Source: Paracoccus nototheniae (GTDB taxonomy: Bacteria; Pseudomonadota; Alphaproteobacteria; Rhodobacterales; Rhodobacteraceae). From it: a stretch of DNA of 64,000 nucleotides. The notes beneath the pieces are model-generated. The model was not told the DNA's origin. It saw only the letters and a list, made by a program, of their open reading frames with translations, and ran no database searches. This document shows positions 1-64,000 of this stretch, one piece after another. The position numbers and the translations under genes were made by a program. Location of the stretch: contig NZ_RQRT01000001.1 of NCBI RefSeq assembly GCF_004335005.1, positions 62,001 to 126,000 on the forward strand. Direction: 5' to 3'. Each line of letters begins with the position of its first letter. Position 1 is the first letter of the stretch.

Positions 1-914
1 TTCGCGGCCTTGCGCACCCGGATGTCGTTCCAGGGCGACCCCTCGGTCCGCGACAGATGCCAGGTCCAGTTATGCGGCAGCGCGTTCGAGGTGATGGCGA
101 ACCCGTTGCCTTCCATCGCGGGAATCGTGTCGGGGGCCGGCGCCTCGATCCAGTCGACCTGCCCCGACATCAACGCCGCCGAACGCGCATTCGATTCCGG
201 CAGCGGGATCAGAACCAGACGGTCCAGCTTGGGGATGCGCGTCTCGTCCCAGTAATCGGCAAAGGGCACCAGCTCGGCCCGTTCGCGCGGCACGAATGAC
301 GTCATCATCCACGGCCCTGTCCCCGAGGGCTTGGCCGCGACCTGCTCCCAATCCTTGCCCAAAGCCTCCCAATTGGCCTGCGAGGACATCATCACCCAGG
401 CCAGCTGATAGGGCAGCGTGGCGTCGGGCTCATGCGTCACGATCTCCAGCGTCAGATCGTCGATGGCGCGATAGCTGGCAATGGCGGGAACGCGCGACTT
501 GCCCTGCGCCGACTGGCGGGGGTCGTATTGCTCGGCCCCTTCATCCAGCAGCTTGTCCAGATTCCAGACGACATTGGCCGCATTGAACGGGCTGCCGTCG
601 TGAAAGGTCACCCCCTCGCGCAGGGTAAAGGTCCAGCGGGTGCGGTCGGCCTCGTCGGCCTCCCAAGCGGTTGCAAGCCCCGGAACCAGCCCGGACGGGC
701 CATCGCCCTGCGTCAGATCCCAGTTGATCAGCGCGTCATAGACCGTATAGCCGATAAAGCGCAGCCCCTCGCCGCCCTGATCCGGCTGGCCTGTGGTCAG
801 CGGAATGTCGGCCGCCGTCATGCCGATGCGCAGCGTGCCCTGCGCCAGCGCGGGGGACGCCAGCAGGGCCGCGGACAAAGCCAGCGTCGCAAGTGCGGAT
901 TTCAGGTGCAGCAC
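1..914 (-). CDS. Peptide-type ABC transporter substrate-binding protein (3' end outside window)
   Basis: The gene reads leftward off the window, leaving about 304 codons of a family-5 (DppA/OppA-like) periplasmic binding protein. The likely start is GTG at 914, because AAAGGAG lies about 7 nt upstream and the nearby ATG frame closes after a few codons. Residues 1-24 form a signal peptide (hydrophobic ALATLALSAALLASPALA, then a cleavage-like ALA-Q). The mature part has the family's features: an opening such as GTLRIGMTAADIP, 'YDALINWD', a 'WTFTLREGVTFHDGSPFNA' segment and an 'NVVWNLDKLLD' helix. The ligand (peptide, nickel complex or similar) cannot be told from sequence. Transporter partners would lie to the left, beyond the window. 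Confidence 0.85.
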   Translation of the reverse strand, partial: MLHLKSALATLALSAALLASPALAQGTLRIGMTAADIPLTTGQPDQGGEGLRFIGYTVYDALINWDLTQGDGPSGLVPGLATAWEADEADRTRWTFTLREGVTFHDGSPFNAANVVWNLDKLLDEGAEQYDPRQSAQGKSRVPAIASYRAIDDLTLEIVTHEPDATLPYQLAWVMMSSQANWEALGKDWEQVAAKPSGTGPWMMTSFVPRERAELVPFADYWDETRIPKLDRLVLIPLPESNARSAALMSGQVDWIEAPAPDTIPAMEGNGFAITSNALPHNWTWHLSRTEGSPWNDIRVRKAA

Positions 915-1221
915 GTCATTCTCCTTTGATCAGGACTTTTGGGGCATGGTCGTTGCCGCCAGTCTGTCGCGCGGGATGCAAGCCGCCATCCCGCCACGAC
1001 CAAACCCGTCGGTGCATTCGGCAAAATCCCGAAAGCTGCCCATCGGCGCGCCGGATTGCCACCAATCCGTGCATGCGGCTAACGGCGCGGGATCAGACCC
1101 GGCGACGGCACGGCCTGATCGACACGGCCACCGGCAGCCCCGCGCCATCCGATCGCATCGCCCCCCTGCCCTTCCGGGGTTGCGGTGCAGCGTCTGCATG
1201 CCCTTTTGGTGCCGCATCGGC

Positions 1222-1241
1222 ATAACAGAGATATCTGTTAT
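1222..1241. promoter_or_regulatory. Inverted repeat, possible operator
   Basis: Two 8-bp arms, ATAACAGA and TCTGTTAT, are separated by GATA. The site lies in the AT-rich part of the divergent region between the binding-protein gene and the resolvase. The symmetry is seen directly; the binding factor is unknown. Confidence 0.4.
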
Positions 1242-1415
1242 CGACGATCCGACTGCGGCCCATATCATCATTATTTTCACTTTATGATGAGCACTTCAAT
1301 TCCCGAAAAGGACGATCCCGGCATTCGCCCGCTTCACGTCCTGGCGACGATGCGCCCCTTCGGCACCTGCGCCATTCGCGCGGGAAACAATGCGATCTTC
1401 TGGCCCACAGATCTC

Positions 1416-1444
1416 TTGCATTATTTTACAATCGACCGTTTAAT
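1416..1444 (+). promoter_or_regulatory. Putative sigma-70 type promoter of the resolvase gene
   Basis: TTGCAT at 1416 and TTTAAT at 1439 are separated by exactly 17 bp. They sit in a locally AT-rich stretch 33 nt upstream of the resolvase ATG. This is a match by eye to -35/-10 consensus only. Confidence 0.4.
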
Positions 1445-1477
1445 AACGCCTTATGATTTTGCAAACGGCCCCAAACC

Positions 1478-2359
1478 ATGCCCCTTATCGGCTATGCCCG
1501 CGTCTCGACCGAGGATCAGACCCCCCTGCCCCAGGTGCAGGCCCTGACGGCGGTCGGTTGCGGGCAGGTTCTTCAGGAACAGGCCTCGGGCGGTGACCGC
1601 GCCCGTCCGGTGCTGGCGCGGTTGCTGGACCGGGTCGCCCCCGGCGACACGCTGGTCGTGGTCAGGATCGACCGGCTGGCCCGGTCCCTGTCGCATCTGC
1701 TCGAGGTGATCGAGCGGCTGGAGGCCAAGGGCGCCTTCTTCCGCTCGATCGAGGATCCGATCGACACGGCCAGCCCGCAGGGCAAGTTCACGCTGCAGGT
1801 GCTGGGGGCGGCGGCGGAATTCGAACGGGCGCTGATCCGTGAACGGACAAAGGCGGGTCTGGCCAGCGCCCGTCTTGAGGGACGTGTCGGCGGCAATCCA
1901 GGCCTGCGGGCGCGTGACCCCGCTGCCCTGCGCAAGGTCCGGCTGGCCCGCCGCGATGGCTATCTGGACCGGCTGGCCCAGACCGCCCCGGACTGGGTGC
2001 CCGCGATCCGCCGCCTGCGCCCCGGCATGGCATGGGAGGATGTCCTGCGCATCGTCAACGCCCCCCTGCCCCAGGCCCGCCGCTGGACGCAGGCCCGCCT
2101 GCTGCGCGCCACCCGGGCCTATGTGCGCGAAGGGTTCCTGCCCGCCACCGTGCTGGACCGGGCCGCCCGCCGGGATCGCGACGACCGCCTGCCCGCCCTG
2201 GTCGCCGCCATCAAGGGCGCCGATCCCGACATCACCCTGCAGGCCATCTGCGACCGGCTGGAATCGATGCGCGAGCGCACGCCGCGCGGGCGGACAACAT
2301 GGCAGCCCTCATCGGTCAGAATGCTGCTGGCACAAGCCGAGAGGCTGGGAATGCTGTGA
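1478..2359 (+). CDS. Serine recombinase (resolvase/invertase family) with long C-terminal region
   Basis: 293 aa. The N-terminal ~140 residues are a classical small serine recombinase catalytic domain. The nucleophile is Ser10 in 'GYARVSTEDQ', with conserved arginines at Arg8 and in 'RIDRLARS' (residues 63-70), a 'QGKFTLQVLGAAAEFERALIRERT' segment and the E-helix. After residue ~145 there are about 150 residues where classical resolvases have a ~40-residue DNA-binding domain. They seem to hold two recombinase-type helix-turn-helix stretches (around 170-210 and 240-290, the latter 'ITLQAICDRLESM' followed by 'WQPSSVRMLLAQAERLG'). It sits next to parB/parA/rep, so multimer resolution of the replicon is the natural inference; DNA inversion or transposon resolution is also possible. 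No strong Shine-Dalgarno sequence is visible. Confidence 0.88.
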   Translation: MPLIGYARVSTEDQTPLPQVQALTAVGCGQVLQEQASGGDRARPVLARLLDRVAPGDTLVVVRIDRLARSLSHLLEVIERLEAKGAFFRSIEDPIDTASPQGKFTLQVLGAAAEFERALIRERTKAGLASARLEGRVGGNPGLRARDPAALRKVRLARRDGYLDRLAQTAPDWVPAIRRLRPGMAWEDVLRIVNAPLPQARRWTQARLLRATRAYVREGFLPATVLDRAARRDRDDRLPALVAAIKGADPDITLQAICDRLESMRERTPRGRTTWQPSSVRMLLAQAERLGML

Positions 2360-2386
2360 CGCCAGGCGCCACCACCCCCAGCACCG

Positions 2387-2403
2387 GGTTTCGCAGCGAA
2401 ACC
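2387..2403. promoter_or_regulatory. parS-like centromere palindrome 1
   Basis: GGTTTCGCAGCGAAACC is a perfect 17-bp palindrome around a central A. It lies just beyond the 3' end of parB. The same sequence with a different central base recurs at 3437 (inside parB) and 4988 (upstream of parA), so these are the likely ParB binding sites of this replicon. Confidence 0.75.
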
Positions 2404-2404
2404 G

Positions 2405-3514
2405 CTAGCGTTCCAGCAGAGCCTGAATTTCCACCATCAGGCTGTCCATCAACTCGCTGGTGATCGCCGCCCCCTCAAGCCTCAGGATATGGCCCTGCGT
2501 GTCTTGCGAGCGCCGGATCGTCACGCCACTGGACGTGCGCAGCGTCTTGTCGTTGATCCAGCCCGTCACCGGCTGGCTTTTGCGCGGCCGCCCGCCCTTG
2601 CGCAGGTCACGCTCGGTCGGATCGATGGTGGTGATGGCGGGCTGGATAGTCTGCCATTCCTCCTCCGCATCCGCAGGTGGGTGCTCGGACAGAGCCTGAC
2701 GCAGCCGCGCCTCGGCGCCCTGACGCAGGGCCTGGGCCAGTTGCAGCCCCCTTCTTTCGGTCAGACCCTCGGGGAATTGCAGCATGTCGCCCAGTTCCTC
2801 GAAGATCAGCGCAAAAGACCGGATTTTGGACCTTTTGGCCTTGGACCCGGTGGCGAACAGCTTGTCCACCGCATCTTCGGTATTGGCAAAGGCGCCATGA
2901 TTGGCCGCGATGACGGCAATCCGACCGCGTTCGAAATGGCTCAGCTGCTCGCGGACCTCGTTTTCCTCGATCATCGAGACGAAGGCGCTGCCATTGTCGG
3001 CATGGGGCCGGACAATGGCCCTGATGGTGCGGTATTTCTCGGCCTCGGTCAGCTCCAGCAAGCCCCGGACGGCCAGCAGCCGGCGATAACCCGACAGCAG
3101 ACCATAACGCTGCCCCTTGGGCCCGGGCGCCTGCAATTCGAACACCTCGATGGGCAGGCGCAACCCATGCGCGGCGATCGACAGCCGCAGCTCCAGCATC
3201 TCGGGCTCGCCCATCGACATGCGGTCGCGGATCATCGCATCCGCGTCGATATCGCCGACCGCAATCTCGGTCATCAGCAAGCCCTGCGCCTGCGCGGCGG
3301 CAAGGCGCGCGGCATCGGCCTCGGTTCGTGCGCGGGCGGCGCGGCTGTCGGTGCCGCCCGCATGGCTGTGCAGCGCGCTGTCTGCGGCAACCTGGGCGAT
3401 CGGCGCGATGCCGCGCGCGCTGGCCGGGCGGTCGAAGGTTTCGCTGCGAAACTCTTCCTCGATCCGGCTCAGGTCATCGGTGCTTGGGGTTTCAAGACGC
3501 CTGCGCTTAGCCAT
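2405..3514 (-). CDS. parB: ParB-family partition protein
   Basis: 369 aa, the centromere-binding partner of ParA in plasmid segregation. The N-terminal ~95 residues are polar (ParA-interaction region in the family). A ParB/RepB nuclease-like core follows, with 'GLRLPIEVFEL', 'YGLLSGYRRLLAVRGL' (the G-x-R-R motif) and 'SMIEENEVREQLSHFERGRIAV', and then a helix-turn-helix region. A low-complexity linker leads to a C-terminal segment ending 'SELMDSLMVEIQALLER' that could dimerise. The start overlaps the parA stop by 8 bp, so the two are translationally coupled in a parA-parB operon. A parS-like palindrome lies inside the coding sequence at 3437-3452. Homology class is clear; the exact subfamily is not assigned. 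Confidence 0.92.
   Translation of the reverse strand: MAKRRRLETPSTDDLSRIEEEFRSETFDRPASARGIAPIAQVAADSALHSHAGGTDSRAARARTEADAARLAAAQAQGLLMTEIAVGDIDADAMIRDRMSMGEPEMLELRLSIAAHGLRLPIEVFELQAPGPKGQRYGLLSGYRRLLAVRGLLELTEAEKYRTIRAIVRPHADNGSAFVSMIEENEVREQLSHFERGRIAVIAANHGAFANTEDAVDKLFATGSKAKRSKIRSFALIFEELGDMLQFPEGLTERRGLQLAQALRQGAEARLRQALSEHPPADAEEEWQTIQPAITTIDPTERDLRKGGRPRKSQPVTGWINDKTLRTSSGVTIRRSQDTQGHILRLEGAAITSELMDSLMVEIQALLER
3437..3452. promoter_or_regulatory. parS-like palindrome 2, inside parB
   Basis: GGTTTCGCTGCGAAAC matches the sites at 2387 and 4988 at every position except the variable central base; only the outermost C is lost (T at 3453). It lies within the first ~26 codons of parB on the opposite strand, where it could let ParB bind its own gene. 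Confidence 0.65.
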
Positions 3515-4901
3515 CGGACTTCTCCTCCCGTTCGGCCTTTTCCAACTGCAGATCGCGCCACCAAGCGCCCAGGATCAGTTCCTTGACCTCGGCCCAGGTA
3601 CGATCGAACGTCTCGCGCCCGCGGACATAGGTCTCTCGGTTGAACTCTCGGTAATCGGCCTCATAGATGCCGTTCACCTGCTCGCCCGCCTGCCCGACCA
3701 TCGCGGTCAGTTCCTGACGGTATGTCGTCATGAAATCGCCGAAATAGGCCTGGATGACATTGGCCAGATCGGTCTGCTGACCCGCCTCGAACCGGGTGAT
3801 GATCGCACGCACCGCATCCCATTCAAAGCGCATTTCCGGCAGCCCGTCGCGGCGCCGGGCCTTGTTCTCGCCATCCTCGACGCTGGCGAAGGTGGAATAC
3901 AGCATGTCGAAGAACCGCCCCGTCGAGTCGAATTCCAGGAAGGTCGCGCCAAGCGGCACCAGCAGGATATCGGCAGCCGCCAGCGCATTGATGGTCAGGT
4001 AGCCAAGGGCAGGGGGGGTGTCGATGAAGATCAGATCGTATTCGTCAAAGATCTTGTCATGGCTCAGCCCATTGGCCAGCGCGTCCCACAGGGGCCAGCT
4101 GCGCAGGCCCATGCGCCAGACCGGCACCTGAAATTCCGCCCAGTAGAGGTTCAGCTGCGCACCCAGCAGGTCGATATTGGGCCAGTGGGTCGGCTGGATC
4201 AGGTCGCGGGCGGTGATCTTCAGCGCCTCGGTCAGGGTCTCGTCGAAGGGCAGGGGGGCTTGGCCTGCCGCCTCCCGCACCCGGTTTTCCCCCTGCAGGG
4301 CCAGGGCGTAATCCTTGGCCAGCAAGGGGAAGGCCGTCGACCATTCGTCCTGCACCTGCCCGCCCATGATCGAGGTCATGCTGCCCTGGCTGTCCAGATC
4401 GATGACCAGCACCTTGTATCCGTCCAGCGCCGCCGACATCGCCAGATGCGCCGCGGTCGAGGTCTTGCCGACGCCGCCCTTGAAATTGGCAACGGCAATG
4501 GTCTTGGCGGGCAGGCCCTTGGGTCGCCATGGCTGGTATTCCCGATCCGCCGCCCCTTCGGTCGCGAAATGGTCGCGCAGGCGCAACACCTCGTCCAGCG
4601 TGAACCATTTCGAGTTCCCCTCGCCACTGCCTTGGGGCAGCTCGGGAAACTTGCGCAACACGCGCCGGAAATGGGCGGTGGCCACCGGGATCAGATAGCG
4701 GCAGACTTCCCAGGTGGAAAACCGGCGCAGCCGCTTGCGACCGTCGGGGGCATAGCCGCGTTCGGCCAGATCCTGACGCCCGCGCGAGGCAAAGGCGGCC
4801 GCCTTTGCGAATCGGGCGGTCCCGATCGGCTCGGACAGGCGCTTGGCGGCACGGGCGGGGTCGATGTTAAAATAGGGGGGAAGTGGCTCTTTGCCTGACA
4901 T
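3507..4901 (-). CDS. parA: ParA-family partition ATPase (type Ia, with N-terminal DNA-binding region)
   Basis: 464 aa from the ATG at 4901; in-frame upstream codons exist but the MSGKEPLPPY start has an AGGA-like site close by and fits the family. Residues ~1-130 are an N-terminal extension with a MerR/HTH-like region ('RRFSTWEVCRYLIPVATAHFRRVL'), as in autoregulatory type Ia ParA proteins. The ATPase starts with the deviant Walker A 'VANFKGGVGKTSTAAHLA' (signature Lys then GKT), then 'VLVIDLDSQGSMT' (A' motif) and 'YDLIFIDTPPALGYLTINALAAAD' (Walker B region). It drives segregation together with ParB and probably represses the parAB promoter. parB follows with an 8-bp overlap. Its upstream region is the replication origin region, transcribed divergently from rep. 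Confidence 0.93.
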   Translation of the reverse strand: MSGKEPLPPYFNIDPARAAKRLSEPIGTARFAKAAAFASRGRQDLAERGYAPDGRKRLRRFSTWEVCRYLIPVATAHFRRVLRKFPELPQGSGEGNSKWFTLDEVLRLRDHFATEGAADREYQPWRPKGLPAKTIAVANFKGGVGKTSTAAHLAMSAALDGYKVLVIDLDSQGSMTSIMGGQVQDEWSTAFPLLAKDYALALQGENRVREAAGQAPLPFDETLTEALKITARDLIQPTHWPNIDLLGAQLNLYWAEFQVPVWRMGLRSWPLWDALANGLSHDKIFDEYDLIFIDTPPALGYLTINALAAADILLVPLGATFLEFDSTGRFFDMLYSTFASVEDGENKARRRDGLPEMRFEWDAVRAIITRFEAGQQTDLANVIQAYFGDFMTTYRQELTAMVGQAGEQVNGIYEADYREFNRETYVRGRETFDRTWAEVKELILGAWWRDLQLEKAEREEKSDG

Positions 4902-4987
4902 CTCGATCCTGCTGCGATGTATCGGGTTTCTGCGCATTGTGCTGAAACTCTCGCACATCGGATCGCAGATTGGAATTCCGCGATCGA

Positions 4988-5004
4988 GGTTTCGCCGCGA
5001 AACC
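4988..5004. promoter_or_regulatory. parS-like palindrome 3, upstream of parA
   Basis: GGTTTCGCCGCGAAACC is a perfect 17-bp palindrome around a central C and identical in both arms to the site at 2387. It lies 87 bp upstream of the parA start, between parA and the iterons, where ParB binding could also affect parAB transcription. Confidence 0.75.
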
Positions 5005-5040
5005 CTTGAAATCATCAGAGTCAGGCGTCCCAAAGCTTGT

Positions 5041-5100
5041 AGAGTCTTTATGGACTTTAGAATCTTTGCATAATTATTATGATTTTAAACCAATGAATTA
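5041..5100. other. AT-rich block of the replication origin (candidate DNA-unwinding element)
   Basis: By hand count only 14 of 60 bases are G or C (about 23%), in a replicon otherwise strongly GC-rich. It ends about 10 bp before the first iteron, the usual position for the unwinding element of an iteron origin. It may also hold the divergent parA and rep promoters. I see no confident DnaA box. Confidence 0.6.
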
Positions 5101-5110
5101 CGTCAGGTTC

Positions 5111-5362
5111 GGTATCCGCCTACGGGATCAGGGGTGTCCGTCTACAGGGCGTGGGGTGCCCGTTTGCAGGGCGGGGGGCACCGATTCGCGGGAACAGGGG
5201 CATCCGGATGCGGGATTGGGCAAAACAAGGGCGGGATCGACGGCAAATGGGTGCCCGGCCTGTTCCTGCGTCCTGTAAACGGGTGCCTTCAGGTCGGCGC
5301 CATCAGGACAGGTGCCCGTCTACGGGAGGGTGGGAAACTCGGTTGGGGTGCCCGTTTGATGG
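5111..5362 (+). repeat. Iteron array of the replication origin (oriV)
   Basis: Five 16-bp iterons begin at 5111, 5133, 5155, 5177 and 5199, exactly 22 bp apart, so they lie on one helix face. Examples are GGTATCCGCCTACGGG and GGTGTCCGTCTACAGG; the family consensus is roughly GGTGYCCGTYTRCRGG, and the fourth and fifth copies are the most diverged. Further copies are a partial one at 5250, an inverted one at 5272-5287, and direct copies at 5311-5326 and 5347-5362. The last ones are close to the rep start and could mediate autorepression or handcuffing. Rep, encoded just downstream, is the expected binding protein. Confidence 0.85.
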
Positions 5363-5416
5363 TTGTTTGCAGGTTCCTTTTGGCGCAACATCGGGACAGA
5401 TCAGACGAGCAGAGCC

Positions 5417-6589
5417 ATGGACGATATTCCCCGCGATCAGCTGTCGGGCGCCCTGCGACGAGGCGCCGTCAAAAAGCATGTGGCGGCGATCCATGTGTCG
5501 GGCAAGCTGACCCTGCTGCAACGCAAGCTGTCGAACGTGCTGTTGCTGAACGCCTATGACACGCTGACCAGCCGGACCAGCCATCAGATCGATGCGCGGA
5601 CGCTGTGCCTGATGATCGGCTATAACAGCAACGACATGGACACGCTGAAACAGTCGCTGCGCGGGCTGGTCGAGACGGTGGCGGAATGGGACATGCTGGA
5701 CGAAAAGGGCCAGCAGGAATGGGGCGTGTCCAGCCTGCTGAGCTATGCCAAGCTGAAGGGCGGGGTTTGTGAATATGCCTATTCCCCGGCTTTGGCGGAA
5801 AAGCTGCACGACCCCAAGATGTTCGCGCTGATCAACCTGAACATTCAGCGGCGCTTTACGTCCGGCCATGCGCTGGCGCTGTATGAGAACTGTTATCGGT
5901 TCGTGCGGACGGGTTCGACCGGCTGGTGGCAGCTGGATCTGTTCCGTCGCCTGATGGGGGTCGAGGGGTCGGCCTATTACGAGGTCTTTAAGCAGCTGAA
6001 CGCCAAGATCATCAAGCCCGCGGTGGCCGAGGTGAACAAGACCAGCAACATCATCCTGACGCCCGAGATCCACAAGCAGGGCAGGGCGGTCACGCAGATC
6101 CGGTTCCGGATCACCGAAAATCCCCAGCTGGCCATTCTGGACATGGACGACGGCGAGGGGATGCGCCATGGGGCGGTTTATGCCCGGTTGCGCGTGCTGG
6201 GCGTCAGCGACCGGCTGGCCCGGCAATGGCTGGCGGCCCATGGCGAGGGGCAGGTTGCCGCCAAGCTGGACTATGTCGAGACCCGGCAAAATGTCAAAAG
6301 CAAGCTGGGCTATCTGACCGCCGCGCTGGACGGGAATTTCGGGGCAGGGGAGGGGGCCGCCCCCCCGGTGCCCGATGCCGTGGTCGCCATCAGCCCCGGG
6401 GCCGAACGTCTGCGCCGCATCCTCGAGATCATCAAGACCCGCACGCCGACGCAGCGCGACGCCGACAAGCGGCTGTTCGTCAGCCAGCTGACCGATGCGC
6501 GCGCCCGGGCGGATTTCGAACGGCATGGATGGATGTCGCCGCTGAACGCCCGGCGGATTGCTGAATTCTGGGAAGAGATGTCCTTGTAA
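5417..6589 (+). CDS. Iteron-type plasmid replication initiator (Rep_3/RepB-like, winged helix)
   Basis: 390 aa. The start MDDIPRDQ at 5417 is preferred over an upstream in-frame ATG at 5363 because it lies beyond the last iterons and fits the family. The N-terminal half resembles the RepA/RepB initiators with tandem winged helices: 'KLTLLQRKLSNVLLLNAYDTL', 'LCLMIGYNSNDMDTLKQSLRGLVETVAEWDML', then 'LINLNIQRRFTSGHALALYENCYRFVRTGSTGWWQLDLFRRLMGV' and 'YYEVFKQLNAKIIKPAVAEVNKTSNI'. It should bind the upstream iterons, open the AT-rich block and recruit the replisome. It is transcribed away from parAB. A 22-bp hairpin separates its stop from the convergent ArsA-like gene. Confidence 0.9.
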   Translation: MDDIPRDQLSGALRRGAVKKHVAAIHVSGKLTLLQRKLSNVLLLNAYDTLTSRTSHQIDARTLCLMIGYNSNDMDTLKQSLRGLVETVAEWDMLDEKGQQEWGVSSLLSYAKLKGGVCEYAYSPALAEKLHDPKMFALINLNIQRRFTSGHALALYENCYRFVRTGSTGWWQLDLFRRLMGVEGSAYYEVFKQLNAKIIKPAVAEVNKTSNIILTPEIHKQGRAVTQIRFRITENPQLAILDMDDGEGMRHGAVYARLRVLGVSDRLARQWLAAHGEGQVAAKLDYVETRQNVKSKLGYLTAALDGNFGAGEGAAPPVPDAVVAISPGAERLRRILEIIKTRTPTQRDADKRLFVSQLTDARARADFERHGWMSPLNARRIAEFWEEMSL

Positions 6590-6596
6590 GCCGCGT

Positions 6597-6618
6597 GCGA
6601 TGCCCCAAGGGGCGTCGC
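6597..6618. terminator. Hairpin between convergent rep and ArsA-like genes
   Basis: GCGATGCCCC and GGGGCGTCGC pair across an AA loop with one mismatch/wobble. It fills the 30-bp gap between two convergent stop codons, so it could end transcription from both sides. There is no T-tract, so it is a weak intrinsic terminator by sequence. Confidence 0.4.
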
Positions 6619-6619
6619 C

Positions 6620-7564
6620 TCAGGGCAACGTGTCGCCGCCCAGGGCCAAGGCGAGATCCTGCAGCGGCGCGACCCCCGTGGGTTCGGACGGCGTCTGCGC
6701 GATCTGCGCCATCGGCAGGTCGGGCCAGACCTGCCGCAGCGGCGCCAGACGGGCAGCGGTCGCATCGGGCGTCTGGTTCGGGGGAATGCGGTTCACCACG
6801 ATCGCGCCCAGGGGGATGCCGCCCTGATCCAGCGCGCGACCCAGGGCCAGCGTCTCTTGCACGGGCATCCGTTCGGGCGTGGTGACGGCGACGAAGGTCG
6901 TGCGGGCGGGGTCGGTCATGTGGTCGCGCAGCCCGGCCAGCCGCGCGCGACGGCGTGTCAGGGTCTGGCGGATGGCCTCGCTGCGCGGATCGCCCCCGGC
7001 ACTGCCCGTGGCCAGCGCGCGGGCGCGGGCGGAAAAGCGGTCGGCCTCGACCCGGTTGGCGATCATGCCGTCGGTCCAGGCGGTCATCATCTCTGGCAGG
7101 GCCAGCAGGGTCAGCGTGTGGCCGGTGGGCGCCGTGTCCAGAACCAGATGGTCGATGGTCTCGCCGATGCCTGCGGCAAGTTCGGCGATGCGGTCCAGAA
7201 GCGCGGCCTCGGCCATGCCGGGGGCGTGGCGGGCGCGCGACAGGTGGCGGTCGATCTCGGCCCGGCCGCCGCGTGGCATGACCTGCGCCAGAAAATCCCC
7301 GACCTGCGCCAGATGGTCGGTCACGGCCTGATCGGGGTCCAGCTCGATCGCGGTCAGGTTCGGGGCGATGGTCACCGGATGCGGGCCGATTGCGCGTTCG
7401 AAGAGATGCCCCAGATTATGCGCCGGATCGGTCGAGACCAGACAGACCCGCCGCCCCCGTCCCGCCAGCGCCAGCGCCGCGCTGGCCGAGACGGTGGTCT
7501 TGCCCACGCCGCCCTTGCCGCCAAAGACGATCAGCCCCCGCCGTCCCAGCAGATCTAGCAGCAT
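6620..7564 (-). CDS. ArsA/Get3-family ATPase in a cstA operon
   Basis: 314 aa, a single-domain P-loop ATPase of the ArsA/Get3 (TRC40) class within the SIMIBI group. Visible motifs: deviant Walker A 'VFGGKGGVGKTTVSASAALALA' near the N-terminus, 'LVSTDPAHNLGHLF' (the DPAH switch), and 'LVLDTAPTGHTLTLLALPEMM' (DTAPTGHTL signature). Start MLLDLLGRRG at 7564 is chosen because it overlaps the preceding gene by 10 bp; a longer in-frame start exists but would run deep into that gene. No arsenite-binding Cys set of classical ArsA is seen and no arsenic genes are nearby. Its partners are a CstA-type transporter and a small CC-ended protein, so an assembly, regulatory or membrane-targeting role for that transporter is a better inference than arsenite export. 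Confidence 0.85.
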   Translation of the reverse strand: MLLDLLGRRGLIVFGGKGGVGKTTVSASAALALAGRGRRVCLVSTDPAHNLGHLFERAIGPHPVTIAPNLTAIELDPDQAVTDHLAQVGDFLAQVMPRGGRAEIDRHLSRARHAPGMAEAALLDRIAELAAGIGETIDHLVLDTAPTGHTLTLLALPEMMTAWTDGMIANRVEADRFSARARALATGSAGGDPRSEAIRQTLTRRRARLAGLRDHMTDPARTTFVAVTTPERMPVQETLALGRALDQGGIPLGAIVVNRIPPNQTPDATAARLAPLRQVWPDLPMAQIAQTPSEPTGVAPLQDLALALGGDTLP

Positions 7565-7824
7565 CGGATGTGATCCAGCGGCGAATGGGGCATCCCCATC
7601 CGCCGGTGCCAGTCGTGGAAATCGTCCCACATCAGCGGCATCAGTTCCAGCGTATAGGGCGTGGCGGGGTTGGGGATGCCAAGCGCCTCGGAAAACACCA
7701 GCAGCCGGAACAGGTCGTCGCGGTCCCGCGCCGCGCGCGCCAGCAGCTGGCGATAGGGGGCGCGGTAATATTCCGCCAACCCCTGCGCGATGGCCTGCCA
7801 GCGGCTGGTCTGCTGGCCCGTCAT
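7555..7824 (-). CDS. Small conserved protein ending in Cys-Cys ('cory-CC-star'-like)
   Basis: 89 aa from the ATG at 7824, which overlaps the cstA stop as ATGA. Charged and aromatic, no membrane segment: 'QGLAEYYRAPYRQLLARAARDRDDLFRLLVFSEALGIPN', then 'LMPLMWDDFHDWHRRMGM', ending 'LDHIRCC' at the stop codon. I recall a family named for a C-terminal CC-stop that accompanies CstA transporters and ArsA-like ATPases; size, ending and neighbours all fit, but I could not verify the family name. The terminal Cys pair could bind a metal or be a lipid or client-recognition tail for the ATPase. Function unknown. Confidence 0.75.
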   Translation of the reverse strand: MTGQQTSRWQAIAQGLAEYYRAPYRQLLARAARDRDDLFRLLVFSEALGIPNPATPYTLELMPLMWDDFHDWHRRMGMPHSPLDHIRCC

Positions 7825-9503
7825 TCGGCGGGATGCCGGTGGGCCAGCAGCGAAAAGCCCGTGCTGCGCAGCGCGGTCACAGCCGAGATGCCGACCAGAA
7901 TCGCTGCCCCCAGAATGAACAGCGCCATCGTGGCCAACGTCCAGTTCGCCTCGCCCAGAAAGGTGCCGATCTGCAGCAGCAGCGCATAGATGGCCATGGT
8001 CAGGACCAGCACCAAAGGCACCAGCGTATAGATTACCGGCCGCCCGAGCCGGGCCAGAATCACCGTCACCATCAGCAGCGTCAGCGAGGCCAGCAACTGG
8101 TTCGAGGTGCCGAACAGCGGCCAGATCACCATGCCGCCCGTCCCGTCCGAGGCCGCGCCGAAGGCGATCGCCAGACAGAAGCCGATGGCCAGCAGGGTGG
8201 CCAGCGTGCCGTTCTTCAGCGCGGTGACGCCGGTGATCTCTCCGGCTTCCTGAATGACATAGCGTTGCAGGCGGACCCCGGTATCCATCGTCGTGCCCGC
8301 AAACAGCGCTGCCGTCACCGTCAGGATGGTCGCGGCCAGTCCGGCGGGAATGCCCAGACCCTGCGAGACGATCGTGGCGCCGCCGGTCACGAAAGCCCCG
8401 ACGCTGCCTTGTCCAAAGCTGGTATAGACCGCCTGCCATTCGGCCAGCGAGGCAAAGCCCGCCGTGGCGCAGACGATGGCGGCCAGTGCCAGCATCCCCT
8501 CGCCCACCGCGCCGCCATAGCCGACCAGCCGGCCATCCGTCTCAAGATCCAGCTGCTTGGAACTGGTTCCCGACGAGACCAGCCCGTGGAACCCCGAGAT
8601 GGCGCCACAGGCGATGGTCACGAACAGCAGGGGCGCGATGGGCGGCGTGCCTTCGGGCACCTGATCGTTGATGAAGGGCACCACGACCGTCGGCGCCGAC
8701 AAAAGCGCGGCCGCATAGATGATGCCAAGCGCCACGAACAGCTGGATGCCATTGATGTAATCGCGCGGCTGCAGCAGCATCCAGACCGGCAGGGTCGAGG
8801 CGATGCCCGCATAAAGAAACAGCAGCAGCACCCACACCACCCGGTCGCTGAGGCCGAACATCTCGGTCGGCAGGGCCACCGGCACGGCATTGCCCAACAG
8901 GATCAGCCCGTACAGCAGCGCGACCCCGATGATCGTGGGCCACATCAGCCCGGCGCTGCTGCGATACAGCACCTGCCCGATGCCGATGGCCACGACGATG
9001 GCGCCCCAGACCGGGATGACGGCGGTCGGGAACTGGATCAGCAGGTTGGTGATGACGGTGGCGAATGCGGCATTCACCATCAGCAGCACCAGGAACATGA
9101 TCAGCATGAACATCCAGCGCGCCCGGCTGCCCAGCAGGCTTTCACTCAGCGCTCCGATCGACTGGCCCCGGTTGCGGACCGACGCCCAAAGCGCGCCCAT
9201 GTCATGCACACCTGCGAAGAACACCGTGCCCAGCACCACCCACAGGAAGGCCGGGCCCCAGCCCCAGATCACCGCGATGGCCGGGCCGACGATGGGCGCC
9301 GCCCCCGCGACAGAAGTGAAATGATGGCCCCACAGCACATAGCGGTTGGTCGGAACAAAATCGATGCCGTCCCGGAATTCATGCGCGGGGGTGCGGAAGC
9401 TTTCGTCCAGCTGATAGATCCGCGAGGCGATGAAGCGCGAATAGACGAACCACCCCGCCAGGATTCCGACAAGGCCAAAGCCGATGAGCACCAGTGAATT
9501 CAT
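7821..9503 (-). CDS. cstA: CstA-family carbon starvation / peptide or pyruvate transporter
   Basis: 560 aa polytopic inner-membrane protein with well over ten hydrophobic segments. Family signatures include 'TPAHEFRDGIDFVPTNRYVLWGHHFTSVAGAAPIVGPAIAVIWGWGPAFLWVVLGTVFFAGVHDMGALW', 'RNRGQSIGALSESLLG', 'SGFHGLVSSGTSSKQLD' and 'GTTMDTGVRLQRYVIQE'. CstA proteins take up peptides and the related BtsT/YjiY takes up pyruvate; the substrate here is not fixed. It is shorter than E. coli CstA (~700 aa) at the C-terminus. First gene of a three-gene operon with the CC-ended protein and an ArsA-like ATPase, both overlapping. Confidence 0.92.
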   Translation of the reverse strand: MNSLVLIGFGLVGILAGWFVYSRFIASRIYQLDESFRTPAHEFRDGIDFVPTNRYVLWGHHFTSVAGAAPIVGPAIAVIWGWGPAFLWVVLGTVFFAGVHDMGALWASVRNRGQSIGALSESLLGSRARWMFMLIMFLVLLMVNAAFATVITNLLIQFPTAVIPVWGAIVVAIGIGQVLYRSSAGLMWPTIIGVALLYGLILLGNAVPVALPTEMFGLSDRVVWVLLLFLYAGIASTLPVWMLLQPRDYINGIQLFVALGIIYAAALLSAPTVVVPFINDQVPEGTPPIAPLLFVTIACGAISGFHGLVSSGTSSKQLDLETDGRLVGYGGAVGEGMLALAAIVCATAGFASLAEWQAVYTSFGQGSVGAFVTGGATIVSQGLGIPAGLAATILTVTAALFAGTTMDTGVRLQRYVIQEAGEITGVTALKNGTLATLLAIGFCLAIAFGAASDGTGGMVIWPLFGTSNQLLASLTLLMVTVILARLGRPVIYTLVPLVLVLTMAIYALLLQIGTFLGEANWTLATMALFILGAAILVGISAVTALRSTGFSLLAHRHPAE

Positions 9504-9621
9504 GCAGGTTTCCTCCCTCTTGCCGCCAAGGGTAACAGAAAATCACGCGAGGGCCACCCGGTGGGGTTGTCATGCCTGTCGCTGCGGGCCGACCGCAGAT
9601 GGGGGCCTGACGCGGAGGGGG

Positions 9622-9963
9622 CGGCGGGCGCGGTTGGCCCACATCGATCGCAGCGCGATGGGCACGACGGTCCAGAGCGGCACCCGCTGGCCGCTGAACC
9701 GCCAGCGCATGACGGATGATCCGGGATTCCCGGCATTGGTCGACAATGCCTGTGCCGCCTCGCAGGCGATCGCGCTGGCGATGGGGCCGGTCATCCAGAC
9801 CCACAACATCACGCCCGGCATGCCCGACCCCAAGGGCGCTGCCGACAATACCGCGATGGTCGATGCGGGCATCGGCGTCCTGTCCCGTCTGGATGCCGTG
9901 CTGAACCCATTGGTTATCGATGAGGAGTGCGCGCTGGAAGAGCTGAACAGCGGCTGGACCGCC
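9622..9963 (+). pseudogene. Argininosuccinate lyase-like remnant (internally deleted)
   Basis: One open frame holds two pieces that look like separate parts of an argininosuccinate lyase/fumarase-class lyase. The first is a segment like 'RLAHIDRSAMGTTVQSGTRWPLNRQR' to 'LVDNA' (matching the 'R-V-N-R-S-P-M-G ... F-P-L-D-R' region). The second is a later segment 'ASQAIALAMGPVIQTHNITPGMPDPKGAADNT' through 'LDAVLNPLVIDEECALEELNSGWTA'. The stretch between them in the family, including the catalytic serine loop, is missing, as is everything after 'GWTA'. The frame continues as low-quality sequence. I read it as a decayed gene with an in-frame deletion; it could not be an active lyase. Confidence 0.5.
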
Positions 9964-10239
9964 ATGCCGGGTGGATCACTGAGCGATCCGGGGCGATCTA
10001 GACAGCGCTGCAAACGCTTGACGCGGATGTCCAGAGCCTCGGCCAGAACTGAGGCAAGCGGCCATGGGTGGCGCGGTGCCATGGCGATCCTGTGCCGTGG
10101 CACCGCATGCCGGGGTTTGGCAGGGGCCGTTGCGGCATTCCAATGGCCGGGCCCAGGTCTTATGATGGGTGACAGACGAAGCCTGACGATCGGTTCACGC
10201 AACGAAGGCATGACATGTTCGATAGCTGCACATGGCTGA

Positions 10240-10791
10240 ATGAACCGCGACACTGGGCAAGCACCCCCCGGCTTGGTGCAGGTCACCACCGACCGGGGCA
10301 GCGACTTCTGGCGCAGCACCCATTACGGGTTCACGCGGGACAGCGGGCATTTTCTGGGGCGGTCGTGGAGGGGTGATTTCACGGCCTCTGTGCGGGTCAG
10401 GGGCGATTATACCGAACTTTACGATCAGGCCGGCATCATGGTGCGGGTCGATGAGACGGCATGGATCAAGGCCGGGATCGAACTGTCGGACGGGGCGGCC
10501 TGCCTTGGCAGCGTGCTGACCAACGGATCGTCGGATTGGGCCACGTCCCCCTATGCCGGCAAGGCCTCGGATCTGTATCTGCGCGTGACGGTGGCAAAAG
10601 GCGTTCTGCGACTGCAGACCTCCGAGGATGGTCTGCGATGGCCGCTGCTGCGGCTTTGCCCGTTTCCCGTCGCGCAATCCTATCTGGTCGGCCCGATGTG
10701 CTGCACCCCCGAGCGTGAGGGTCTGAAGGTCAGGTTTTCCGATTTCCATGTCGGCCCGCCGCTTGGCAAGGCTTTGCACGATCTCACCTGA
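10240..10791 (+). CDS. DUF1349-family protein (5' end apparently frameshifted)
   Basis: 183 aa from the ATG at 10240. Body typical of DUF1349 / 'regulation of enolase 1' beta-sandwich proteins: 'VQVTTDRGSDFWRSTHYGFTRDSGHFLGRSWRGDFTASVRVRGDYTELYDQAGIMVRVDE', then 'WIKAGIELSDGAACLGSVLTNGSSDWA'. The usual N-terminus is present but in another frame: ATG at 10215 reads MFDSCTWLNEPRHWAS, and removing one C from the C6 run at 10264-10269 joins it to 'PGLVQVTTD'. So the intact ancestral gene was probably 10215-10791. Function of the family is not established; a carbohydrate-binding lectin-like fold is likely. Its 3' end overlaps the convergent YciI gene by 8 bp. Confidence 0.8.
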   Translation: MNRDTGQAPPGLVQVTTDRGSDFWRSTHYGFTRDSGHFLGRSWRGDFTASVRVRGDYTELYDQAGIMVRVDETAWIKAGIELSDGAACLGSVLTNGSSDWATSPYAGKASDLYLRVTVAKGVLRLQTSEDGLRWPLLRLCPFPVAQSYLVGPMCCTPEREGLKVRFSDFHVGPPLGKALHDLT

Positions 10792-11095
10792 CTGCGGCTT
10801 GGTCGCGCGATCTGAGGTGGATCATCGGGAAATGGTCGTAATGCCCGACGCCGTTCCTGATGATCGGGTCTTCGCCGGTCAGGGCCGCAATGTCCTGGCC
10901 CGCATCGATCTGCCACAACGAGACGCCATAGCTGCCCGTCGGATCGATCACCGGGCCATGCGCCACGACAAGACCGCGCGATGTCATCTCGTCCAGATAG
11001 GCGCCATGCTGTCCCATCCAGATCTTTTCGTCGGGTGTCATGGTGGACAGGAAATCGGCGCGGGGCGGAATGAATTTGCAAAGATAGCCTGGCAT
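10784..11095 (-). CDS. YciI-like family protein
   Basis: 103 aa soluble alpha/beta ferredoxin-fold protein of the YCII family: starts 'MPGYLCKFIPPRADFLSTMTPDEKIWMGQHGAYLDEMTSRGLVVAHGPVID', with the conserved His and Asp region and the 'GSYGVSLWQIDAGQDIAALTGEDPIIRNGVG' half. Members are small dimers with proposed hydrolase-like or signalling roles; no specific reaction can be assigned. It is transcribed away from the TetR gene, and a palindrome lies between them, so it is the probable target of that regulator. Confidence 0.85.
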   Translation of the reverse strand: MPGYLCKFIPPRADFLSTMTPDEKIWMGQHGAYLDEMTSRGLVVAHGPVIDPTGSYGVSLWQIDAGQDIAALTGEDPIIRNGVGHYDHFPMIHLRSRDQAAVR

Positions 11096-11139
11096 GATGG
11101 CGGCCTTGTCTGTGAGGGTTGTTGATAGATGCTTTCCAA

Positions 11140-11160
11140 CATCTAATTTTTTATTAGATG
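11140..11160. promoter_or_regulatory. Operator-like inverted repeat between YciI and TetR genes
   Basis: Perfect 8-bp arms CATCTAAT and ATTAGATG flank a T5 spacer, in an AT-rich divergent intergenic region. This is the kind of site a TetR-family repressor uses, here probably for the divergent TetR gene and its target. Confidence 0.6.
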
Positions 11161-11269
11161 ATTAATGTAATCTTAAAAGTCAAGCAGGATCGGGATGGCT
11201 TTCCATCTTTGCATCCGACGGGATAAACATTACATGTCAGCCGTCATCCATTTCGGGAAAGCGGCAACC

Positions 11270-11848
11270 ATGCGTGTCAGCAACGCTCAGGCGCGGGAAA
11301 ATCGCGAGAGGGTCATCGATGTGGCCGCCGCGCAGTTTCGCGAACGCGGGATCGAGGGGATCGGCATTGCCGATCTGATGAAATCCGCAGGCCTGACCCA
11401 TGGCGGGTTCTACAAGCAGTTCCGGTCCAAGGACGACCTTGTCGTGCAGGCCGTCACGCGCGCCATCGACGGCACGACCGCCGATATCGGGGCGCAGATC
11501 GGGGCCGCCGACGATCCGCTGGCGGCGCTGATCGCGTTCTATGTCTCGACGGTCCATCGTGACAATCCGGCCCGGGGCTGCAGTCTGGCCAGTCTGGCCG
11601 TCGATGCGACCCGCAGCGACGATCCGGCCTTTCGGGCGCTGATCGGCGATCTGGTTGCGCGCTATCTGGCGCTGCTGACCGATCTGGCCACGGGTCAGGA
11701 CGCTGCATCGGCGCGACAGACCGCGATCGTCACGCTGTCACAGATGCTGGGGGCCGTCATTCTGGCGCGCGCCGTGCCCGACAAGGCGCTGTCCGATGAG
11801 ATCCTTCAGGTCGTCGCGCGCGATCTGTCACCCGACCGCGACGCCTGA
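11270..11848 (+). CDS. TetR-family transcriptional regulator
   Basis: 192 aa from the ATG at 11270 (MRVSNAQARENRE); a longer in-frame start at 11195 would add 25 non-family residues. The N-terminal HTH is typical: 'RVIDVAAAQFRERGIEGIGIADLMKSAGLTHGGFYKQFRSKDDLVVQAVTRAI'. The C-terminal ligand domain includes 'ARGCSLASLAVDATRSD', as in the AcrR/NemR-like group that senses small electrophiles or similar ligands. Divergent from the YciI gene with a 21-bp palindrome between, suggesting repression of itself and that gene. Confidence 0.88.
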   Translation: MRVSNAQARENRERVIDVAAAQFRERGIEGIGIADLMKSAGLTHGGFYKQFRSKDDLVVQAVTRAIDGTTADIGAQIGAADDPLAALIAFYVSTVHRDNPARGCSLASLAVDATRSDDPAFRALIGDLVARYLALLTDLATGQDAASARQTAIVTLSQMLGAVILARAVPDKALSDEILQVVARDLSPDRDA

Positions 11849-11964
11849 CGCGCCGACAGGACGCCCCCCACGGCGGCGCTGCGTCCGGGCGAACGGTCGG
11901 GCCCCTTGAGGGACGACGGCCCGCCAGGGCGCAGGCCGTCTGTGGATGGCGCAGGGTGCACCGC

Positions 11965-12004
11965 CTGTCACCGAGATGTCATTGCGGGGTCAGGCGATCG
12001 TCAC
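11965..12004 (+). promoter_or_regulatory. Tandem Pho box upstream of phnC
   Basis: CTGTCACCGAGATGTCAT at 11965-11982 matches the PhoB box (two CTGTCAT-like 7-mers with a 4-bp linker) at nearly every position. The GTCA core repeats at 11967, 11978, 11989 and 12000, an exact 11-bp period, so two PhoB dimers could bind in tandem. It ends about 40 bp before phnC and predicts induction on phosphate starvation. Confidence 0.8.
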
Positions 12005-12044
12005 GCAACAGGGTTAATCCAGCCTCAGCAACCCAAGAGGCTTC

Positions 12045-12875
12045 ATGCTGGACGTTCGCTCTGCCACCAAACTGTTCGGCCAGAAGGCCGCCGTCGACAA
12101 TGTCAGCATGACCGTGAACGGTCCGGCCTTTGTCGGCATCATCGGCCGGTCCGGTGCCGGGAAATCGACCTTTCTGCGTATGATGAACGGGCTGACGCCC
12201 GCCAGCGGCGGACAGATCCTTGTCGATGGCCGCGATATTCTGGCGCTGCGGGGGGCCGACATGCGCGCCTGGCAAAGCCAATGCGCGATGATCTTTCAGC
12301 AGTTCAATCTGGTGCCGCGCATGGATGTGGTGTCGAATGTGCTGCACGGCATCCTGAACCGCCGCGCGACCTGGTCGACGGTGCTGAACCTGTGGCCCCG
12401 CGCCGACATTGTCCGCGCGCTGGAAATCCTCGACCGCCTCGGAATCGCCGAACAGGCCCCCAAGCGCGCTGAGGCCCTATCGGGCGGCCAGCAGCAGCGC
12501 GTGGCGATCGCCCGGGCGCTGATGCAGGATCCCCGCATCATTCTGGCCGATGAACCCATCGCCAGTCTGGACCCGATGAACGCGCAGATCGTGATGGACA
12601 CGCTGAAGCGCATCAATGTCGAGGATGGCCGCATGGTCATCGCCAACCTGCACACGCTGGACACCGCGCGCCGCTATTGCGACCGGGTGATCGGCATGCG
12701 GGACGGGCGGGTGGTCTTTGACGGCGTGCCCGACCAGCTGACCACCAATGTCGCGCGCGAGATTTACGGCGCCGACGCGGATTTCAACGAATCCGCCACC
12801 TCGACCGCGATCACCCCCGATCCCAGCCCCGACGCCCGCAAGGATGCCGAATACGCGGCGCAGATGCTGGCCTGA
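12045..12875 (+). CDS. phnC: Phosphonate ABC transporter ATP-binding protein PhnC
   Basis: 276 aa ABC ATPase that powers phosphonate import. Walker A '[20 protein letters not shown]', Q-loop region '[26 protein letters not shown]' (the NVLHG stretch is typical of PhnC), signature '[15 protein letters not shown]', Walker B '[26 protein letters not shown]' and H-loop '[28 protein letters not shown]'. First gene of phnC-phnD-phnE-phnE-SDR, behind a tandem Pho box. phnD follows after 23 bp. Confidence 0.95.
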
Positions 12876-12898
12876 CCCTGACCCCTCCGGAGAGACCC

Positions 12899-13798
12899 AT
12901 GACCCGACTGATGACCCTGCTGGCCACCACCGCAGCGCTGGCCACCCCCCTGCATGCGCAGGAAATCACCGAGTTCCGCATCGGCCTGCTGGGCGGAGAG
13001 AACGCGCAGGACCGCATGGCGTCCAACGAATGCCTGCGCGGCTATGCCGAAGAAGCGCTTGGCGTGCCCGTCCGCCTGTTCACCCCCGCCGATTACAACG
13101 GCGTCATTCAGGGCCTGCTGGGCGACGCGCTGGACATGGCGTGGCTGGGCGCATCCGCCTATGCCGCCGTCTATGTCGCGGACGAGGAAAAGGTCGAGCC
13201 GGTTCTGGTCAAGACCAATCTGGACGGCAGCTATACCTATCATTCCATCGGCTTTGCCCGCGCCGACAGCGGCATCACCTCGCTGGACGATATGGAGGGC
13301 AAGTCCTTTGCCTTTGCCGATCCCAATTCGACCTCGGGGTTCCTGATCCCGAATGTGGAACTGCCTGCCGAAGGCTATTCGATGACCGAGGGCGACTATT
13401 TCAGCCGCATCGGGTTCTCGGGCGGGCATGAGCAGTCGATCATCGCGGTCGTGAATGGCGATTACGACGCGGGCGTGACCTGGGCGGACGGGCAGGGCGC
13501 ATGGGAAGACGGCTATAATTCCGGCGCGCTGCGCAAGGCCGCCGACAGCGGCATCGTCGACATGAACGACATCGTCGAGATCTGGAAATCCTCGCCCATT
13601 CCGGAAGGTCCGGTGGTCCTGCGCAAGGATCTGCCCGCCGATGTCAAACAGACGATGATCGATCTGGTCGCAGGCCTGCACGAGACCGACCCCGAATGCG
13701 CCTATGGCGTCGCAGCGGGCGAGACGGCGGGCTTTTCCCCGGTCACGCACGAGGAATACCAGACCATCATCGACATCCGCCGCGCCGAGATGAACTGA
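12899..13798 (+). CDS. phnD: Phosphonate-binding periplasmic protein PhnD
   Basis: 299 aa with a short signal peptide ('LMTLLATTAALATPLHA'). Body typical of PhnD: 'EFRIGLLGGENAQDRMASNECLRGYAEEALGVPVRLFTPADYNGVIQGLLGDALDMAWLGASAYA', 'SYTYHSIGFARADSGITSLDDMEGKSFAFADPNSTSGFLIPN' and 'WADGQGAWEDGYNSGALRKAAD'. It captures phosphonates in the periplasm for the PhnC/PhnE importer. Start has GGAGAG nearby. A strong hairpin follows its stop codon. Confidence 0.95.
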   Translation: MTRLMTLLATTAALATPLHAQEITEFRIGLLGGENAQDRMASNECLRGYAEEALGVPVRLFTPADYNGVIQGLLGDALDMAWLGASAYAAVYVADEEKVEPVLVKTNLDGSYTYHSIGFARADSGITSLDDMEGKSFAFADPNSTSGFLIPNVELPAEGYSMTEGDYFSRIGFSGGHEQSIIAVVNGDYDAGVTWADGQGAWEDGYNSGALRKAADSGIVDMNDIVEIWKSSPIPEGPVVLRKDLPADVKQTMIDLVAGLHETDPECAYGVAAGETAGFSPVTHEEYQTIIDIRRAEMN

Positions 13799-13815
13799 TC
13801 CCTCTGCCCAAACAG

Positions 13816-13845
13816 GACCGGACCCCGCGCAGGGTCCGGTCTTTT
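13816..13845 (+). terminator. Intercistronic hairpin with T4 tail after phnD
   Basis: A perfect 10-bp stem (GACCGGACCC with GGGTCCGGTC) closes a 6-nt loop and is followed by TTTT. It sits between phnD and the first phnE, so it is probably a partial terminator or mRNA-stabilising element that raises binding-protein output over the permeases. Confidence 0.75.
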
Positions 13846-13863
13846 CATATCCGGGAGGCCGCG

Positions 13864-14709
13864 ATGGCACTGGCAGACATCCGCGACGATTATCTGGCGC
13901 TGACGCGCCGCCGCCGCCTCTATGGCGGGTTGCTGGTCGTGATCTTCGTGGCCATGATGGTGTCGGGGTTTCGCGTGGCCGACGGTCGCAATGCCGGGGG
14001 CTTCTGGCAGGGCCTGTCCAGCGTCGGCGATTTTCCCGCCGATGTGGTGTCCGAGGCGGTCGCGAAATTCGCCAATCTGCCCGGTCATATGGTCCGCGCC
14101 ATGCCCGCGATGATCGAGACGCTGAACATCGCGCTGGTCGCCACCCTGCTGGGCTGCATGGCGGGCACTGCGCTGGCCATGGGATCGACCCGCGGGCTGG
14201 CGCGCTGGCCGCGTCTGGTGCCGGTCATGCGCCGCATTTCCGACGTGTTCCGCGCCATCCCGGAAATCGTCATCGCGCTGGTGCTGATCTTCATTCTGGG
14301 CGGCGGCCCGGTCCCCGCCGTGATCGCCATCGCCATCCACACGGCAGGCGCCATGGGCAAGCTGTTTTCCGAGGTGAACGAGAACGTCGATCTGAAACCG
14401 CTGGACGGGCTGGCCTCGGTCGGGGCGAACTGGTCGCAGCGCATCTGGCTGGGGGTGATCCCGCAGGTGGCGCCCAATTACCTGTCCTATGGCCTGTTGC
14501 GGCTGGAAGTGAACATCCGCGCATCCGCCATCCTGGGGTTCGTCGGTGCGGGCGGCATCGGATACGAATTGCGCAACGCGATGACCTTCGGGCAGGGCAA
14601 GTTCGATCAGGCGGCGGCGATCTTTCTGATGCTGTTCGCCGCGATCGTGGTGGTCGATCAGATCTCGGGTGTGGCCCGCAACCGCCTGACACACGGAGCA
14701 GCCCTGTGA
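13864..14709 (+). CDS. phnE: Phosphonate ABC transporter permease PhnE (first)
   Basis: 281 aa inner-membrane permease. Start ATG 13864 has GGGAGG upstream. After a short cytoplasmic N-terminus come about six hydrophobic segments, with the coupling-helix (EAA-type) region 'KPLDGLASVGANWSQRIWLGVIPQVAPNYLSYGLLRLEVNIRASAILGFVGAGGIGYELRNAM', typical of PhnE. Pairs with the second PhnE and PhnC. Its stop overlaps the next start as GTGA. Confidence 0.92.
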   Translation: MALADIRDDYLALTRRRRLYGGLLVVIFVAMMVSGFRVADGRNAGGFWQGLSSVGDFPADVVSEAVAKFANLPGHMVRAMPAMIETLNIALVATLLGCMAGTALAMGSTRGLARWPRLVPVMRRISDVFRAIPEIVIALVLIFILGGGPVPAVIAIAIHTAGAMGKLFSEVNENVDLKPLDGLASVGANWSQRIWLGVIPQVAPNYLSYGLLRLEVNIRASAILGFVGAGGIGYELRNAMTFGQGKFDQAAAIFLMLFAAIVVVDQISGVARNRLTHGAAL

Positions 14710-16034
14710 CCGCCCTTCCCATGACCGCCGACACCCTGCACGACCGCACCATCCGCCTGATGGACCGCAAACGGCGCCTTGCGCTGGCCGTGCCCGCGCT
14801 GATCCTGGCCTATCTGGTCTATGCCGCCATGGCCTTTGATCTGGCCGGGCTGGCGCAGCGGGCGCGGCTGGACAATGCCGCCGTGCTGATGGCCGACATG
14901 GTGACCCACAAGGTTCACGTCACCCGCGACAATCGCCGCGAGACCCTGTCGGTCAGCGTCGAGGGGTCGAACCGCGCCACCTATCCCGCCGACCGCCTGC
15001 CGGACTGGATCGACGCCGGTGGCGCGATCACCCGCATCGATCTGGGCGCAGGGCATGTGGTGACCTATGACGGGCCGCGCGTGGTCTATGACATTCCCGA
15101 TTACGGCCCCGTGACGCTGGACACGACCGACGGCGTGGCGCTGGACGTGCCGGGCGGCACGCTGCCCGATTTCATCAACGCATCCCCTGCCCGCGTGACC
15201 ATCACCACCGATCAGGGCCGCGTCACCGCCACCCGGTCGCGCACCGAAACGCTGCGCTATTTCTGGGGGTGGGAGATGTTTTTTTTCGACCTTTCCAGCC
15301 CGTTCTCGGGGCAGTCGGCGGGCGCGGTGCTGGGCACCATCCTGGGGGGCGAACGGCTGGTCGAGGGCCGCAGCAACCTGTCGCTGGCCCTGTCAGAGTT
15401 CTGGACCAATGACATCTGGCAGCATGGCGCGGTCGCATGGGCCATCTTCGAGACCGTTCTGATGGCCTTTCTGGGCACCTTCGGCGCGGCCTTCGTGGCG
15501 CTGCCGCTGGCCTTTCTGGCGGCGCAGAACTTTACCCCGTCGCGCTGGCTGCGGTTCGGCATCCGCCGCGTCTTCGATTTCGTGCGGGGCGTGGATGCGC
15601 TGATCTTCACGATCATCCTGTCGCGCGCCTTCGGCCCCGGTCCGCTGACCGGCGCGCTGGCGATCCTGTTGACCGACACCGGCAGTTTCGGAAAGCTGTT
15701 TTCCGAGGCGCTGGAGAACGTGGATGACAAGCCCGTCGAAGGCATCCGGTCCACCGGCGCCAATGCGCTTCAACGCTATCGGTTCGGGGTGATCCCGCAG
15801 ATCCTGCCGGTGCTGTTGTCGCAGATGCTGTATTTTCTGGAATCCAACACCCGCAGCGCGACGATCATCGGCGCCATCACCGGCGGCGGCATCGGTCTGC
15901 TGCTGACGCAGGCGATCCAGACGACGCAGGATTGGGAAAAGGTCACCTATTACATCCTGCTGGTGATCGCGATGGTGATCGCGATGGACAGCCTGTCGGG
16001 CTGGCTGCGCCGCAAGCTGATCCGCGGCGGATGA
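14706..16034 (+). CDS. phnE: Phosphonate ABC transporter permease PhnE (second, with large insert)
   Basis: 442 aa, much longer than the ~280 aa of the first PhnE. Start is GTG 14706 overlapping the previous stop (ATG at 14721 is an alternative). One hydrophobic segment (about 28-48) is followed by ~170 residues of polar, beta-rich sequence ('MVTHKVHVTRDNRRETLSVSVEGSN' to 'VTITTDQGRVTATRSRTET') before the membrane block starting near residue 190. That insert would lie in the periplasm. The C-terminal part has the permease signature 'KPVEGIRSTGANALQRYRFGVIPQILPVLLSQMLYFLESNTRSATIIGAITGGGIG'. The downstream SDR gene overlaps as ATGA. Confidence 0.9.
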   Translation: MTALPMTADTLHDRTIRLMDRKRRLALAVPALILAYLVYAAMAFDLAGLAQRARLDNAAVLMADMVTHKVHVTRDNRRETLSVSVEGSNRATYPADRLPDWIDAGGAITRIDLGAGHVVTYDGPRVVYDIPDYGPVTLDTTDGVALDVPGGTLPDFINASPARVTITTDQGRVTATRSRTETLRYFWGWEMFFFDLSSPFSGQSAGAVLGTILGGERLVEGRSNLSLALSEFWTNDIWQHGAVAWAIFETVLMAFLGTFGAAFVALPLAFLAAQNFTPSRWLRFGIRRVFDFVRGVDALIFTIILSRAFGPGPLTGALAILLTDTGSFGKLFSEALENVDDKPVEGIRSTGANALQRYRFGVIPQILPVLLSQMLYFLESNTRSATIIGAITGGGIGLLLTQAIQTTQDWEKVTYYILLVIAMVIAMDSLSGWLRRKLIRGG

Positions 16035-16687
16035 GCGGGCATATCCTGATCACCGGCGGCGGGCGCGGGCTGGGATTGTTCCTTTGCCGCGCGGCGTCGG
16101 CAGCGGGCTGGCGGGTGAGCGTGACCCTGCGGGACGGACCCGCTCCCGAGGGTGCCACTGCCTATCGGCTGGACCTGCGCGACGCGGCGGCGGTGGCACG
16201 ATTGGCAGACATCCTTGGCCCGCTGGACGTGCTGATCAACAATGCGGGCATCATCGGGCCACAGGCCAGCGCCGCCACCCCGGTCGATCCCGACGCCTTT
16301 CTGCAGGTCTTTGCCATCAATACGCTGGCGCCGCTGCTGGTCACTCAGGCGTTGCTGCCCAACCTGCGCGCGGCCCAATCGGGACGGGTCATGTCGATTT
16401 CCAGTCAGATGTCCTGGATGGGCTATGCGAAATCCGATCACATCGCCTATCGTGCCAGCAAGGCGGCGCTCAACAAGGTCATGCAGGGGCTGGCGACCGA
16501 TCTGGCGTCGATCGGGCTGGTGGCCGTGGCCATCGATCCGGGCTGGATGCGGACCGATATGGGGGGGCCACAGGCCGATCTGGACCCGGACAGGGTTGCG
16601 GGCCAGCTGATCGTCCTGGCCAGCAGACTTGGCCCGGCAGACAGCGGACAATTTCTGCGCGCCGACGGCACGCCCCGCCACTGGTAG
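16031..16687 (+). CDS. Short-chain dehydrogenase/reductase in the phosphonate transport operon
   Basis: 218 aa SDR with a Rossmann glycine motif 'ILITGGGRGLGLFLC', 'LDLRDAAAVARLADILGPLDVLINNAGIIG' (NNAG), catalytic Ser in 'VMSISSQMSWMG', and the 'YRASKAAL' YxxxK pair. ATGA overlap with phnE shows co-expression under the Pho box. The substrate is unknown; in this position it might oxidise or reduce a phosphonate side chain before C-P cleavage, or be a general aldehyde reductase. It converges on phnF with 5 bp between stops. Confidence 0.88.
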   Translation: MSGHILITGGGRGLGLFLCRAASAAGWRVSVTLRDGPAPEGATAYRLDLRDAAAVARLADILGPLDVLINNAGIIGPQASAATPVDPDAFLQVFAINTLAPLLVTQALLPNLRAAQSGRVMSISSQMSWMGYAKSDHIAYRASKAALNKVMQGLATDLASIGLVAVAIDPGWMRTDMGGPQADLDPDRVAGQLIVLASRLGPADSGQFLRADGTPRHW

Positions 16688-16692
16688 GCGGA

Positions 16693-17403
16693 TCAGTCCG
16701 CCAGCACCAGCGTCACCCGGTCGCCGGCGAACCATGTCCGGCCCATCTCGACCGGTCGGCCCCGGTCGTCGCGGTTCAGCGCGTCGGATCGCAGGATGGG
16801 CGCGCCGCGCGCGATCAGCAAGGTCGCGGCCTGTGTCGGGCTGGCCAGTTTGGCGGTGATGCGGGTGCTGGCGCGGGTGTAATCGCCCACCCCGCAGGCC
16901 GCCAGCGCCGCGGTCACCGATTGCAGGCGGGCGGCATGATCCACGAACCCTTCCAGCCAGCCCGGCAGCACCGACCGGAACAGCGCCAGCGGCTGATCGT
17001 CGGCCAGCGAGATCCCCTCGATCACATGGACCGGGTCGCCGGGGGACAGATCCAGCGCCCGAGCTTCGGTGCCGTCGCAGGGGCGCGTCTCCAGCCGGGT
17101 AAAGCGATGGGTGCCGCTGCGCCCCTGCGCGGCAAGGTTCTGCGAAAACCGCACGCGGGGGCCAAGCGCGTAATCGGTCGGCTGGCCGGTGACGAACACC
17201 CCCGCTCCGCGCCGGGGCCGCAGCAGCCCGGTGCCGATCAGATCGGACAGGGCGTGGCGCACGGTGTGGCGGTTCACGCCAAAGCGGGCCGACAGCTGCG
17301 CCTCGGAGGGCAGGCGGGTGCCGGGGGGGTAATGGCCGCCCGCGATCTCGGATCGCAGGGTGGCGGCGATGTCCTGCCACAGGCCGGTGCGGGAAGCTGT
17401 CAT
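16693..17403 (-). CDS. phnF: GntR-family regulator PhnF
   Basis: 236 aa. N-terminal winged helix 'LWQDIAATLRSEIAGGHYPPGTRLPSEAQLSARFGVNRHTVRHALSDLIGTGLLRPRRGAGVFV', then a UTRA (chorismate-lyase-like) ligand domain with 'GDPVHVIEGISLADDQPLALFRSVLPGWL' and ending 'ALNRDDRGRPVEMGRTWFAGDRVTLVLAD'. This is the HutC subfamily, which contains PhnF. It reads away from phnG, so it most likely represses phnG and itself from the shared 69-bp region, releasing on a phosphonate or ribosyl intermediate. Confidence 0.9.
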   Translation of the reverse strand: MTASRTGLWQDIAATLRSEIAGGHYPPGTRLPSEAQLSARFGVNRHTVRHALSDLIGTGLLRPRRGAGVFVTGQPTDYALGPRVRFSQNLAAQGRSGTHRFTRLETRPCDGTEARALDLSPGDPVHVIEGISLADDQPLALFRSVLPGWLEGFVDHAARLQSVTAALAACGVGDYTRASTRITAKLASPTQAATLLIARGAPILRSDALNRDDRGRPVEMGRTWFAGDRVTLVLAD

Positions 17404-17424
17404 GGAAAATTCACACGGTTCTGG

Positions 17425-17472
17425 TTGAGCGGGGGCGCGGTTGGGCCTATCACTTGTCTAGTTGTATAGAAC
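17425..17472 (+). promoter_or_regulatory. phnF-phnG divergent promoter/operator region
   Basis: Two overlapping promoter-like pairs read toward phnG: TTGAGC (17425) with TATCAC (17448), and TTGGGC (17441) with TATAGA (17465). An imperfect dyad around TCTAGTTGTATAGA could be the PhnF operator. If the TATAGA box is used, transcription would start past the first ATG of phnG and the ATG at 17491 would be the real start. Confidence 0.35.
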
Positions 17473-17937
17473 ATGGACACGTCCCGCAAGATGCCCGCGA
17501 ACCCCCTTTCCACGGATGCCCGCCGCGACTGGCTGTCGCTTCTGGCGCGCACGGCCCCCGACCGGCTGGCGGCCGTGCTGCCCGACCTGCCCGATCACGA
17601 TCTGCTGCGCGCGCCGGAGACCGGCACGGTCATGGTGCAGGGCCGCATCAGCGCCACGGGCGCGCCCTTCAATCTGGGCGAGATGACGGTGACACGCTGT
17701 TCCGTCGTGCTTGGTTGCGGGACGGTCGGGCATGGCCATGTTCAGGGCCGATCGCGCAGCCATGCGCGGCGCGCGGCGGTGATCGACGCGCTGATGCAGA
17801 CCGACGCCGCGCGCGATCTGACACCGCTGCTGAATGCCTTGCAGGCCGGGGCGCAGACCGCCGCCCGGCATCGCGCGGCCAAGGCCGCCGCCACGCGGGT
17901 CGAATTCTTTACCCTGCAACGCGGAGAAGACGCATGA
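17473..17937 (+). CDS. phnG: C-P lyase subunit PhnG
   Basis: 154 aa (148 if ATG 17491 is used). PhnG features: 'RRDWLSLLARTAPDRLAAVLPDLPDHDLLRAPETGTVMVQGRISATGAPFNLGEMTVTRCSVVL', 'GHGHVQGRSRSHARRAAVIDALMQT', which is the conserved core. It is part of the PhnGHIJ complex; together with PhnI, H and L it attaches the phosphonate to the C1 of ribose of ATP, displacing adenine. It ends overlapping phnH by 4 bp and starts the phnGHI-HAD-JKLNM operon. Confidence 0.94.
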   Translation: MDTSRKMPANPLSTDARRDWLSLLARTAPDRLAAVLPDLPDHDLLRAPETGTVMVQGRISATGAPFNLGEMTVTRCSVVLGCGTVGHGHVQGRSRSHARRAAVIDALMQTDAARDLTPLLNALQAGAQTAARHRAAKAAATRVEFFTLQRGEDA

Positions 17938-18521
17938 CCGCACTGACCGGCGGCTTTGCCGACCCTGCCATCCAGTCGGCCCAGGGGTTCCGCGTCCTGA
18001 TGCAGGCGATGGCGCAGCCCGGCACGATCCATGCGCTGGCTTTGGCCCGGCCGCCTGTGCCGATGGGCCGGGCGGCGGGGACGGTGGCGCTGCTGCTGGC
18101 CGATCCGGGCACGCCGTTGCATCTGGCCCCTGACGGCGCGCATCGGGACGGCGCACCCCATGATGACGCAGCCCTTGCCGATTGGCTGGCCTTTCACGCG
18201 GGCTGCCCGCTGGTCGCGCCAGACCGGGCGGTGCTGGCCATCGGTCGCTGGTCCGACCTGCTGCCGCTGGACCGCTTTTCCATCGGCCTGCCGGATTATC
18301 CCGACCGCTCTGCCACGCTGATCGTCGAACTGGACCGGCTGGAACCGGACGGCGCCCGCCTGACCGGCCCCGGCATCAGGGACCATGCCCGGCTGTCTCT
18401 GCCCGACCTTGCGCCGTTCCGGGCCAACCATGCGCTGGCCCCGATGGGTCTTGATTTCATCTTCACCTGCGGCGACCGGCTGGCCTGCCTGCCGCGCAGC
18501 ACCACCGTGGAGGATGCCTGA
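17934..18521 (+). CDS. phnH: C-P lyase subunit PhnH
   Basis: 195 aa. Start overlaps the phnG stop as ATGA. PhnH-like sequence: 'GGFADPAIQSAQGFRVLMQAMAQPGTI', 'TVALLLADPGTPLHLAPDG', 'FHAGCPLVAPDRAVLAIG' and 'LIVELDRLEPDGARLTGPGIRDHARLSLPDL', ending 'FPLGLDFIFT'-type 'MGLDFIFTCGDRLACLPRST'. A PLP-transferase-like fold without PLP, required for the nucleosylation step of C-P lyase. One-base overlap with phnI. Confidence 0.94.
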   Translation: MTALTGGFADPAIQSAQGFRVLMQAMAQPGTIHALALARPPVPMGRAAGTVALLLADPGTPLHLAPDGAHRDGAPHDDAALADWLAFHAGCPLVAPDRAVLAIGRWSDLLPLDRFSIGLPDYPDRSATLIVELDRLEPDGARLTGPGIRDHARLSLPDLAPFRANHALAPMGLDFIFTCGDRLACLPRSTTVEDA

Positions 18522-19636
18522 TGTATGTCGCCGTCAAGGGAGGCGAACGCGCCATCGCCAACGCCCATGCCTGGCTGAACGAGGAACGTCGGGGTGATCC
18601 CGCCGTGCCGCAGATGTCAGTGGCGCAGATCCGCGAACAGATGGCGCTGGCCGTCAATCGGGTCATGGCCGAGGGGTCGCTTTACGATCCCGATCTGGCG
18701 GCGCTGGCGATCCGGCAGGCGCGGGGCGATCTGATCGAGGCGGTGTTTCTGATCCGCGCCTATCGCACCACGCTGCCGCGCTTGGGCACGTCCGTGCCGG
18801 TCCGGACCGGCGCGATGGCGGTGGACCGGCGCATCTCGGCCACGTTCAAGGATCTGCCCGGCGGCCAGGTGCTGGGCCCGACCTTCGATTATACCCACCG
18901 CCTGCTGGATTTCGCGGATGCCGCCGCCATGGACCCGGCGCCTGCGGGCGACCCCGGCCCCGACGCCGATCCCGGTTCCCCTGCTGGCCCCCATCCTGAT
19001 CCGATGCCGCATGTCACGCAGATCCTGGACCGCGACGGGCTGATCGAACGCGTGGCCCCTGACGACACTCCGGCGCCCGATCTGACGCGCGAGCCGCTGG
19101 AACTGCCCGCCAGCCGCGCGCTGCGCCTGCAGGCTTTGGCGCGCGGGGACGAGGGGTTTTTGCTGTCTCTGGCCTATTCCACGCAGCGCGGATACGGGCG
19201 CACCCATGCCTTTGTCGGCGAATTGCGCATCGGTCGCGTGCCGGTTCAGATGGAGATCCCCGAACTGGGCTTTGCCATCCAGATCGGCGAGATCGAGCTG
19301 ACCGAATGCGAAACCGTGAACCAGTTCAAGGGCTCTCGCCTTGAGCCTGCGCAGTTCACGCGCGGCTATGGGCTGGTGCTGGGCCAGTCGGAACGCAAGG
19401 CCATCGCCGTGTCGTTGGTCGACCGGGCGCTGCGCTGGCAGGAGCTGGCCGAGGATGACACCGGCGCCCCCGCGCAGGACGCCGAATTCGTGCTGTCGCA
19501 TTGCGACAACATTCAGGCGACCGGGTTTCTGGAACATATCAAGTTGCCCCATTACGTCGATTTTCAGGCCGAGCTGGAACTGGTCCGCCGCCTGCGGACC
19601 GAGGCGGAAACCGCATTGCAGGAGGCTGCGGAATGA
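18521..19636 (+). CDS. phnI: C-P lyase subunit PhnI (ATP nucleosidase)
   Basis: 371 aa, the catalytic nucleosidase subunit that transfers ribose triphosphate from ATP to a phosphonate. N-terminus 'MYVAVKGGERAIANAHAWLNEERRG', then 'AVDRRISATFKDLPGGQVLGPTFDYTHRLLDF', 'LARGDEGFLLSLAYSTQRGYGRTHAFVGELRIGRVPV' and 'LGFAIQIGEIELTECETVNQFKG', ending with 'SHCDNIQATGFLEHIKLPHYVDFQAELELVRRLR'. All are hallmark PhnI blocks. ATGA overlap leads into a HAD-family gene rather than directly into phnJ. Confidence 0.95.
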   Translation: MYVAVKGGERAIANAHAWLNEERRGDPAVPQMSVAQIREQMALAVNRVMAEGSLYDPDLAALAIRQARGDLIEAVFLIRAYRTTLPRLGTSVPVRTGAMAVDRRISATFKDLPGGQVLGPTFDYTHRLLDFADAAAMDPAPAGDPGPDADPGSPAGPHPDPMPHVTQILDRDGLIERVAPDDTPAPDLTREPLELPASRALRLQALARGDEGFLLSLAYSTQRGYGRTHAFVGELRIGRVPVQMEIPELGFAIQIGEIELTECETVNQFKGSRLEPAQFTRGYGLVLGQSERKAIAVSLVDRALRWQELAEDDTGAPAQDAEFVLSHCDNIQATGFLEHIKLPHYVDFQAELELVRRLRTEAETALQEAAE

Positions 19637-20232
19637 TCACCACCATCGTCTTTGACATCGGAAACGTGCTGGTCCGGTGGGATCCCATGGCGCCGTTCCT
19701 GCCGCGCCTCGGCGACCGGGCGGCGGTGCAGGCTTTCCTTGATCGGGTCGGTTTTCAGGCCCTGAACCTGCGCGCCGACGGGGGCGAGCGGTTCGACGAT
19801 CTGGCGGCCGAAGTTGCCGATCCGCAGGACCGGGCGATCTTTGCGGACTATCTGCCGGGCTATGCGGCCTCGATCGCCGATCCCATCGAGGGCACATGGG
19901 TGCTGATGGACCGGCTGCGGGCGCGCGGTCATGCCATCCACGCGATCACCAACTGGTCGGCCCAGACATGGCCCGTCGGGCTTGCCACCCATCCGCGTCT
20001 GGCCACGGCTTTCGGCGTCACGATCGTGTCGGGCATCGAAGGCGTGATCAAGCCCGACCCGCGCATCTTTGCGCTGCTCTGCGACCGGGCCGGGGTGAGG
20101 CCGGATGAATGCCTGTTCATCGATGACAGCCCGTTCAACGTCGCGGGCGCGCTGGCCGCAGGCATGGCGGCGCATCGGTTCACCGATCCGCAGGCGCTGG
20201 AACGCGACCTGACCGCACGGGGCCTGATATGA
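19633..20232 (+). CDS. HAD-superfamily hydrolase inserted between phnI and phnJ
   Basis: 199 aa, HAD subfamily IA. Motif I is 'TIVFDIGNVLVRWDP' (nucleophile Asp8; the +2 residue is Gly rather than Asp, as in the YihX/haloacid dehalogenase-like 'FDIGNVL' group). Motif II Thr/Ser lies in 'HAITNWSAQTWPV', the Lys in 'IEGVIKPDPRIF' and motif III in 'ECLFIDDSPFNVAGALAAGM'. It overlaps phnI by 4 bp (ATGA) and phnJ by 4 bp, so it is locked into the C-P lyase operon. Lacking the second motif I Asp is compatible with dehalogenase-like as well as phosphatase members such as YihX. Inferred role: a phosphatase acting on a ribosyl intermediate of the pathway, or metabolite repair. Confidence 0.88.
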   Translation: MITTIVFDIGNVLVRWDPMAPFLPRLGDRAAVQAFLDRVGFQALNLRADGGERFDDLAAEVADPQDRAIFADYLPGYAASIADPIEGTWVLMDRLRARGHAIHAITNWSAQTWPVGLATHPRLATAFGVTIVSGIEGVIKPDPRIFALLCDRAGVRPDECLFIDDSPFNVAGALAAGMAAHRFTDPQALERDLTARGLI

Positions 20233-21089
20233 GCGATTACAACTTTGCCTATCTGGACGAACAGACCAAGCGGATGATCCGCCGCGCGATCCTGAAGGCG
20301 CTGGCGATCCCCGGCTATCAGGTACCCTTTGCCAGCCGGGAAATGCCCATGCCCTATGGCTGGGGCACCGGCGGGGTTCAGCTGACCGCCGCCTGCCTCG
20401 TGCCGGACGACCGGCTGAAGGTCATCGATCAGGGCGCTGACGATACGACCAATGCGGTCAGCATCCGCGCCTTCTTTCAGCGCACCGCAGGGGTGGCCGT
20501 CACCACGGCCACGGCGCAGGCGACGCTGATCCAGACCCGGCACCGCATACCGGAAACCCCGCTGAGCGAGGGCCAGATCCTGATCTATCAGGTGCCGATC
20601 CCGGAACCTCTGCGCTTTCTGGAACCGCGAGAGACCGAGACCCGCAAGATGCACGCGCTGGAGGAATACGGGCTGATGCATGTCAAGCTGTACGAGGATA
20701 TCGCCCGCCATGGCCAGATCGCGACCTCTTATGCCTATCCGGTGCTGGTCGAGGGGCGCTATGTCATGGACCCCTCGCCCATCCCGAAATTCGACAACCC
20801 GAAACTGTCGGACAGCCCGGCGATCCAGCTGTTCGGGGCCGGGCGCGAACAGCGCATCTATGCGCTGCCCCCCTATACCCGTGTGGTCAGTCTGGATTTC
20901 GACGATCACCCGTTCGTGGCCAGCAAGGCCGATCACGCCTGCGATCTGTGCGGGGCGGATGACAGCTATCTGGACGAGGTGGTGACCGATGATGCGGGCG
21001 CCCGGATGTATGTCTGTTCGGACACCGATTATTGCACGACCCGCCGCGACGCCGGTCACGCGGGCCGTCTGGCCGGGGTTGCGGCATGA
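20229..21089 (+). CDS. phnJ: C-P lyase radical SAM subunit PhnJ
   Basis: 286 aa. PhnJ cleaves the C-P bond of ribose-1-phosphonate-5-phosphate by a [4Fe-4S]/SAM radical reaction. The cysteines are at 238, 241, 263 and 269; spacing (3, 22, 6) equals that of E. coli Cys241, 244, 266 and 272, so cluster ligands and the catalytic Cys are intact. The glycyl site is Gly29 in 'AIPGYQVPFASREMPMPYGWGTGG', shifted by three from E. coli Gly32. Also 'LEEYGLMHVKLYEDIARHGQIATSYAYPVLVEGRYVMDPSPIPKFDNPKL'. Overlaps phnK by 4 bp. Confidence 0.97.
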   Translation: MSDYNFAYLDEQTKRMIRRAILKALAIPGYQVPFASREMPMPYGWGTGGVQLTAACLVPDDRLKVIDQGADDTTNAVSIRAFFQRTAGVAVTTATAQATLIQTRHRIPETPLSEGQILIYQVPIPEPLRFLEPRETETRKMHALEEYGLMHVKLYEDIARHGQIATSYAYPVLVEGRYVMDPSPIPKFDNPKLSDSPAIQLFGAGREQRIYALPPYTRVVSLDFDDHPFVASKADHACDLCGADDSYLDEVVTDDAGARMYVCSDTDYCTTRRDAGHAGRLAGVAA

Positions 21090-21841
21090 CGCCCCTGCTC
21101 AGCGTGCGCGATCTGGAACGCCGCTATGGCGCGCGCATCGGCTGCACCGGCGTCAGCTTTGATCTGTATCCGGGCGAGGTGCTGGGCATCGTCGGCGAAA
21201 GCGGATCGGGCAAATCGACGCTGCTGTCCTGTCTGGCGGGACAGCAGCGGCCCGATGCGGGCCACGTCACCTATGACGGCCGCGACGTCCTGTCGATGTC
21301 CGAGGCCGAGCGTCGCCGTCTGGCCCGCACCGAATGGGCCCATGTCCATCAGCATGCGCGCGACGGCTTGCGCATGGGCGTCAGCGCCGGGGCCAATGTG
21401 GGCGAACGGCTGATGGCCACCGGGCACCGCCATTACGGCGATATCCGCGCGGCGGCGCTGGACTGGCTGGGCCGGGTCGAGATCGCCGCCGACCGCATCG
21501 ACGACCGCCCGCAGGCCTTTTCCGGCGGCATGCAGCAGCGGTTGCAGATCGCGCGCAATCTGGTCACCGGGCCGCGTCTGGTCTTCATGGATGAACCGAC
21601 CGGGGGGCTGGATGTCAGCGTGCAGGCGCGTCTGCTGGATCTGCTGCGCGGGCTGGTGCGCGACATGGGTCTGTCGGTCATCATCGTCACGCATGATCTG
21701 GCGGTGGTGCGCCTGCTGGCCGACCGGCTGATGGTGATGACCGGGGGCCGGGTGGTCGAACAGGGCCTGACGGATCAGGTGCTGGACGATCCGCAGCACG
21801 CCTATACGCAGCTTCTTGTTTCCTCTGTCCTGCAGGTCTGA
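21086..21841 (+). CDS. phnK: C-P lyase ABC protein PhnK
   Basis: 251 aa ABC ATPase that docks on PhnJ in the C-P lyase complex; not a transporter subunit. Walker A '[19 protein letters not shown]', '[39 protein letters not shown]' (typical PhnK segment), signature '[15 protein letters not shown]', Walker B '[23 protein letters not shown]', H-loop '[20 protein letters not shown]' and C-terminal '[17 protein letters not shown]'. Starts inside the phnJ stop; phnL follows after 4 bp. Confidence 0.95.
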
Positions 21842-21845
21842 TGCC

Positions 21846-22529
21846 ATGATCGATGTCCATAATCTGTCGAAATCCTTCACGCTGCACAATCAGGGGGGGG
21901 CGGTGATCCCGGTGATGGCATCGGCCGCGCTGCATGTGGGGCCGGGCGAATGCGTGGGGCTGATCGGTCAGTCGGGGTCGGGAAAATCCACGCTGATGCG
22001 GATGATCCACGGCAACTATCTGCCCGGCGCGGGGTCGATCCGCATTGCCGGGGTCCAGCTGGCCGGGGCCCAGCCCCGGGCCGTCATGGCGCTGCGCCGC
22101 AACACTCTGGGTTATGTCAGCCAGTTCCTGCGCGTGCTGCCCCGCGTGCCCACCGTCGATGTCGTGGCCGAGCCTTTGCGCATTCTGGGCGTCCCCCGGG
22201 ATGTGGCGCAGGCGCGGGCCGAATGCCTGCTGTGGCGGCTGAACATTCCCCGCCGCCTGTGGTCGCTGTCGCCCACCACCTTTTCCGGCGGAGAGCAGCA
22301 GCGCGTGAACATCGCGCGCGGTTTCGTCCATCCCTTTCCGGTCCTGCTGCTGGACGAACCCACCGCCAGTCTGGATGCCCGCAACCGCGATGTGGTGCTG
22401 ACCCTGATCGCCGAGGCCAAGGCCCGTGGCGCGGCGATCCTGGGGATATTCCATGACGAGGCCGCCCGCGATGCGGTTTGCGACCGGCTGGTGGATGTGA
22501 CGGGCTTTACGCCGGGCCGCACATCATGA
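21846..22529 (+). CDS. phnL: C-P lyase ABC protein PhnL
   Basis: 227 aa ABC ATPase of the phn pathway, needed with PhnG, H and I for phosphonate nucleosylation. Walker A '[28 protein letters not shown]', '[23 protein letters not shown]' (typical PhnL), signature '[32 protein letters not shown]', then '[22 protein letters not shown]'. Its stop overlaps phnN as ATGA. Confidence 0.95.
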
Positions 22530-23056
22530 TCACGGCGATCGTCGGGCCGTCCGGGGCGGGCAAGGATCTGCTGATCGCGGGTGCGCTGGCGGCATGGCCC
22601 GATCTGCGTCTGGCGCGGCGGGTCATCACCCGACCCTCGGATGCCGGGGCCGAGGACTTTGAGGGCGTCACCGCCGCGACCTTTGCCCGGATGCGCGATC
22701 AGGGGCGGTTTGCCCTGCACTGGCAGGCGCATGGACTGTCCTATGGCATCCCGCATGATCCGCTGTCCGGACCCGGGCCGGTGATCTTCAACGGCAGCCG
22801 CGCCGCCCTGCCGCAGGCGGTGGCGCAGATGCCGGGGCTGCGCGTGGTCCTGGTGACCGCGCCCGAGGCGTTGCTGGCCGCGCGTCTGGCGGCGCGCGGG
22901 CGCGAGGCGAAAAGCGATATCGCGGCCCGGCTTGACCGGGCGGGGTTCGCCATGCCCGAGGGCATCGCCCATGCCACCGTGATCAACGACCGCACGCCCC
23001 AGATCGGCATCGCCCGCCTGCTGGCCGCGCTTCGGCCCGAAACCGCCATCCGATGA
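22526..23056 (+). CDS. phnN: Ribose 1,5-bisphosphokinase PhnN
   Basis: 176 aa P-loop kinase that converts ribose 1,5-bisphosphate plus ATP to PRPP, recovering the ribose from C-P lyase. Walker A '[17 protein letters not shown]', '[48 protein letters not shown]' (guanylate-kinase-like substrate region) and '[42 protein letters not shown]'. phnM follows after 67 bp. Confidence 0.93.
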
Positions 23057-23123
23057 CGCGGCCTGCACCCCGCTGCCCGGCCCCTGAGCCGCTGACACCG
23101 CCCCTTCAGAACAGGACTTTCCG

Positions 23124-24263
23124 ATGACCGAGACGATCCTTGCCAATGCCATGCTGGTCCTGCCGTCCGAGGTCGTGGCCGGCCATCTTGTCCTGCGCGA
23201 TGGCCGCATCGCCGCGATCGGACAGGGCCGGGCGGTCCCCGCAGGCGCCATCGATTGCGACGGCGACCTGCTGTCGCCCGGCCTGATCGAGCTGCATACA
23301 GACAATCTGGAACGCCACATGCAGCCACGCCCCGGCGTCGACTGGCCCCATGCCAGCGCGATCATCGCCCATGATGCCGAACTGGCCAGCGTCGGCATCA
23401 CCACCGTCTTCGACGCGCTGCGGGTGGGGTCGGTGGTGACCGGCGATATGGCCGCCGAGACCGAATATGCCCGCGCCGTCGCCGACGAGATTCTGGACCT
23501 GCGGGCGCAGGGCGTTCTGCGGATCAGCCATTTCCTGCATCTGCGGGCCGAGATCTGTTCCCAGACCCTGATGCAGGAATTGCAGAAATTCGGCCCCGCC
23601 GACCGCATCGGCATCGTCAGCCTGATGGATCACACGCCGGGCGAACGCCAGTTTCGCGACATCACCAAGCTGCGCGACTATGTCATCGGCAAGAAAGGCC
23701 TGTCCGAGGATCAGTTTCACGCCCATGTCGCCCATCAGCAGGCCCTGCGCGCCCGCGTGGGTGCGGCGCACGAGGCTGCGGCGGTCGATCATGCCCGCCG
23801 CTATGGCGCAGTGCTGGCCAGCCATGACGACACCACCGCGCCTCAGGTCGCGGTCAGCGCCGGTCACGGCTGCCATTTCGCCGAATTTCCCACGACCCAT
23901 GAGGCCGCGCAGGCCTGCCGCGATCACGGCATCAAAGTGATGATGGGCGCACCGAACCTGATCCGGGGCGGATCGCACAGCGGGAACATCGCGGCGCTGG
24001 ATCTGGCGCGGGCGGATCTGCTGGACATCCTGTCGTCGGATTACGTCCCGGCCTCGCTTTTGTCGGCGGCGCTGATGCTGGGCGATCTGTGGGGCAACCC
24101 GGCGCGGGGCCTGTCGACGGTCACCGCCGCCCCCGCCGATGCCGTCGGTCTGCAGGACCGGGGCCGCATCGCCCCGGGCGCCCGGGGCGATCTGATCCGC
24201 ATCCGCCGTGTCGGCGCCGCAGGCGCATTGCGCGGGGTCTGGGTTCAGGGGGAACGGCTTTAG
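23124..24263 (+). CDS. phnM: Ribose-triphosphonate diphosphatase PhnM
   Basis: 379 aa amidohydrolase-superfamily enzyme that removes pyrophosphate from ribose-1-phosphonate-5-triphosphate. 'LLSPGLIELHTDNLERHMQPRPGVDWPHASAIIAHDAELASVGITTVFDAL' carries the metal-binding His and the PhnM-specific HxDN variation. Later blocks are 'SLMDHTPGERQFRD', 'VLASHDDTTAPQVA', 'FPTTHEAAQACRDHGIKVMMGAPNLIRGGSHSGN' and 'LSSDYVPASLLSAALML'. Last gene of the phnGHI-HAD-JKLNM run. A short dyad (GCAATC/GATTGC) follows at 24270-24285 without a T-tract. Confidence 0.95.
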   Translation: MTETILANAMLVLPSEVVAGHLVLRDGRIAAIGQGRAVPAGAIDCDGDLLSPGLIELHTDNLERHMQPRPGVDWPHASAIIAHDAELASVGITTVFDALRVGSVVTGDMAAETEYARAVADEILDLRAQGVLRISHFLHLRAEICSQTLMQELQKFGPADRIGIVSLMDHTPGERQFRDITKLRDYVIGKKGLSEDQFHAHVAHQQALRARVGAAHEAAAVDHARRYGAVLASHDDTTAPQVAVSAGHGCHFAEFPTTHEAAQACRDHGIKVMMGAPNLIRGGSHSGNIAALDLARADLLDILSSDYVPASLLSAALMLGDLWGNPARGLSTVTAAPADAVGLQDRGRIAPGARGDLIRIRRVGAAGALRGVWVQGERL

Positions 24264-24387
24264 GGTTTTGCAATCAGGCGATTGCGACCGGGCCATGATG
24301 GTCTCTGACGGTCTGAACCGCGCTGGCCCGCATGGTTCGGTCCCGTCCCTGCGACGCGCGTGCCCACCTAGGATGAACCAGACGCAT

Positions 24388-24416
24388 CTGTCTTGAAACG
24401 ATCACAAGACTGGCAC
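24388..24416 (+). promoter_or_regulatory. Degenerate Pho-box-like repeats before the Ugp-like operon
   Basis: Three 7-mers 11 bp apart, CTGTCTT (24388), CGATCAC (24399) and CTGGCAC (24410), resemble diverged PhoB half-sites. They lie 50-80 bp upstream of the ATPase gene. Much weaker than the array before phnC, so only suggestive. Confidence 0.3.
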
Positions 24417-24465
24417 GGTCCTGAGACAATCGACTGCCACACGCTCCTTGGAAAAAGGAGCGGAC

Positions 24466-25602
24466 ATGTCGCGGCAATCAGTGGATCTCTCGGGAATTTC
24501 GAAAAGTTTCGCGCAGACCAGCGTGTTGCAGACGATCGACCTGACCGTGCGCGAGGGCGAGTTTCTGTCGCTGGTCGGCATGTCAGGCTGCGGGAAATCG
24601 ACGCTGCTGCGCATCATCGCCGGGCTGGAGACGCCCGACAGCGGCACCGTCCGGATCGGCGGGACGGATGTGACGGCGCGCGACCCGTCCGACCGCAATC
24701 TGGCGATGGTGTTTCAATCCTATGCCCTTTATCCGCATATGACGGTGCGCCAGAACATCGCCACGCCGCTGCGGATGCGGCAGCTGACCTTGACGCAGCG
24801 CCTGCCGCTGCTGGGCCGCGTGCTGGCCCCGCGCGCGGTGCTGACCCGGATCAATGCCGAGGTCGCGCAGGCTGCCGAGACGTTGCAGATCGCCCATCTT
24901 CTGGACCGCAAGCCAGGCCAGCTGTCGGGCGGCCAGCGCCAGCGGGTCGCGCTGGCCCGTGCGCTGGTGCGTCAGCCTGCGGCCTTTCTGATGGACGAGC
25001 CGCTGTCCAATCTGGACGCCAAGCTGCGCGCCCATATGCGCGACGAACTGGCCGCCCTGCACCGCCGCCTTGGTGCGACGTTCATCTATGTCACCCATGA
25101 TCAGGTCGAAGCGATGACCATGTCCGACCGGATCGCCCTGATGATCGACGGGCGGATCGAACAGCTGGGCACGCCGGACGATCTGTACCGCACGCCTGCG
25201 ACGCTGGCGGTGGCGCGGTTCATCGGATCGCCCACCATCAACCTGCTAGCCGCCGAGGTCGCCGCATCGGGCCGCGTCACGGTCTGCGGGAGAGCGACCG
25301 GTCTGCTGGCCGACCGGGGCCCCGCGACGCTTGGCATCCGGGCCGAGGATCTGCGCCTGGCCCCCGACGGCATCCCCGCCCGGCTTCTGCGCGCCGAGAC
25401 GCATGGCGCGGACCGATATCTGACCTGCCGCCTGATGACGGACGAGGGGCAGACCGTGGTGCTGCGCCAGAACGCCTCGGACGCGCAGACGATATCGCCC
25501 GAAGATGCCCTGCACCTGCGCTTTGCCCCGGACCGGGCGCATCTCTTCGGGGCCGAGGGACAGCGCATGGCCTTGCGCCTGGCCGGAAAGGTCGCGGCAT
25601 GA
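24466..25602 (+). CDS. Ugp/Mal-type ABC transporter ATP-binding protein
   Basis: 378 aa. Start ATG 24466 follows AAAAAGGAG. Walker A 'SLVGMSGCGKSTLLRIIAGLETPDSG', Q-loop 'AMVFQSYALYPHMTVRQNI', signature 'LSGGQRQRVALARALVRQP', Walker B 'FLMDEPLSNLDAKLRAHMRDEL' and H-loop 'IYVTHDQVEAMTMSDRIALM'. A C-terminal TOBE/MalK-like domain starts near residue 240. A ~30-residue insertion ('RMRQLTLTQRLPLLGRVLAPRAVLTRIN') sits between Q-loop and signature. It energises the two permeases encoded next. UgpC is the closest functional guess because a phosphodiesterase gene ends the operon. Confidence 0.9.
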   Translation: MSRQSVDLSGISKSFAQTSVLQTIDLTVREGEFLSLVGMSGCGKSTLLRIIAGLETPDSGTVRIGGTDVTARDPSDRNLAMVFQSYALYPHMTVRQNIATPLRMRQLTLTQRLPLLGRVLAPRAVLTRINAEVAQAAETLQIAHLLDRKPGQLSGGQRQRVALARALVRQPAAFLMDEPLSNLDAKLRAHMRDELAALHRRLGATFIYVTHDQVEAMTMSDRIALMIDGRIEQLGTPDDLYRTPATLAVARFIGSPTINLLAAEVAASGRVTVCGRATGLLADRGPATLGIRAEDLRLAPDGIPARLLRAETHGADRYLTCRLMTDEGQTVVLRQNASDAQTISPEDALHLRFAPDRAHLFGAEGQRMALRLAGKVAA

Positions 25603-26489
25603 CCGCCATCGACATCGCCGCCCCCCGTGCGCGCATCGTGGCGCCGGGGCTGCTGTTCGCGCTGCCCGCCATCCTGCTGTTGATGGCGATCTATATCCTG
25701 CCGATCCTTGTTCTTGCGGGGTTTTCCATCACCGATTACCGGCTTGGTGCGCTGGACTGGGGCTTTGTGGGGCTGGCGAATTTCGCCGCGGCCTTTGACG
25801 ACCCTGTGTTCATGCGCGCCCTGACCAACACCGCGATCTATGCCGCCATCGTCATTCCGGCGGGGGTGTTTCTGGGGCTTGGCGTCGCTTTGCTGGTGCA
25901 TGGCCGCAAGGCGTCGCGCGGTCTGTGGGAGACGGCGTATTTCCTGCCCGTGACCGCCACGCTGGTGGCGATGGCGACGGTCTGGCAGTTCCTGCTGCAC
26001 CCCTCGCTTGGTCCGGTGAATGCCGCGATCACATGGTTCGGGTTCCAGCCGGTGTCCTTTCTGGGCAATCCCGCGCTGCTGATCCCGACCATGGCGCTGA
26101 TCGGTGTCTGGCAGGTGCTGGGGTTCAACATGGTGCTGTTTCTGGCGGGCCTGACCGCCATCCCCAGGGATCTGCACGAGGCCGCGCGGCTGGACGGTGC
26201 CCGCAACCCCATCGACCGGTTTCTGACGGTGACCTGGCCGATGCTGGGGCCGACGACGATGTTCGTGGTCGTCACCACCTCGATCTCGGCATTCAAGGTG
26301 TTCGAGACGGTGGCGGTGCTGACCAAGGGCCGCTCGGGGTCGGAAACCCTGCTTTATGCCCTGTATCTGGAGGGGTTCGAATATTCCAACACCGGCTATG
26401 CGGCGGCGCTGACGCTGATCTTTCTGGCGATCGTGCTGATCCTGTCCATCGGGCAGACGCTGCGCATGGAACGCAAGGTGCATTACTGA
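25599..26489 (+). CDS. ABC sugar/glycerol-phosphate-type permease (UgpA-like)
   Basis: 296 aa integral membrane protein with six hydrophobic segments. The EAA loop is 'IPRDLHEAARLDGARNPIDRFLTVTWPMLGPTTMFVVVTT', typical of the MalF/UgpA group. It overlaps the ATPase gene by 4 bp and the next permease by 1 bp (TGATG), so the three are translationally coupled. Confidence 0.9.
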   Translation: MTAIDIAAPRARIVAPGLLFALPAILLLMAIYILPILVLAGFSITDYRLGALDWGFVGLANFAAAFDDPVFMRALTNTAIYAAIVIPAGVFLGLGVALLVHGRKASRGLWETAYFLPVTATLVAMATVWQFLLHPSLGPVNAAITWFGFQPVSFLGNPALLIPTMALIGVWQVLGFNMVLFLAGLTAIPRDLHEAARLDGARNPIDRFLTVTWPMLGPTTMFVVVTTSISAFKVFETVAVLTKGRSGSETLLYALYLEGFEYSNTGYAAALTLIFLAIVLILSIGQTLRMERKVHY

Positions 26490-27301
26490 TGGTCCGGTTC
26501 ATCCCTCATCTTGTGCTGGCGCTTGGCGCCTGCGTGATGCTGCTGCCGTTCTACTGGATGGTGCTGACCTCGATCCGGGCCCCGGCCGAGATCTTCGACA
26601 TCTCGCTGTGGCCCATTCCCGACAACTTCAGCGGCGGGGCGAATTACGCGCAGGCGGCGGGGACGGTGCCGATGGCGCGGTTCATGCTGAATGGCGTCAT
26701 CGTCTGTTCGGGCATCCTGATCGTGCAGGTGCTGACGGCGGTGCCTGCCGCCTATGCGCTGGCCAAGCTGCGCTTTCCGGGCCGCGATCTGCTGATGGCG
26801 CTGGTCATCGCGGCTTTGTGCGTGCCGATGCAGGCGCTGGCCCTGCCGCTGTTCGTGGGGCTGGCCAAGGCCAACCTGCTGAACACCTATTTCGCGCAGA
26901 TGGCGCCGTTCTTTCTGTCGGTCTTTGCCATCTTCCTGTTCCGTCAGTCCTTCCGGTCCTATCCCGACGAGATCATCGAGGCCGCTCGCATGGACGGTTT
27001 CACCGAGATGGAGATCTGCTGGCGGCTGGTGCTGCGCGGATCGCTGCCGTCGCTTGCGGCCTTTGCCGTCTTCTCGGTCGTGGCGCATTGGAACGACCTT
27101 TACTGGCCCATGATCGTGGTGTCCGACACCGCGCTGGCCCCGCCGCCCCTTGGAATGCTGTTCTTCTCGGATGTCGAGACGGGCGCGAATTACGGCGCAC
27201 TGATGGCCGGGGCCGCCATGATCACGGCCCCGATGATCGTCTGCTTTCTGCTGGCCCGGCGAAACTTCATCGCGGGCATCACCATGACCGGGGTCAAGTA
27301 A
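26489..27301 (+). CDS. ABC sugar/glycerol-phosphate-type permease (UgpE-like)
   Basis: 270 aa, six hydrophobic segments, MalG/UgpE group. Opens 'VLALGACVMLLPFYWMVLTSIRAPAEIF' and has the EAA loop 'YPDEIIEAARMDGFTEMEICWRLVLRGSLPSLAAFAVFSVVAHWNDLYWPMIV'. Partner of the upstream permease. Start codon chosen at the TGATG junction. Confidence 0.9.
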   Translation: MVRFIPHLVLALGACVMLLPFYWMVLTSIRAPAEIFDISLWPIPDNFSGGANYAQAAGTVPMARFMLNGVIVCSGILIVQVLTAVPAAYALAKLRFPGRDLLMALVIAALCVPMQALALPLFVGLAKANLLNTYFAQMAPFFLSVFAIFLFRQSFRSYPDEIIEAARMDGFTEMEICWRLVLRGSLPSLAAFAVFSVVAHWNDLYWPMIVVSDTALAPPPLGMLFFSDVETGANYGALMAGAAMITAPMIVCFLLARRNFIAGITMTGVK

Positions 27302-27324
27302 GACCCCCTATCCCGGAGACTGAC

Positions 27325-28608
27325 ATGACCCTGACCCGACGCCTTGCCATCGGCACGCTGGCTTTCGGCCTGACCCTGCCCGGTCTTGCGATGGCCGAAC
27401 AGGTCACGCTGGAGGTGCTGTACAACCTGCCCGGCTTTACCAAATTCCATCAGCCGCTGGCCGATGAATTCATGAAGGCCAACCCCGATGTGACGATCAA
27501 CTTTCTGGCGCCCGCCGCAGGCTACAACGAGGGCCAGCAGCAGGTGCTGCGCGCCGCCGTGACGAACAACCTGCCCGATGTCTATTTCTCGGGCTATAAC
27601 CTGACGGCAGAGCTGGTGAACACGCTGGCTCCGCGCGGCCAGATCACCGATCTGGCGCCCTTCATCGAGGCCGAGGGCGGGCAGGCGTTTCTGGACGAGA
27701 ATTTCTCGCCCAACATGGCGGCGCTTGGGGTGATCGACGGCGTGCAATACGGGCTGCCGGTCAATGCCTCGTCGCCGATCATGTATGTGAATGCGGATCT
27801 GGTGCGCGCCGCGGGCGGCGATCCGATGAACATGCCCACCACCTTTCCCGACCTGATCGCGCTGGCCACGACGATCCATCAGGCCGATCCGCGCGTCGCG
27901 GGCATGTCCTATGACATCGCGGGCTGGCCCGATGACTGGCTGTGGCAGGCGATGGTCTATCAGCAGGGCGGCGATCTTGTGGACCCCGCGACCGGTCAGG
28001 TGGCTTTCGACAATGAAATCGGTCTGAACGCATTGACCATGATCCGCCAGATGGCGGCCGAGGCCGGCGCCCCCACCTTTGACTGGGATCAGGCCCGCCA
28101 GCAATTCGGCGCGGGCATGACCGGGGTTCTGTTTTCCACCCCCGCCCATGTCCAGACGATCGAGGGGCTGGTCGGCGACCGGTTCGAACTGGTGACCACG
28201 ACCTTTCCGTTGGACAACCCCGCCGAGGGCGGCGTGCCCACGGGGGGCAATTCGGCGGTGATGCTGACGCAGGATGCGGCCAAGCAGCAGGCGGCGTGGG
28301 ATTACATCAAATGGGTGACCGGCCCCGAGGCGCAGAACATCATCGTGCGCATCACCGGCTATCTGCCCACCAACCTGCGCGCCACGGGCGAGGATTATCT
28401 GGCGCCCTATTACGCCGAGCATCCGAATGTCGCGACGGCAGCGAAGCAGGCCGAACGGTCCCTGCCTTGGGCCGGCTATCCGGGCGGCGATTCCGTGCGC
28501 ATCTGGCGCACGCAGCGCGACATCATCGGCACGGTGATGCGTGGCGACGTCGCACCCGGGGACGGGCTGGCCCAGCTGGTCGAACAGACCAACGCCTTGA
28601 TGCAGTAA
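27325..28608 (+). CDS. ABC transporter substrate-binding protein (UgpB-like)
   Basis: 427 aa, family-1 extracellular binding protein with signal peptide 'RRLAIGTLAFGLTLPGLAMA'. 'VTLEVLYNLPGFTKFHQPLADEFMKANPDVTINFLAPAAGYNEGQQQVLRA' and 'GLPVNASSPIMYVNADLVRAAGG' are typical of the UgpB/MalE group; 'PTGGNSAVMLTQDAAKQQAAWDYIKWVTGPEAQ' is the characteristic C-lobe block. Its place in an operon with a GpdQ-like phosphodiesterase suggests glycerophosphodiesters or similar organophosphates as ligand. A hairpin follows the stop. Confidence 0.88.
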   Translation: MTLTRRLAIGTLAFGLTLPGLAMAEQVTLEVLYNLPGFTKFHQPLADEFMKANPDVTINFLAPAAGYNEGQQQVLRAAVTNNLPDVYFSGYNLTAELVNTLAPRGQITDLAPFIEAEGGQAFLDENFSPNMAALGVIDGVQYGLPVNASSPIMYVNADLVRAAGGDPMNMPTTFPDLIALATTIHQADPRVAGMSYDIAGWPDDWLWQAMVYQQGGDLVDPATGQVAFDNEIGLNALTMIRQMAAEAGAPTFDWDQARQQFGAGMTGVLFSTPAHVQTIEGLVGDRFELVTTTFPLDNPAEGGVPTGGNSAVMLTQDAAKQQAAWDYIKWVTGPEAQNIIVRITGYLPTNLRATGEDYLAPYYAEHPNVATAAKQAERSLPWAGYPGGDSVRIWRTQRDIIGTVMRGDVAPGDGLAQLVEQTNALMQ

Positions 28609-28629
28609 ACCCCGCCACGGCGGACCGGA

Positions 28630-28656
28630 ATGCGGGGGCCCTCATGGTCCCCGCAT
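28630..28656 (+). terminator. Hairpin between binding-protein and phosphodiesterase genes
   Basis: ATGCGGGGGCC and GGTCCCCGCAT form an 11-bp stem (one G-T pair) around CTCAT. No T-tract follows, so it looks like a 3'-end stabiliser or processing site for the binding-protein mRNA more than a full terminator. Confidence 0.6.
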
Positions 28657-28675
28657 ATCGTTTCAGGAGACCGCA

Positions 28676-29476
28676 ATGAAGATCATCCAGCTGACCGACA
28701 CCCATCTGATGCCACCCGGCATGTCCGCCAATGGCGTCGACCCCGAGGTCCGGCTGCGCGCCGCTGTCGCCGACATCCATGCCCGCCATGCCGATGCCGA
28801 CCTGTTGGTGATCACCGGCGATCTGTGCAACCACGGCGACGCCTCGGCCTATGCGCTGCTGCGCGACATCCTTGCCCCGCTGCCCTTTCCGGTGCGGCTG
28901 CTGCTGGGCAATCATGACAGCCGCCCGGAATTCATCGCCGCCTTTCCCGACCATCCGCGTGACCGTGACGGCCATATCCAGTCCGTCATCGACAGCGATC
29001 ATGGGCGGCTTATGTTTCTGGACACGCATGGGGCCGGGGTGATCGGCGGCGTCTATGACGCCCCCCGGCTGGCATGGCTGGATGCGGCGCTGTCAGACGC
29101 GGGCGATCTGCCGGTGACGGTGTTCGTGCACCATCCGCCGATCCGCGACGGCATCCGCCATTTCCGCGACATCAGCCTGCATGATGACGGGGCGCTGCTG
29201 GCCCGGCTGGCGGCGCATCCCGCAGGCGTGCGCCATATCGTCTTTGGCCATATCCACATTCCGATGGTGGGCACCAGCCCCGAGGGCATCGCCTATAGCT
29301 CGGGGCAGTCCTGCACGCATCGCTTCATCACCGATCTGGACCTGCCCGATCCGTGGTGGACCGACGGCAATCCCGTCTATCGGATCCTGCTGATCGATGA
29401 TCAGGGCTTTCGCGCCTATACCGCCGAGGTCGGCCAGCACCCGACCGAGCGCGCGCCCATCTGCGAAGGGCCTTGA
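28676..29476 (+). CDS. GpdQ-like calcineurin-fold phosphodiesterase
   Basis: 266 aa cytoplasmic binuclear metallophosphoesterase. Metal motifs in order: 'QLTDTHLMP' (DxH), 'LLVITGDLCNHG' (GD), 'LLLGNHDSRPEF' (GNHD), 'FVHHPPI' and 'VFGHIHIPMVG' (GHxH). The overall pattern resembles the cyclic-nucleotide/glycerophosphodiesterase group including GpdQ of Enterobacter. It should split phosphodiesters brought in by the preceding ABC importer, releasing a phosphomonoester. It might also open cyclic phosphates from the C-P lyase route, since no phnP gene is present. AGGAG precedes the ATG by 5-6 nt. Confidence 0.87.
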   Translation: MKIIQLTDTHLMPPGMSANGVDPEVRLRAAVADIHARHADADLLVITGDLCNHGDASAYALLRDILAPLPFPVRLLLGNHDSRPEFIAAFPDHPRDRDGHIQSVIDSDHGRLMFLDTHGAGVIGGVYDAPRLAWLDAALSDAGDLPVTVFVHHPPIRDGIRHFRDISLHDDGALLARLAAHPAGVRHIVFGHIHIPMVGTSPEGIAYSSGQSCTHRFITDLDLPDPWWTDGNPVYRILLIDDQGFRAYTAEVGQHPTERAPICEGP

Positions 29477-29481
29477 CCCGC

Positions 29482-29514
29482 CGCCCCCAAGGTCTGGCCG
29501 ACTGACCGGGGGCG
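29482..29514 (+). terminator. Hairpin after the phosphodiesterase gene
   Basis: CGCCCCC pairs with GGGGGCG, and inside it GGTC pairs with GACC around a 9-nt loop, with an AA bulge. It begins 6 nt after the stop codon. No T-tract follows. Confidence 0.5.
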
Positions 29515-29631
29515 AGGGCGGCGTTTGCCTTGATATCAGGCTTGCGCGGACCGAAATGCGCGACGGCGATGCCTTTGGCTTGACAGGCGCCCCGACATCG
29601 CGCTGTCTGAGGATGACATAACCGGCAATCA

Positions 29632-29688
29632 CGCCCCGCGATCCCCTTTTTGCGCCATCCTTGGCCTGGGGATCAGCGGGGCGTTTTT
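29632..29688 (+). terminator. Intrinsic terminator in the leader of the amiC-amiR-like operon
   Basis: CGCCCCGCGATCCCC at 29632 pairs with GGGGATCAGCGGGGCG ending 29683 (one bulged base), followed directly by TTTTT. Only 16 nt separate the T-tract from the TTG start of the AmiC-like gene, so a transcript for that gene must read through it. Since the second gene encodes an ANTAR (RNA-binding antiterminator) protein, this is a likely antitermination target. Confidence 0.75.
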
Positions 29689-29704
29689 CGTTAAGGGCAT
29701 CCGA

Positions 29705-30829
29705 TTGAAGCGCAGCATCGACCTTGGCATCCTGTTCTCCCGTTCGGGGACGTACAGCCTGATGGGCGGGGCCAGCCGTCTTGGCGCCCTGAAGGCCATT
29801 GCGCAGGTCAATCGCGACGACCGCTTCGACATCGCCTTCCGGGCGGTGGAACGCGATCCTCAGGGCAATGTGGATGCCTATGCCCCCTTGTGCGAGCAGA
29901 TCCTGCAGGGCAGCGGTGCGCGCCACGTCATCGGCTGCACGACATCATGGAGCCGCAAAGAGGTCATCCCCTCGTTGGAACGGCGCGACGGGGCGCTGTG
30001 GTATCCGGTCCCCTATGAAGGGTTCGAGACGTCCGACCGCGTCGTCTATACCCATGCCTGCCCCAACCAGCATCTGTTGCCGCTGCTGGATCATGCCTTC
30101 GCGCAATATGGCACCGGCAGCTATCTGACCGGATCGAACTATATCTGGGGCTGGGAAATGAACCGCCTTGCGCGCGAGGCCGCGCGCCGTGCCGGGGGCG
30201 AGGTGCTGGGCGAACGCTATCTGCCGCTCGGCTCGGTCGAGGTCGCCCGGATCGTGGACGAGATCGCCGCATTGCGCCCCGATTTCGTGCTGAACCAGCT
30301 GATCGGCGCCTCGCAATACGCGTTTCTGGCGGCGATGGCCGATCTGCGCGTTCGCGATCCGTATTTCGGCGCGGGCCATTGCCCAATCCTGTCCTGCAAC
30401 CTGACGGAATCCGAACTGCCCCAGATCGGCCCCGCATCCGAGGGGCTGATCGCCGCCGGGCCGTGGTTCCGGGGCAGTGACCGCCTGCCGCAGGGCGGCA
30501 CGATCCTTGGGCCGCAGTGCGGTGACGGGGCGCAGGATTTCGGTTCGTCCTTCGAGGCCGTGGCCCATGCCTCGGTCATGATGCTGGCCCGGCTGCTGTC
30601 GCATCGCCCCGGGGCCGAGGATCTGCCCCTGTCGCAGCTGCTGGCGCTTCCCGTTGCGGCGCAGCTGGGGATCAGCGCGCGCACCCATCACACCCGCCTG
30701 CCGGTGGTCATCGCGCAGGTCCGCGACGGCGCCTTTGTCGCGCTGAAGACCATCGCCCCGATCGAGGGCGATCCCTATCTGACCTTCGCGGGCAAGACCC
30801 AGGCCCCGGCTTTGCGGGTGGTGACATGA
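29705..30829 (+). CDS. AmiC-like amide/urea-type sensor protein without signal peptide
   Basis: 374 aa, type I periplasmic-binding fold of the AmiC/FmdD/UrtA group, starting with TTG at 29705 after AAGGG. It begins 'KRSIDLGILFSRSGTYSLMGGASRLGALKAIAQVN' with no signal peptide, so it is cytoplasmic like Pseudomonas AmiC. Family blocks: 'GARHVIGCTTSWSRKEVIPSLERRDGALWYPVPYEGFE', 'YLTGSNYIWGWEMNRLAREAARRAGGEVLGERYLPLGSVEVARIVDEI'. Expected role: holds the ANTAR partner inactive until an amide ligand binds. The next gene overlaps by 4 bp (ATGA). Confidence 0.88.
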   Translation: MKRSIDLGILFSRSGTYSLMGGASRLGALKAIAQVNRDDRFDIAFRAVERDPQGNVDAYAPLCEQILQGSGARHVIGCTTSWSRKEVIPSLERRDGALWYPVPYEGFETSDRVVYTHACPNQHLLPLLDHAFAQYGTGSYLTGSNYIWGWEMNRLAREAARRAGGEVLGERYLPLGSVEVARIVDEIAALRPDFVLNQLIGASQYAFLAAMADLRVRDPYFGAGHCPILSCNLTESELPQIGPASEGLIAAGPWFRGSDRLPQGGTILGPQCGDGAQDFGSSFEAVAHASVMMLARLLSHRPGAEDLPLSQLLALPVAAQLGISARTHHTRLPVVIAQVRDGAFVALKTIAPIEGDPYLTFAGKTQAPALRVVT

Positions 30830-31419
30830 CGCGCCGTTTGCAGATCCCCGATCTGGGTGGGGCGCGGGCGGCGATCCTGCATCGCCCGCATCCGACCGTC
30901 GCAGCCCTGACCCGCCAGCTCGAGGCGATCGGTCTGCGGGTCGAGGCGCATTGGCCCGAACTGCCCGCATCGGCGCGCGGCGCCGATTACCTGTTTCTGG
31001 ATGTCGATACCGCGCATGAGGATCAGTTTCCGTGGACACCCGGCCAGTCGCCCATGCCCACCATCGCACTGGTCGGGTCCGAGGCGCCGGGCCGGATCGA
31101 ATGGCTGATGAATTTCGGCGCCGATGCGCAGATCCTGAAACCCGTGGGCACCAGCGGCGTCTATTCCGCGCTGCTGATCGCGCGGGCGACCTTTGATGCG
31201 CGCGCCGAGATGGCCGACCGCATCGACAGCCTGCGCCGCAGGCTGGGCCAGCGCCAGACCGTGGTGCGCGCGGTCGCCCTGCTGGCCGCGCGGGGCCGGT
31301 CCGAGGATGCCGCCTATGACCAGCTGCGCGCGATGGCGATGGCCTGGCGCATCAGTTTTGAGGATGCGGCGGAACGCATCGTGGCGGATGCCCCAACGCG
31401 CGAGGCCGATCATGGCTGA
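30826..31419 (+). CDS. AmiR-like ANTAR-domain antitermination regulator
   Basis: 197 aa. The N-terminal ~120 residues are a pseudo-receiver domain ('AAILHRPHPTVAALTRQLEAIGLRVEAHWPEL', 'GADYLFLDVDTAHEDQ') of the AmiR kind. A coiled-coil stretch ('RAEMADRIDSLRRRLGQRQTVVRAVALLAARG') leads to an ANTAR three-helix domain ('RSEDAAYDQLRAMAMAWRISFEDAAERIVADA'). ANTAR proteins bind paired RNA hairpins and prevent terminator formation. It overlaps the AmiC-like gene and the following permease gene (8 bp), so sensor, regulator and transporter share one transcript. Confidence 0.88.
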   Translation: MTRRLQIPDLGGARAAILHRPHPTVAALTRQLEAIGLRVEAHWPELPASARGADYLFLDVDTAHEDQFPWTPGQSPMPTIALVGSEAPGRIEWLMNFGADAQILKPVGTSGVYSALLIARATFDARAEMADRIDSLRRRLGQRQTVVRAVALLAARGRSEDAAYDQLRAMAMAWRISFEDAAERIVADAPTREADHG

Positions 31420-32305
31420 CACTTCCCCCATTCCCCTGCATGCGCCCGCCGCCCCGGCGGGGGTGCTGCGCCGGCTGATGCGGCGCAAGCTGGCGCTGTT
31501 CGGGCTGGCGATCATCGTAGCCGTTGTCGGGGGCGCCATTCTGGCCCCATGGATCGTCCGATATGGCCCGAACGAACAGCTGTTCGACGGGCTGACGCTG
31601 CAAGGCGCGCCGATGCCGCCGGGCGGGGATTTTCTGTTGGGCACCGATCTGCTGGGCCGCGATCTGTTCGCCCGGATGCTGTACGGGGCGCGCACCTCGC
31701 TGATCATCGGGGTGGTGGCCAATGGCGCGGCGCTGATCATCGGCACACTGGTCGGGCTGACGGCGGGCTTTCTGCGCGGATGGGTGGGCGCGGTGCTGAT
31801 GCGGTTCACCGATCTGATGATGGCCTTTCCGGCGCTGTTGCTGGCGATCTGTCTGGCGGCGATCTTTCAGCCCTCGCTGTGGATCGTGGCGATGGTCATC
31901 GCGCTGGTGAACTGGGTGCAGACCGCCCGCGTTGTCTATACCGAAACGACCAGCCTGGCGGAACGCGAATTCATCGCCGCCGAGCGCACGCTTGGCGCAT
32001 CCGGGTCGCGCATCCTGTTCCGTCACATCCTGCCGCATCTGGTGCCGACGCTGATCGTGTGGGGCACGCTTGGGATTTCTGTCACCGTGCTGCTGGAGGC
32101 GACGCTAAGCTTTCTTGGCGTGGGCGTGCAGCCTCCGACCCCCAGCTGGGGCAATATCATCTTTGAAAACCAGACCTATTTTCAGGCGGCCCCGTGGCTG
32201 GTCTTCATCCCCGGCGCGGCGATCCTGTTGCTGGCGCTGGCCTTCAATCTGGTCGGCGACGCACTGCGCGACGTGCTGGACCCGACGCAAAGGGGGCGCG
32301 ACTGA
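31412..32305 (+). CDS. Dipeptide/amide-type ABC permease (DppC-like)
   Basis: 297 aa, BPD_transp_1 permease with an OppC-type N-terminal region ('GVLRRLMRRKLALFGLAIIVAVVGGAILAPWIV'). Typical blocks are 'DFLLGTDLLGRDLFARMLYGARTSLIIGVVA' and the EAA loop 'EREFIAAERTLGASGSRILFRHILPHLVPTLIV'. It ends 'GDALRDVLDPTQRGRD'. Unusually the DppC-like gene precedes the DppB-like gene. TGATG junction with the next permease. Confidence 0.9.
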   Translation: MADTSPIPLHAPAAPAGVLRRLMRRKLALFGLAIIVAVVGGAILAPWIVRYGPNEQLFDGLTLQGAPMPPGGDFLLGTDLLGRDLFARMLYGARTSLIIGVVANGAALIIGTLVGLTAGFLRGWVGAVLMRFTDLMMAFPALLLAICLAAIFQPSLWIVAMVIALVNWVQTARVVYTETTSLAEREFIAAERTLGASGSRILFRHILPHLVPTLIVWGTLGISVTVLLEATLSFLGVGVQPPTPSWGNIIFENQTYFQAAPWLVFIPGAAILLLALAFNLVGDALRDVLDPTQRGRD

Positions 32306-33225
32306 TGGCCGGATATCTGTGCCGCCGCGTCTTTGCCGCGCTGATGATCCTGCTGGGGGTCAGCTTCATCACCTTCGTGCTGCTCTATGTGCTGCCTGCC
32401 GATCCGGTGCGCCAGATCGCGGGCCGGTCGGCTACCGCGCAGACCGTGGAGAACATCCGCCAGCAGCTGGGTCTGGATCAGCCGCTGCTGGTGCAATACG
32501 CGCGCTATCTGGCCGGGCTGGTGCAGGGCGACATGGGCCGCAGCTATCTGCAACGGACCGAGGTGTCGTCGCTGATCACCGCCCGGCTGCCCGCATCGCT
32601 GCTGCTGATGGCGGGCGGGATCGTCTGCGAGTTGCTGATCGGCCTGACGCTTGGCGTGATCGCGGCGATCTTTCGCGGACGCCCGCTGGATCAGGGGCTG
32701 ATGGTGACCAGCTTTGTCGCGGTCTCGGCCCCGCAATTCGTGGTGGGCCTGCTGCTTTTGTATGTCTTTGCGGTCCAGCTGGGCTGGTTTCCCATCGGCG
32801 GATACGGCACGGCGGCGCATCTGGTGCTGCCTGCGGTGACGTTGGGGATCATGGGGTCGGGCTGGTATTCGCGCATGATGCGGTCGTCGATGATCGAGGT
32901 TCTGCGCCAGGATTACATCCGCACCGCGCGGGCCAAGGGCCTGACCCGCAGCCGCATCCTGTTCCGCCATGCCCTGCCCAATGCGATCCTGCCGATCATC
33001 GCCATGATCGGCATCGATATCGGCATCTTCATGGGCGGGCTGGTCGTGGTGGAAAGCGTCTTTGGCTGGCCCGGCATCGGCCAGCTGGCATGGCAGGCAA
33101 TCCAGCGCGTCGACATTCCCGTCATCATGGGGGTCACCATGGTGTCGGCCACCGCCATCGTGCTGGGCAACCTGCTGGCCGACATCGTCACACCCTTCAT
33201 CGATCCGCGCATCAAGATGCGGTGA
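32305..33225 (+). CDS. Dipeptide/amide-type ABC permease (DppB-like)
   Basis: 306 aa, DppB/OppB group: 'RRVFAALMILLGVSFITFVLLYVLPADPVRQIAG' at the N-terminus, 'NIRQQLGLDQPLLVQYARYLAGLVQGDMGRSY', and the EAA loop 'RQDYIRTARAKGLTRSRILFRHALPNAILPIIAMIG'. Six membrane segments. Forms the channel with the DppC-like subunit. Confidence 0.92.
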   Translation: MAGYLCRRVFAALMILLGVSFITFVLLYVLPADPVRQIAGRSATAQTVENIRQQLGLDQPLLVQYARYLAGLVQGDMGRSYLQRTEVSSLITARLPASLLLMAGGIVCELLIGLTLGVIAAIFRGRPLDQGLMVTSFVAVSAPQFVVGLLLLYVFAVQLGWFPIGGYGTAAHLVLPAVTLGIMGSGWYSRMMRSSMIEVLRQDYIRTARAKGLTRSRILFRHALPNAILPIIAMIGIDIGIFMGGLVVVESVFGWPGIGQLAWQAIQRVDIPVIMGVTMVSATAIVLGNLLADIVTPFIDPRIKMR

Positions 33226-33255
33226 CACCGTCCACCTTCAACAGGGATGTTTACC

Positions 33256-34875
33256 ATGAAAAATCTGCTTTGTTCCTCGGCCCTTCTGGCGGCGCTGGCC
33301 TTGCCCGCGATGGCGCAGGATTATACCCCCGATCCGGCGGCCACGCCCGGCGGCACGATCACCGTCACCTATAAGGACGATGTGGCGACGCTGGATCCGG
33401 CCATCGGCTATGACTGGCAGAACTGGTCGATGATCAAATCGCTGTTTGACGGGCTGATGGATTACGTCCCCGGCACGACCGAACTGCGCCCCGGCCTTGC
33501 CGAAAGCTATGAGGTGTCGGAAGACGGCACCGTCTTTACCTTTGCGCTGCGGCAGGGCGTCACCTTCCACAATGGTCGCGAGATGACGGCCGAGGATGTG
33601 AAATACTCGCTGGACCGCGTGACCAACCCCGAAACGCAATCGCCCGGCGCGGGGTTCTTCGCGTCGATCGCGGGCTATGATGCGGTGACGGCGGGCGAGG
33701 CCGACAGCCTGTCCGGCGTCGAGGTCGTGGACCCCCTGACCATCCGCATCACTCTGTCGCGCCCCGATGCGACCTTCCTGCATGTCATGGCGCTGAATTT
33801 CGCATCCGTCGTGCCGCAGGAGGTGGTCGAGGAATTCGGCGCCGATTTCGGCACCAATCCGGTCGGCACCGGGGCCTTTACGCTGGCCGAATGGACCATC
33901 GGCCAGCGCGTCGTGTTCGAAAAGAACGCCGATTACTGGCGCGACGGCGTGCCCTATCTGGACGGCGTGACCTTCGAGGTGGGACAGGAACCCATCGTCG
34001 CCCTTCTGCGCCTGCAACAGGGAGAGGTGGATGTGCCCGGCGACGGCATCCCCCCCGCCAAGTTCCAGGAGGTGATGGACGATCCCGATCAGGCCGCCCG
34101 CGTGGTCGAGGGGGGGCAGCTGCATACCGGCTATATCACCCTGAACGTGAACACCCCGCCCTTTGACCAGTTGGCCGTGCGCGAGGCCGTGAACATGGCG
34201 ATCAACAAGGATCGCATCATTCAGGTCATCAACGGCCGCGCCGTGCCCGCGACCCAGCCTCTGCCACCCTCCATGCCCGGCTATACCGAAGGGTTCGCGG
34301 GCTTCCCCTATGATGTCGAGGGCGCGAAAGCCAAGCCGGCCGAGGCGGGTCTGGCCGACGGGTTCACCACCGAACTTTATGTCATGAACACCGATCCCAA
34401 CCCGCGCATCGCGCAGGCCATCCAGCAGGATCTGTCCCAGATCGGCATCGAGGTCGAGATCCGCAGTCTGGCGCAGGCCAATGTGATCGAGGCCGGCGGT
34501 GCCGGAGAGGCGCCGATGATCTGGTCGGGCGGCATGGCGTGGATCGCTGATTTCCCCGATCCGTCGAACTTCTACGGCCCCATTCTGGGCTGCGCGGGCG
34601 CGGGTGACGGCGGCTGGAACTGGTCCAAGTTCTGCGACGAGGCGATCGATGCCACGGCGACCGAGGCCGACAGCTTTGTCGATCCCGCATCCCCCGAGCG
34701 GCTGGAGCTGTGGTCGCAGGTCTATCAGGACGTGATGGCCCAGGCCCCCTGGGTGCCGGTTTTCAACGAACAGCGTTATACGATGAAATCGGCGCGGATG
34801 GGTGGCGCGGATGCGCTGTATGTCGATCCGGTCTCGATCCCCGTCAATTATGACTATGTCTTCGTGACGGAATAA
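33256..34875 (+). CDS. Peptide/amide-type ABC substrate-binding protein (DppA family)
   Basis: 539 aa with signal peptide 'KNLLCSSALLAALALPAMA'. Start ATG 33256 (CAGGGATG upstream); an in-frame ATG at 33247 would add three residues. Family-5 features: 'YDWQNWSMIKSLFDGLMDYVPGTTELRPGLAESYEVSEDGTVFTFALRQGVTFHNGREMTAEDVKYSLDRV', 'NPVGTGAFTLAEWTIGQRVVFEKNADYW' and 'AVREAVNMAINKDRI'. The setting with an acetamidase and AmiC/AmiR-like proteins points to an amide-bearing ligand. Confidence 0.92.
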   Translation: MKNLLCSSALLAALALPAMAQDYTPDPAATPGGTITVTYKDDVATLDPAIGYDWQNWSMIKSLFDGLMDYVPGTTELRPGLAESYEVSEDGTVFTFALRQGVTFHNGREMTAEDVKYSLDRVTNPETQSPGAGFFASIAGYDAVTAGEADSLSGVEVVDPLTIRITLSRPDATFLHVMALNFASVVPQEVVEEFGADFGTNPVGTGAFTLAEWTIGQRVVFEKNADYWRDGVPYLDGVTFEVGQEPIVALLRLQQGEVDVPGDGIPPAKFQEVMDDPDQAARVVEGGQLHTGYITLNVNTPPFDQLAVREAVNMAINKDRIIQVINGRAVPATQPLPPSMPGYTEGFAGFPYDVEGAKAKPAEAGLADGFTTELYVMNTDPNPRIAQAIQQDLSQIGIEVEIRSLAQANVIEAGGAGEAPMIWSGGMAWIADFPDPSNFYGPILGCAGAGDGGWNWSKFCDEAIDATATEADSFVDPASPERLELWSQVYQDVMAQAPWVPVFNEQRYTMKSARMGGADALYVDPVSIPVNYDYVFVTE

Positions 34876-34879
34876 CGCG

Positions 34880-35835
34880 ATGTGCAGGAATTGCGATTAC
34901 ACGATCCACGGGGCGCAGCATCATTTTGGCTGGGACAATGCGATTGCCCCGGTTCAGACCGTCGCACCGGGGTCGACGATCCTGTTTCACTGTCAGGATT
35001 CATCGGCGGGCCAGCTTGGCCCGTCCAGCAGCGTGGCCGATGTGGCCGCGCTGGATTTCAGCAAGATCAACCCGGTCTCGGGTCCGATCTTCGTCGAAGG
35101 GGCGGAACCGGGCGATGCGCTGAAGATCACCCTGGAGGATTTTGCCCCGCGCGGGGATGGCGGGCGGGGCTGGGGCTGGACAGCCAATATTCCGGGCTTC
35201 GGCCTTTTGGCCGACCAGTTCACCGATCCGGCGCTGACGCTGTGGTGCTATGACGCCGCCACGCTGGCGCCCGCGCTGTGGGGCCAGCATGGCCGGGTGC
35301 CGCTGAAACCCTTTGCCGGGACCATCGGCGTGGCGCAGGCGGAACCGGGCCTGCATTCGGTGGTGCCGCCGCGCCGCACGGGCGGCAATCTGGACATCCG
35401 CGACATCGCCAAGGGCACGATCCTGTATCTGCCGGTCGAGGTCGCGGGCGCCCTGTTTTCGGTGGGCGACACCCATGCCGCGCAGGGCGACGGAGAGGTC
35501 TGCGGCACCGCCATCGAAAGTCCGATGGACGTGATGCTGACGCTGGATCTGGTCACGGGCGCGAACCTGAAGATGCCGCGCTTTACCACCCCCGGCCCGG
35601 TCACGCGTCATCTGGATACCAAAGGATACGAGGTGACGACCGGCATCGGCGCCGATCTGATGACCGGAGCGCGGCAGGCGGTGGAACAGATGGTCGATCT
35701 GCTGTGCGCGCAGCACGGCATGGCGGCGGTCGATGCCTATATGCTGGTCTCGACCTGCGGGGATCTGCGCATCTCGGAAATCGTCGATATGCCGAACTGG
35801 GTCGTGTCGTTCTATTTCCCGCGCTCGGTCTTCGA

Positions 35836-35839
<4 letters not shown>
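34880..35839 (+). CDS. Acetamidase/formamidase family protein
   Basis: 319 aa FmdA/AmdA-family hydrolase that splits short-chain amides to ammonia and a carboxylate, in the cytoplasm. Blocks: 'QHHFGWDNAIAPVQTVAPGSTILFHCQDSSAGQLGP', 'NPVSGPIFVEGAEPGDALKITLEDF', 'GWGWTANIPGFGLLADQF', 'PFAGTIGVAQAEPGLHSVVPPRRTGGNLDIRDIAKGTILYLPVEVAGALFSVGDTHAAQGDGEVCGTAIE' and 'VSTCGDLRISEIVDMPNWVVSFYFP'. It lies inside the peptide-type importer operon (4 bp after the binding protein, ATGA overlap with the ATPase), so the imported compound is probably its substrate. Confidence 0.93.
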
Positions 35840-37584
<1,745 letters not shown>

Positions 37585-37737
37585 GACACCCGCCCGCGGA
37601 CCTACCAAGGGTTATCGGCCGTCCCTCTGCGCTCGGGCATCGATATCGGGTCACGGACAGAGGCGTGGCTGTCGTCTTCCGTCGATCCGGAAAAGGTCGG
37701 CGGGTCACGGCCAGCATGGGGCGCTGTCGTCGCGCGG

Positions 37738-38037
37738 TCATGTCAGGCTCAGCACTGCCATCAGAACGATGCTGGCCCCGCGGGCAAGGTCCGCCCGAAG
37801 GCCCGGACCCTGATCGCGTTCGGCGGAACGCCAGACCCCGACAACCGCGACGATGTTATAGGGCACGGAAGGGACATAACCGGCACAGAGTGCCATCCAC
37901 GGGCGATCAAGGGTCAGAAACGTCAGGAACAGGATGGTGGTCGTTATGTTGACCAGCAGGCCAATGGCGACCGTCCAGGTCCAGAAGGCCTCGGCCAGCG
38001 GCAGATCGCCCCGCCAAAGCGCGCGCAGCCTTGTCAT
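37738..38037 (-). CDS. Small membrane protein, function unknown
   Basis: 99 aa, about three hydrophobic segments ('FWTWTVAIGLLVNITTTILFLTFL', 'PWMALCAGYVPSVPYNIVAVVGVW', 'GASIVLMAVLSLT'). It starts 'MTRLRALWRGDLPLAEAFWTWTV', which I recognise as a recurrent but unnamed proteobacterial layout (short basic start, 'GDLPLAxAFW', 'PYNIxxxVGVWRSA'). The start overlaps the stop of a 32-codon ORF as ATGA, suggesting coupled translation. Confidence 0.7.
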   Translation of the reverse strand: MTRLRALWRGDLPLAEAFWTWTVAIGLLVNITTTILFLTFLTLDRPWMALCAGYVPSVPYNIVAVVGVWRSAERDQGPGLRADLARGASIVLMAVLSLT

Positions 38038-38132
38038 GCGAACCCCCCAAGCGATATCTGCCGCGTCCTTGGCGGCTTTGGCGGCACACCAGCAAGGTGC
38101 CGGATCATTGCAGATGCTGCTGCGGCGCTCAT
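38034..38132 (-). CDS. 32-codon ORF coupled to the small membrane protein
   Basis: ATG at 38132 has AGGAG 7 nt upstream, the best ribosome binding site in this stretch, and the frame (MSAAAASAMIRHLAGVPPK...) closes at a TGA that overlaps the membrane protein's ATG as ATGA. The product is basic and low complexity. It may be a leader peptide that sets translation of the downstream gene or simply an N-terminal coupling ORF. Existence is supported only by signals, not homology. Confidence 0.4.
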   Translation of the reverse strand: MSAAAASAMIRHLAGVPPKPPRTRQISLGGFA

Positions 38133-38354
38133 GGAATGCTCCTGTGTCTCAAGGCTGCGGGGCCAGCGTCATCCATTCTTTATTCCCGCGTCCCGTGCAA
38201 TCTTGCCGGGCGGCGGGGCGCCTGTCTTTGCCATTCTGCGTGACCGCACGTGACCCGGGGGTCTGCGAAGACGGCGCAATGCCGGTCCTCGGCACTTCAA
38301 CGTTCTGTCCCGATCCGATACCACTGAAAACATGCCGCCATAAGCAGGGCTTTC
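38133..38354. other. Divergent intergenic region before the lacI-type gene
   Basis: 222 bp between the leftward small-protein pair and the rightward LacI-family gene. I see no confident operator, RNA or ORF in it. Confidence 0.4.
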
Positions 38355-39368
38355 GTGACCGCAAAACGACCCACGCTGGAAGATATCGCCTTGGTCGCGG
38401 GGGTCTCGCGGGCGACGGTCTCGCTTGTCGTGCGCCAGTCGCCTCTGGTGGCCGAACGCACCCGTCTGCGGGTCGAGCAGGTGATGGCCGATCTTGATTA
38501 TGTCCGCGACATCGGCGCGGCGCGGCTGCGCAACAACAGCAGCCGGACGGTGGGGGTGATCGTGCCGAACCTGGTGAACTCGTTCTTTACCGAGTTTCTG
38601 ACCGGCGTCGAACAGGTGATGCGCCAGCAGGACCGCGTGGTCCTGCTGGCCAACAGCGAGGATGACCCGCAGCGGCAGGACGAAATCCTGCAGCGGTTCC
38701 GGGGCCATGGCGTGGACGGGGTGATCCTGTGCCCGGCGGCGGGCACGGATGTCGCATTGCCGGGGCGGATGCAGCGATGGGGATTGCCCGTGGTGCAGGC
38801 CTTGCGCGAAGTCGGCCAGCAGGAAACCGACTATGCGGGCGCGGATTATATTGCAGGCGTCGGCATGGCCCTGCGACATCTGGTCGGTCTGGGGCATCGG
38901 CGCATCGCGTTTCTGTCGGTGCGGGCGATGACCTCGGCCAAGGCCGAACGGCTGAAGGGGTTTTCCCGGGGCATCGCCGAAACCGGCGCGCTTGACGCGG
39001 GCATCGTCGAGGCCGATCTGACATGGGAGGGCGCGGCCCATGCCGCCAACGCGGTCCTGTCCCTGCCATCCCGACCGACCGCGGTGCTATGTTTCAACGA
39101 TGTCCTTGCGGCGGGGCTGATGCTGGGCCTGCGTCGGGCGGACCGCCAGCCCGGACGCGACATGGCCGTCGTGGGCCTGGACGATCTGCCATTGGCCGAA
39201 CTGACCTATCCGCCGATGACCAGCGTCGCAATGTGCCCCGCCCGGATCGGCACCGAGGCGGCGCGGATGCTGGCGCGGCGGCTGGCCTCGCCTGCGTTGC
39301 CCCTTGAAAGGTTCATTCAACCGGCCCGCCTGATCAAGCGGGAAAGTTCTGGCCCGCGAATGGATTGA
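38355..39368 (+). CDS. LacI-family transcriptional regulator of the amino-acid ABC operon
   Basis: 337 aa, GTG start at 38355. HTH and hinge: 'RPTLEDIALVAGVSRATVSLVVRQSPLVAERTRLRVEQVMADLDYVRDIGAARLRNNSSRTVGVIVPNLVNSFFTEFLTGVEQ'. The effector domain resembles sugar-binding type I folds: 'ICFNDVLAAGLMLGLRRADRQPGRDMAVVGLDDLPLAELTYPPMTSVAM'. A palindromic operator with central CG lies in the 68 bp before the next operon, so that amino-acid transporter operon is the likely target. The -35 hexamer of that operon overlaps this gene's stop codon. Confidence 0.9.
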   Translation: MTAKRPTLEDIALVAGVSRATVSLVVRQSPLVAERTRLRVEQVMADLDYVRDIGAARLRNNSSRTVGVIVPNLVNSFFTEFLTGVEQVMRQQDRVVLLANSEDDPQRQDEILQRFRGHGVDGVILCPAAGTDVALPGRMQRWGLPVVQALREVGQQETDYAGADYIAGVGMALRHLVGLGHRRIAFLSVRAMTSAKAERLKGFSRGIAETGALDAGIVEADLTWEGAAHAANAVLSLPSRPTAVLCFNDVLAAGLMLGLRRADRQPGRDMAVVGLDDLPLAELTYPPMTSVAMCPARIGTEAARMLARRLASPALPLERFIQPARLIKRESSGPRMD

Positions 39369-39401
39369 CACACGGGCATTCTGGGTTTTAGATCGTTCTA
39401 A
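39365..39401 (+). promoter_or_regulatory. Promoter with overlapping LacI-type operator, amino-acid ABC operon
   Basis: TTGACA at 39365 and TTAGAT at 39388 are 17 bp apart, a good sigma-70 promoter. TTAGATCGTTCTAA at 39388-39401 is a near-palindrome with the central CG typical of LacI-family operators and covers the -10 box. Binding there would block transcription. It lies 36 bp before the first permease gene. Confidence 0.7.
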
Positions 39402-39436
39402 GTTGCAGGAATAGACACATCCGCAGGGGAGGGCAG

Positions 39437-40105
39437 ATGTATCGCTTCAATTTCCAGCCGGTTTTCGACAATCTGGACATGCTGGCCTATGGGGCCTGGC
39501 TGACGGTTCAGTTGTCCTTCACGGCGATGGTGATCGGGCTGGTCGTGTCGGTTCTGGGGGCTGTCGCCAAGACCTCGGGCATCCGGCCGTTGCGCTGGAT
39601 CGTCGATGTCTATGTCGAGGTGATCCGCAACACGCCCTTCCTGATCCAGATCTTCTTCATCTTCTTCGGCCTGCCCGCCTTGGGGATCAGCATGTCGCCC
39701 AACACGGCGGCGCTGGTGGCGCTGGTCGTCAATGTCGGCGCCTATGGGACCGAGATCATCCGTGCGGGCATCGAATCCATCCCGCAGGGTCAGATCGAGG
39801 CCGGGCGCGCGCTGGCCCTGACACCGACGCAGATCTTTCGCCATGTCGTGCTGAAGCCCGCATTGCGCAATATCTATCCTTCGCTGACCAGCCAGTTCAT
39901 CTATCTGATGCTGACCTCCAGCGTGGTCTCGGTCATCTCGGCCAATGATCTGGCGGCGGCGGGGGCGGATCTTAACGCGCGCACCTTCGCCAGCTTCGAG
40001 ATCTATCTGGCGCTGACGATCATGTATTTCCTGCTGGCTCTGGGCTTTTCGACGCTGTTCGGGACGTTGCGGCGGGTCTTCTTCAACTATCCGGCGGGGC
40101 GCTAG
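39437..40105 (+). CDS. Polar amino acid ABC transporter permease (1)
   Basis: 222 aa, HisM/GlnP-type permease with about five membrane segments. Typical blocks: 'MLAYGAWLTVQLSFTAMVIGLVVSVLGAVAKTSG', 'VYVEVIRNTPFLIQIFFIFFGLP' and EAA loop 'YGTEIIRAGIESIPQGQIEAGRALALTPTQIFRHVVLKPALRNIYPSLTSQFIYLML'. GGGGAGG precedes the ATG. The second permease begins 1 bp after its stop. Confidence 0.92.
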   Translation: MYRFNFQPVFDNLDMLAYGAWLTVQLSFTAMVIGLVVSVLGAVAKTSGIRPLRWIVDVYVEVIRNTPFLIQIFFIFFGLPALGISMSPNTAALVALVVNVGAYGTEIIRAGIESIPQGQIEAGRALALTPTQIFRHVVLKPALRNIYPSLTSQFIYLMLTSSVVSVISANDLAAAGADLNARTFASFEIYLALTIMYFLLALGFSTLFGTLRRVFFNYPAGR

Positions 40106-40106
40106 G

Positions 40107-40763
40107 ATGATCCGGGAATTTTCCTCGGTCGATCTGATCTTCATCGCCATGGCGATCCGCTGGACGTTGATCCTGTCGGTCATCGCCTTTGTCGGCGGGG
40201 CGGCCGGGGGGCTGGTGCTGGCGCTGTCGCGCACCGCGGACAGCCGGGCGCTGCGCGGGCTGGCGATGGGCTTCATTCAGGTCTTTCAGGGCACGCCGCT
40301 GCTGATGCAGCTGTTTCTGGTCTATTTCGGGCTGGCCGTGCTGGGCCTGCCGATCGATCCGCTGGTTGCCGCCGCCGTTGCCCTGACCCTGCATGCCAGC
40401 GCCTTTCTGGGCGAGATCTGGCGCGGTGCCATCCAAGCCGTCCCGCAAGGCCAGTCCGAGGCCGCGACCGCGCTGGCGCTGTCCTACCCGGACCGGATGC
40501 GCCATGTGATCCTGCCGCAGGCCATGCGCGTCGCCACCGCCCCCACGGTCGGGTTTCTGGTGCAGCTGATCAAGGGCACCTCGCTGGCCTCGATCATCGG
40601 GTTCACCGAACTGACCCGCGCGGGCCAGATCGTCAACAACGCGACCTTTCAGCCGTTTCTGGTCTTTGGCACGGTCGCCGCGCTTTATTTCATCCTGTGC
40701 TGGCCGCTGTCTCTGCTGGCCCGGCGGATGGAGGCGCGGATGCGCCTTGCCATCACGCGCTGA
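40107..40763 (+). CDS. Polar amino acid ABC transporter permease (2)
   Basis: 218 aa partner permease: 'IAMAIRWTLILSVIAFVGGAAGGLVLALSRT', 'FIQVFQGTPLLMQLFLVYFGLAVLG', EAA loop 'LGEIWRGAIQAVPQGQSEAATALALSYPDRMRHVILPQAMRVATAPTVGFLVQLIKGTSLASIIGFTELTRAG'. HisQ/GltK-like. A heterodimer with the previous permease is expected. Confidence 0.92.
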   Translation: MIREFSSVDLIFIAMAIRWTLILSVIAFVGGAAGGLVLALSRTADSRALRGLAMGFIQVFQGTPLLMQLFLVYFGLAVLGLPIDPLVAAAVALTLHASAFLGEIWRGAIQAVPQGQSEAATALALSYPDRMRHVILPQAMRVATAPTVGFLVQLIKGTSLASIIGFTELTRAGQIVNNATFQPFLVFGTVAALYFILCWPLSLLARRMEARMRLAITR

Positions 40764-40788
40764 GTTTTTTTCTGAGGAGGAGAATACC

Positions 40789-41577
40789 ATGACCCTGACC
40801 CGTCGCCTGTTCGCGGCCCTTGCCGCCACCACCCTGATCGCGGCCCCCGCCATGGCCGCCGATCTGCAGACCGTCCGCGATGCGGGCACGATCCGCATCG
40901 GCATGCTGGTCGATTTCCCGCCCTTCGGCATTCAGGATGCCTCGGGCAATCCCGACGGCTATGACGCCGATGTGGCGCTGGCACTGGCCGAACATCTGGG
41001 CGTCGCGGCGCAGATCGTGCCGGTCACCGGCCCGAACCGCATTCCCTATCTGTTGTCGGGGCAGGTCGATGTGCTGGTCGCATCCCTCGGCATCACCGCC
41101 GAACGGGCCGAGCGGGTCGATTTCTCGACCCCCTACGCGGGGATCGCGATCGGCGTCTATGGCGGCACCGATGTGGCGGTCGCGGGCCCCGAGGATCTGG
41201 CGGGCAAGTCCATCTCGGTCGCCCGCGCCTCGACCCAGGATACCGGCGTGACCGAGGTCGCGCCGGAAGGCACCGAGATCCGCCGCTTTGACGACGACGC
41301 CAGCGCGGTGCAGGCGCTGATGTCGGGGCAGGTGCAGACCATCGGTCTGTCGAACGTGGTCTTTTCGCAGATCGCCGGTGTGGCGGGCGACCGTTTCGAC
41401 AAAAAGTTCGATCTGTCCAGCCAAGTTCAGGGCATCGCCGTCGCCCCGGATTCGGACGCCCTGCTGGACGAGATCAACGCCTTCGTCAGCGCGGCGCGCA
41501 CCGACGGCACGCTGGACGCCATCCATCAGGAATGGCTGGGCGAGCCGCTGCCCGATTTCGTCAAGACTGCCGAGTGA
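40789..41577 (+). CDS. Polar amino acid ABC transporter substrate-binding protein
   Basis: 262 aa with signal peptide '[19 protein letters not shown]' and an excellent ribosome binding site (GAGGAGGAG). Family-3 fold: '[90 protein letters not shown]' and '[28 protein letters not shown]'. The exact amino acid is not defined by sequence. A perfect hairpin follows the stop. Confidence 0.92.
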
Positions 41578-41583
41578 CCGGAC

Positions 41584-41609
41584 GCGCCCGGCCCGTGACG
41601 GCCGGGCGC
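41584..41609 (+). terminator. Perfect 10-bp hairpin after the amino-acid binding-protein gene
   Basis: GCGCCCGGCC and GGCCGGGCGC pair perfectly around CGTGAC, followed by CCTTG. Located between the binding protein and ATPase genes; probably partial termination or 3'-end protection. Confidence 0.65.
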
Positions 41610-41630
41610 CCTTGCCGAAGGGGACCGCCG

Positions 41631-42362
41631 ATGACCGAACATGCCATCACCATGCGCGCCGTGAACAAGTATTACGGCGCCTTTCATGCGCTGGTCGATA
41701 TCGACCTGACCGTCGAACGCGGCGAGCGGATCGTGATCTGCGGCCCCTCGGGGTCGGGCAAATCCACCCTGATCCGCACCATCAACCAGCTGGAGGCGAT
41801 CCAGTCCGGTCAGATCGTTGTGGACGGGATCGCGCTGACCGGCGGCGACAACGTCGCCAAGGTCCGGCAGGACGTCGGCATGGTCTTTCAGTCCTTCAAC
41901 CTGTTTCCGCATATGACGGTGCTGGAAAACTGCATGCTGGCACCGATGAAGTCCCGCAAGATCCCCCGCGCCGAGGCCGAGGCGACCGCGCGCCAATATC
42001 TGGACCGCGTCAAGATCCCCGAACAGGCCGACAAGTATCCCGCCCAGCTGTCGGGCGGCCAGCAGCAGCGTGTGGCCATCGCCCGTGCGCTGTGCATGAA
42101 ACCCCGCATCATGCTGTTCGACGAACCGACCAGCGCCCTGGACCCCGAGATGGTCAAGGAGGTGCTGGACACGATGATTGATCTGGCCCGCGAGGGCATG
42201 ACCATGCTGTGTGTCACGCATGAGATGGAATTCGCCCGCGCCGTCGCCGATCGGGTGATTTTCATGGACAAGGGCGTCATCGTCGAGGAAAACGCCCCCG
42301 AGGCATTTTTCGGCAACCCGCAGAACGAGCGTCTGCAGAACTTTCTGGGTCAGATCGCGTGA
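41631..42362 (+). CDS. Polar amino acid ABC transporter ATP-binding protein
   Basis: 243 aa, GlnQ/HisP type. Walker A '[21 protein letters not shown]', Q-loop '[24 protein letters not shown]', signature '[19 protein letters not shown]', Walker B '[23 protein letters not shown]', H-loop '[29 protein letters not shown]', ending '[12 protein letters not shown]'. Completes the LacI-controlled importer. Confidence 0.94.
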
Positions 42363-42629
42363 ACCGTTCTTGGGTTCCTTCACCAGACTCTCGCAAGCCC
42401 GCCGAGATGCACGACATGGCCCGCGCGGCGCAGGTTCGGACCGTCCTGAACCTTGGGTGCGGCTGGCGTTTGCCGGGCGACAGGCGCGGCAGCCTTTGAT
42501 CCATCGCCACTTCACCGCAGCACCCACGCGGGCGGGCTGGCGCGGCGCAGGTCTTGCGGTCCGCTGCGCGCAGCATCCCGGCGCGAACCTGTCCCACCCT
42601 GCCACGCCCAGACCCAAGGAGATCCCCCG
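42363..42629. other. Intergenic region between the importer ATPase and the hydratase gene
   Basis: 267 bp with no supported gene. A weak dyad (GTGAA...TTCAC) directly after the ATPase stop could be a terminator, but there is no T-tract. Confidence 0.4.
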
Positions 42630-43373
42630 ATGACCCCACCCTTTGATCCGACATCCGCTGCCCGTGTGCTGCTGGACGTGCGGGCCGGTGCCCCGCGTCC
42701 CGCAGGCTTGCCCGCGACGCCAGCCGACACGGCGGGCGCCTATGCCGTGCAGACCGGGGTAATGCGCGCATTGGGGGGGCGGGTCAGCTGGAAGATGGCC
42801 CTTCTGGGTGGCCGCGACCGTCATGCCGCCCCGATGCCAGCCGGCGAGGTCGCGGCAAGCGGCGCCAGCCTGCCGGCACTGCCCCATGATGCCGCGATCG
42901 AGGTCGAGACGGCGTTCATCCTTGGGGCGGATCTGCCAGCCAAAACGACGCCCGCCACGGCGCTGGACGCCGTTGCCGAGGTCCGTCTGGCGTTCGAGCT
43001 GGTCGCCTCCCGCTATGCCGACCGGACCGCCGTGCCGCCGTTGGCGGTGATGGCCGACAGCTTCAGTTCGGCAGGCATCGTTCTGGGCGATGTCATTCCC
43101 GACTGGCGAGGCGATCTGAACCAGCCGCTTGGCCTGACGCTGGCTTTGGATGGCCTGCCCGTCGCTGCGCCCGAGCAGGCCCCGACCCTGTCCGACACCG
43201 CCGAGTTTCTGGCCTGGCTGGCAACCCATGCGGCAGAACAGGACATGCCGCTGGTGGCAGGCACGGTGATCATCACCGGCGCGCGCATCGGCCCGATCCC
43301 CCTGCATGGCGCGCAGGAGGCCGTTGCCGGTTTCGGGCCGAGGCAGGTCAGGGTCGCTTTCTCCGCCACGTGA
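42630..43373 (+). CDS. 2-keto-4-pentenoate hydratase / fumarylacetoacetase-fold protein
   Basis: 247 aa, MhpD-like hydratase/decarboxylase group of the FAH superfamily, cytoplasmic. Start ATG 42630 after AAGGAG. Recognisable blocks: 'TPADTAGAYAVQTGVMRALGGRVSWKMALLGG' , 'AAIEVETAFILGADLP' (metal-binding ExE), 'VRLAFELVASRYAD', 'MADSFSSAGIVLGDVIPDW' and 'GTVIITGARIGPIPL'. Such enzymes hydrate 2-oxo-pent-4-enoates or decarboxylate oxalocrotonate-like acids. Its link to the amino-acid importer upstream is only positional. Confidence 0.85.
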   Translation: MTPPFDPTSAARVLLDVRAGAPRPAGLPATPADTAGAYAVQTGVMRALGGRVSWKMALLGGRDRHAAPMPAGEVAASGASLPALPHDAAIEVETAFILGADLPAKTTPATALDAVAEVRLAFELVASRYADRTAVPPLAVMADSFSSAGIVLGDVIPDWRGDLNQPLGLTLALDGLPVAAPEQAPTLSDTAEFLAWLATHAAEQDMPLVAGTVIITGARIGPIPLHGAQEAVAGFGPRQVRVAFSAT

Positions 43374-43847
43374 TGGATGATGCCTGGGGGTGGATCGTGC
43401 TGCGAAATTGCGGTCCTAGGCCGGTATGAAAGGGCGCCCGGATCGGTGATCGTCCGGAGACCGGCCTTGATGGCTTCGGCGTGCTTCGGCGCGACAGAGG
43501 CTCTGCCGGGATCGCAGCGATCACGCCGCCGAGAGATTCGGCCCCCCACCACATTGCGGTAGTCAAATGACCCTTTCAGAACCAATGTGATCGATTTCAG
43601 GCAGAAGCGTCACAGCGCCAAATATTGTTCGTATGCGTCAAAACAGTCACGCTATGAAGGGGTCGATCTATAACCGGAAGGGCTGCTTTCCCGAAAACCT
43701 CTGTGTGCAGGCATCCGTTAAACGTCGAGGTGGCGCGAACCCGTCCGGCGAACCTTTAAGTCATTCACAACCATAAGCTTAAATTTTATTTGCACATATT
43801 GCCTGCGTCTTACATGGTAAAGATTACAAAGCAGGGAGGCGCGTCGG
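43374..43847. other. 474-bp stretch without a supported gene
   Basis: Short open frames occur on both strands but none shows a family, good start signals or consistent codon use. The right half (about 43560-43800) is noticeably more AT-rich than its neighbours, with tracts such as AAATTTTATTTG near 43780, and may hold a promoter for the small ORF at 43848. Confidence 0.5.
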
Positions 43848-44033
43848 ATGACCATCATAGACCAGACGATCGTTGGGCTTCTGCTTCACATCCATGGGCC
43901 CAAGCCGCATCGTGGCGCGGCAGAGGCCAATGCAAAGGTCGGCACCGTTCTTGGCGCGACCTTCACGCATCTGGGGGAGCATCCGGAGGCGGTGCCCGGT
44001 CCGGCACCGAACGGCCCGCATCTGTGCCACTGA
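43848..44033 (+). CDS. Possible 61-aa hypothetical protein
   Basis: Frame MTIIDQTIVGLLLHIHG... has GGGAGG about 8 nt upstream of the ATG and follows an AT-rich stretch. No family recognised, no membrane segment or signal peptide. Competing frames overlap on both strands, so coding is uncertain. Confidence 0.3.
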   Translation: MTIIDQTIVGLLLHIHGPKPHRGAAEANAKVGTVLGATFTHLGEHPEAVPGPAPNGPHLCH

Positions 44034-44063
44034 TCCGGCACGGATAACGGCATCACGGCCATG

Positions 44064-44095
44064 AAAAAACCGCCAAGGACAACGGTCCCTGGCGG
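44064..44095 (-). terminator. Leftward intrinsic terminator after the amidohydrolase gene
   Basis: CCGCCAAGGAC and GTCCCTGGCGG pair with one mismatch around AACG. On the minus strand the stem is followed by six Ts (AAAAAA at 44064-44069 on the plus strand). It lies about 150 bp past the stop of the leftward amidohydrolase gene. Confidence 0.7.
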
Positions 44096-44247
44096 CGAAA
44101 TGGTAAAGCGACGTAACAACAGACCGGGCACTGCCCGCTGATCGTTCGGCGTCACAACGACTTGTCTGCGCAAAAGTTTCCATGACGTGGCGGCAGGTTG
44201 CCGCAAAACCCGCCCCAACACCGGATTTCGGCAATGGGGCGGGGGGT

Positions 44248-45660
44248 TCAGCCGTTGACGGGCGGCTGCGTTTCGGGCGGAATCGGGCAGGCATAGGGGT
44301 GATCGGCCAGATGGGCGGCATGCGCGGCCTTGGCGGCGGCGATCAGCCCCGGGGTGGTCAGCGCCGCATGGGCCGTCGCGGCCATCAGCTTGGCGGCATG
44401 CAGCATGCCTTTATGCGCGGCGGGCGCCTTGCCCTGCGCGGTCTGCTGCCAGCTGTGCAGCGCGGTGCCCACCGCACAGGTCGCCACCCGCGCCTGTACC
44501 GTCGGCACGGCCCAGCTGACATCGCCCACATCGGTCGATCCCATGCCGCCCATGAAGGGCCGGTCCAGCGCTGCGATGAAATTGCACAGGGGCAGCTCGT
44601 AATCGGGCTTCATCGCAAGGCGCCGGAACGTGTCGGCGATATCCTCGCGCGTCAGGCTTTCCCGTATGGCGGTGGCGAAGGCGGTATCTTCGGCGTCGAA
44701 GGGGACGGGGCCAAGCGCCTCGAACTGCGCCTGCATGGCGCGCGACAAAGGCAGGTTCTCGGTCAGGTTCGACACCGCCGAAAAGACCCGAGAGGTCACC
44801 GTCGTCCCCGACATCAGCGCCGCCCCGTCCGCGATGGCCCGGACCCGCGCGATCAGCGAGGACAGGCCCGCCAGATCGGGGCTGCGGATCAGCTGGCGCA
44901 CGGTCGCCTTGGCCTGCACCACATTGGGCGCGATGCCGCCCGCATCCAGATAGGCGTAATGGACCCGCGCCGCATCGGGCATATGTTCGCGCAGATAGTT
45001 GATGCCGATGTTCATCAGCTCGACCGCATCCAGCGCCGACCGGCCCAGTTCGGGCGCGCCTGCCGCATGGGCGGCCTTGCCGTGAAAGGTGAAATCGATC
45101 CGCGTATTGGCCAAAGATCGCATGTCGTCGACCGCGTTGAAGCTGCCGGGATGCCAGGTGATGGCGATATCGACATCGTCGAACAGCCCGTCGCGCACCA
45201 TATAGGTCTTGGCGGCGCCCCCTTCTTCCGCCGGGCAGCCGTAATAGCGGACGCGGCCGGGAATGCCCTCGGCCTCCAGCCAGTCCTTGACGGCGGTGGC
45301 CGCCGACAGGGCCGCCGACCCCAGCAGGTTATGCCCGCAGCCATGGCCAAAGCCGTGATCGGCGATCTGATGCGGCTTGGCCAGACCGGGTTCCTGCGAC
45401 AGGCCGGGCAGGGCGTCGTATTCGCCAAGAATCGCGATGACCGGGCCGCCGGTTCCCGCCTCGCCCATCACCGCCGTCGGGATGCCGGCCAGATGCTCGG
45501 TCACGCGAAAGCCCTGATCGCGCAGCATCCGGGTATGGGCGGCGCAGGATTTCACCTCGCCATAGGCCAGTTCGGGCGTGTCGAAGACCTGGTCGGCCAG
45601 GCCGGTAAACGCATCCGCGCGGGCATCGACCAGCGGCCAGAGAGGGTTGTCGTTTCGCAT
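44248..45660 (-). CDS. M20-family amidohydrolase, AbgB-like
   Basis: 470 aa. Start ATG 45660 (MRNDNPLW) follows AAGGATG; an upstream in-frame codon would add nine residues. Peptidase M20/M40 features: 'VIAILGEYDALPGLSQEPG', 'HGFGHGCGHNLLGSAALSAATAVKDWL', 'YYGCPAEEGGAAKTYMVRDGLFDDVDIAITWHPG', 'FHGKAAHAAGAPELGRSALDAVELMNIGINYLREHM', 'RVHYAYLDAGGIAPNVVQAKATVRQLIRSP'. Closest recognisable type is p-aminobenzoyl-glutamate hydrolase subunit B (about 480 aa in E. coli), cleaving N-acyl amino acids. Divergent from the LysR gene, its probable regulator. Confidence 0.9.
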   Translation of the reverse strand: MRNDNPLWPLVDARADAFTGLADQVFDTPELAYGEVKSCAAHTRMLRDQGFRVTEHLAGIPTAVMGEAGTGGPVIAILGEYDALPGLSQEPGLAKPHQIADHGFGHGCGHNLLGSAALSAATAVKDWLEAEGIPGRVRYYGCPAEEGGAAKTYMVRDGLFDDVDIAITWHPGSFNAVDDMRSLANTRIDFTFHGKAAHAAGAPELGRSALDAVELMNIGINYLREHMPDAARVHYAYLDAGGIAPNVVQAKATVRQLIRSPDLAGLSSLIARVRAIADGAALMSGTTVTSRVFSAVSNLTENLPLSRAMQAQFEALGPVPFDAEDTAFATAIRESLTREDIADTFRRLAMKPDYELPLCNFIAALDRPFMGGMGSTDVGDVSWAVPTVQARVATCAVGTALHSWQQTAQGKAPAAHKGMLHAAKLMAATAHAALTTPGLIAAAKAAHAAHLADHPYACPIPPETQPPVNG

Positions 45661-45786
45661 GATGCCATCCTTGGGGCAGGGGGTCAAAAGGTCGGGCGCG
45701 ACCGCAATCCCGCTTGGCCTTCAGGGTATGATGCGCTAAGCAGAAGTCAATCGCCGATATCAATGCGTTTTCCTCATAGGATGCCG

Positions 45787-46770
45787 ATGGAACCGGATAA
45801 CGCCGCCGCCGACCGGGACCGCCGCGCCGGAATTTCCCTGCGCGAGCTGGAGGTTTTGCAGGCGCTGGTGGCGGCAGGCACGGCGATCAGTGCGGCGCGC
45901 AAGCTGCAGATGTCGCAATCCGCCGTCAGCCGCAGGTTGGCGCAGCTGGAGGACCGGCTTGGCTTCAAGCTGTTCTTGCGCCTGAATGGCAGGCTGGTGC
46001 CCACGATCGAGGCATTGTCGCTGAGCGAGCAGCTGACACCGGTGCTGGATACGCTGGCCCGACTGATCAGCCGGTCCGACCGGTCTTGCGACGCGCATCA
46101 GGGCAGCCTGTCCATCGTGGCGCCGCCGACCATCGCGCACCGCTTTCTGCCGGGCCCGATCGCGGCCTTCAAGCGGCGCAACCCCGATTGCCAGATCGTC
46201 TTCGACGTGCTGGCCAGCGACAGCCTGCTGACCGGCATTGCCGAGGGGCGGTTCGACATCGGCATGACCGACAGCAGCGTCCCCCATGACGGCGTCACAT
46301 CCGAACCGTTGCTGGAAACCAAAGCCATCTGCGTTCTGCCCCGGGGCCATCCTCTGGCCGTCCTCGACGTGATCCGCCCCGAGGATCTGCAGGACGAGCC
46401 GTTCATCGCCCTGTCGCGCCGCCATTCCAGCCGGGCGGCCATCGACCGGATGTTCGACAAGGCGGGGCTGCGGCTGAACATCGTGCTGGAGGCGTCGACC
46501 AACGTGTCGGTCATCCAGTTCGTGCGCGAGGGGCTGGGCGTGTCGCTGCTCAATCCGTTCCCGCTGGATCACGACTTGGGCGACCGGGTGGCAATGCGCC
46601 CGTTCCTGCCCGCGATTCATTATTGCACGAATTTCCTGATGCCCTCCAGCCGGGCGCCCTCGGCGGTGACGCGGGCCTTTGTTCAGGATGTCCGGGCCAG
46701 TCTGGAAGGGGGGCTGGGCCGGGGCGCCGATCCCCCCGGCGCGGTGATCGATCCCGACGCCTGCCCATGA
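45787..46770 (+). CDS. LysR-family transcriptional regulator
   Basis: 327 aa from ATG 45787 (TAGG upstream; ATGs at 45763 and 45781 are alternatives). HTH: 'ISLRELEVLQALVAAGTAISAARKLQMSQSAVSRRLAQLEDRLGFKLFLRLNGRLVPT'. The C-terminal part is a LysR substrate-binding domain ('GSLSIVAPPTIAHRFLPGPIAAFKRRNPDCQIVFDVLASDSLLTGIAEGRFDIGMTD'). Divergent from the AbgB-like gene with a 126-bp gap; the ArgE-like gene follows 25 bp downstream. Confidence 0.9.
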   Translation: MEPDNAAADRDRRAGISLRELEVLQALVAAGTAISAARKLQMSQSAVSRRLAQLEDRLGFKLFLRLNGRLVPTIEALSLSEQLTPVLDTLARLISRSDRSCDAHQGSLSIVAPPTIAHRFLPGPIAAFKRRNPDCQIVFDVLASDSLLTGIAEGRFDIGMTDSSVPHDGVTSEPLLETKAICVLPRGHPLAVLDVIRPEDLQDEPFIALSRRHSSRAAIDRMFDKAGLRLNIVLEASTNVSVIQFVREGLGVSLLNPFPLDHDLGDRVAMRPFLPAIHYCTNFLMPSSRAPSAVTRAFVQDVRASLEGGLGRGADPPGAVIDPDACP

Positions 46771-46795
46771 CCGCCCCCCGACAAAGGACTTGCCC

Positions 46796-47953
46796 GTGAC
46801 CCGACTTTCCAGCCGTGACATTCTGGCCCAGCTGATCGCGTTTGACACGACCAGCCGCGATTCGAACCTGCCCCTGATCGATCATGTCCGCGATTATCTG
46901 GCAGGGTACGGTGTCGAATGCCGTCTGGTGATGGACGCGACGGGGCAAAAGGCCAATCTGTGGGCGACCATCGGACCTGCCGACCAGCCGGGGGTGATTT
47001 TGTCGGGCCATACCGATACGGTGCCGGTGGATGGTCAGGACTGGGCCAGCGACCCGTTCACGCTGACCGAACGGGACGGACGCCTGTATGGGCGCGGCAC
47101 CTGCGACATGAAGGGCTTCCTTGCCTGCGTACTGGCCGCCGTGCCCGAATTCGCGGCCCGCGATCTGACCCGCCCGGTGCATCTGGCCTTCTCCTATGAC
47201 GAAGAGGTCGGCTGTGTCGGCGTCATCGGCCTGCTGGAGATGCTGCAGGCCGAGGGCATCCGTCCGGCGATGTGCATCGTGGGCGAGCCCACATCGATGC
47301 AGGTGGTGATCGGGCACAAGGCCAAACGCTCGATGCGGGTGACGGTGCGGGGCAGGGCGTGCCATTCCTCGCTGGCGCCGCAAGGGGTGAACGCGGTCGA
47401 TTACGCCGCCCTGCTGGTGGTGCGCATGCAGGACATCTCGGCGCGGCTGGCCGCATCGGGCGGGCGTGATCCCGAATATGACATCACCCACAGCACCGCC
47501 CATACCGGTACGATCCGGGGCGGCACGGCGCTGAACATCGTGCCCGATCACTGCGTGATCGATTGCGAATTCCGCGTCCTGCCATCCGAGGATGCCGATG
47601 CGCTGGTGCAGGAGCTGCGCGATTATGCCAGCAACGAGCTGCTGCCGCAGATGCAGGCCATCGCGCCGGAAGCCGGGATCGACATCGACCTTTACGCTCA
47701 GTTCCCCGGTCTGGACACCGCCCCCGAGGCGCCGGTCGTCACCCTGACCAAGCGGCTGACCGGCAGCAATTCCCATTCCAAGGTCGCCTACGGGACCGAG
47801 GGTGGGCGGTTTCACCAGATGCTGGATGTGCCCACGGTCATCTGCGGGCCCGGATCGATCGGCGTGGCCCATAAGCCCGATGAATATATCGACCCGTCGC
47901 AGCTGGACGCCTGCGATGCGTTTCTGCGGCGGCTGGCCGACGAGATGTCCTGA
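46796..47953 (+). CDS. argE: Acetylornithine deacetylase-like M20 peptidase (ArgE)
   Basis: 385 aa. Start GTG 46796 has AAAGGA 7 nt upstream (a TTG six bases earlier is less well placed). Metal and catalytic blocks: 'VILSGHTDTVPVDGQDW', 'LYGRGTCDMKGFLACVLAAVP', 'LAFSYDEEVGCVGVIGLLEML', 'CIVGEPTSMQVVIGHKAKRSMRVTVRGRACHSSLAPQGVNAVDYA', 'KVAYGTEGGRFHQMLDVPTVICGPGSIGVAHKPDEYI'. It resembles ArgE of arginine synthesis, but its neighbours (AbgB-like hydrolase, LysR) suggest catabolic deacylation of an N-acyl amino acid. Confidence 0.88.
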   Translation: MTRLSSRDILAQLIAFDTTSRDSNLPLIDHVRDYLAGYGVECRLVMDATGQKANLWATIGPADQPGVILSGHTDTVPVDGQDWASDPFTLTERDGRLYGRGTCDMKGFLACVLAAVPEFAARDLTRPVHLAFSYDEEVGCVGVIGLLEMLQAEGIRPAMCIVGEPTSMQVVIGHKAKRSMRVTVRGRACHSSLAPQGVNAVDYAALLVVRMQDISARLAASGGRDPEYDITHSTAHTGTIRGGTALNIVPDHCVIDCEFRVLPSEDADALVQELRDYASNELLPQMQAIAPEAGIDIDLYAQFPGLDTAPEAPVVTLTKRLTGSNSHSKVAYGTEGGRFHQMLDVPTVICGPGSIGVAHKPDEYIDPSQLDACDAFLRRLADEMS

Positions 47954-48048
47954 ACGTCCGACCCTTGCGCGCGAACACAATGCTGGTCAGGCGCGTGGAT
48001 TATCGCCACAGTCCGGCCTTGGGGATCAGGGGCGCGCGGGGGCCGGGC

Positions 48049-49872
48049 ATGAACGTGAAAAAGCGGCATCTGGCGCTGGTGGCGGCAGGTCTGGCCCTGA
48101 TCCTGGCGATCTGGCAGGCGGATCGTCTGGCGCAGACCCATGCGTTGCAACAGGGGCAGGAGCGCGCCGAGACCGCGCTGAGCCTGACCGAAAACGCCCT
48201 TGGCGGTTATCTGGCGCGCTATCAGGCGATCCCGCAGCTGCTGGCCGGGCTGGAGGCCGTGCGCGATCTGGCCAGCCATCCCGACGACCCCGCCCGGCGC
48301 GGGGCGATCAATCGGCTGCTGGACCAGCGCAATGCCCTGCTTGAATCGTCCGACATCTATCTGATGCGCCCGGACGGGCTGACCATCGCGGCCTCGAACC
48401 ATGCGCAACCGCAAAGCTTTGTCGGTCAGCGGTTCGATTACCGGCCCTATTTCACGCAGGCGCTGCAGGGCCAGCCGGGGCGGTTCTTCGGGCTGGGCAC
48501 GACCTCGGGGGTCAGGGGGTATTATTTCTCGGCGCCGGTCCATGACGCGCAGGGGCGGATCGCCGCCGTGATCGCCGTCAAGATCGCGCTGGACGCGGTC
48601 GAGGCGTCGTGGCGGGCCCGCGATCTGCGCATCTTTGTCACCGACCCCGACGGTGTGCTGTTCATGGCCTCGCGCGCGGACTGGCGGTATCGGGTGATCA
48701 TGCCCGATGCGGGGGACTGGCGCGCCCGGATGGATCCGACGCAGCGCTATGACGGCCAGACGATCCGCCCTCTGACGCGCAGCGACAGCGTTTCGGATGC
48801 GGTGCGCCTGACCCAGATTGCCGATGATCAGGGGCGGCGGGAATACATCGCCGTGTCCCGCCCGATGCCCGAGGCGGGCTGGACCGTGCATGTGCTGCTG
48901 GACACGGCCGAGCTGCGATCGCAGGCGCAGATGGTCGTCCTGCTGCTGATCCTGCTGGGCTGCGTGCTTGGGGCGGGGGCGCTGATTCTGGGTCAGCGGC
49001 GCGCGCGGATCGCCGAGCGGCTGGCGATGCAGATCCACGCCACCGCCGAACTGGAACGCCGCGTGGACGAACGCACCGCCGATCTGGCCCGCATGAACCG
49101 CCGTCTGCAGGCCGAGATCGCCGAACGCCGCGCGACCGAGGCCGAGCTGCGCGCCGCGCAGGACAGTCTGGTGCAGGTCGGCAAGCTGGCCGCCCTGGGC
49201 CAGATGTCGGCGGCCCTGTCGCACGAGATCAACCAGCCGCTGGCGGCGGCGCGCAATTATGCCGACAGCGCCGCCATCCTGATCGAGCGGGGCGACAGCC
49301 CGCGCGCGCGCGACAATGTCCGCCAGATCGTGGCGCTGCTGGACCGCATCTCGGCCATCGGCAAGCATCTGCGCAATGCCGCGCGCAAGCCCGGCGACCG
49401 GCTTGGCCCGGTGGCGCTGGCCCCGCTGCTGGTCGAGACGCGGATGATCCTGGCCTGCCGGCTGGCCGCCACGGATGCCGAACTGCTGCTGGATCTGCCC
49501 GCCGATCTGCCGCCGGTTCTGGCCGGTCCGACGCGGCTGCAACAGGTGCTGGTGAATTTGCTGGGCAATGCCATCGATGCGGTGTCCGGGGCGCCCGACC
49601 GCCGCATCATCCTGACGGCGCATGCAGGCGACGGGACGGTCACCATCACCGTGCGCGACCACGGCCCCGGCGTGCCCACCGCTTTGGCCGGGCGCATCTT
49701 CGATCCGTTCTTCACCACCAAGGGGCCGGGCGCCGGGATGGGGCTGGGCCTGTCGATCAGCGCCACGATCGTGCGCGATCTGGGCGGGCAGATCTCTTGC
49801 GAGGATGGCGGACCGGGCGCGCTGTTCCGGGTCTGCCTGCCCGTCGCGCAATCGGACCGGGTCGCCGCATGA
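48049..49872 (+). CDS. DctB-type sensor histidine kinase
   Basis: 607 aa from ATG 48049 (MNVKKRH). Two membrane segments (about 9-24 and 296-315) enclose a periplasmic double-Cache sensor domain like that of DctB: 'SSDIYLMRPDGLTIAASNH', 'QSFVGQRFDYRPYFTQALQGQPGRFFGLGTTSGVRGYYFSAPVHDAQGRIAAVIAVKIALDAVEASW'. A coiled coil (about 325-375) leads to HisKA with His392 in 'AALSHEINQPLAAARNYADSA', then HATPase_c with 'NLLGNAIDAV', 'DHGPGVP' and 'GMGLGLSISATIVRDLGG'. It overlaps the regulator gene by 4 bp. The likely ligand is a di- or tricarboxylate. Confidence 0.92.
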   Translation: MNVKKRHLALVAAGLALILAIWQADRLAQTHALQQGQERAETALSLTENALGGYLARYQAIPQLLAGLEAVRDLASHPDDPARRGAINRLLDQRNALLESSDIYLMRPDGLTIAASNHAQPQSFVGQRFDYRPYFTQALQGQPGRFFGLGTTSGVRGYYFSAPVHDAQGRIAAVIAVKIALDAVEASWRARDLRIFVTDPDGVLFMASRADWRYRVIMPDAGDWRARMDPTQRYDGQTIRPLTRSDSVSDAVRLTQIADDQGRREYIAVSRPMPEAGWTVHVLLDTAELRSQAQMVVLLLILLGCVLGAGALILGQRRARIAERLAMQIHATAELERRVDERTADLARMNRRLQAEIAERRATEAELRAAQDSLVQVGKLAALGQMSAALSHEINQPLAAARNYADSAAILIERGDSPRARDNVRQIVALLDRISAIGKHLRNAARKPGDRLGPVALAPLLVETRMILACRLAATDAELLLDLPADLPPVLAGPTRLQQVLVNLLGNAIDAVSGAPDRRIILTAHAGDGTVTITVRDHGPGVPTALAGRIFDPFFTTKGPGAGMGLGLSISATIVRDLGGQISCEDGGPGALFRVCLPVAQSDRVAA

Positions 49873-51221
49873 GCCAGCCGCGGGTCATCCTTGTCGATGA
49901 CGACGAACAGATGCGGACCTCGACCGCGCAGGCGCTGGATCTGGCGGGGTTCGCGGTGCAGACGGTCGCCTCGGGGGCCGATGCGCTGGCGCTGGCGGGA
50001 CCGGGTTTCGACGGCGTCGTGGTCAGCGACATCCGCATGCCCGGCATGGACGGCATGACCCTGATGGCCCAGCTGCGCGAGATGGACCCCGATCTGCCGG
50101 TGATCCTGATCACCGGCCATGCCGAGGTGCAGCTGGCGATCGGCGCGATCCGGGCCGGGGCCTATGATTTTCTGGAAAAGCCCTTTGTGGTGCAGGATCT
50201 GGCGACCGTCATCCGCCGCGCCTGCGCCCATCGCGCGCTGGTCTTGGACAACCGCCGCCTGCGCGCCGTCGCGGGTCAGCGCGACGATGTCGAGGCGCGC
50301 CTGCCGGGCCGCACCCCGGTCATGGTCGATCTGCGCCACCGCGTCCGCGCCATCGGCGCCTCGGGGGCCGATACGCTGATCATCGGCCCGACGGGGGCGG
50401 GCAAAGAGGTCGTGGCCCGCGCCCTGCACGACATCTCGGCCCGCGCGGCCCGGCCTTTCGTCGCGATCAACTGCGCGGCCCTGCCCGAGGCGCTGATCGA
50501 AAGCGATCTGTTCGGCCACGAGGCGGGCGCCTTTCCCGGTGCCCTGCGTCCGCGCTATGGCAAGTTCGAACATGCGCGGGGCGGCACCGTGCTGCTGGAC
50601 GAAATCGGCGCCATGCCGCTGGATCTGCAGGCGCGGCTGCTGCGGGTGCTGCAGGAACGGGTGATCACCCGGCTTGGGTCGAATGATCCCGTCGCGCTGG
50701 ATGTGCGCTTTGTCGCCATCAGCAAGACCGATCCCGCCACGCTGGTCGCGCGCGGCCTGCTGCGCGAGGATTTGTACTGGCGGCTGAATGTCGCCGTGCT
50801 GCATGTGCCGCCTCTGGCCGCCCGGCGCGAGGATATCCCCCTGCTGTTCCTGCAGCTGATCCGCGAGGCTGCCGCCCGCCACAAGGTGCCCGAACGCCTG
50901 ATCGACCCGGCCCGGCTGGCCGATCTGACCGCCCGCGACTGGCCCGGCAATGTCCGCGAATTGCGCAATCAGGCCGAGCGTTTCGTTCTGGGGCTGGAGC
51001 CCGAGGCCCTGCCCGAGGCCGGTGCGGCGGCGCGGCTGGCCGACCGGATGGCCGAATTCGAACGCAGCGTGATCGCCGGGGCCATCGCCGCGCATGGTGG
51101 CAGGCTGCGCCCGGTCTATGAGGCGTTGGGGATTTCGCGCAAGACGCTGTATGACAAGATGCAGCGGTACGGGCTGGACCGCCGCCTGCTGATCGACCCG
51201 TCCGAGGATGATCCCGCCTGA
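49869..51221 (+). CDS. DctD-type response regulator / sigma-54-type AAA+ activator with GAFPGA loop
   Basis: 450 aa. Receiver domain 1-120 with phospho-acceptor Asp54 and Lys104 ('AYDFLEKPF'). AAA+ domain: Walker A 'IIGPTGAGKEVVARALH' (173-180 core), Walker B 'GTVLLDEIGAMPLDLQARLLRVLQERVITRLGS', arginine finger region 'GLLREDLYWRLNV', then 'ARDWPGNVRELRNQAERFV' and a C-terminal Fis-type HTH 'RLRPVYEALGISRKTLYDKMQRYGL'. The sigma-54 contact loop is GAFPGA (220-225) instead of GAFTGA. Pairs with the DctB-type kinase. The next genes are tctCBA, its probable targets, with an inverted repeat between. Confidence 0.92.
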   Translation: MSQPRVILVDDDEQMRTSTAQALDLAGFAVQTVASGADALALAGPGFDGVVVSDIRMPGMDGMTLMAQLREMDPDLPVILITGHAEVQLAIGAIRAGAYDFLEKPFVVQDLATVIRRACAHRALVLDNRRLRAVAGQRDDVEARLPGRTPVMVDLRHRVRAIGASGADTLIIGPTGAGKEVVARALHDISARAARPFVAINCAALPEALIESDLFGHEAGAFPGALRPRYGKFEHARGGTVLLDEIGAMPLDLQARLLRVLQERVITRLGSNDPVALDVRFVAISKTDPATLVARGLLREDLYWRLNVAVLHVPPLAARREDIPLLFLQLIREAAARHKVPERLIDPARLADLTARDWPGNVRELRNQAERFVLGLEPEALPEAGAAARLADRMAEFERSVIAGAIAAHGGRLRPVYEALGISRKTLYDKMQRYGLDRRLLIDPSEDDPA

Positions 51222-51253
51222 AACCAGCGGCTGTCCCGCCACGCCCGGCGCGC

Positions 51254-51309
51254 CGATGGGTAGAAATCCCTACATCCGCCGATGCGTTTGTCACCGATCC
51301 TACCCATCG
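51254..51309. promoter_or_regulatory. Inverted repeat upstream of tctC, possible activator site
   Basis: CGATGGGTAG at 51254-51263 and CTACCCATCG at 51300-51309 are perfect 10-bp inverted copies, with a related half-site CTACATCCG at 51270-51278 between them. They lie 140-190 bp before tctC, the distance expected for upstream activating sites of a sigma-54-type activator. I could not find a convincing -24/-12 promoter. Confidence 0.45.
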
Positions 51310-51446
51310 CCCCCCATGACCCGCCGATTGTCGCGCCCCGGGCCGGTTTTGCGTTTGTGCAACCGCGCCCGTCTTGCGCATCCTGTCGTCCATCGGGGCG
51401 CCTGTTGAGGAGCGGGCGCCCCTTTCAGCCAGAATCGGGAGGTATC

Positions 51447-52421
51447 ATGGCTTTCAAGACAATTTCGGGTGCGCTGATGTCAGCCACCCTGCTGAGCGCG
51501 CCTGCCTTTGCGCAGGATTATCCGGACCGTCAGGTCACCATGGTCGTGCCCTTCACGGCCGGGGGGCCGACGGACACCGTGGCGCGGCTGGTGGCCGAAC
51601 GCATGTCCGCCGATCTGGGCGAGCAGATCGTGATCGAGAATATGGGCGGGGCTGGTGGCACCCTTGGCGCGGGCCGCGTGGCCGGGGCCGAGCCCGACGG
51701 CTATACCGTTCTGCTGCATCACATCGGCATGGCCACGGCGGAAACGCTGTACCGCAATCTGGCCTATGAGACGCTGGAGGCCTTCGATTATGTCGGTCTG
51801 GTGACCGAGGTGCCGATGGTCGTCGTCGCCCGTCAGGATTTCGAACCGGCGGATTTCGCGGGCTTCGTCGATTACGTCAAGGCCAATGCCGATGATCTGA
51901 CGCTGGCCAATGCGGGCATCGGATCGGCCAGCCATCTGTGCGGCATGCTGCTGATGCAATCGCTGGAGGCGCCGCTGATCACCGTCCCCTATCAGGGGAC
52001 CGGGCCTGCGATGACCGATCTACTGGGCGGTCAGGTCGATATCATGTGCGACCAGACCACCAACACGACGCAGCAGATCCAGGGCGACACCGTCAAGGCC
52101 TATGCCGTGACCACGCCCGACCGGCTGACGCTGTTTCCCGACCTGCCCACCGGCGCCGAATCCGGTCTGGACGGGTTCGAGGTGTCGATCTGGCACGGCA
52201 TCTATACCCCCAAGGGCACCCCCGCCGAGGTGAACGAGCGTCTGGCGACCGCCCTGCAATCGGCCCTGGCCGATCCCGGCGTGGCCGAGGCGATGGCCAA
52301 TCTGGGCACCGCGCCCTCCAGCGCCGAGGATGCGACCCCTGCCGCCCTGCAAGCCAAGCTGGAGGCCGAGATCGCCCGCTGGCAGCCGGTGATCGAGGCC
52401 GCAGGCGTCTACGCCGACTGA
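51447..52421 (+). CDS. tctC: Tripartite tricarboxylate transporter substrate-binding protein TctC
   Basis: 324 aa with signal peptide 'FKTISGALMSATLLSAPAFA'. TctC/Bug family: 'YPDRQVTMVVPFTAGGPTDTVARLVAERMSADLGEQIVIENMGGAGGTLGAGRVAGAEPDGYTVL', 'TVPYQGTGPAMTDLLGGQVDIMCDQTTNTTQQIQGDTVKAYAVTTPDR'. CGGGAGG precedes the ATG. It captures carboxylates such as citrate or similar anions for TctAB. A hairpin follows the stop. Confidence 0.92.
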   Translation: MAFKTISGALMSATLLSAPAFAQDYPDRQVTMVVPFTAGGPTDTVARLVAERMSADLGEQIVIENMGGAGGTLGAGRVAGAEPDGYTVLLHHIGMATAETLYRNLAYETLEAFDYVGLVTEVPMVVVARQDFEPADFAGFVDYVKANADDLTLANAGIGSASHLCGMLLMQSLEAPLITVPYQGTGPAMTDLLGGQVDIMCDQTTNTTQQIQGDTVKAYAVTTPDRLTLFPDLPTGAESGLDGFEVSIWHGIYTPKGTPAEVNERLATALQSALADPGVAEAMANLGTAPSSAEDATPAALQAKLEAEIARWQPVIEAAGVYAD

Positions 52422-52440
52422 TCGCGGCATCGGCCATGCG

Positions 52441-52464
52441 ACCCCTGCGAACCTCTTGCGGGGT
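52441..52464 (+). terminator. Hairpin after tctC
   Basis: ACCCCTGC and GCGGGGT pair with one bulged T around a 9-nt loop. It lies between tctC and tctB, in the same position as hairpins after other binding-protein genes in this window. Confidence 0.45.
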
Positions 52465-52520
52465 GGCGGGGGTCATCGCGGCCAGTGACATCAAGGGTCA
52501 ATGACATCAGGGGGGACACC

Positions 52521-52982
52521 ATGTCCACGACGACCAACGACAAGACCGATCAGGCGGCGGGGCTGCTGCTGATGGGGGCGGCGGGGTTTTTCGGCTATCA
52601 GACCACCGGCCTGCCGATCGGAACGCTGTTCCGCATGGGACCGGGCTTCTTTCCGATGATCCTGTCGGCCCTGCTGTTCGGGCTGGGCGTCCTGATCTTT
52701 CTGAAATCCTTTGGCCGCATGACCGAGCCCTTTGGCCGGATCGCCTGGCGCGGCATGGCGCTGATCCTGCCGGCGCCGGTGGTGTTCGGTCTGACCGTGC
52801 GCGGCCTTGGCTTTGTGCCCGCGCTGTTCATAGCGACGCTGATCGCGTCGCAGGCCTCGGTCAAGATGCGGCCCTTGCCGTCGCTGATCCTGGCGACGGT
52901 GGTCACGATTCTGTCGACGCTGATCTTCAGCACCGGGCTGGGCCTGCCGTTTCGTCTGTTCGGACCCTGGGTCCGGTTTTAA
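52521..52982 (+). CDS. tctB: Tripartite tricarboxylate transporter small permease TctB
   Basis: 153 aa with four hydrophobic segments. 'DQAAGLLLMGAAGFFGYQTTGLPIGTLFRMGPGFFPMILSALLFGLGVLIFLKSF' is the typical TctB opening. It is the small membrane subunit between TctC and TctA; tctA starts 12 bp later. Confidence 0.88.
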   Translation: MSTTTNDKTDQAAGLLLMGAAGFFGYQTTGLPIGTLFRMGPGFFPMILSALLFGLGVLIFLKSFGRMTEPFGRIAWRGMALILPAPVVFGLTVRGLGFVPALFIATLIASQASVKMRPLPSLILATVVTILSTLIFSTGLGLPFRLFGPWVRF

Positions 52983-52994
52983 GGATTAGCGATC

Positions 52995-54503
52995 ATGGAT
53001 CTTTTGTCCAATCTGGCGATGGGCTTTTCCGTCGCCTCGACCCCGGCCAACCTGGCCTTCTGCCTGATCGGGGTGCTGCTGGGCACGCTGATCGGGGTGC
53101 TGCCCGGCATCGGCGCCACGGCCACCATCGCCATGCTGCTGCCGATCACCTTCCAGCTGGAGCCGGTCAGCTCGCTGATCATGCTGGCGGGGATCTATTA
53201 CGGGGCGCAATATGGCGGCTCGACCACCGCCATCCTGATCAACATGCCGGGTGAAAGCAGCAGCGCGGTGACGGCCATCGACGGCTATCAGATGGCGCGG
53301 AAGGGCCGCGCGGGCATCGCGCTGGCCACCGCCGCCATCGGGTCGTTCTTTGCGGGCACCGTGGCCACGCTGCTGGTGGCGATCTTTGCGCCGCCCCTGA
53401 CGGTGGTGGCGCTGAAATTCGGCGCGGCTGAATATTTCAGCCTGATGGTGCTGGGCCTGATCATGGCGGTCGCGCTGGCGCATGGGTCGGTTCTCAAGGC
53501 GCTGGCGATGATGGTGCTGGGCCTGCTGCTGGGCATGGTCGGCACCGACATCTATACCGGCACGCCGCGCTTCACGCTTGGCATCACCGCCTATGCGGAC
53601 GGGCTGAACTTTGTCGCGTTGGCCGTGGGCCTGTTCGGCATCGCCGAGATCCTGCGCAATCTGGAAACCGAACATGCGCGCGAGGTGATGACCAGAAACA
53701 TCCAGCGCCTGATGCCCAACCGTCAGGAATTCCGCGAGATGGCCGCCCCGATCCTGCGCGGCACCGTCGTCGGATCGGTGCTGGGCATCCTGCCCGGCGG
53801 CGGCGCGATTCTGGCCAGCTTTGCCAGCTATACGATGGAAAAGAAGCTGTCCAAGACCCCCGAGGCCTTTGGGCAGGGCGCCATCGCCGGCGTCGCCGGA
53901 CCCGAAAGCGCCAACAATGCGGGCGCGCAGACCAGTTTCATCCCGCTGCTGACCCTTGGCATTCCCGCCAACCCGGTCATGGCGCTGATGATCGGGGCGA
54001 TGATCATTCAGGGCATCGTGCCCGGACCGAATGTCGTCAACGACCAGCCCGCGCTGTTCTGGGGCATCATCGCCAGCATGTGGATCGGCAATCTGATGCT
54101 GATCGTGCTGAACCTGCCGCTGATCGGACTGTGGGTCAAACTGCTCAGCGTGCCCTATTACGTGCTGTTTCCGATCATCATGGCGATGTGCGCCATCGGG
54201 GTCTATTCCGTCGACAACAACACCTTCGATCTGTACGCCGTCGCCTTCTTCGGCCTGCTGGGATATGTTCTGTCCAAGCTGCGCTGCGAACCGGCGCCGC
54301 TGCTGCTGGGCTTTGTTCTGGGACCGCTGCTGGAGGAAAACCTGCGCCGCGCGATGATCCTGTCGCGGGGCGATCCGACGACCTTCCTGACCCGGCCCAT
54401 CAGTCTGGGCCTGTTGCTGGCCGCCTGCGCCGTGCTGGTGCTGGTCTTTCTGCCCCAGATCCGGTCCCGCCGCGACGAGGTGTTCACCGAGGCCGATGGC
54501 TGA
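52995..54503 (+). CDS. tctA: Tripartite tricarboxylate transporter large permease TctA
   Basis: 502 aa with about 11-12 hydrophobic segments. Signature blocks: 'GTLIGVLPGIGATATIAMLLPITFQLEPVSSLIMLAGIYYGAQYGGSTTAILINMPGESSSAVTAIDGYQMARKGRAGIALATAAIGSF' and 'EAFGQGAIAGVAGPESANNAGAQTSFIPLLTLGIPANPVMALMIGAMIIQGIVPGPNV'. Catalyses cation-driven uptake with TctB and TctC. Nothing in the sequence fixes the substrate. Confidence 0.95.
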   Translation: MDLLSNLAMGFSVASTPANLAFCLIGVLLGTLIGVLPGIGATATIAMLLPITFQLEPVSSLIMLAGIYYGAQYGGSTTAILINMPGESSSAVTAIDGYQMARKGRAGIALATAAIGSFFAGTVATLLVAIFAPPLTVVALKFGAAEYFSLMVLGLIMAVALAHGSVLKALAMMVLGLLLGMVGTDIYTGTPRFTLGITAYADGLNFVALAVGLFGIAEILRNLETEHAREVMTRNIQRLMPNRQEFREMAAPILRGTVVGSVLGILPGGGAILASFASYTMEKKLSKTPEAFGQGAIAGVAGPESANNAGAQTSFIPLLTLGIPANPVMALMIGAMIIQGIVPGPNVVNDQPALFWGIIASMWIGNLMLIVLNLPLIGLWVKLLSVPYYVLFPIIMAMCAIGVYSVDNNTFDLYAVAFFGLLGYVLSKLRCEPAPLLLGFVLGPLLEENLRRAMILSRGDPTTFLTRPISLGLLLAACAVLVLVFLPQIRSRRDEVFTEADG

Positions 54504-54567
54504 GGCCCGCATCGGCACCCGCATCCGCAATTGACTTTTCCTGCCCCCGGCGGCATGCCCGGATCAT

Positions 54568-54754
54568 GATGGTTCCCGTGTCGGCCAAGGCTCCGACAGG
54601 GTGAAAAGGGAACGCGGTGAGGTGTAGCCATCAGGCGCCTATTCCGCGACTGCCCCCGCAACTGTAAGCGGTAGCCGACCCCATATGCCACTGGCGCGCC
54701 CGTTGCGCCGGGAAGGCGGGCAAGGCCACGATCCGCAAGTCAGGAGACCTGCCA
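54568..54754 (+). ncRNA. Cobalamin riboswitch
   Basis: All conserved blocks appear in order: GGTTCC..., 'GGTGAAAAGGGAACGCGGTGA' core (54600s), 'CCGCGACTGCCCCCGCAACTGTAAGCGG' region around 54645-54672, the 'CCACTGG' element near 54688, 'GGGAAGGCGG' near 54710, and the B12-box-like end around 'CCGCAAGTCAGGAGACCTGCC' at 54733-54753. It precedes a btuFCD-like operon and should turn it off when adenosylcobalamin is plentiful. A GC-rich dyad just after it (54769-54790) and a T5 tract at 54876-54880 could form the expression platform. Confidence 0.93.
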
Positions 54755-54910
54755 TCATGACCGTATCCAACCCGGGCGGGGTGCCCCGGAGAAAGACCGC
54801 ATGCGCCGTTCCCGGCTGCCCCTTCCGCCTGTTGCAACGCGGGCTGGGGTTCCCGGCCCGGGGCAATCGCGCCTTTTTCGACCCCGTCCTTCGCCAGATG
54901 AAGGACGACC

Positions 54911-55918
54911 ATGATGAACCGATTTTTCCTGACCACTGCCTTGGCCATCGGTGCGGCGACCACCGCCCATGCCGCGCCGACCCAATACCCTGTGACCATC
55001 GACAATTGCGGGCATGCGGTGACCATTCCCGCCCGTCCCGACACTGTCGTCTCGATCGGCCAGTCCACGACCGAGATCCTCTATGCGCTGGATCAGGCCG
55101 ACCGGATGGCGGGAACCGCGCTGTGGTTCAACGCGGTCCTGCCCGATCATGCGGATCAGGACGCCCGCGTCGAACGCATCAGCGACAACACCCCCAGCTT
55201 TGAATCCGTGGTGAACAAGCGGCCTGCCTTTGTGCCCACCATGTTCGAATGGATGATCGGCGAACAGGGCGCGGTCGGCACCCGGGCGCAATTCGCCGAT
55301 CTGGGCATTCCGGTCTGGGTGATGCCGACCGATTGTCAGGGCAAGAACAACCTTGTCGGCGCGGATGGGACGCGTCTGGCGCCCTTTGACATCCGGAGTC
55401 TGTGGGACAGCATCGACCAGCTGGCGCAGGTGATGGACGCACAGGATGCGGGCGATGCGCTGACAGCCGCTCTGCAGGCGCGCGAGGCGGCGGTCGTGGC
55501 GCGTGCGCAGGCCATGGATCTGCCCGATGCCTCGGCGGCGGTCTGGTTTTCCTCGGCCGATCTGCAGCTGGACCCCTATATGGCGGGCGGCATGGGCGTT
55601 CCGGGCTGGATGCTGGACCGATTGGGCCTGCGCAATGTCGTCACCTCGGACGAGGAATGGCCGACCGTCGGGTGGGAGACGATCGCCCGCGCCGATCCGT
55701 CGGTCCTGGTCATCGCGCGCATGGATCGCCGCCGCTTTCCCGCCGACGATGTCGAGGCCAAGCTGCGCTTTCTGCAAACCGACCCGGTGACGCGGCAGAT
55801 GAGCGCGGTGCGCGACAACCGCATCGTGATCATGGACGCCGAGGCGATGCATGCCGGCATCCGCCTGATCGACGGGCTGGAGGCTTTGGCGGCGGGCATG
55901 GACGGGCTGTCCGAATGA
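54911..55918 (+). CDS. btuF: Cobalamin/corrinoid-type ABC substrate-binding protein (BtuF-like)
   Basis: 335 aa with signal peptide 'RFFLTTALAIGAATTAHA'. Periplasmic FepB/BtuF-type (class III) fold: 'YPVTIDNCGHAVTIPARPDTVVSIGQSTTEILYALDQADRMAGTALWFNAV', 'DNTPSFESVVNKRPAFVPTMFEWM', 'LDRLGLRNVVTSDEEWPTVGWETIARADPSVLVIA'. The fold alone also fits siderophores; the upstream cobalamin riboswitch makes corrinoid uptake more likely. ATGA overlap with the permease gene. Confidence 0.85.
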   Translation: MMNRFFLTTALAIGAATTAHAAPTQYPVTIDNCGHAVTIPARPDTVVSIGQSTTEILYALDQADRMAGTALWFNAVLPDHADQDARVERISDNTPSFESVVNKRPAFVPTMFEWMIGEQGAVGTRAQFADLGIPVWVMPTDCQGKNNLVGADGTRLAPFDIRSLWDSIDQLAQVMDAQDAGDALTAALQAREAAVVARAQAMDLPDASAAVWFSSADLQLDPYMAGGMGVPGWMLDRLGLRNVVTSDEEWPTVGWETIARADPSVLVIARMDRRRFPADDVEAKLRFLQTDPVTRQMSAVRDNRIVIMDAEAMHAGIRLIDGLEALAAGMDGLSE

Positions 55919-56976
55919 TCGCCGATCCGCTGGCCGCGACCCGGCCGCGCCTGCACGGGCCCCGCTGGTGGTGGGTGCCGCTGCTGATCGTTCTGGCCCC
56001 TCTGGCGGGCACCGCGATGGGCGAGACCCCGATCGCGCTGGACACCGTCTGGCGGGCGCTGGCCAACCAGCTGTGGGATGCGGGCCATGCCGTCGATCCG
56101 ATCGATCAGGGCATCATCTGGTCCTATCGCCTGCCGCGCGCGCTGGTGGCGGGGGCCTGCGGGGCAGGGCTGGCGATCTCGGGGCTGATGTTGCAGACGC
56201 TGCTGAGGAATGCGCTGGCCGATCCCTATCTGCTGGGCATCTCGGCAGGGGCGTCGACCGGCGCGGTGCTGGTGGCGGTCGCCGGGGTGGGCATCGGGTC
56301 TGCCGCGCTGCCGATGTCGGTGGGCGCGCTGGCCGGGGCGCTGGCCGCCTTTGCGCTGGTTGTCGGGCTGGCGCGGCTGGCGGGGGGCGGTCCCACGGCC
56401 CGGGGCGCGGCGCAGATCGTGCTGGCGGGCATCGCGGGATCGCAGCTGTTCAGCGCGCTGACCAGCTTTATCATCGCGCGATCCGCCAGCGCCGAACAGG
56501 CGCGGGGCATCATGTTCTGGCTGCTGGGCAATCTGTCGGGGGTGCGGTGGGGCGATGTCGGCCTGTCGATGGGGGCCGTCGCCATCGCCATGGCGGTGGC
56601 CCTGTGGCATGTCCGGGCGCTGGACGCATTCACCTTCGGGACGGAATCGGCGGCCTCGCTTGGGGTGCCGGTGCGCCGGGTTCAGGCGGTGCTGATTCTG
56701 GCGACGGCGGGGGCGACGGCGGTGCTGGTGTCGATCACCGGGGCGATCGGCTTTGTCGGGTTGGTCGTGCCCCATGCCGCGCGGTTTCTGGTCGGCACGC
56801 GCCACAGCAGGCTGGTGCCGGTGTCCGCCCTGATCGGCATGGTGTTCCTGATCGCGGCGGATGTGATCGCGCGGATGCTGGTGCCGGGGCAGACCCTGCC
56901 CATCGGCGTGGTCACGGCGCTGATCGGCGCGCCCGCCTTTGCGGTGATCCTGATCCGCGCAAGGCCGACCTCATGA
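55915..56976 (+). CDS. btuC: FecCD/BtuC-family ABC permease
   Basis: 353 aa with about ten hydrophobic segments. Typical blocks: 'DQGIIWSYRLPRALVAGACGAGLAISGLMLQTLLRNALADPYLLGISAGASTGAVL', 'MFWLLGNLSGVRWGDVGLSMGAV', 'GAIGFVGLVVPHAARFLVGTRHSRLVPVSALIGMVFLIAADVIARMLVPGQTLPIGVVTALIGAPAFAVIL'. Riboswitch-controlled, between binding-protein and ATPase genes with 4-bp overlaps on both sides. Confidence 0.92.
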   Translation: MIADPLAATRPRLHGPRWWWVPLLIVLAPLAGTAMGETPIALDTVWRALANQLWDAGHAVDPIDQGIIWSYRLPRALVAGACGAGLAISGLMLQTLLRNALADPYLLGISAGASTGAVLVAVAGVGIGSAALPMSVGALAGALAAFALVVGLARLAGGGPTARGAAQIVLAGIAGSQLFSALTSFIIARSASAEQARGIMFWLLGNLSGVRWGDVGLSMGAVAIAMAVALWHVRALDAFTFGTESAASLGVPVRRVQAVLILATAGATAVLVSITGAIGFVGLVVPHAARFLVGTRHSRLVPVSALIGMVFLIAADVIARMLVPGQTLPIGVVTALIGAPAFAVILIRARPTS

Positions 56977-57737
56977 CCCTGCAGGCCCATGAGGTCGGAC
57001 GCAGCGTCCGGGGTCGCGCCCTGCTGCAGGCGGTGTCGCTGACCGTCGCCCCGGGCGAGATGCTGGGTCTGATCGGACCCAACGGGTCCGGCAAATCCAC
57101 GCTTCTGCGGCTGATGGCGGGGCTGGGGCGGCCCGATCGGGGCGTCCTGACGCTGGATGGCCAGCCCCTGCACCGGCATGGGTCGCGCCGGATCGCCCGC
57201 CGCATCGCGCTGGTCGCGCAAAGTGCCGGGACATCCGACCGCATCACCGTGCGCGATGCCGTGGCCCTCGGGCGCACGCCCTGGCTGGATGCGCTGCGCG
57301 GCTGGTCAGAGGTCGATGACCGGCATGTCGCGCGGGCGCTGGCCCGGGTCGATCTGTCCGCTTTGGCTTCGCGCGACTGGTCCACCCTGTCGGGGGGCGA
57401 ACGCCAGCGCGCCCATATCGCCCGCGCGCTGGCGCAGGATCCGCAGATCCTGCTGCTGGACGAGCCGACCAACCATCTGGACATCCGCCACCAGCTGCAG
57501 GTGCTGGATCTGGTGGCGGGATTGGGCATCTCGACCGTGACCGCGCTGCATGATCTTAATCAGGCGATGCGCTGCGACCGGGTGGCGGTGCTGAAAGAGG
57601 GCCGCCTGCAGGCGCTTGGCCCCCCCGCCAGCGTCCTGACCCCGGACCTGCTGGCCCGCGTCTTCGATGTCCGCGCGACGCAGCTGACCGATCCGCAGGA
57701 TGGCAGTCGCCTGTTGCGGTTCCAGCCGCTGGCGTGA
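56973..57737 (+). CDS. btuD: FecE/BtuD-family ABC ATP-binding protein
   Basis: 254 aa. Walker A '[20 protein letters not shown]', Q-loop 'RIALVAQSAGTSDRITVRDAVALGRTPW' (the ALGRxP hallmark of the FecE/BtuD group), signature 'LSGGERQRAHIARALAQDP', Walker B 'ILLLDEPTNHLDIRHQLQVLDLV', H-loop 'VTALHDLNQAMRCDRVAVLKEGRLQALG'. Last gene of the riboswitch-controlled operon; convergent with the LacI-family gene, 22 bp apart. Confidence 0.93.
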   Translation: MTLQAHEVGRSVRGRALLQAVSLTVAPGEMLGLIGPNGSGKSTLLRLMAGLGRPDRGVLTLDGQPLHRHGSRRIARRIALVAQSAGTSDRITVRDAVALGRTPWLDALRGWSEVDDRHVARALARVDLSALASRDWSTLSGGERQRAHIARALAQDPQILLLDEPTNHLDIRHQLQVLDLVAGLGISTVTALHDLNQAMRCDRVAVLKEGRLQALGPPASVLTPDLLARVFDVRATQLTDPQDGSRLLRFQPLA

Positions 57738-57759
57738 CCGGCGCGGGCATCGGTGTGGA

Positions 57760-58758
57760 TCAGAACGCCCTCAGACGGCAGGGGATCAGGATGCGCGTGG
57801 CCGCGCTGGTGGGATGGCCGATCAGGTCGAAGGCGCTGGCCAGCATGGCGTCGACATCCTGTTCGATCATGCCGACATTGCCGGGCAGAAACGATCCGAA
57901 CGGATCATAGTCGAAGCATCCATAGCGGACCCATCTGCGCCCGTCCTGCAACTGGGTGAACCACCCCACGACCCCCTCCAGCGAGATGGTCGAGTTGACG
58001 AAGACGCCCGTCGGCTGCCGGGGCCTGAACCCGGACAGGGCGTCCTGCGCGGTCTGCGCCGAATATCCATAGGCCAGAATATGATCGTCGGGGACCGACA
58101 ATCCCCACGCGGCGTGGGCGGCCAGAAAGCCGCTCAGCCGCGCTGCCGTGTTGTGATCGTCGCGGCGACCGCCCACGAAGCGCAGCGGCCCGGTCCAGCC
58201 CAGATCCGTCCGGCACCGGTCCAGGATCAGGTTGGTCAGATCGCGCGCCCCCGCGAAATTGTCCGAAATCACCGAGGGCGCGCCGCTGCCGGGCAGATCC
58301 AGATTGATCGACTGCACCCCCGATGCCTTGCAAAAGGCCGAGATGCGGTCGGGATCGGTCGCCCCGGTCGCGATCAGACATTCCGCCTGATAGGACACCA
58401 GTTCCCGCGCGGCGTCGAACTCCATGTCGGGATCGCGCTGCGTGCAGGTGACGACGGGAAACAGATTGCGGGCGCGGGCCATCGCCTCGAACTGTTCGGC
58501 GATATGGCCGAAATAGCGGTTGTCGTATTTCGGAACGATCATGCCGACGATATGCGAACGGTCCCGGCGCAGCAGGCTGGCCTGCGCATTCACGGCATAG
58601 CCCTGCTGTTCGGCGGCCTGCATCACCCGGTCGGCCAAAGCCTGACTGAGACGGCGCTTTTTCCACGACCCGTTCAGGACCGCGCTGACCGCACTGGGCG
58701 ATGCGTTCGCCAGCACGGCCAGATCATAGATCGTGGTCCGTTTCGCGCCGTTCTGCAT
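57760..58758 (-). CDS. LacI-family regulator of the pentitol operon
   Basis: 332 aa from ATG 58758 (MQNGAKRTTIYDLA), with GGGGACGGA upstream; longer in-frame starts would run through the operator sites. HTH 'TTIYDLAVLANASPSAVSAVLNGSWKKRRLSQALADRVMQAAEQQGYAVNAQASLLRRDRSHIVGMIVPKYDNRYFGHIAEQFEAMARARNLFPVVTC'. The effector domain is of the sugar-binding type. It is divergent from the pentitol uptake operon; two palindromes lie between, so it is the likely repressor, released by a pentitol. Confidence 0.9.
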   Translation of the reverse strand: MQNGAKRTTIYDLAVLANASPSAVSAVLNGSWKKRRLSQALADRVMQAAEQQGYAVNAQASLLRRDRSHIVGMIVPKYDNRYFGHIAEQFEAMARARNLFPVVTCTQRDPDMEFDAARELVSYQAECLIATGATDPDRISAFCKASGVQSINLDLPGSGAPSVISDNFAGARDLTNLILDRCRTDLGWTGPLRFVGGRRDDHNTAARLSGFLAAHAAWGLSVPDDHILAYGYSAQTAQDALSGFRPRQPTGVFVNSTISLEGVVGWFTQLQDGRRWVRYGCFDYDPFGSFLPGNVGMIEQDVDAMLASAFDLIGHPTSAATRILIPCRLRAF

Positions 58759-58808
58759 TCCGTCCCCGTATCCGCGCCCGTTCTGTTCCAGAAAGAAATG
58801 TTGACCGA

Positions 58809-58848
58809 GTTGCATCGATGTAGCAACCTTGCGCAATCGATTGTGCAA
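58809..58848. promoter_or_regulatory. Two adjacent LacI-type operators
   Basis: GTTGCATCGATGTAGCAAC (58809-58827) and TTGCGCAATCGATTGTGCAA (58829-58848) are both near-palindromes with TTGC...GCAA arms and a central CGAT. Their centres are about 20 bp apart, close to two helical turns. They lie between the divergent regulator gene and the pentitol binding-protein gene. Confidence 0.65.
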
Positions 58849-58995
58849 AGAATCAGTCGACGACATCGCGGATGTGATCTGCAGGGAGGATACCCAAGGG
58901 ATGCCACAGGATGCCGGTCGGTCGCAGGACCGGCGGGCCGATGGCGGCACCCGGGGCTTCGGCGATGTGCGAAACCGGACCGGAGGAGATGACGA

Positions 58996-60036
58996 ATGAC
59001 CAAGATCACCACCCTTTCAGCGGCCTCGATGCTTGCCATGGGGCTGTGCGCCAGCGCGGCCTCGGCCCAGACCGTGGCGTTTCTGATGCCCGATCAGGCA
59101 TCCACCCGCTATGAACAGCATGACTGGCCCGGCTTTCAGGCGGCCATGGCCGAGACCTGCGCCGATTGCACGCTGATCTATCAGAACGGCAACGGCGATG
59201 TGGCGCTGCAACAGCAGCAGTTCAATTCGGTGATCGCGCAGGGGGCGACGGTCATCGTGCTGGACCCGGTCGACAGCGCCGCAGCCGCAGCCCTGGTCGA
59301 GATCGCGCATTCCCAGGACATCAAGGTCATCGCCTATGATCGCCCGATCCCGGATACGCCTGCCGATTTCTACGTCTCCTTCGACAACGAGGGCATCGGC
59401 TACGCCATCGCCCAATCGCTGGTCGAGAAGATGCAGGCCGATGGCGTTCCGGATGGCGCAGGCGTGCTGCAGATCAACGGCTCGCCCACCGATGCGGCGG
59501 CGGGCCTGATCCGCGACGGCATCGACCGGGCGCTGGATGCGTCGCCCTATGTCACGCTGTCGGAATTCGACACGCCCGATTGGGCGCCGCCGCGTGCGCA
59601 GGAATGGACGGCCAGTCAGGTGACGCGGTTCGGTGCCGACATTATGGGCATCGTGGCGGCGAATGACGGCACCGGCGGCGGCGCCATCGCGGCGCTGAAG
59701 GCGGCGGGGACCGATCCGCTGCCCCCGGTGACCGGCAATGATGCGACCATCGCGGCGCTGCAGCTGATCATCGCGGGCGATCAGTACAACACCATCTCCA
59801 AGCCGTCGGAAATCGTGGCCGCCGCCGCCGCGCAGGTCGCGGTGACCCTGTTGGAGGGTGGCACGCCCGAGGCGACCTCGACCCTCTATGACACGCCGTC
59901 GCAGCTGTTCGTGCCCGCCGTGGTGACCCAGGCCAACATCAAGGAGCTGATCTTCGACGCGGGCATCCAGACCCCGGCCGAGATCTGCAGCGGCGAATAT
60001 GCCGAACCCTGCGCGGCCCTCGGCATCGCCGAGTAA
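58996..60036 (+). CDS. Sugar/pentitol ABC transporter substrate-binding protein
   Basis: 346 aa with signal peptide 'ITTLSAASMLAMGLCASAASA'. Type I fold of the XylF/RbsB group: 'VAFLMPDQASTRYEQHDWPGFQAAMAE', 'NGDVALQQQQFNSVIAQGATVIVLDPVDSAAAAALVEIAHSQDIKVIAYDRPI', 'NDGTGGGAIAALKAAGTDPLPPVTGNDATIAALQLIIAGDQYNTISKP'. The operon's dehydrogenase and kinase make ribitol the best guess. GGAGGAG precedes the ATG. Confidence 0.9.
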   Translation: MTKITTLSAASMLAMGLCASAASAQTVAFLMPDQASTRYEQHDWPGFQAAMAETCADCTLIYQNGNGDVALQQQQFNSVIAQGATVIVLDPVDSAAAAALVEIAHSQDIKVIAYDRPIPDTPADFYVSFDNEGIGYAIAQSLVEKMQADGVPDGAGVLQINGSPTDAAAGLIRDGIDRALDASPYVTLSEFDTPDWAPPRAQEWTASQVTRFGADIMGIVAANDGTGGGAIAALKAAGTDPLPPVTGNDATIAALQLIIAGDQYNTISKPSEIVAAAAAQVAVTLLEGGTPEATSTLYDTPSQLFVPAVVTQANIKELIFDAGIQTPAEICSGEYAEPCAALGIAE

Positions 60037-60044
60037 CCGATGAC

Positions 60045-60073
60045 GGCTGCGGCGCGGGATGCGCGCCGCAGCC
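60045..60073 (+). terminator. Hairpin after the pentitol binding-protein gene
   Basis: GGCTGCGGCGC and GCGCCGCAGCC pair perfectly (11 bp) around a 7-nt loop, followed by CTTTCC. It lies between the binding-protein and ATPase genes, probably a partial terminator or 3' stabiliser. Confidence 0.65.
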
Positions 60074-60095
60074 CTTTCCTGGGGAGGAGACAGCG

Positions 60096-60917
60096 ATGAA
60101 CCATCCGACCACGGCGCCCGCACCGGGCGCGCTGATCCTGCGCCTGAGGGGCGTGGGCAAGAAATTCGGCGCGGTCACCGCGCTGGAGGATATCGATCTG
60201 GACGTCCACGCCGGAGAGGTCGTGGCGCTGGTCGGCGACAATGGCGCGGGCAAATCCACGCTGGTCAAGGTGCTGGCAGGCGTCCACCAGCCGACATCGG
60301 GGACGATCGAGGTGTCGGGGAACCCGGTGACGCTGGACACGCCCGGCCGCGCGCTGGAACTGGGCATCGCCACGGTGTTTCAGGATCTGGCCCTGTGCGA
60401 GAATCTGGATGTCGTGGCCAATCTGTTTCTGGGTCAGGAAATCGGCCCCTGGGCCATGGACGAGGTCCAGATGGAGGTCCGCGCCTGGACCCTGTTGCAG
60501 GAACTGGCCGCGCGCATCCCGTCTGTCCGCGAACCCGTGGCGTCGCTGTCGGGCGGCCAGCGTCAGACCGTGGCCATCGCCCGGTCCCTGCTGCTGGAGC
60601 CGCAGATCATCATGCTGGACGAACCGACCGCCGCCCTTGGCGTGGCCCAGACCGCCGAGGTGCTGAACCTGATCGAGCGGGTGCGCGCGCGCGGCCATGG
60701 GGTGATCCTGATCTCGCATAACATGGAGGATGTGCGCGCCGTCGCCAACCGCATCGTGGTGCTGCGATTGGGCAGGAACAACGGCGTCTTCACCGCCGAC
60801 ACCTCGCATCAGGAACTGGTCGCGGCCATCACCGGCGCCAGCGAAAACTCCGTGTCGCGGCGTGCGGCCCGCAAACGCGAAGACATGAAACGCGAAGACA
60901 TGGAGCAGATCCAATGA
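60096..60917 (+). CDS. Sugar/pentitol ABC ATP-binding protein with a single ABC domain
   Basis: 273 aa. Walker A 'ALVGDNGAGKSTLVKVLAGVHQPTSGTI', 'GIATVFQDLALCENLDVVANLFLGQEIG' (XylG/RbsA-like Q-loop), signature 'LSGGQRQTVAIARSLLLEP' , Walker B 'IIMLDEPTAALGVAQTAEVLNLI', H-loop 'VILISHNMEDVRAVANRIVVLRLGRN'. Ribose/xylose importers usually have two fused ABC domains (~500 aa); this one, like fructose FrcA, has one and must dimerise. The C-terminus holds a duplicated KREDM from a 15-nt tandem repeat. ATGA overlap with the permease. Confidence 0.92.
   Translation: MNHPTTAPAPGALILRLRGVGKKFGAVTALEDIDLDVHAGEVVALVGDNGAGKSTLVKVLAGVHQPTSGTIEVSGNPVTLDTPGRALELGIATVFQDLALCENLDVVANLFLGQEIGPWAMDEVQMEVRAWTLLQELAARIPSVREPVASLSGGQRQTVAIARSLLLEPQIIMLDEPTAALGVAQTAEVLNLIERVRARGHGVILISHNMEDVRAVANRIVVLRLGRNNGVFTADTSHQELVAAITGASENSVSRRAARKREDMKREDMEQIQ
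60873..60902 (+). repeat. 15-nt perfect tandem duplication at the ATPase 3' end
   Basis: AAACGCGAAGACATG occurs twice back to back (60873-60887 and 60888-60902), encoding KREDM twice just before the stop codon. In-frame slippage-type duplication; no effect on the ABC core expected. Confidence 0.85.
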
Positions 60918-62206
60918 CGCAGCATCCCGCAACCGGCGCCGACCGCAACGGACCTGCTCTGGCGGGCAAGGTCGGTCAGGGCGCCAGACTGGATCAGGGC
61001 GACAGCCGCGTGCGCCATGATGCCGGATTGTCCGGCGCGCTGCGCGGCTTCATCGACCGGGTGCGGTCCGGCGATCTGGGCATGCTGCCGGTCGCGGTCG
61101 GCCTGCTGCTGATCTCGGGCGCGTTCACGGCGCTGAACCCGATCTTTCTGGCGCCCGCCAATCTGGTCAACATGCTGTTCGACGCCGCCGCCGTCGGCTT
61201 TATCGCCCTGGGCGTCGTCTGCGTCCTGCTGCTGGGCGAAATCGATCTGTCCATCGGCTCGATGAGCGGGCTGTCCTCGGCCATCATCGGGGTCTTATGG
61301 ATCCAGACCGGCCTGCCGCTGCCCGTGGCGATCGCAGGCGCGCTGGCGATGGGCGCGCTGGTCGGCATGGCCTATGGCTTTCTGCGCAACCGGTTCGAGA
61401 TGCCCAGCTTTGTCGCCACCCTGTCGGGCCTTCTGGCGCTGCTGGGGTTGCAACTGTACATTCTGGGGCCGTCCGGGTCGATCAACCTGCCGTTCACCTC
61501 GCCTCTGGTGCGGTTCGGCCAGATCCTGATCATGCCCGCATGGCTGTCCTATGCGGTGGCGGTGCTGCCGGGCATCGCGATCGTGTGGGGCACGATGCGC
61601 GCCAACCGGCGCCGGATCGCCGCGAACCTGTCTTCGACCGGGCTCAGCGTCGCGGTGGCCAAGGCGGCCTGTCTGACGCTGGCACTGGTCTTTGCGGTGT
61701 CCTACCTCGAGCGCAGCCGGGGCGTGCCGCTGATGTTCGGCGTCTTCGTGCTGTTCGTCGTGGCGCTGGATTATGCGCTGGTGCGCACCAAATGGGGCCG
61801 CTCGATGTTCGCCGTCGGCGGCAATGCCGAAGCCGCGCGCCGGGCGGGCATCGATGTGCGGCGCATCCGCCTGTCGGCCTTTGTGGTCTGTTCGACGTTT
61901 GCGGCCCTTGGCGGCATCTTCGCCGCCGCGCGTCTGGCCTCGGCCAGTCAGCAGGCCGGGACGGGCGACGTGAACCTGAACGCCATCGCGGCGGCGGTGA
62001 TCGGCGGGACATCGCTGTTCGGGGGGCGGGGATCGGCATGGTCGGCGCTGCTGGGCGTGCTGGTGATCATGGCGATTTCGAACGGGCTGACGCTTTTGAA
62101 CCTCAGCTCGTCCCTGCGTTATATGATCACCGGGGCGGTGCTGGCCATCGCGGTCATCGTCGACAGCCTTGCGCGACGGTCGCGCGCCAACAACGGACGC
62201 GCCTGA
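60914..62206 (+). CDS. Sugar/pentitol ABC permease (XylH/RbsC family)
   Basis: 430 aa with about ten or more hydrophobic segments after a ~55-residue hydrophilic N-terminus. Typical blocks: '[38 protein letters not shown]', '[42 protein letters not shown]', '[84 protein letters not shown]'. The closest match in layout is XylH. It works with the binding protein and single-domain ATPase. Confidence 0.92.
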
Positions 62207-62216
62207 GGAGGATGCC

Positions 62217-62939
62217 ATGACACTGAACCACAAGACCGCCGCGATCACCGGTGCCGCATCCGGGATCGGGCTGGAATGCGCCCGCATCCTGATCGAAAAC
62301 GGCGCCCGGGTCGTGCTGATCGACCGCGCCGGGGATCGCCTGAGCGCGTTGTGCGCGGAACTGGGTCCGAATGCCCATCCGCTGGTCGTCGACCTGCTGG
62401 ACGGGCCGCAAGTGTCCGCGATGGTGCCCCGGATCGAGGCGCTGGTCGGGCCGCTGGACATCTTTCATGCCAATGCGGGCGCCTATGTCGGCGGTCCTGC
62501 GGCGACAGGCGATCCCGACATCTGGGACCGGGTGCTGAACCTGAACGTGAATGCGGCCTTTCGCAGCGTGCAGGCCGTCCTGCCGGGCATGATCGCGCGC
62601 AAGTCCGGCGATATCCTGTTCACCAGTTCCGTCGCAGGCGTCGTGCCCGTGGTGTGGGAGCCGGTCTATACCGCCTCGAAATTCGCGGTGCAGGCATTCC
62701 TGCATGCGACGCGGCGGCAGGTGTCCCCGCATGGCATCCGCATGGGGGCGGTGCTGCCCGGCCCGGTCGTCACGGCGCTGCTGGACGACTGGCCCCGCGA
62801 GAAGATGGAGGAGGCGCTGGCCAACGGATCGCTGATGCAGCCGCGCGAGGTGGCCGAGGCGGTGCTGTTCATGCTGACCCGCCCGCGGGGGGTGGTGATC
62901 CGCGATATGGTCATTTTGCCCAACAGCGTCGATCTGTAA
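62217..62939 (+). CDS. SDR-family ribitol-type dehydrogenase
   Basis: 240 aa SDR. Rossmann motif '[35 protein letters not shown]', '[14 protein letters not shown]' (NAG), Ser in '[26 protein letters not shown]' with the YxxxK pair. The C-terminal '[17 protein letters not shown]' resembles ribitol 2-dehydrogenases. It should oxidise a pentitol (ribitol) to a ketopentose (D-ribulose) with NAD. GAGGAGG precedes the ATG 10 bp after the permease; the kinase gene follows 24 bp later. Confidence 0.88.
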
Positions 62940-62963
62940 GGGGCCGCAAGGGGGGACCGCATC

Positions 62964-64000
62964 ATGACGGACGGATATCTGCTGGGCATCGATGTCGGCA
63001 CGGGCAGTGCGCGCGCGGGCGTCTTCACCACCAATGGCCGGATGATCGGCACGGGCAAGCACCCGATCGCCCTGCACCGGCAGCCGGGCAGCATCGTCGA
63101 GCAATCCTCCGAGGATATCTGGCGCGCGGTTGCACGATCCGTGCGGGGTGCGGTGGCTGATGCGGGCATCGATCCAGGCGCCATTCGCGGCATCGGGTTC
63201 GATGCGACCTGTTCGCTGGTCGTGCTGGGGCCGGGCGGCGCGCCCCTGCCGGTGGGCGATCCGGCTCATCCCGACCGCAACATCATGGTCTGGATGGATC
63301 ACCGCGCGCTGGAACAGTCCGAACGCATCAACGCCACCGGCCACCGGGTTCTGGATTATGTGGGGGGCCGCATCTCGCCCGAGATGGAGACACCCAAGCT
63401 GTTATGGCTGAAGGAAAACCGCCCCGGGATCTATGCCCAAGCGTGGCAGTTCATGGACCTGACCGACTTTCTGACATGGCGCGCCACGGGCTCTCTGGCC
63501 CGGTCGATCTGCACGGTCACCTGCAAATGGACCTATCTGGCGCATGAAGATGCCTGGGATGCCGGGTATTTCCGCATGATCGGGCTGGGCGATCTGGCCG
63601 ATGCCGGGTTCGACCGGATCGGCACGCAGATCGTGCCCGCAGGGTTCGCGCTGGCGGATGGCCTGACGGCGCAGGCGGCCGCTGATTTCGGGCTGACGGC
63701 GGGCGTGCCGGTGGCCGCCGGTCTGATCGACGCGCATGCCGGGGGCATCGGCTCGGTCGGGGCGCAGGATGGCGTGGCGCAGGGTGGGGCCACCGACAAT
63801 CTGGCCTATGTCTTTGGCACCTCGTCCTGCACGATGACCAGCACCCGCGATCCGGTCTTCGTGCCGGGGGTCTGGGGGCCCTATTATTCGGCGATGGTGC
63901 CGGGCCTGTGGCTGAACGAGGGCGGGCAATCCGCCGCCGGGGCCGCGATCGATCAGTTGCTGGACCATCACCCCCACACGCCCCGTGCCCGCGCACTGGC
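62964..64000 (+). CDS. FGGY-family carbohydrate kinase, ribulokinase type (3' end outside window)
   Basis: 345 codons visible of an expected ~540. Start ATG 62964 follows AAGGGGGG. FGGY features: 'LLGIDVGTGSARAGVF' phosphate-1 motif at the N-terminus, 'PIALHRQPGSIVEQSSEDIWRAVARSVRGAV', 'GIGFDATCSLVVLG', 'NIMVWMDHRALEQSERINATGHRVLDYVGGRISPEMETPKLLWLKENRP', 'SICTVTCKWTYLAHEDAWD', 'LIDAHAGGIGSVGA' and 'VFGTSSCTM'. This is the D-ribulokinase (FGGY) subgroup, phosphorylating the ketopentose made by the preceding dehydrogenase to D-ribulose 5-phosphate. Confidence 0.9.
   Translation, partial: MTDGYLLGIDVGTGSARAGVFTTNGRMIGTGKHPIALHRQPGSIVEQSSEDIWRAVARSVRGAVADAGIDPGAIRGIGFDATCSLVVLGPGGAPLPVGDPAHPDRNIMVWMDHRALEQSERINATGHRVLDYVGGRISPEMETPKLLWLKENRPGIYAQAWQFMDLTDFLTWRATGSLARSICTVTCKWTYLAHEDAWDAGYFRMIGLGDLADAGFDRIGTQIVPAGFALADGLTAQAAADFGLTAGVPVAAGLIDAHAGGIGSVGAQDGVAQGGATDNLAYVFGTSSCTMTSTRDPVFVPGVWGPYYSAMVPGLWLNEGGQSAAGAAIDQLLDHHPHTPRARAL

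Follow-up and report, generated by a model that had tools for sequence, protein, structure and literature searches.

The three-gene set

The analysed window, a stretch of 64,000 nt, is of plasmid type and comes from a Paracoccus-like bacterium. A sequence-only reading had placed three overlapping minus-strand genes at 6620–9503, and the coordinates proved correct: a cstA-type transporter gene of the short CstA branch (7821–9503, 560 aa), a small helper gene of the cory-CC-star/CstX type (7555–7824, 89 aa; the CC gene below) and a gene for a single-domain ArsA/Get3-type ATPase (6620–7564, 314 aa). The stop of cstA overlaps the start of the CC gene by 4 bases (7821–7824, minus strand). The CC gene and arsA share 10 bases on the same strand (7555–7564, ATGCTGCTAG), with the arsA start codon drawn from the paired Cys codons and stop codon of the CC gene; an ATG occupies the equivalent overlap position in 43 of 80 relatives. 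The Cys-Cys end is not a mere by-product of this overlap, because 12 of 80 loci keep the Cys pair although their arsA frame is not open until past the stop of the CC gene. The terminal cysteines and the ATPase motifs described from the letters alone are also as reported: the translation of the CC gene ends in ..HIRCC*, and the ATPase carries intact GGKGGVGKT, STDPAH (previously given as DPAH) and DTAPTGHTL in a single domain. The listed ATPase reading frame starts with GTG at 7630, a start that we rejected as a mechanical extension; the ATG at 7564 matches the annotated start in Paracoccus aestuarii.

Comparison with P. aestuarii p296221 gave dN/dS values of 0.10 for cstA, 0.18 for the CC gene and 0.30 for arsA, and thus indicates purifying selection on all three genes. 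The PLSDB gene tables, which are incomplete, list no arsenic gene closer than 8 kb to the P. aestuarii copy; a search of the window's genome for ArsD gave no match; and no arsenic families were found among the window proteins scanned, namely the three gene products and those of the flanks at 2405–6589 and 10240–11095.

Family assignment of the three proteins

The transporter belongs to the CstA/BtsT family (PF02554, 431.7 bits, E 5.9e-129, gathering score 27). Its score against PRK15015, the NCBIfam equivalog for long CstA (the E. coli-type pyruvate/proton symporter), is 204.6, far below the cut-off of 1188. The long branch (CstA/BtsT with DUF466) spans about 663–714 aa against about 485–589 aa for the short branch, both ranges being taken from sequence rows of which some are clipped by contig ends. 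In the tree the window CstA groups with the CC-partnered transporters in one clade (76 of 117 rows, SH-aLRT 96). Sequence searches for relatives with solved structures gave nothing credible for either CstA or the CC protein (best E 0.12 and 0.23).

By its score the small protein belongs to NF041419, cory-CC-star (127.7 bits, curated cut-off 80), a family whose short NCBIfam description is a name without a function; no paper using the term cory-CC-star was found in the literature searched. A Pfam scan gave no match at E 0.001, and hence no membership of DUF466 (PF04328), and a fold search of the protein model in the PDB gave no match with E below 5.9. The window protein and its 100 relatives (101 sequences, 83 distinct) all end in CC and have H70xxH73, and H70, H73, G49, G77, C88 and C89 are invariant. 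In place of FHDWH, three divergent CC-less relatives (genomes G378 and G381) have LNIWK or ISTWK, and have thus lost His and Cys together. This CC-less duplicated variant retains CstA and ArsA; the His2Cys2 site is therefore dispensable for the association itself. The largest 19-residue hydropathy mean is 0.78 in the window protein and at most 1.54 over the 101 sequences, which indicates no membrane-like segment.

The ATPase scores 206.1 bits against TIGR00345 (GET3/ArsA/TRC40, cut-off 135), a model that also covers ArsA, and 190.2 bits against PF02374; in a genome-wide PF02374 search it is the sole strong match (189.6 bits, next best 33). It reaches only 132.2 of the 650 bits set for TIGR04291, the arsenical pump-driving ArsA, and at 314 aa compares with about 580 aa for that two-domain protein. 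Having one Cys only, it lacks the metalloid-binding cysteines of ArsA. Across 81 ATPases no column reaches 20% Cys, and therefore thiol chemistry, if any, would reside on the small protein. The CxxC that serves as the zinc-binding motif of Get3 is missing from the window ATPase and from 80 of the 81. Archaeal proteins of the ArsA/Get3 type are among its relatives with solved structures, and so is eukaryotic Get3.

Co-occurrence across genomes

The expectation that the three genes form a recurrent unit was borne out by the neighbourhood survey: all 107 loci have arsA after the CC gene, and 77 of them also carry a window-type CstA upstream (the 107 include four pairs with identical DNA). Among 178 genomes from the phylum of a Corynebacterium, CstA is present in all 17 CC-family genomes, against 44 of 178 overall (hypergeometric probability 3e-12, uncorrected for relatedness of the genomes). 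A Pseudomonadota draw gave CstA in 6/6 CC-family genomes (chance 0.02). In 22 genomes that we picked for the comparison, a TIGR00345 ATPase above the cut-off occurs in all 10 with the CC family and in none of the 12 that carry CstA without the CC family.

In 27 of the 79 loci that could be read, the CC–ArsA pair has no CstA near it in the flanking DNA examined, a count that rests on the 29 loci without an upstream CstA, one of which (L064) is too close to a contig end to judge. CstA is encoded somewhere in 25 of these 29 genomes. It is of the short kind in 22 of the 25; 21 of these were placed on the tree, all inside the CC-partnered clade. The other seven pair-bearing genomes have no CC-clade CstA: four carry no CstA (G302, G312, G318, G325) and three the long CstA only (G299, G324, G307); judged by title, six of the seven are metagenome bins and the remaining one (L071) is an uncultured isolate. 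Conversely, in three near-complete genomes (G015, G276, G288) a CstA of the CC clade occurs without the CC family and without ArsA.

At one locus (L031, genome G307) the CC–ArsA pair directly precedes a long CstA, and DUF466 was not found in that genome; this arrangement would be a natural partner swap. DUF466 is present in 5 of 46 CC-bearing genomes, each time adjoining a long CstA, and among 299 genomes none of the six with the CC family has both (not significant, 0.33).

Neighbours of the pair and a fourth gene

The loci with the pair away from CstA come mostly from one gammaproteobacterial group. The NSS, ZnuD-like and cytochrome c' genes of this neighbourhood were family-scanned. A gene for a ZnuD-like receptor lies near 17 of the 29 pairs without an upstream CstA; these represent one gammaproteobacterial gene block, not 17 independent events, and the one receptor of the 17 that was family-scanned reached 435 bits, where the cut-off is 950. 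An NSS (sodium-dependent) transporter gene lies upstream of the pair in 21 of the 29 loci. We rejected it as an alternative partner because it belongs to an apparent block that we take, from the look of the sequences, to be smpB-ratA-rnfH-bamE-fur.

A fourth small gene stands between cstA and the CC gene in 9 of 15 loci of the actinobacterial set and on one Bacillota plasmid. Eight of the ten encoded proteins carry a CCGR motif. Three examples were scanned and gave no Pfam match below E 0.2; we presume the protein to be thioredoxin-like, which is our own reading. Homology of the actinobacterial gene to ArsD is not claimed (hhalign probability 4%).

Relation to known systems

The sequence-only reading had held the function of the trio to be, as far as it knew, undescribed. 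If this means that no proposal existed, it is not supported, since ArsA-CstX-CstA operons were described by Castillo & Saier 2010 (PMC2963123), in whose proposal CstA is energised by ArsA and CstX is the link; they also reported adjacent ArsA pairs. Their operons hold the same three genes, with a small protein of ~90 aa, a single-domain ArsA of ~330 aa and no arsenic genes, and the window shows the same adjacency. In their archaeal cluster 14 CstX has a single membrane segment, whereas the bacterial CC proteins analysed here have no hydrophobic segment; as an archaeal feature it may not define bacterial members. That report never found CstX without CstA, which differs from the separated pairs counted above. 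In its sections 3.1 and 3.2 and its Discussion, the CC end and the His pair receive no mention. The window set is an ordinary member of the family reported in 2010, to which the present analysis adds the constant CC–ArsA pairing, the invariant His and Cys residues and a second CC-tailed family, DUF466. No experiments on the trio were found in the literature searched.

DUF466/YbdD accompanies the long CstA branch. Two His are conserved in it as well, and a Cys pair stands at its C terminus; CstA occurs in 49 of 50 DUF466 genomes (lists compared by eye). A P-loop GTPase gene adjoins DUF466 in 11 of 35 loci, all five scanned being of the cobW/COG0523 type, and no such gene was found in the short flanks examined at the other 24. 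The set formed by CstA/BtsT, YbdD/YjiX (DUF466, PF04328) and YjiA (COG0523) thus likewise joins a CstA-family transporter with a CC-tailed protein and sometimes a P-loop NTPase; it differs in its long CstA, its non-homologous small protein and its GTPase in place of an ATPase. Homology between the CC protein and DUF466 was rejected (hhalign probability at most 1.5%; cross hmmsearch nothing), and the parallel may therefore be convergent or irrelevant. In E. coli, deletion of ybdD reduces pyruvate uptake to 20% of wild type, and YbdD is needed for CstA (PMC5847655). Some DUF466 proteins end in Cys-Sec (PMC4607533), and YjiA prefers Zn (PMC7895991).

A third comparison is offered by a Comamonas plasmid, on which an arsD ending in CC lies directly before arsA, followed by arsC and an ACR3-type pump gene. 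Here too a small Cys-pair protein is encoded directly upstream of arsA and a carrier gene is present. The arsenite system has a two-domain ArsA with metalloid-binding Cys, a thioredoxin-fold ArsD and an arsenite pump, whereas the window has a one-domain ATPase and CstA.

Proposed role and alternatives

Our preferred reading, which we put forward tentatively and at a little less than even odds, is that the ArsA ATPase loads or remodels a His2Cys2-bearing CC subunit, which in turn activates CstA. The CC protein (CstX) would be the activating subunit of CstA in a three-part transport system, with ArsA as an ATPase dedicated to the CC protein and not directly to CstA. Through the ATP-driven cycle typical of SIMIBI NTPases, an ArsA dimer would load or remodel the conserved His2-Cys2 end, where the four residues may act as one site; loading would most likely mean a transition metal such as zinc, or the setting of a thiol state. 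The matured CC protein would then dock on the cytoplasmic face of CstA and license uptake of pyruvate or peptide, substrates suggested for the short branch by the CstA family at large.

Several observations support this reading. ArsA is constant beside the CC gene and the upstream CstA is not, the TIGR00345 ATPase tracks the CC family, and the CstAs of loci without an upstream CstA nest in the CC-partnered clade. The invariant H70, H73, C88 and C89, the joint loss of His and Cys and the lack of a conserved Cys in the ATPases point the same way, as do the ZnuD-like genes near separated pairs and, by analogy, the DUF466 set with its CstA association, its occasional GTPase, the zinc preference of YjiA (PMC7895991) and the ybdD phenotype (PMC5847655). 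Against it stand the Cys-Sec ends of some DUF466 proteins, which favour redox over metal (PMC4607533), the lack of homology between the CC protein and DUF466, the single gene block behind the ZnuD-like neighbours, the many DUF466 loci with no GTPase gene in their short flanks, the CC-less variant that keeps CstA and ArsA, the three genomes with a CC-clade CstA and neither partner and the seven pair-bearing genomes without such a CstA.

The published proposal, in which the CC protein serves as a linker and ATP hydrolysis by ArsA drives a former secondary carrier, as in the ArsA–ArsB pump, is possible but in our view unlikely. The ArsA, CstX and CstA trees correspond (PMC2963123), and the Comamonas gene order is a formal parallel. 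However, separation of the pair from CstA, mostly within the one gammaproteobacterial group, is unlike a stoichiometric pump subunit, same-clade CstAs occur in genomes without any ArsA, and by Castillo & Saier's own conclusion homologues that lack the metalloid Cys, as the ATPases here do, cannot share the mechanism (PMC2963123).

A terminal Cys pair that acts as a thiol-disulfide sensor gating CstA and is reset by ArsA appears improbable. The Cys-Sec ends of some DUF466 proteins (PMC4607533) argue for redox chemistry over metal, and the CCGR motif of the fourth protein fits with it; that protein, however, is thioredoxin-like only on our presumption. Two invariant His stand beside the Cys, and we regard His paired with Cys as more typical of metal sites.

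More doubtful still is Get3-like targeting, in which the ATPase would chaperone or insert a membrane client (CstA or another) with the CC protein as adaptor. The sequence-only reading had raised such an insertion role, and the TIGR00345 score and solved Get3-type relatives agree with it, but specific support is lacking: CxxC is all but absent, CstA is a many-helix protein and not tail-anchored, and the CC protein has no membrane-like segment. That the pair is an independent metal-handling module, only sometimes travelling with CstA, would suit the seven genomes without a CC-clade CstA and the ZnuD-like neighbours, and is very improbable given CstA in every CC-family genome of the actinobacterial set and the Pseudomonadota draw.

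Maturation of the CC subunit by its ATPase, if extended, might describe a general class of NTPase-matured, metal-gated transporters, in which cory-CC-star and DUF466, unrelated His2Cys2 families, would serve the two CstA branches, each loaded with metal, probably zinc, by a SIMIBI NTPase of its own, ArsA in the one case and a COG0523 GTPase in the other; we consider this extension speculative and rather unlikely. The trio matters because its ATPase may ready a small subunit with a cysteine tail for the transporter. If the ATPase does mature a Cys2His2 switch subunit, the recurrence of CC-tailed proteins and P-loop NTPases next to CstA would be accounted for.

The cstA-CC-arsA trio and its probable plasmid setting

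Three overlapping genes lie on the minus strand at 6620-9503: cstA (7821-9503; 560 aa; PF02554 CstA, 431.7 bits), a gene for a protein with a Cys-Cys end, here called the CC gene (7555-7824; 89 aa; NF041419 cory-CC-star, 127.7 bits, cut-off 80), and the gene for a single-domain ArsA/Get3-type ATPase (6620-7564; 314 aa; TIGR00345, 206.1 bits, cut-off 135; PF02374, 190.2 bits). These coordinates and family matches agree with the sequence-only reading, which had described three overlapping leftward genes. The overlaps are 4 bases (cstA/CC gene) and 10 bases (CC gene/arsA); in the latter, the arsA ATG is read out of both Cys codons and the stop of the CC gene. Compared with Paracoccus aestuarii, all three genes are under purifying selection (dN/dS 0.10, 0.18 and 0.30 for cstA, the CC gene and arsA).

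The DNA carrying the trio is probably a plasmid or chromid, because Rep3-type and ParA/ParB-like genes adjoin the trio on a contig of 211 kb. These ParB-like, ParA/RepA-like and Rep3-type replication genes (2405-6589; ParA and ParB equivalog cut-offs not reached) stand directly beside it, which suggests that the trio adjoins a plasmid origin. Six plasmid records carry CC-gene relatives, from P. aestuarii (88.9% identity), Pseudochrobactrum (four records, 67.9%) and Cytobacillus (49.4%); all three of the records inspected carry cstA, the CC gene and arsA together. The genes at 12045-16034 resemble by eye a phosphonate-type ABC importer, with what we take to be an ATPase, a binding protein and two permeases.

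Recurrence of the gene unit

We surveyed the neighbourhoods of 107 loci (the best 80 of 537 relatives in a genome-collection scan, 15 from the actinobacterial set, four from the order of the metagenome bin G307, five from Pseudomonadota and three plasmids; neither the window nor the loci of G378 and G381 are included). The ArsA gene follows the CC gene in 107 of 107, and 77 of 107 have a window-type CstA gene upstream in the same orientation, so the genes form a recurrent unit, as the earlier reading had supposed. Four locus pairs have identical DNA around the CC gene (L009/L068, L021/L205, L026/L029 and L214/L215), and the loci therefore represent about 103 distinct places. Among the 30 without upstream CstA, 27 show other genes there (flank <3 kb for some), L217 and L064 start too close to the contig end to be judged, and L031 has a long CstA downstream instead.

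The CC family was found in 6 of 299 Pseudomonadota genomes, all among the 156 with CstA (chance 0.02). Of 178 genomes from the phylum of a Corynebacterium, 17 gave a match, in 14 of them above the cut-off. All 17 belong to the 44 that have CstA; in one (G473) the CstA match is a fragment, and the 17 include the divergent G378 and G381. In the order of G307, five of 200 genomes have the family, G307 included. In 22 hand-picked genomes TIGR00345 exceeded its cut-off in 10/10 with the CC family and in 0/12 that have CstA without it; in this sample the ATPase tracks the CC gene, not CstA.

The 29 collection loci without upstream CstA (from the best 80 of 537) come from genomes of which 25 have CstA, that of L031 being the downstream one. 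Seven lack a CstA of the CC-partnered clade: no CstA was detected in G302, G312, G318 and G325, and only the long form in G299, G324 and G307. A gene like the ZnuD-like receptor of L036 (435 bits against NF038289, cut-off 950) is present in 17 of these 29 loci vs 0 of 51 linked ones, and a small protein weakly resembling DUF2946 (E 0.023) in 16 of the 29. Where present, the ZnuD-like TonB receptor and the small DUF2946-like protein are encoded near the CC-ArsA pair, as in L036 (6435-9060).

CstA phylogeny

In a quick 117-row tree without bootstrap (16 fragments, the window's own second copy L013, seven near-duplicates and 10 long-branch rows left out), one clade of 76 rows (SH-aLRT 96) unites CC-partnered CstAs with 21 'unlinked' short ones. 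It is separate from the long branch, where L031, the sole CC-linked row outside the clade, is placed, and from a branch of solo CstAs confined to one gammaproteobacterial family (L190-L194, L196-L199, L203, L204), near whose members no CC-ended partner-like gene was seen. CstAs L200-L202, from the near-complete genomes G015, G276 and G288, fall inside the CC clade; profile searches of these genomes show no CC family, DUF466 or ArsA over cut-off. These three count against strict dependence of CC-clade CstA on CC/ArsA.

The other CC-ended family, DUF466

DUF466 (PF04328) occurs in 50 of 299 Pseudomonadota genomes, 49 of them with CstA (lists matched by eye; G125, which is 78% complete, is the one without). 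Over 35 loci its C-terminus is CC in 29 and CPC in six, and its two His are conserved in 97% and 100%; Cys-Pro-Cys ends are seen in L125-L129, L188 and L230. A P-loop GTPase gene, recognised by motif within at most about 1.5 kb of flanking DNA, adjoins DUF466 in 11 of 35 loci, and all five GTPases scanned are PF02492 cobW with CobW_C. No homology between the CC family and DUF466 was detected. At L031 (4956-8535) the CC-ArsA pair directly precedes a long CstA, the kind normally paired with DUF466; searches of its genome, G307 (a 1.9-Mb bin of unstated completeness), gave no DUF466. Hwang et al. (PMC5847655) report that E. coli deleted for ybdD, a DUF466 gene, takes up pyruvate at 20% of the wild-type level, and they discuss indirect effects.

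Protein sequences and variants

H70, H73, G49, G77, C88 and C89 are invariant in the CC protein and 100 relatives (83 of 101 distinct over the last 70 residues; rows L220-L224 from G378 and G381 removed beforehand). The AlphaFold model, built from 59 rows, is a pair of helices plus a tail (pLDDT 81.2, pTM 0.54), with no credible match in the PDB. Among 81 ATPases (window plus 80 relatives) Walker A is present in 80 and DTAPxGHT in all; no Cys column is conserved, and CxxC occurs in one.

In G378 and G381, cstA is accompanied by genes for small proteins that lack the CC end and by a tandem pair of diverged ArsA genes. Two small proteins are found in G378 (L240, L241), and one clear plus one weak match in G381 (L242); the three readable ones lack both His and both Cys. 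One tandem ArsA has GGKGGLGKT and no DTAP motif. Some loci of Gram-positive lineages (L207-L213, L216, L217, L247:5699-5986) have a fourth small gene, which separates cstA from the CC gene; they comprise 9 of 15 actinobacterial-set loci (L217 and L243 being one place, counted once) and the Cytobacillus plasmid. Of its 10 proteins 8 have CCGR, and those scanned gave no confident family match.

Possible mechanisms

We tentatively favour a general scheme in which the ATPase would drive maturation of the CC protein as a His2Cys2 subunit of CstA. That zinc would be the thing loaded is less probable than the scheme itself; for YjiA, of the cobW family, PMC7895991 gives a Zn preference from measured affinities and calculation.

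Second in our ranking, and unlikely, is direct energising of CstA by ArsA. Castillo and Saier (2010; PMC2963123) proposed this with CstX, the CC protein, as link, so a proposal for the function, which the earlier reading took to be undescribed, is in print; they counted 26 ArsA-CstA associations, 24 with CstX, and found the ArsA, CstX and CstA trees to correspond. The window trio is another case of this known kind. Within literature searches short of most subscription journals, no later work on the trio was recognisable by title among the matches listed, and no paper was found that uses the name 'cory-CC-star', or that has 'ArsA family ATPase' together with 'carbon starvation protein'.

We give still less weight to a redox switch; redox activity was suggested by Cravedi et al. 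(PMC4607533) for DUF466, some members of which end Cys-Sec. Get3-like targeting is more doubtful again, the CC protein showing no membrane-like segment, and an independent metal module is very improbable. The bolder, unified idea, that both branches of CstA would be NTPase-matured, we regard as unlikely, at about the level of direct energising.
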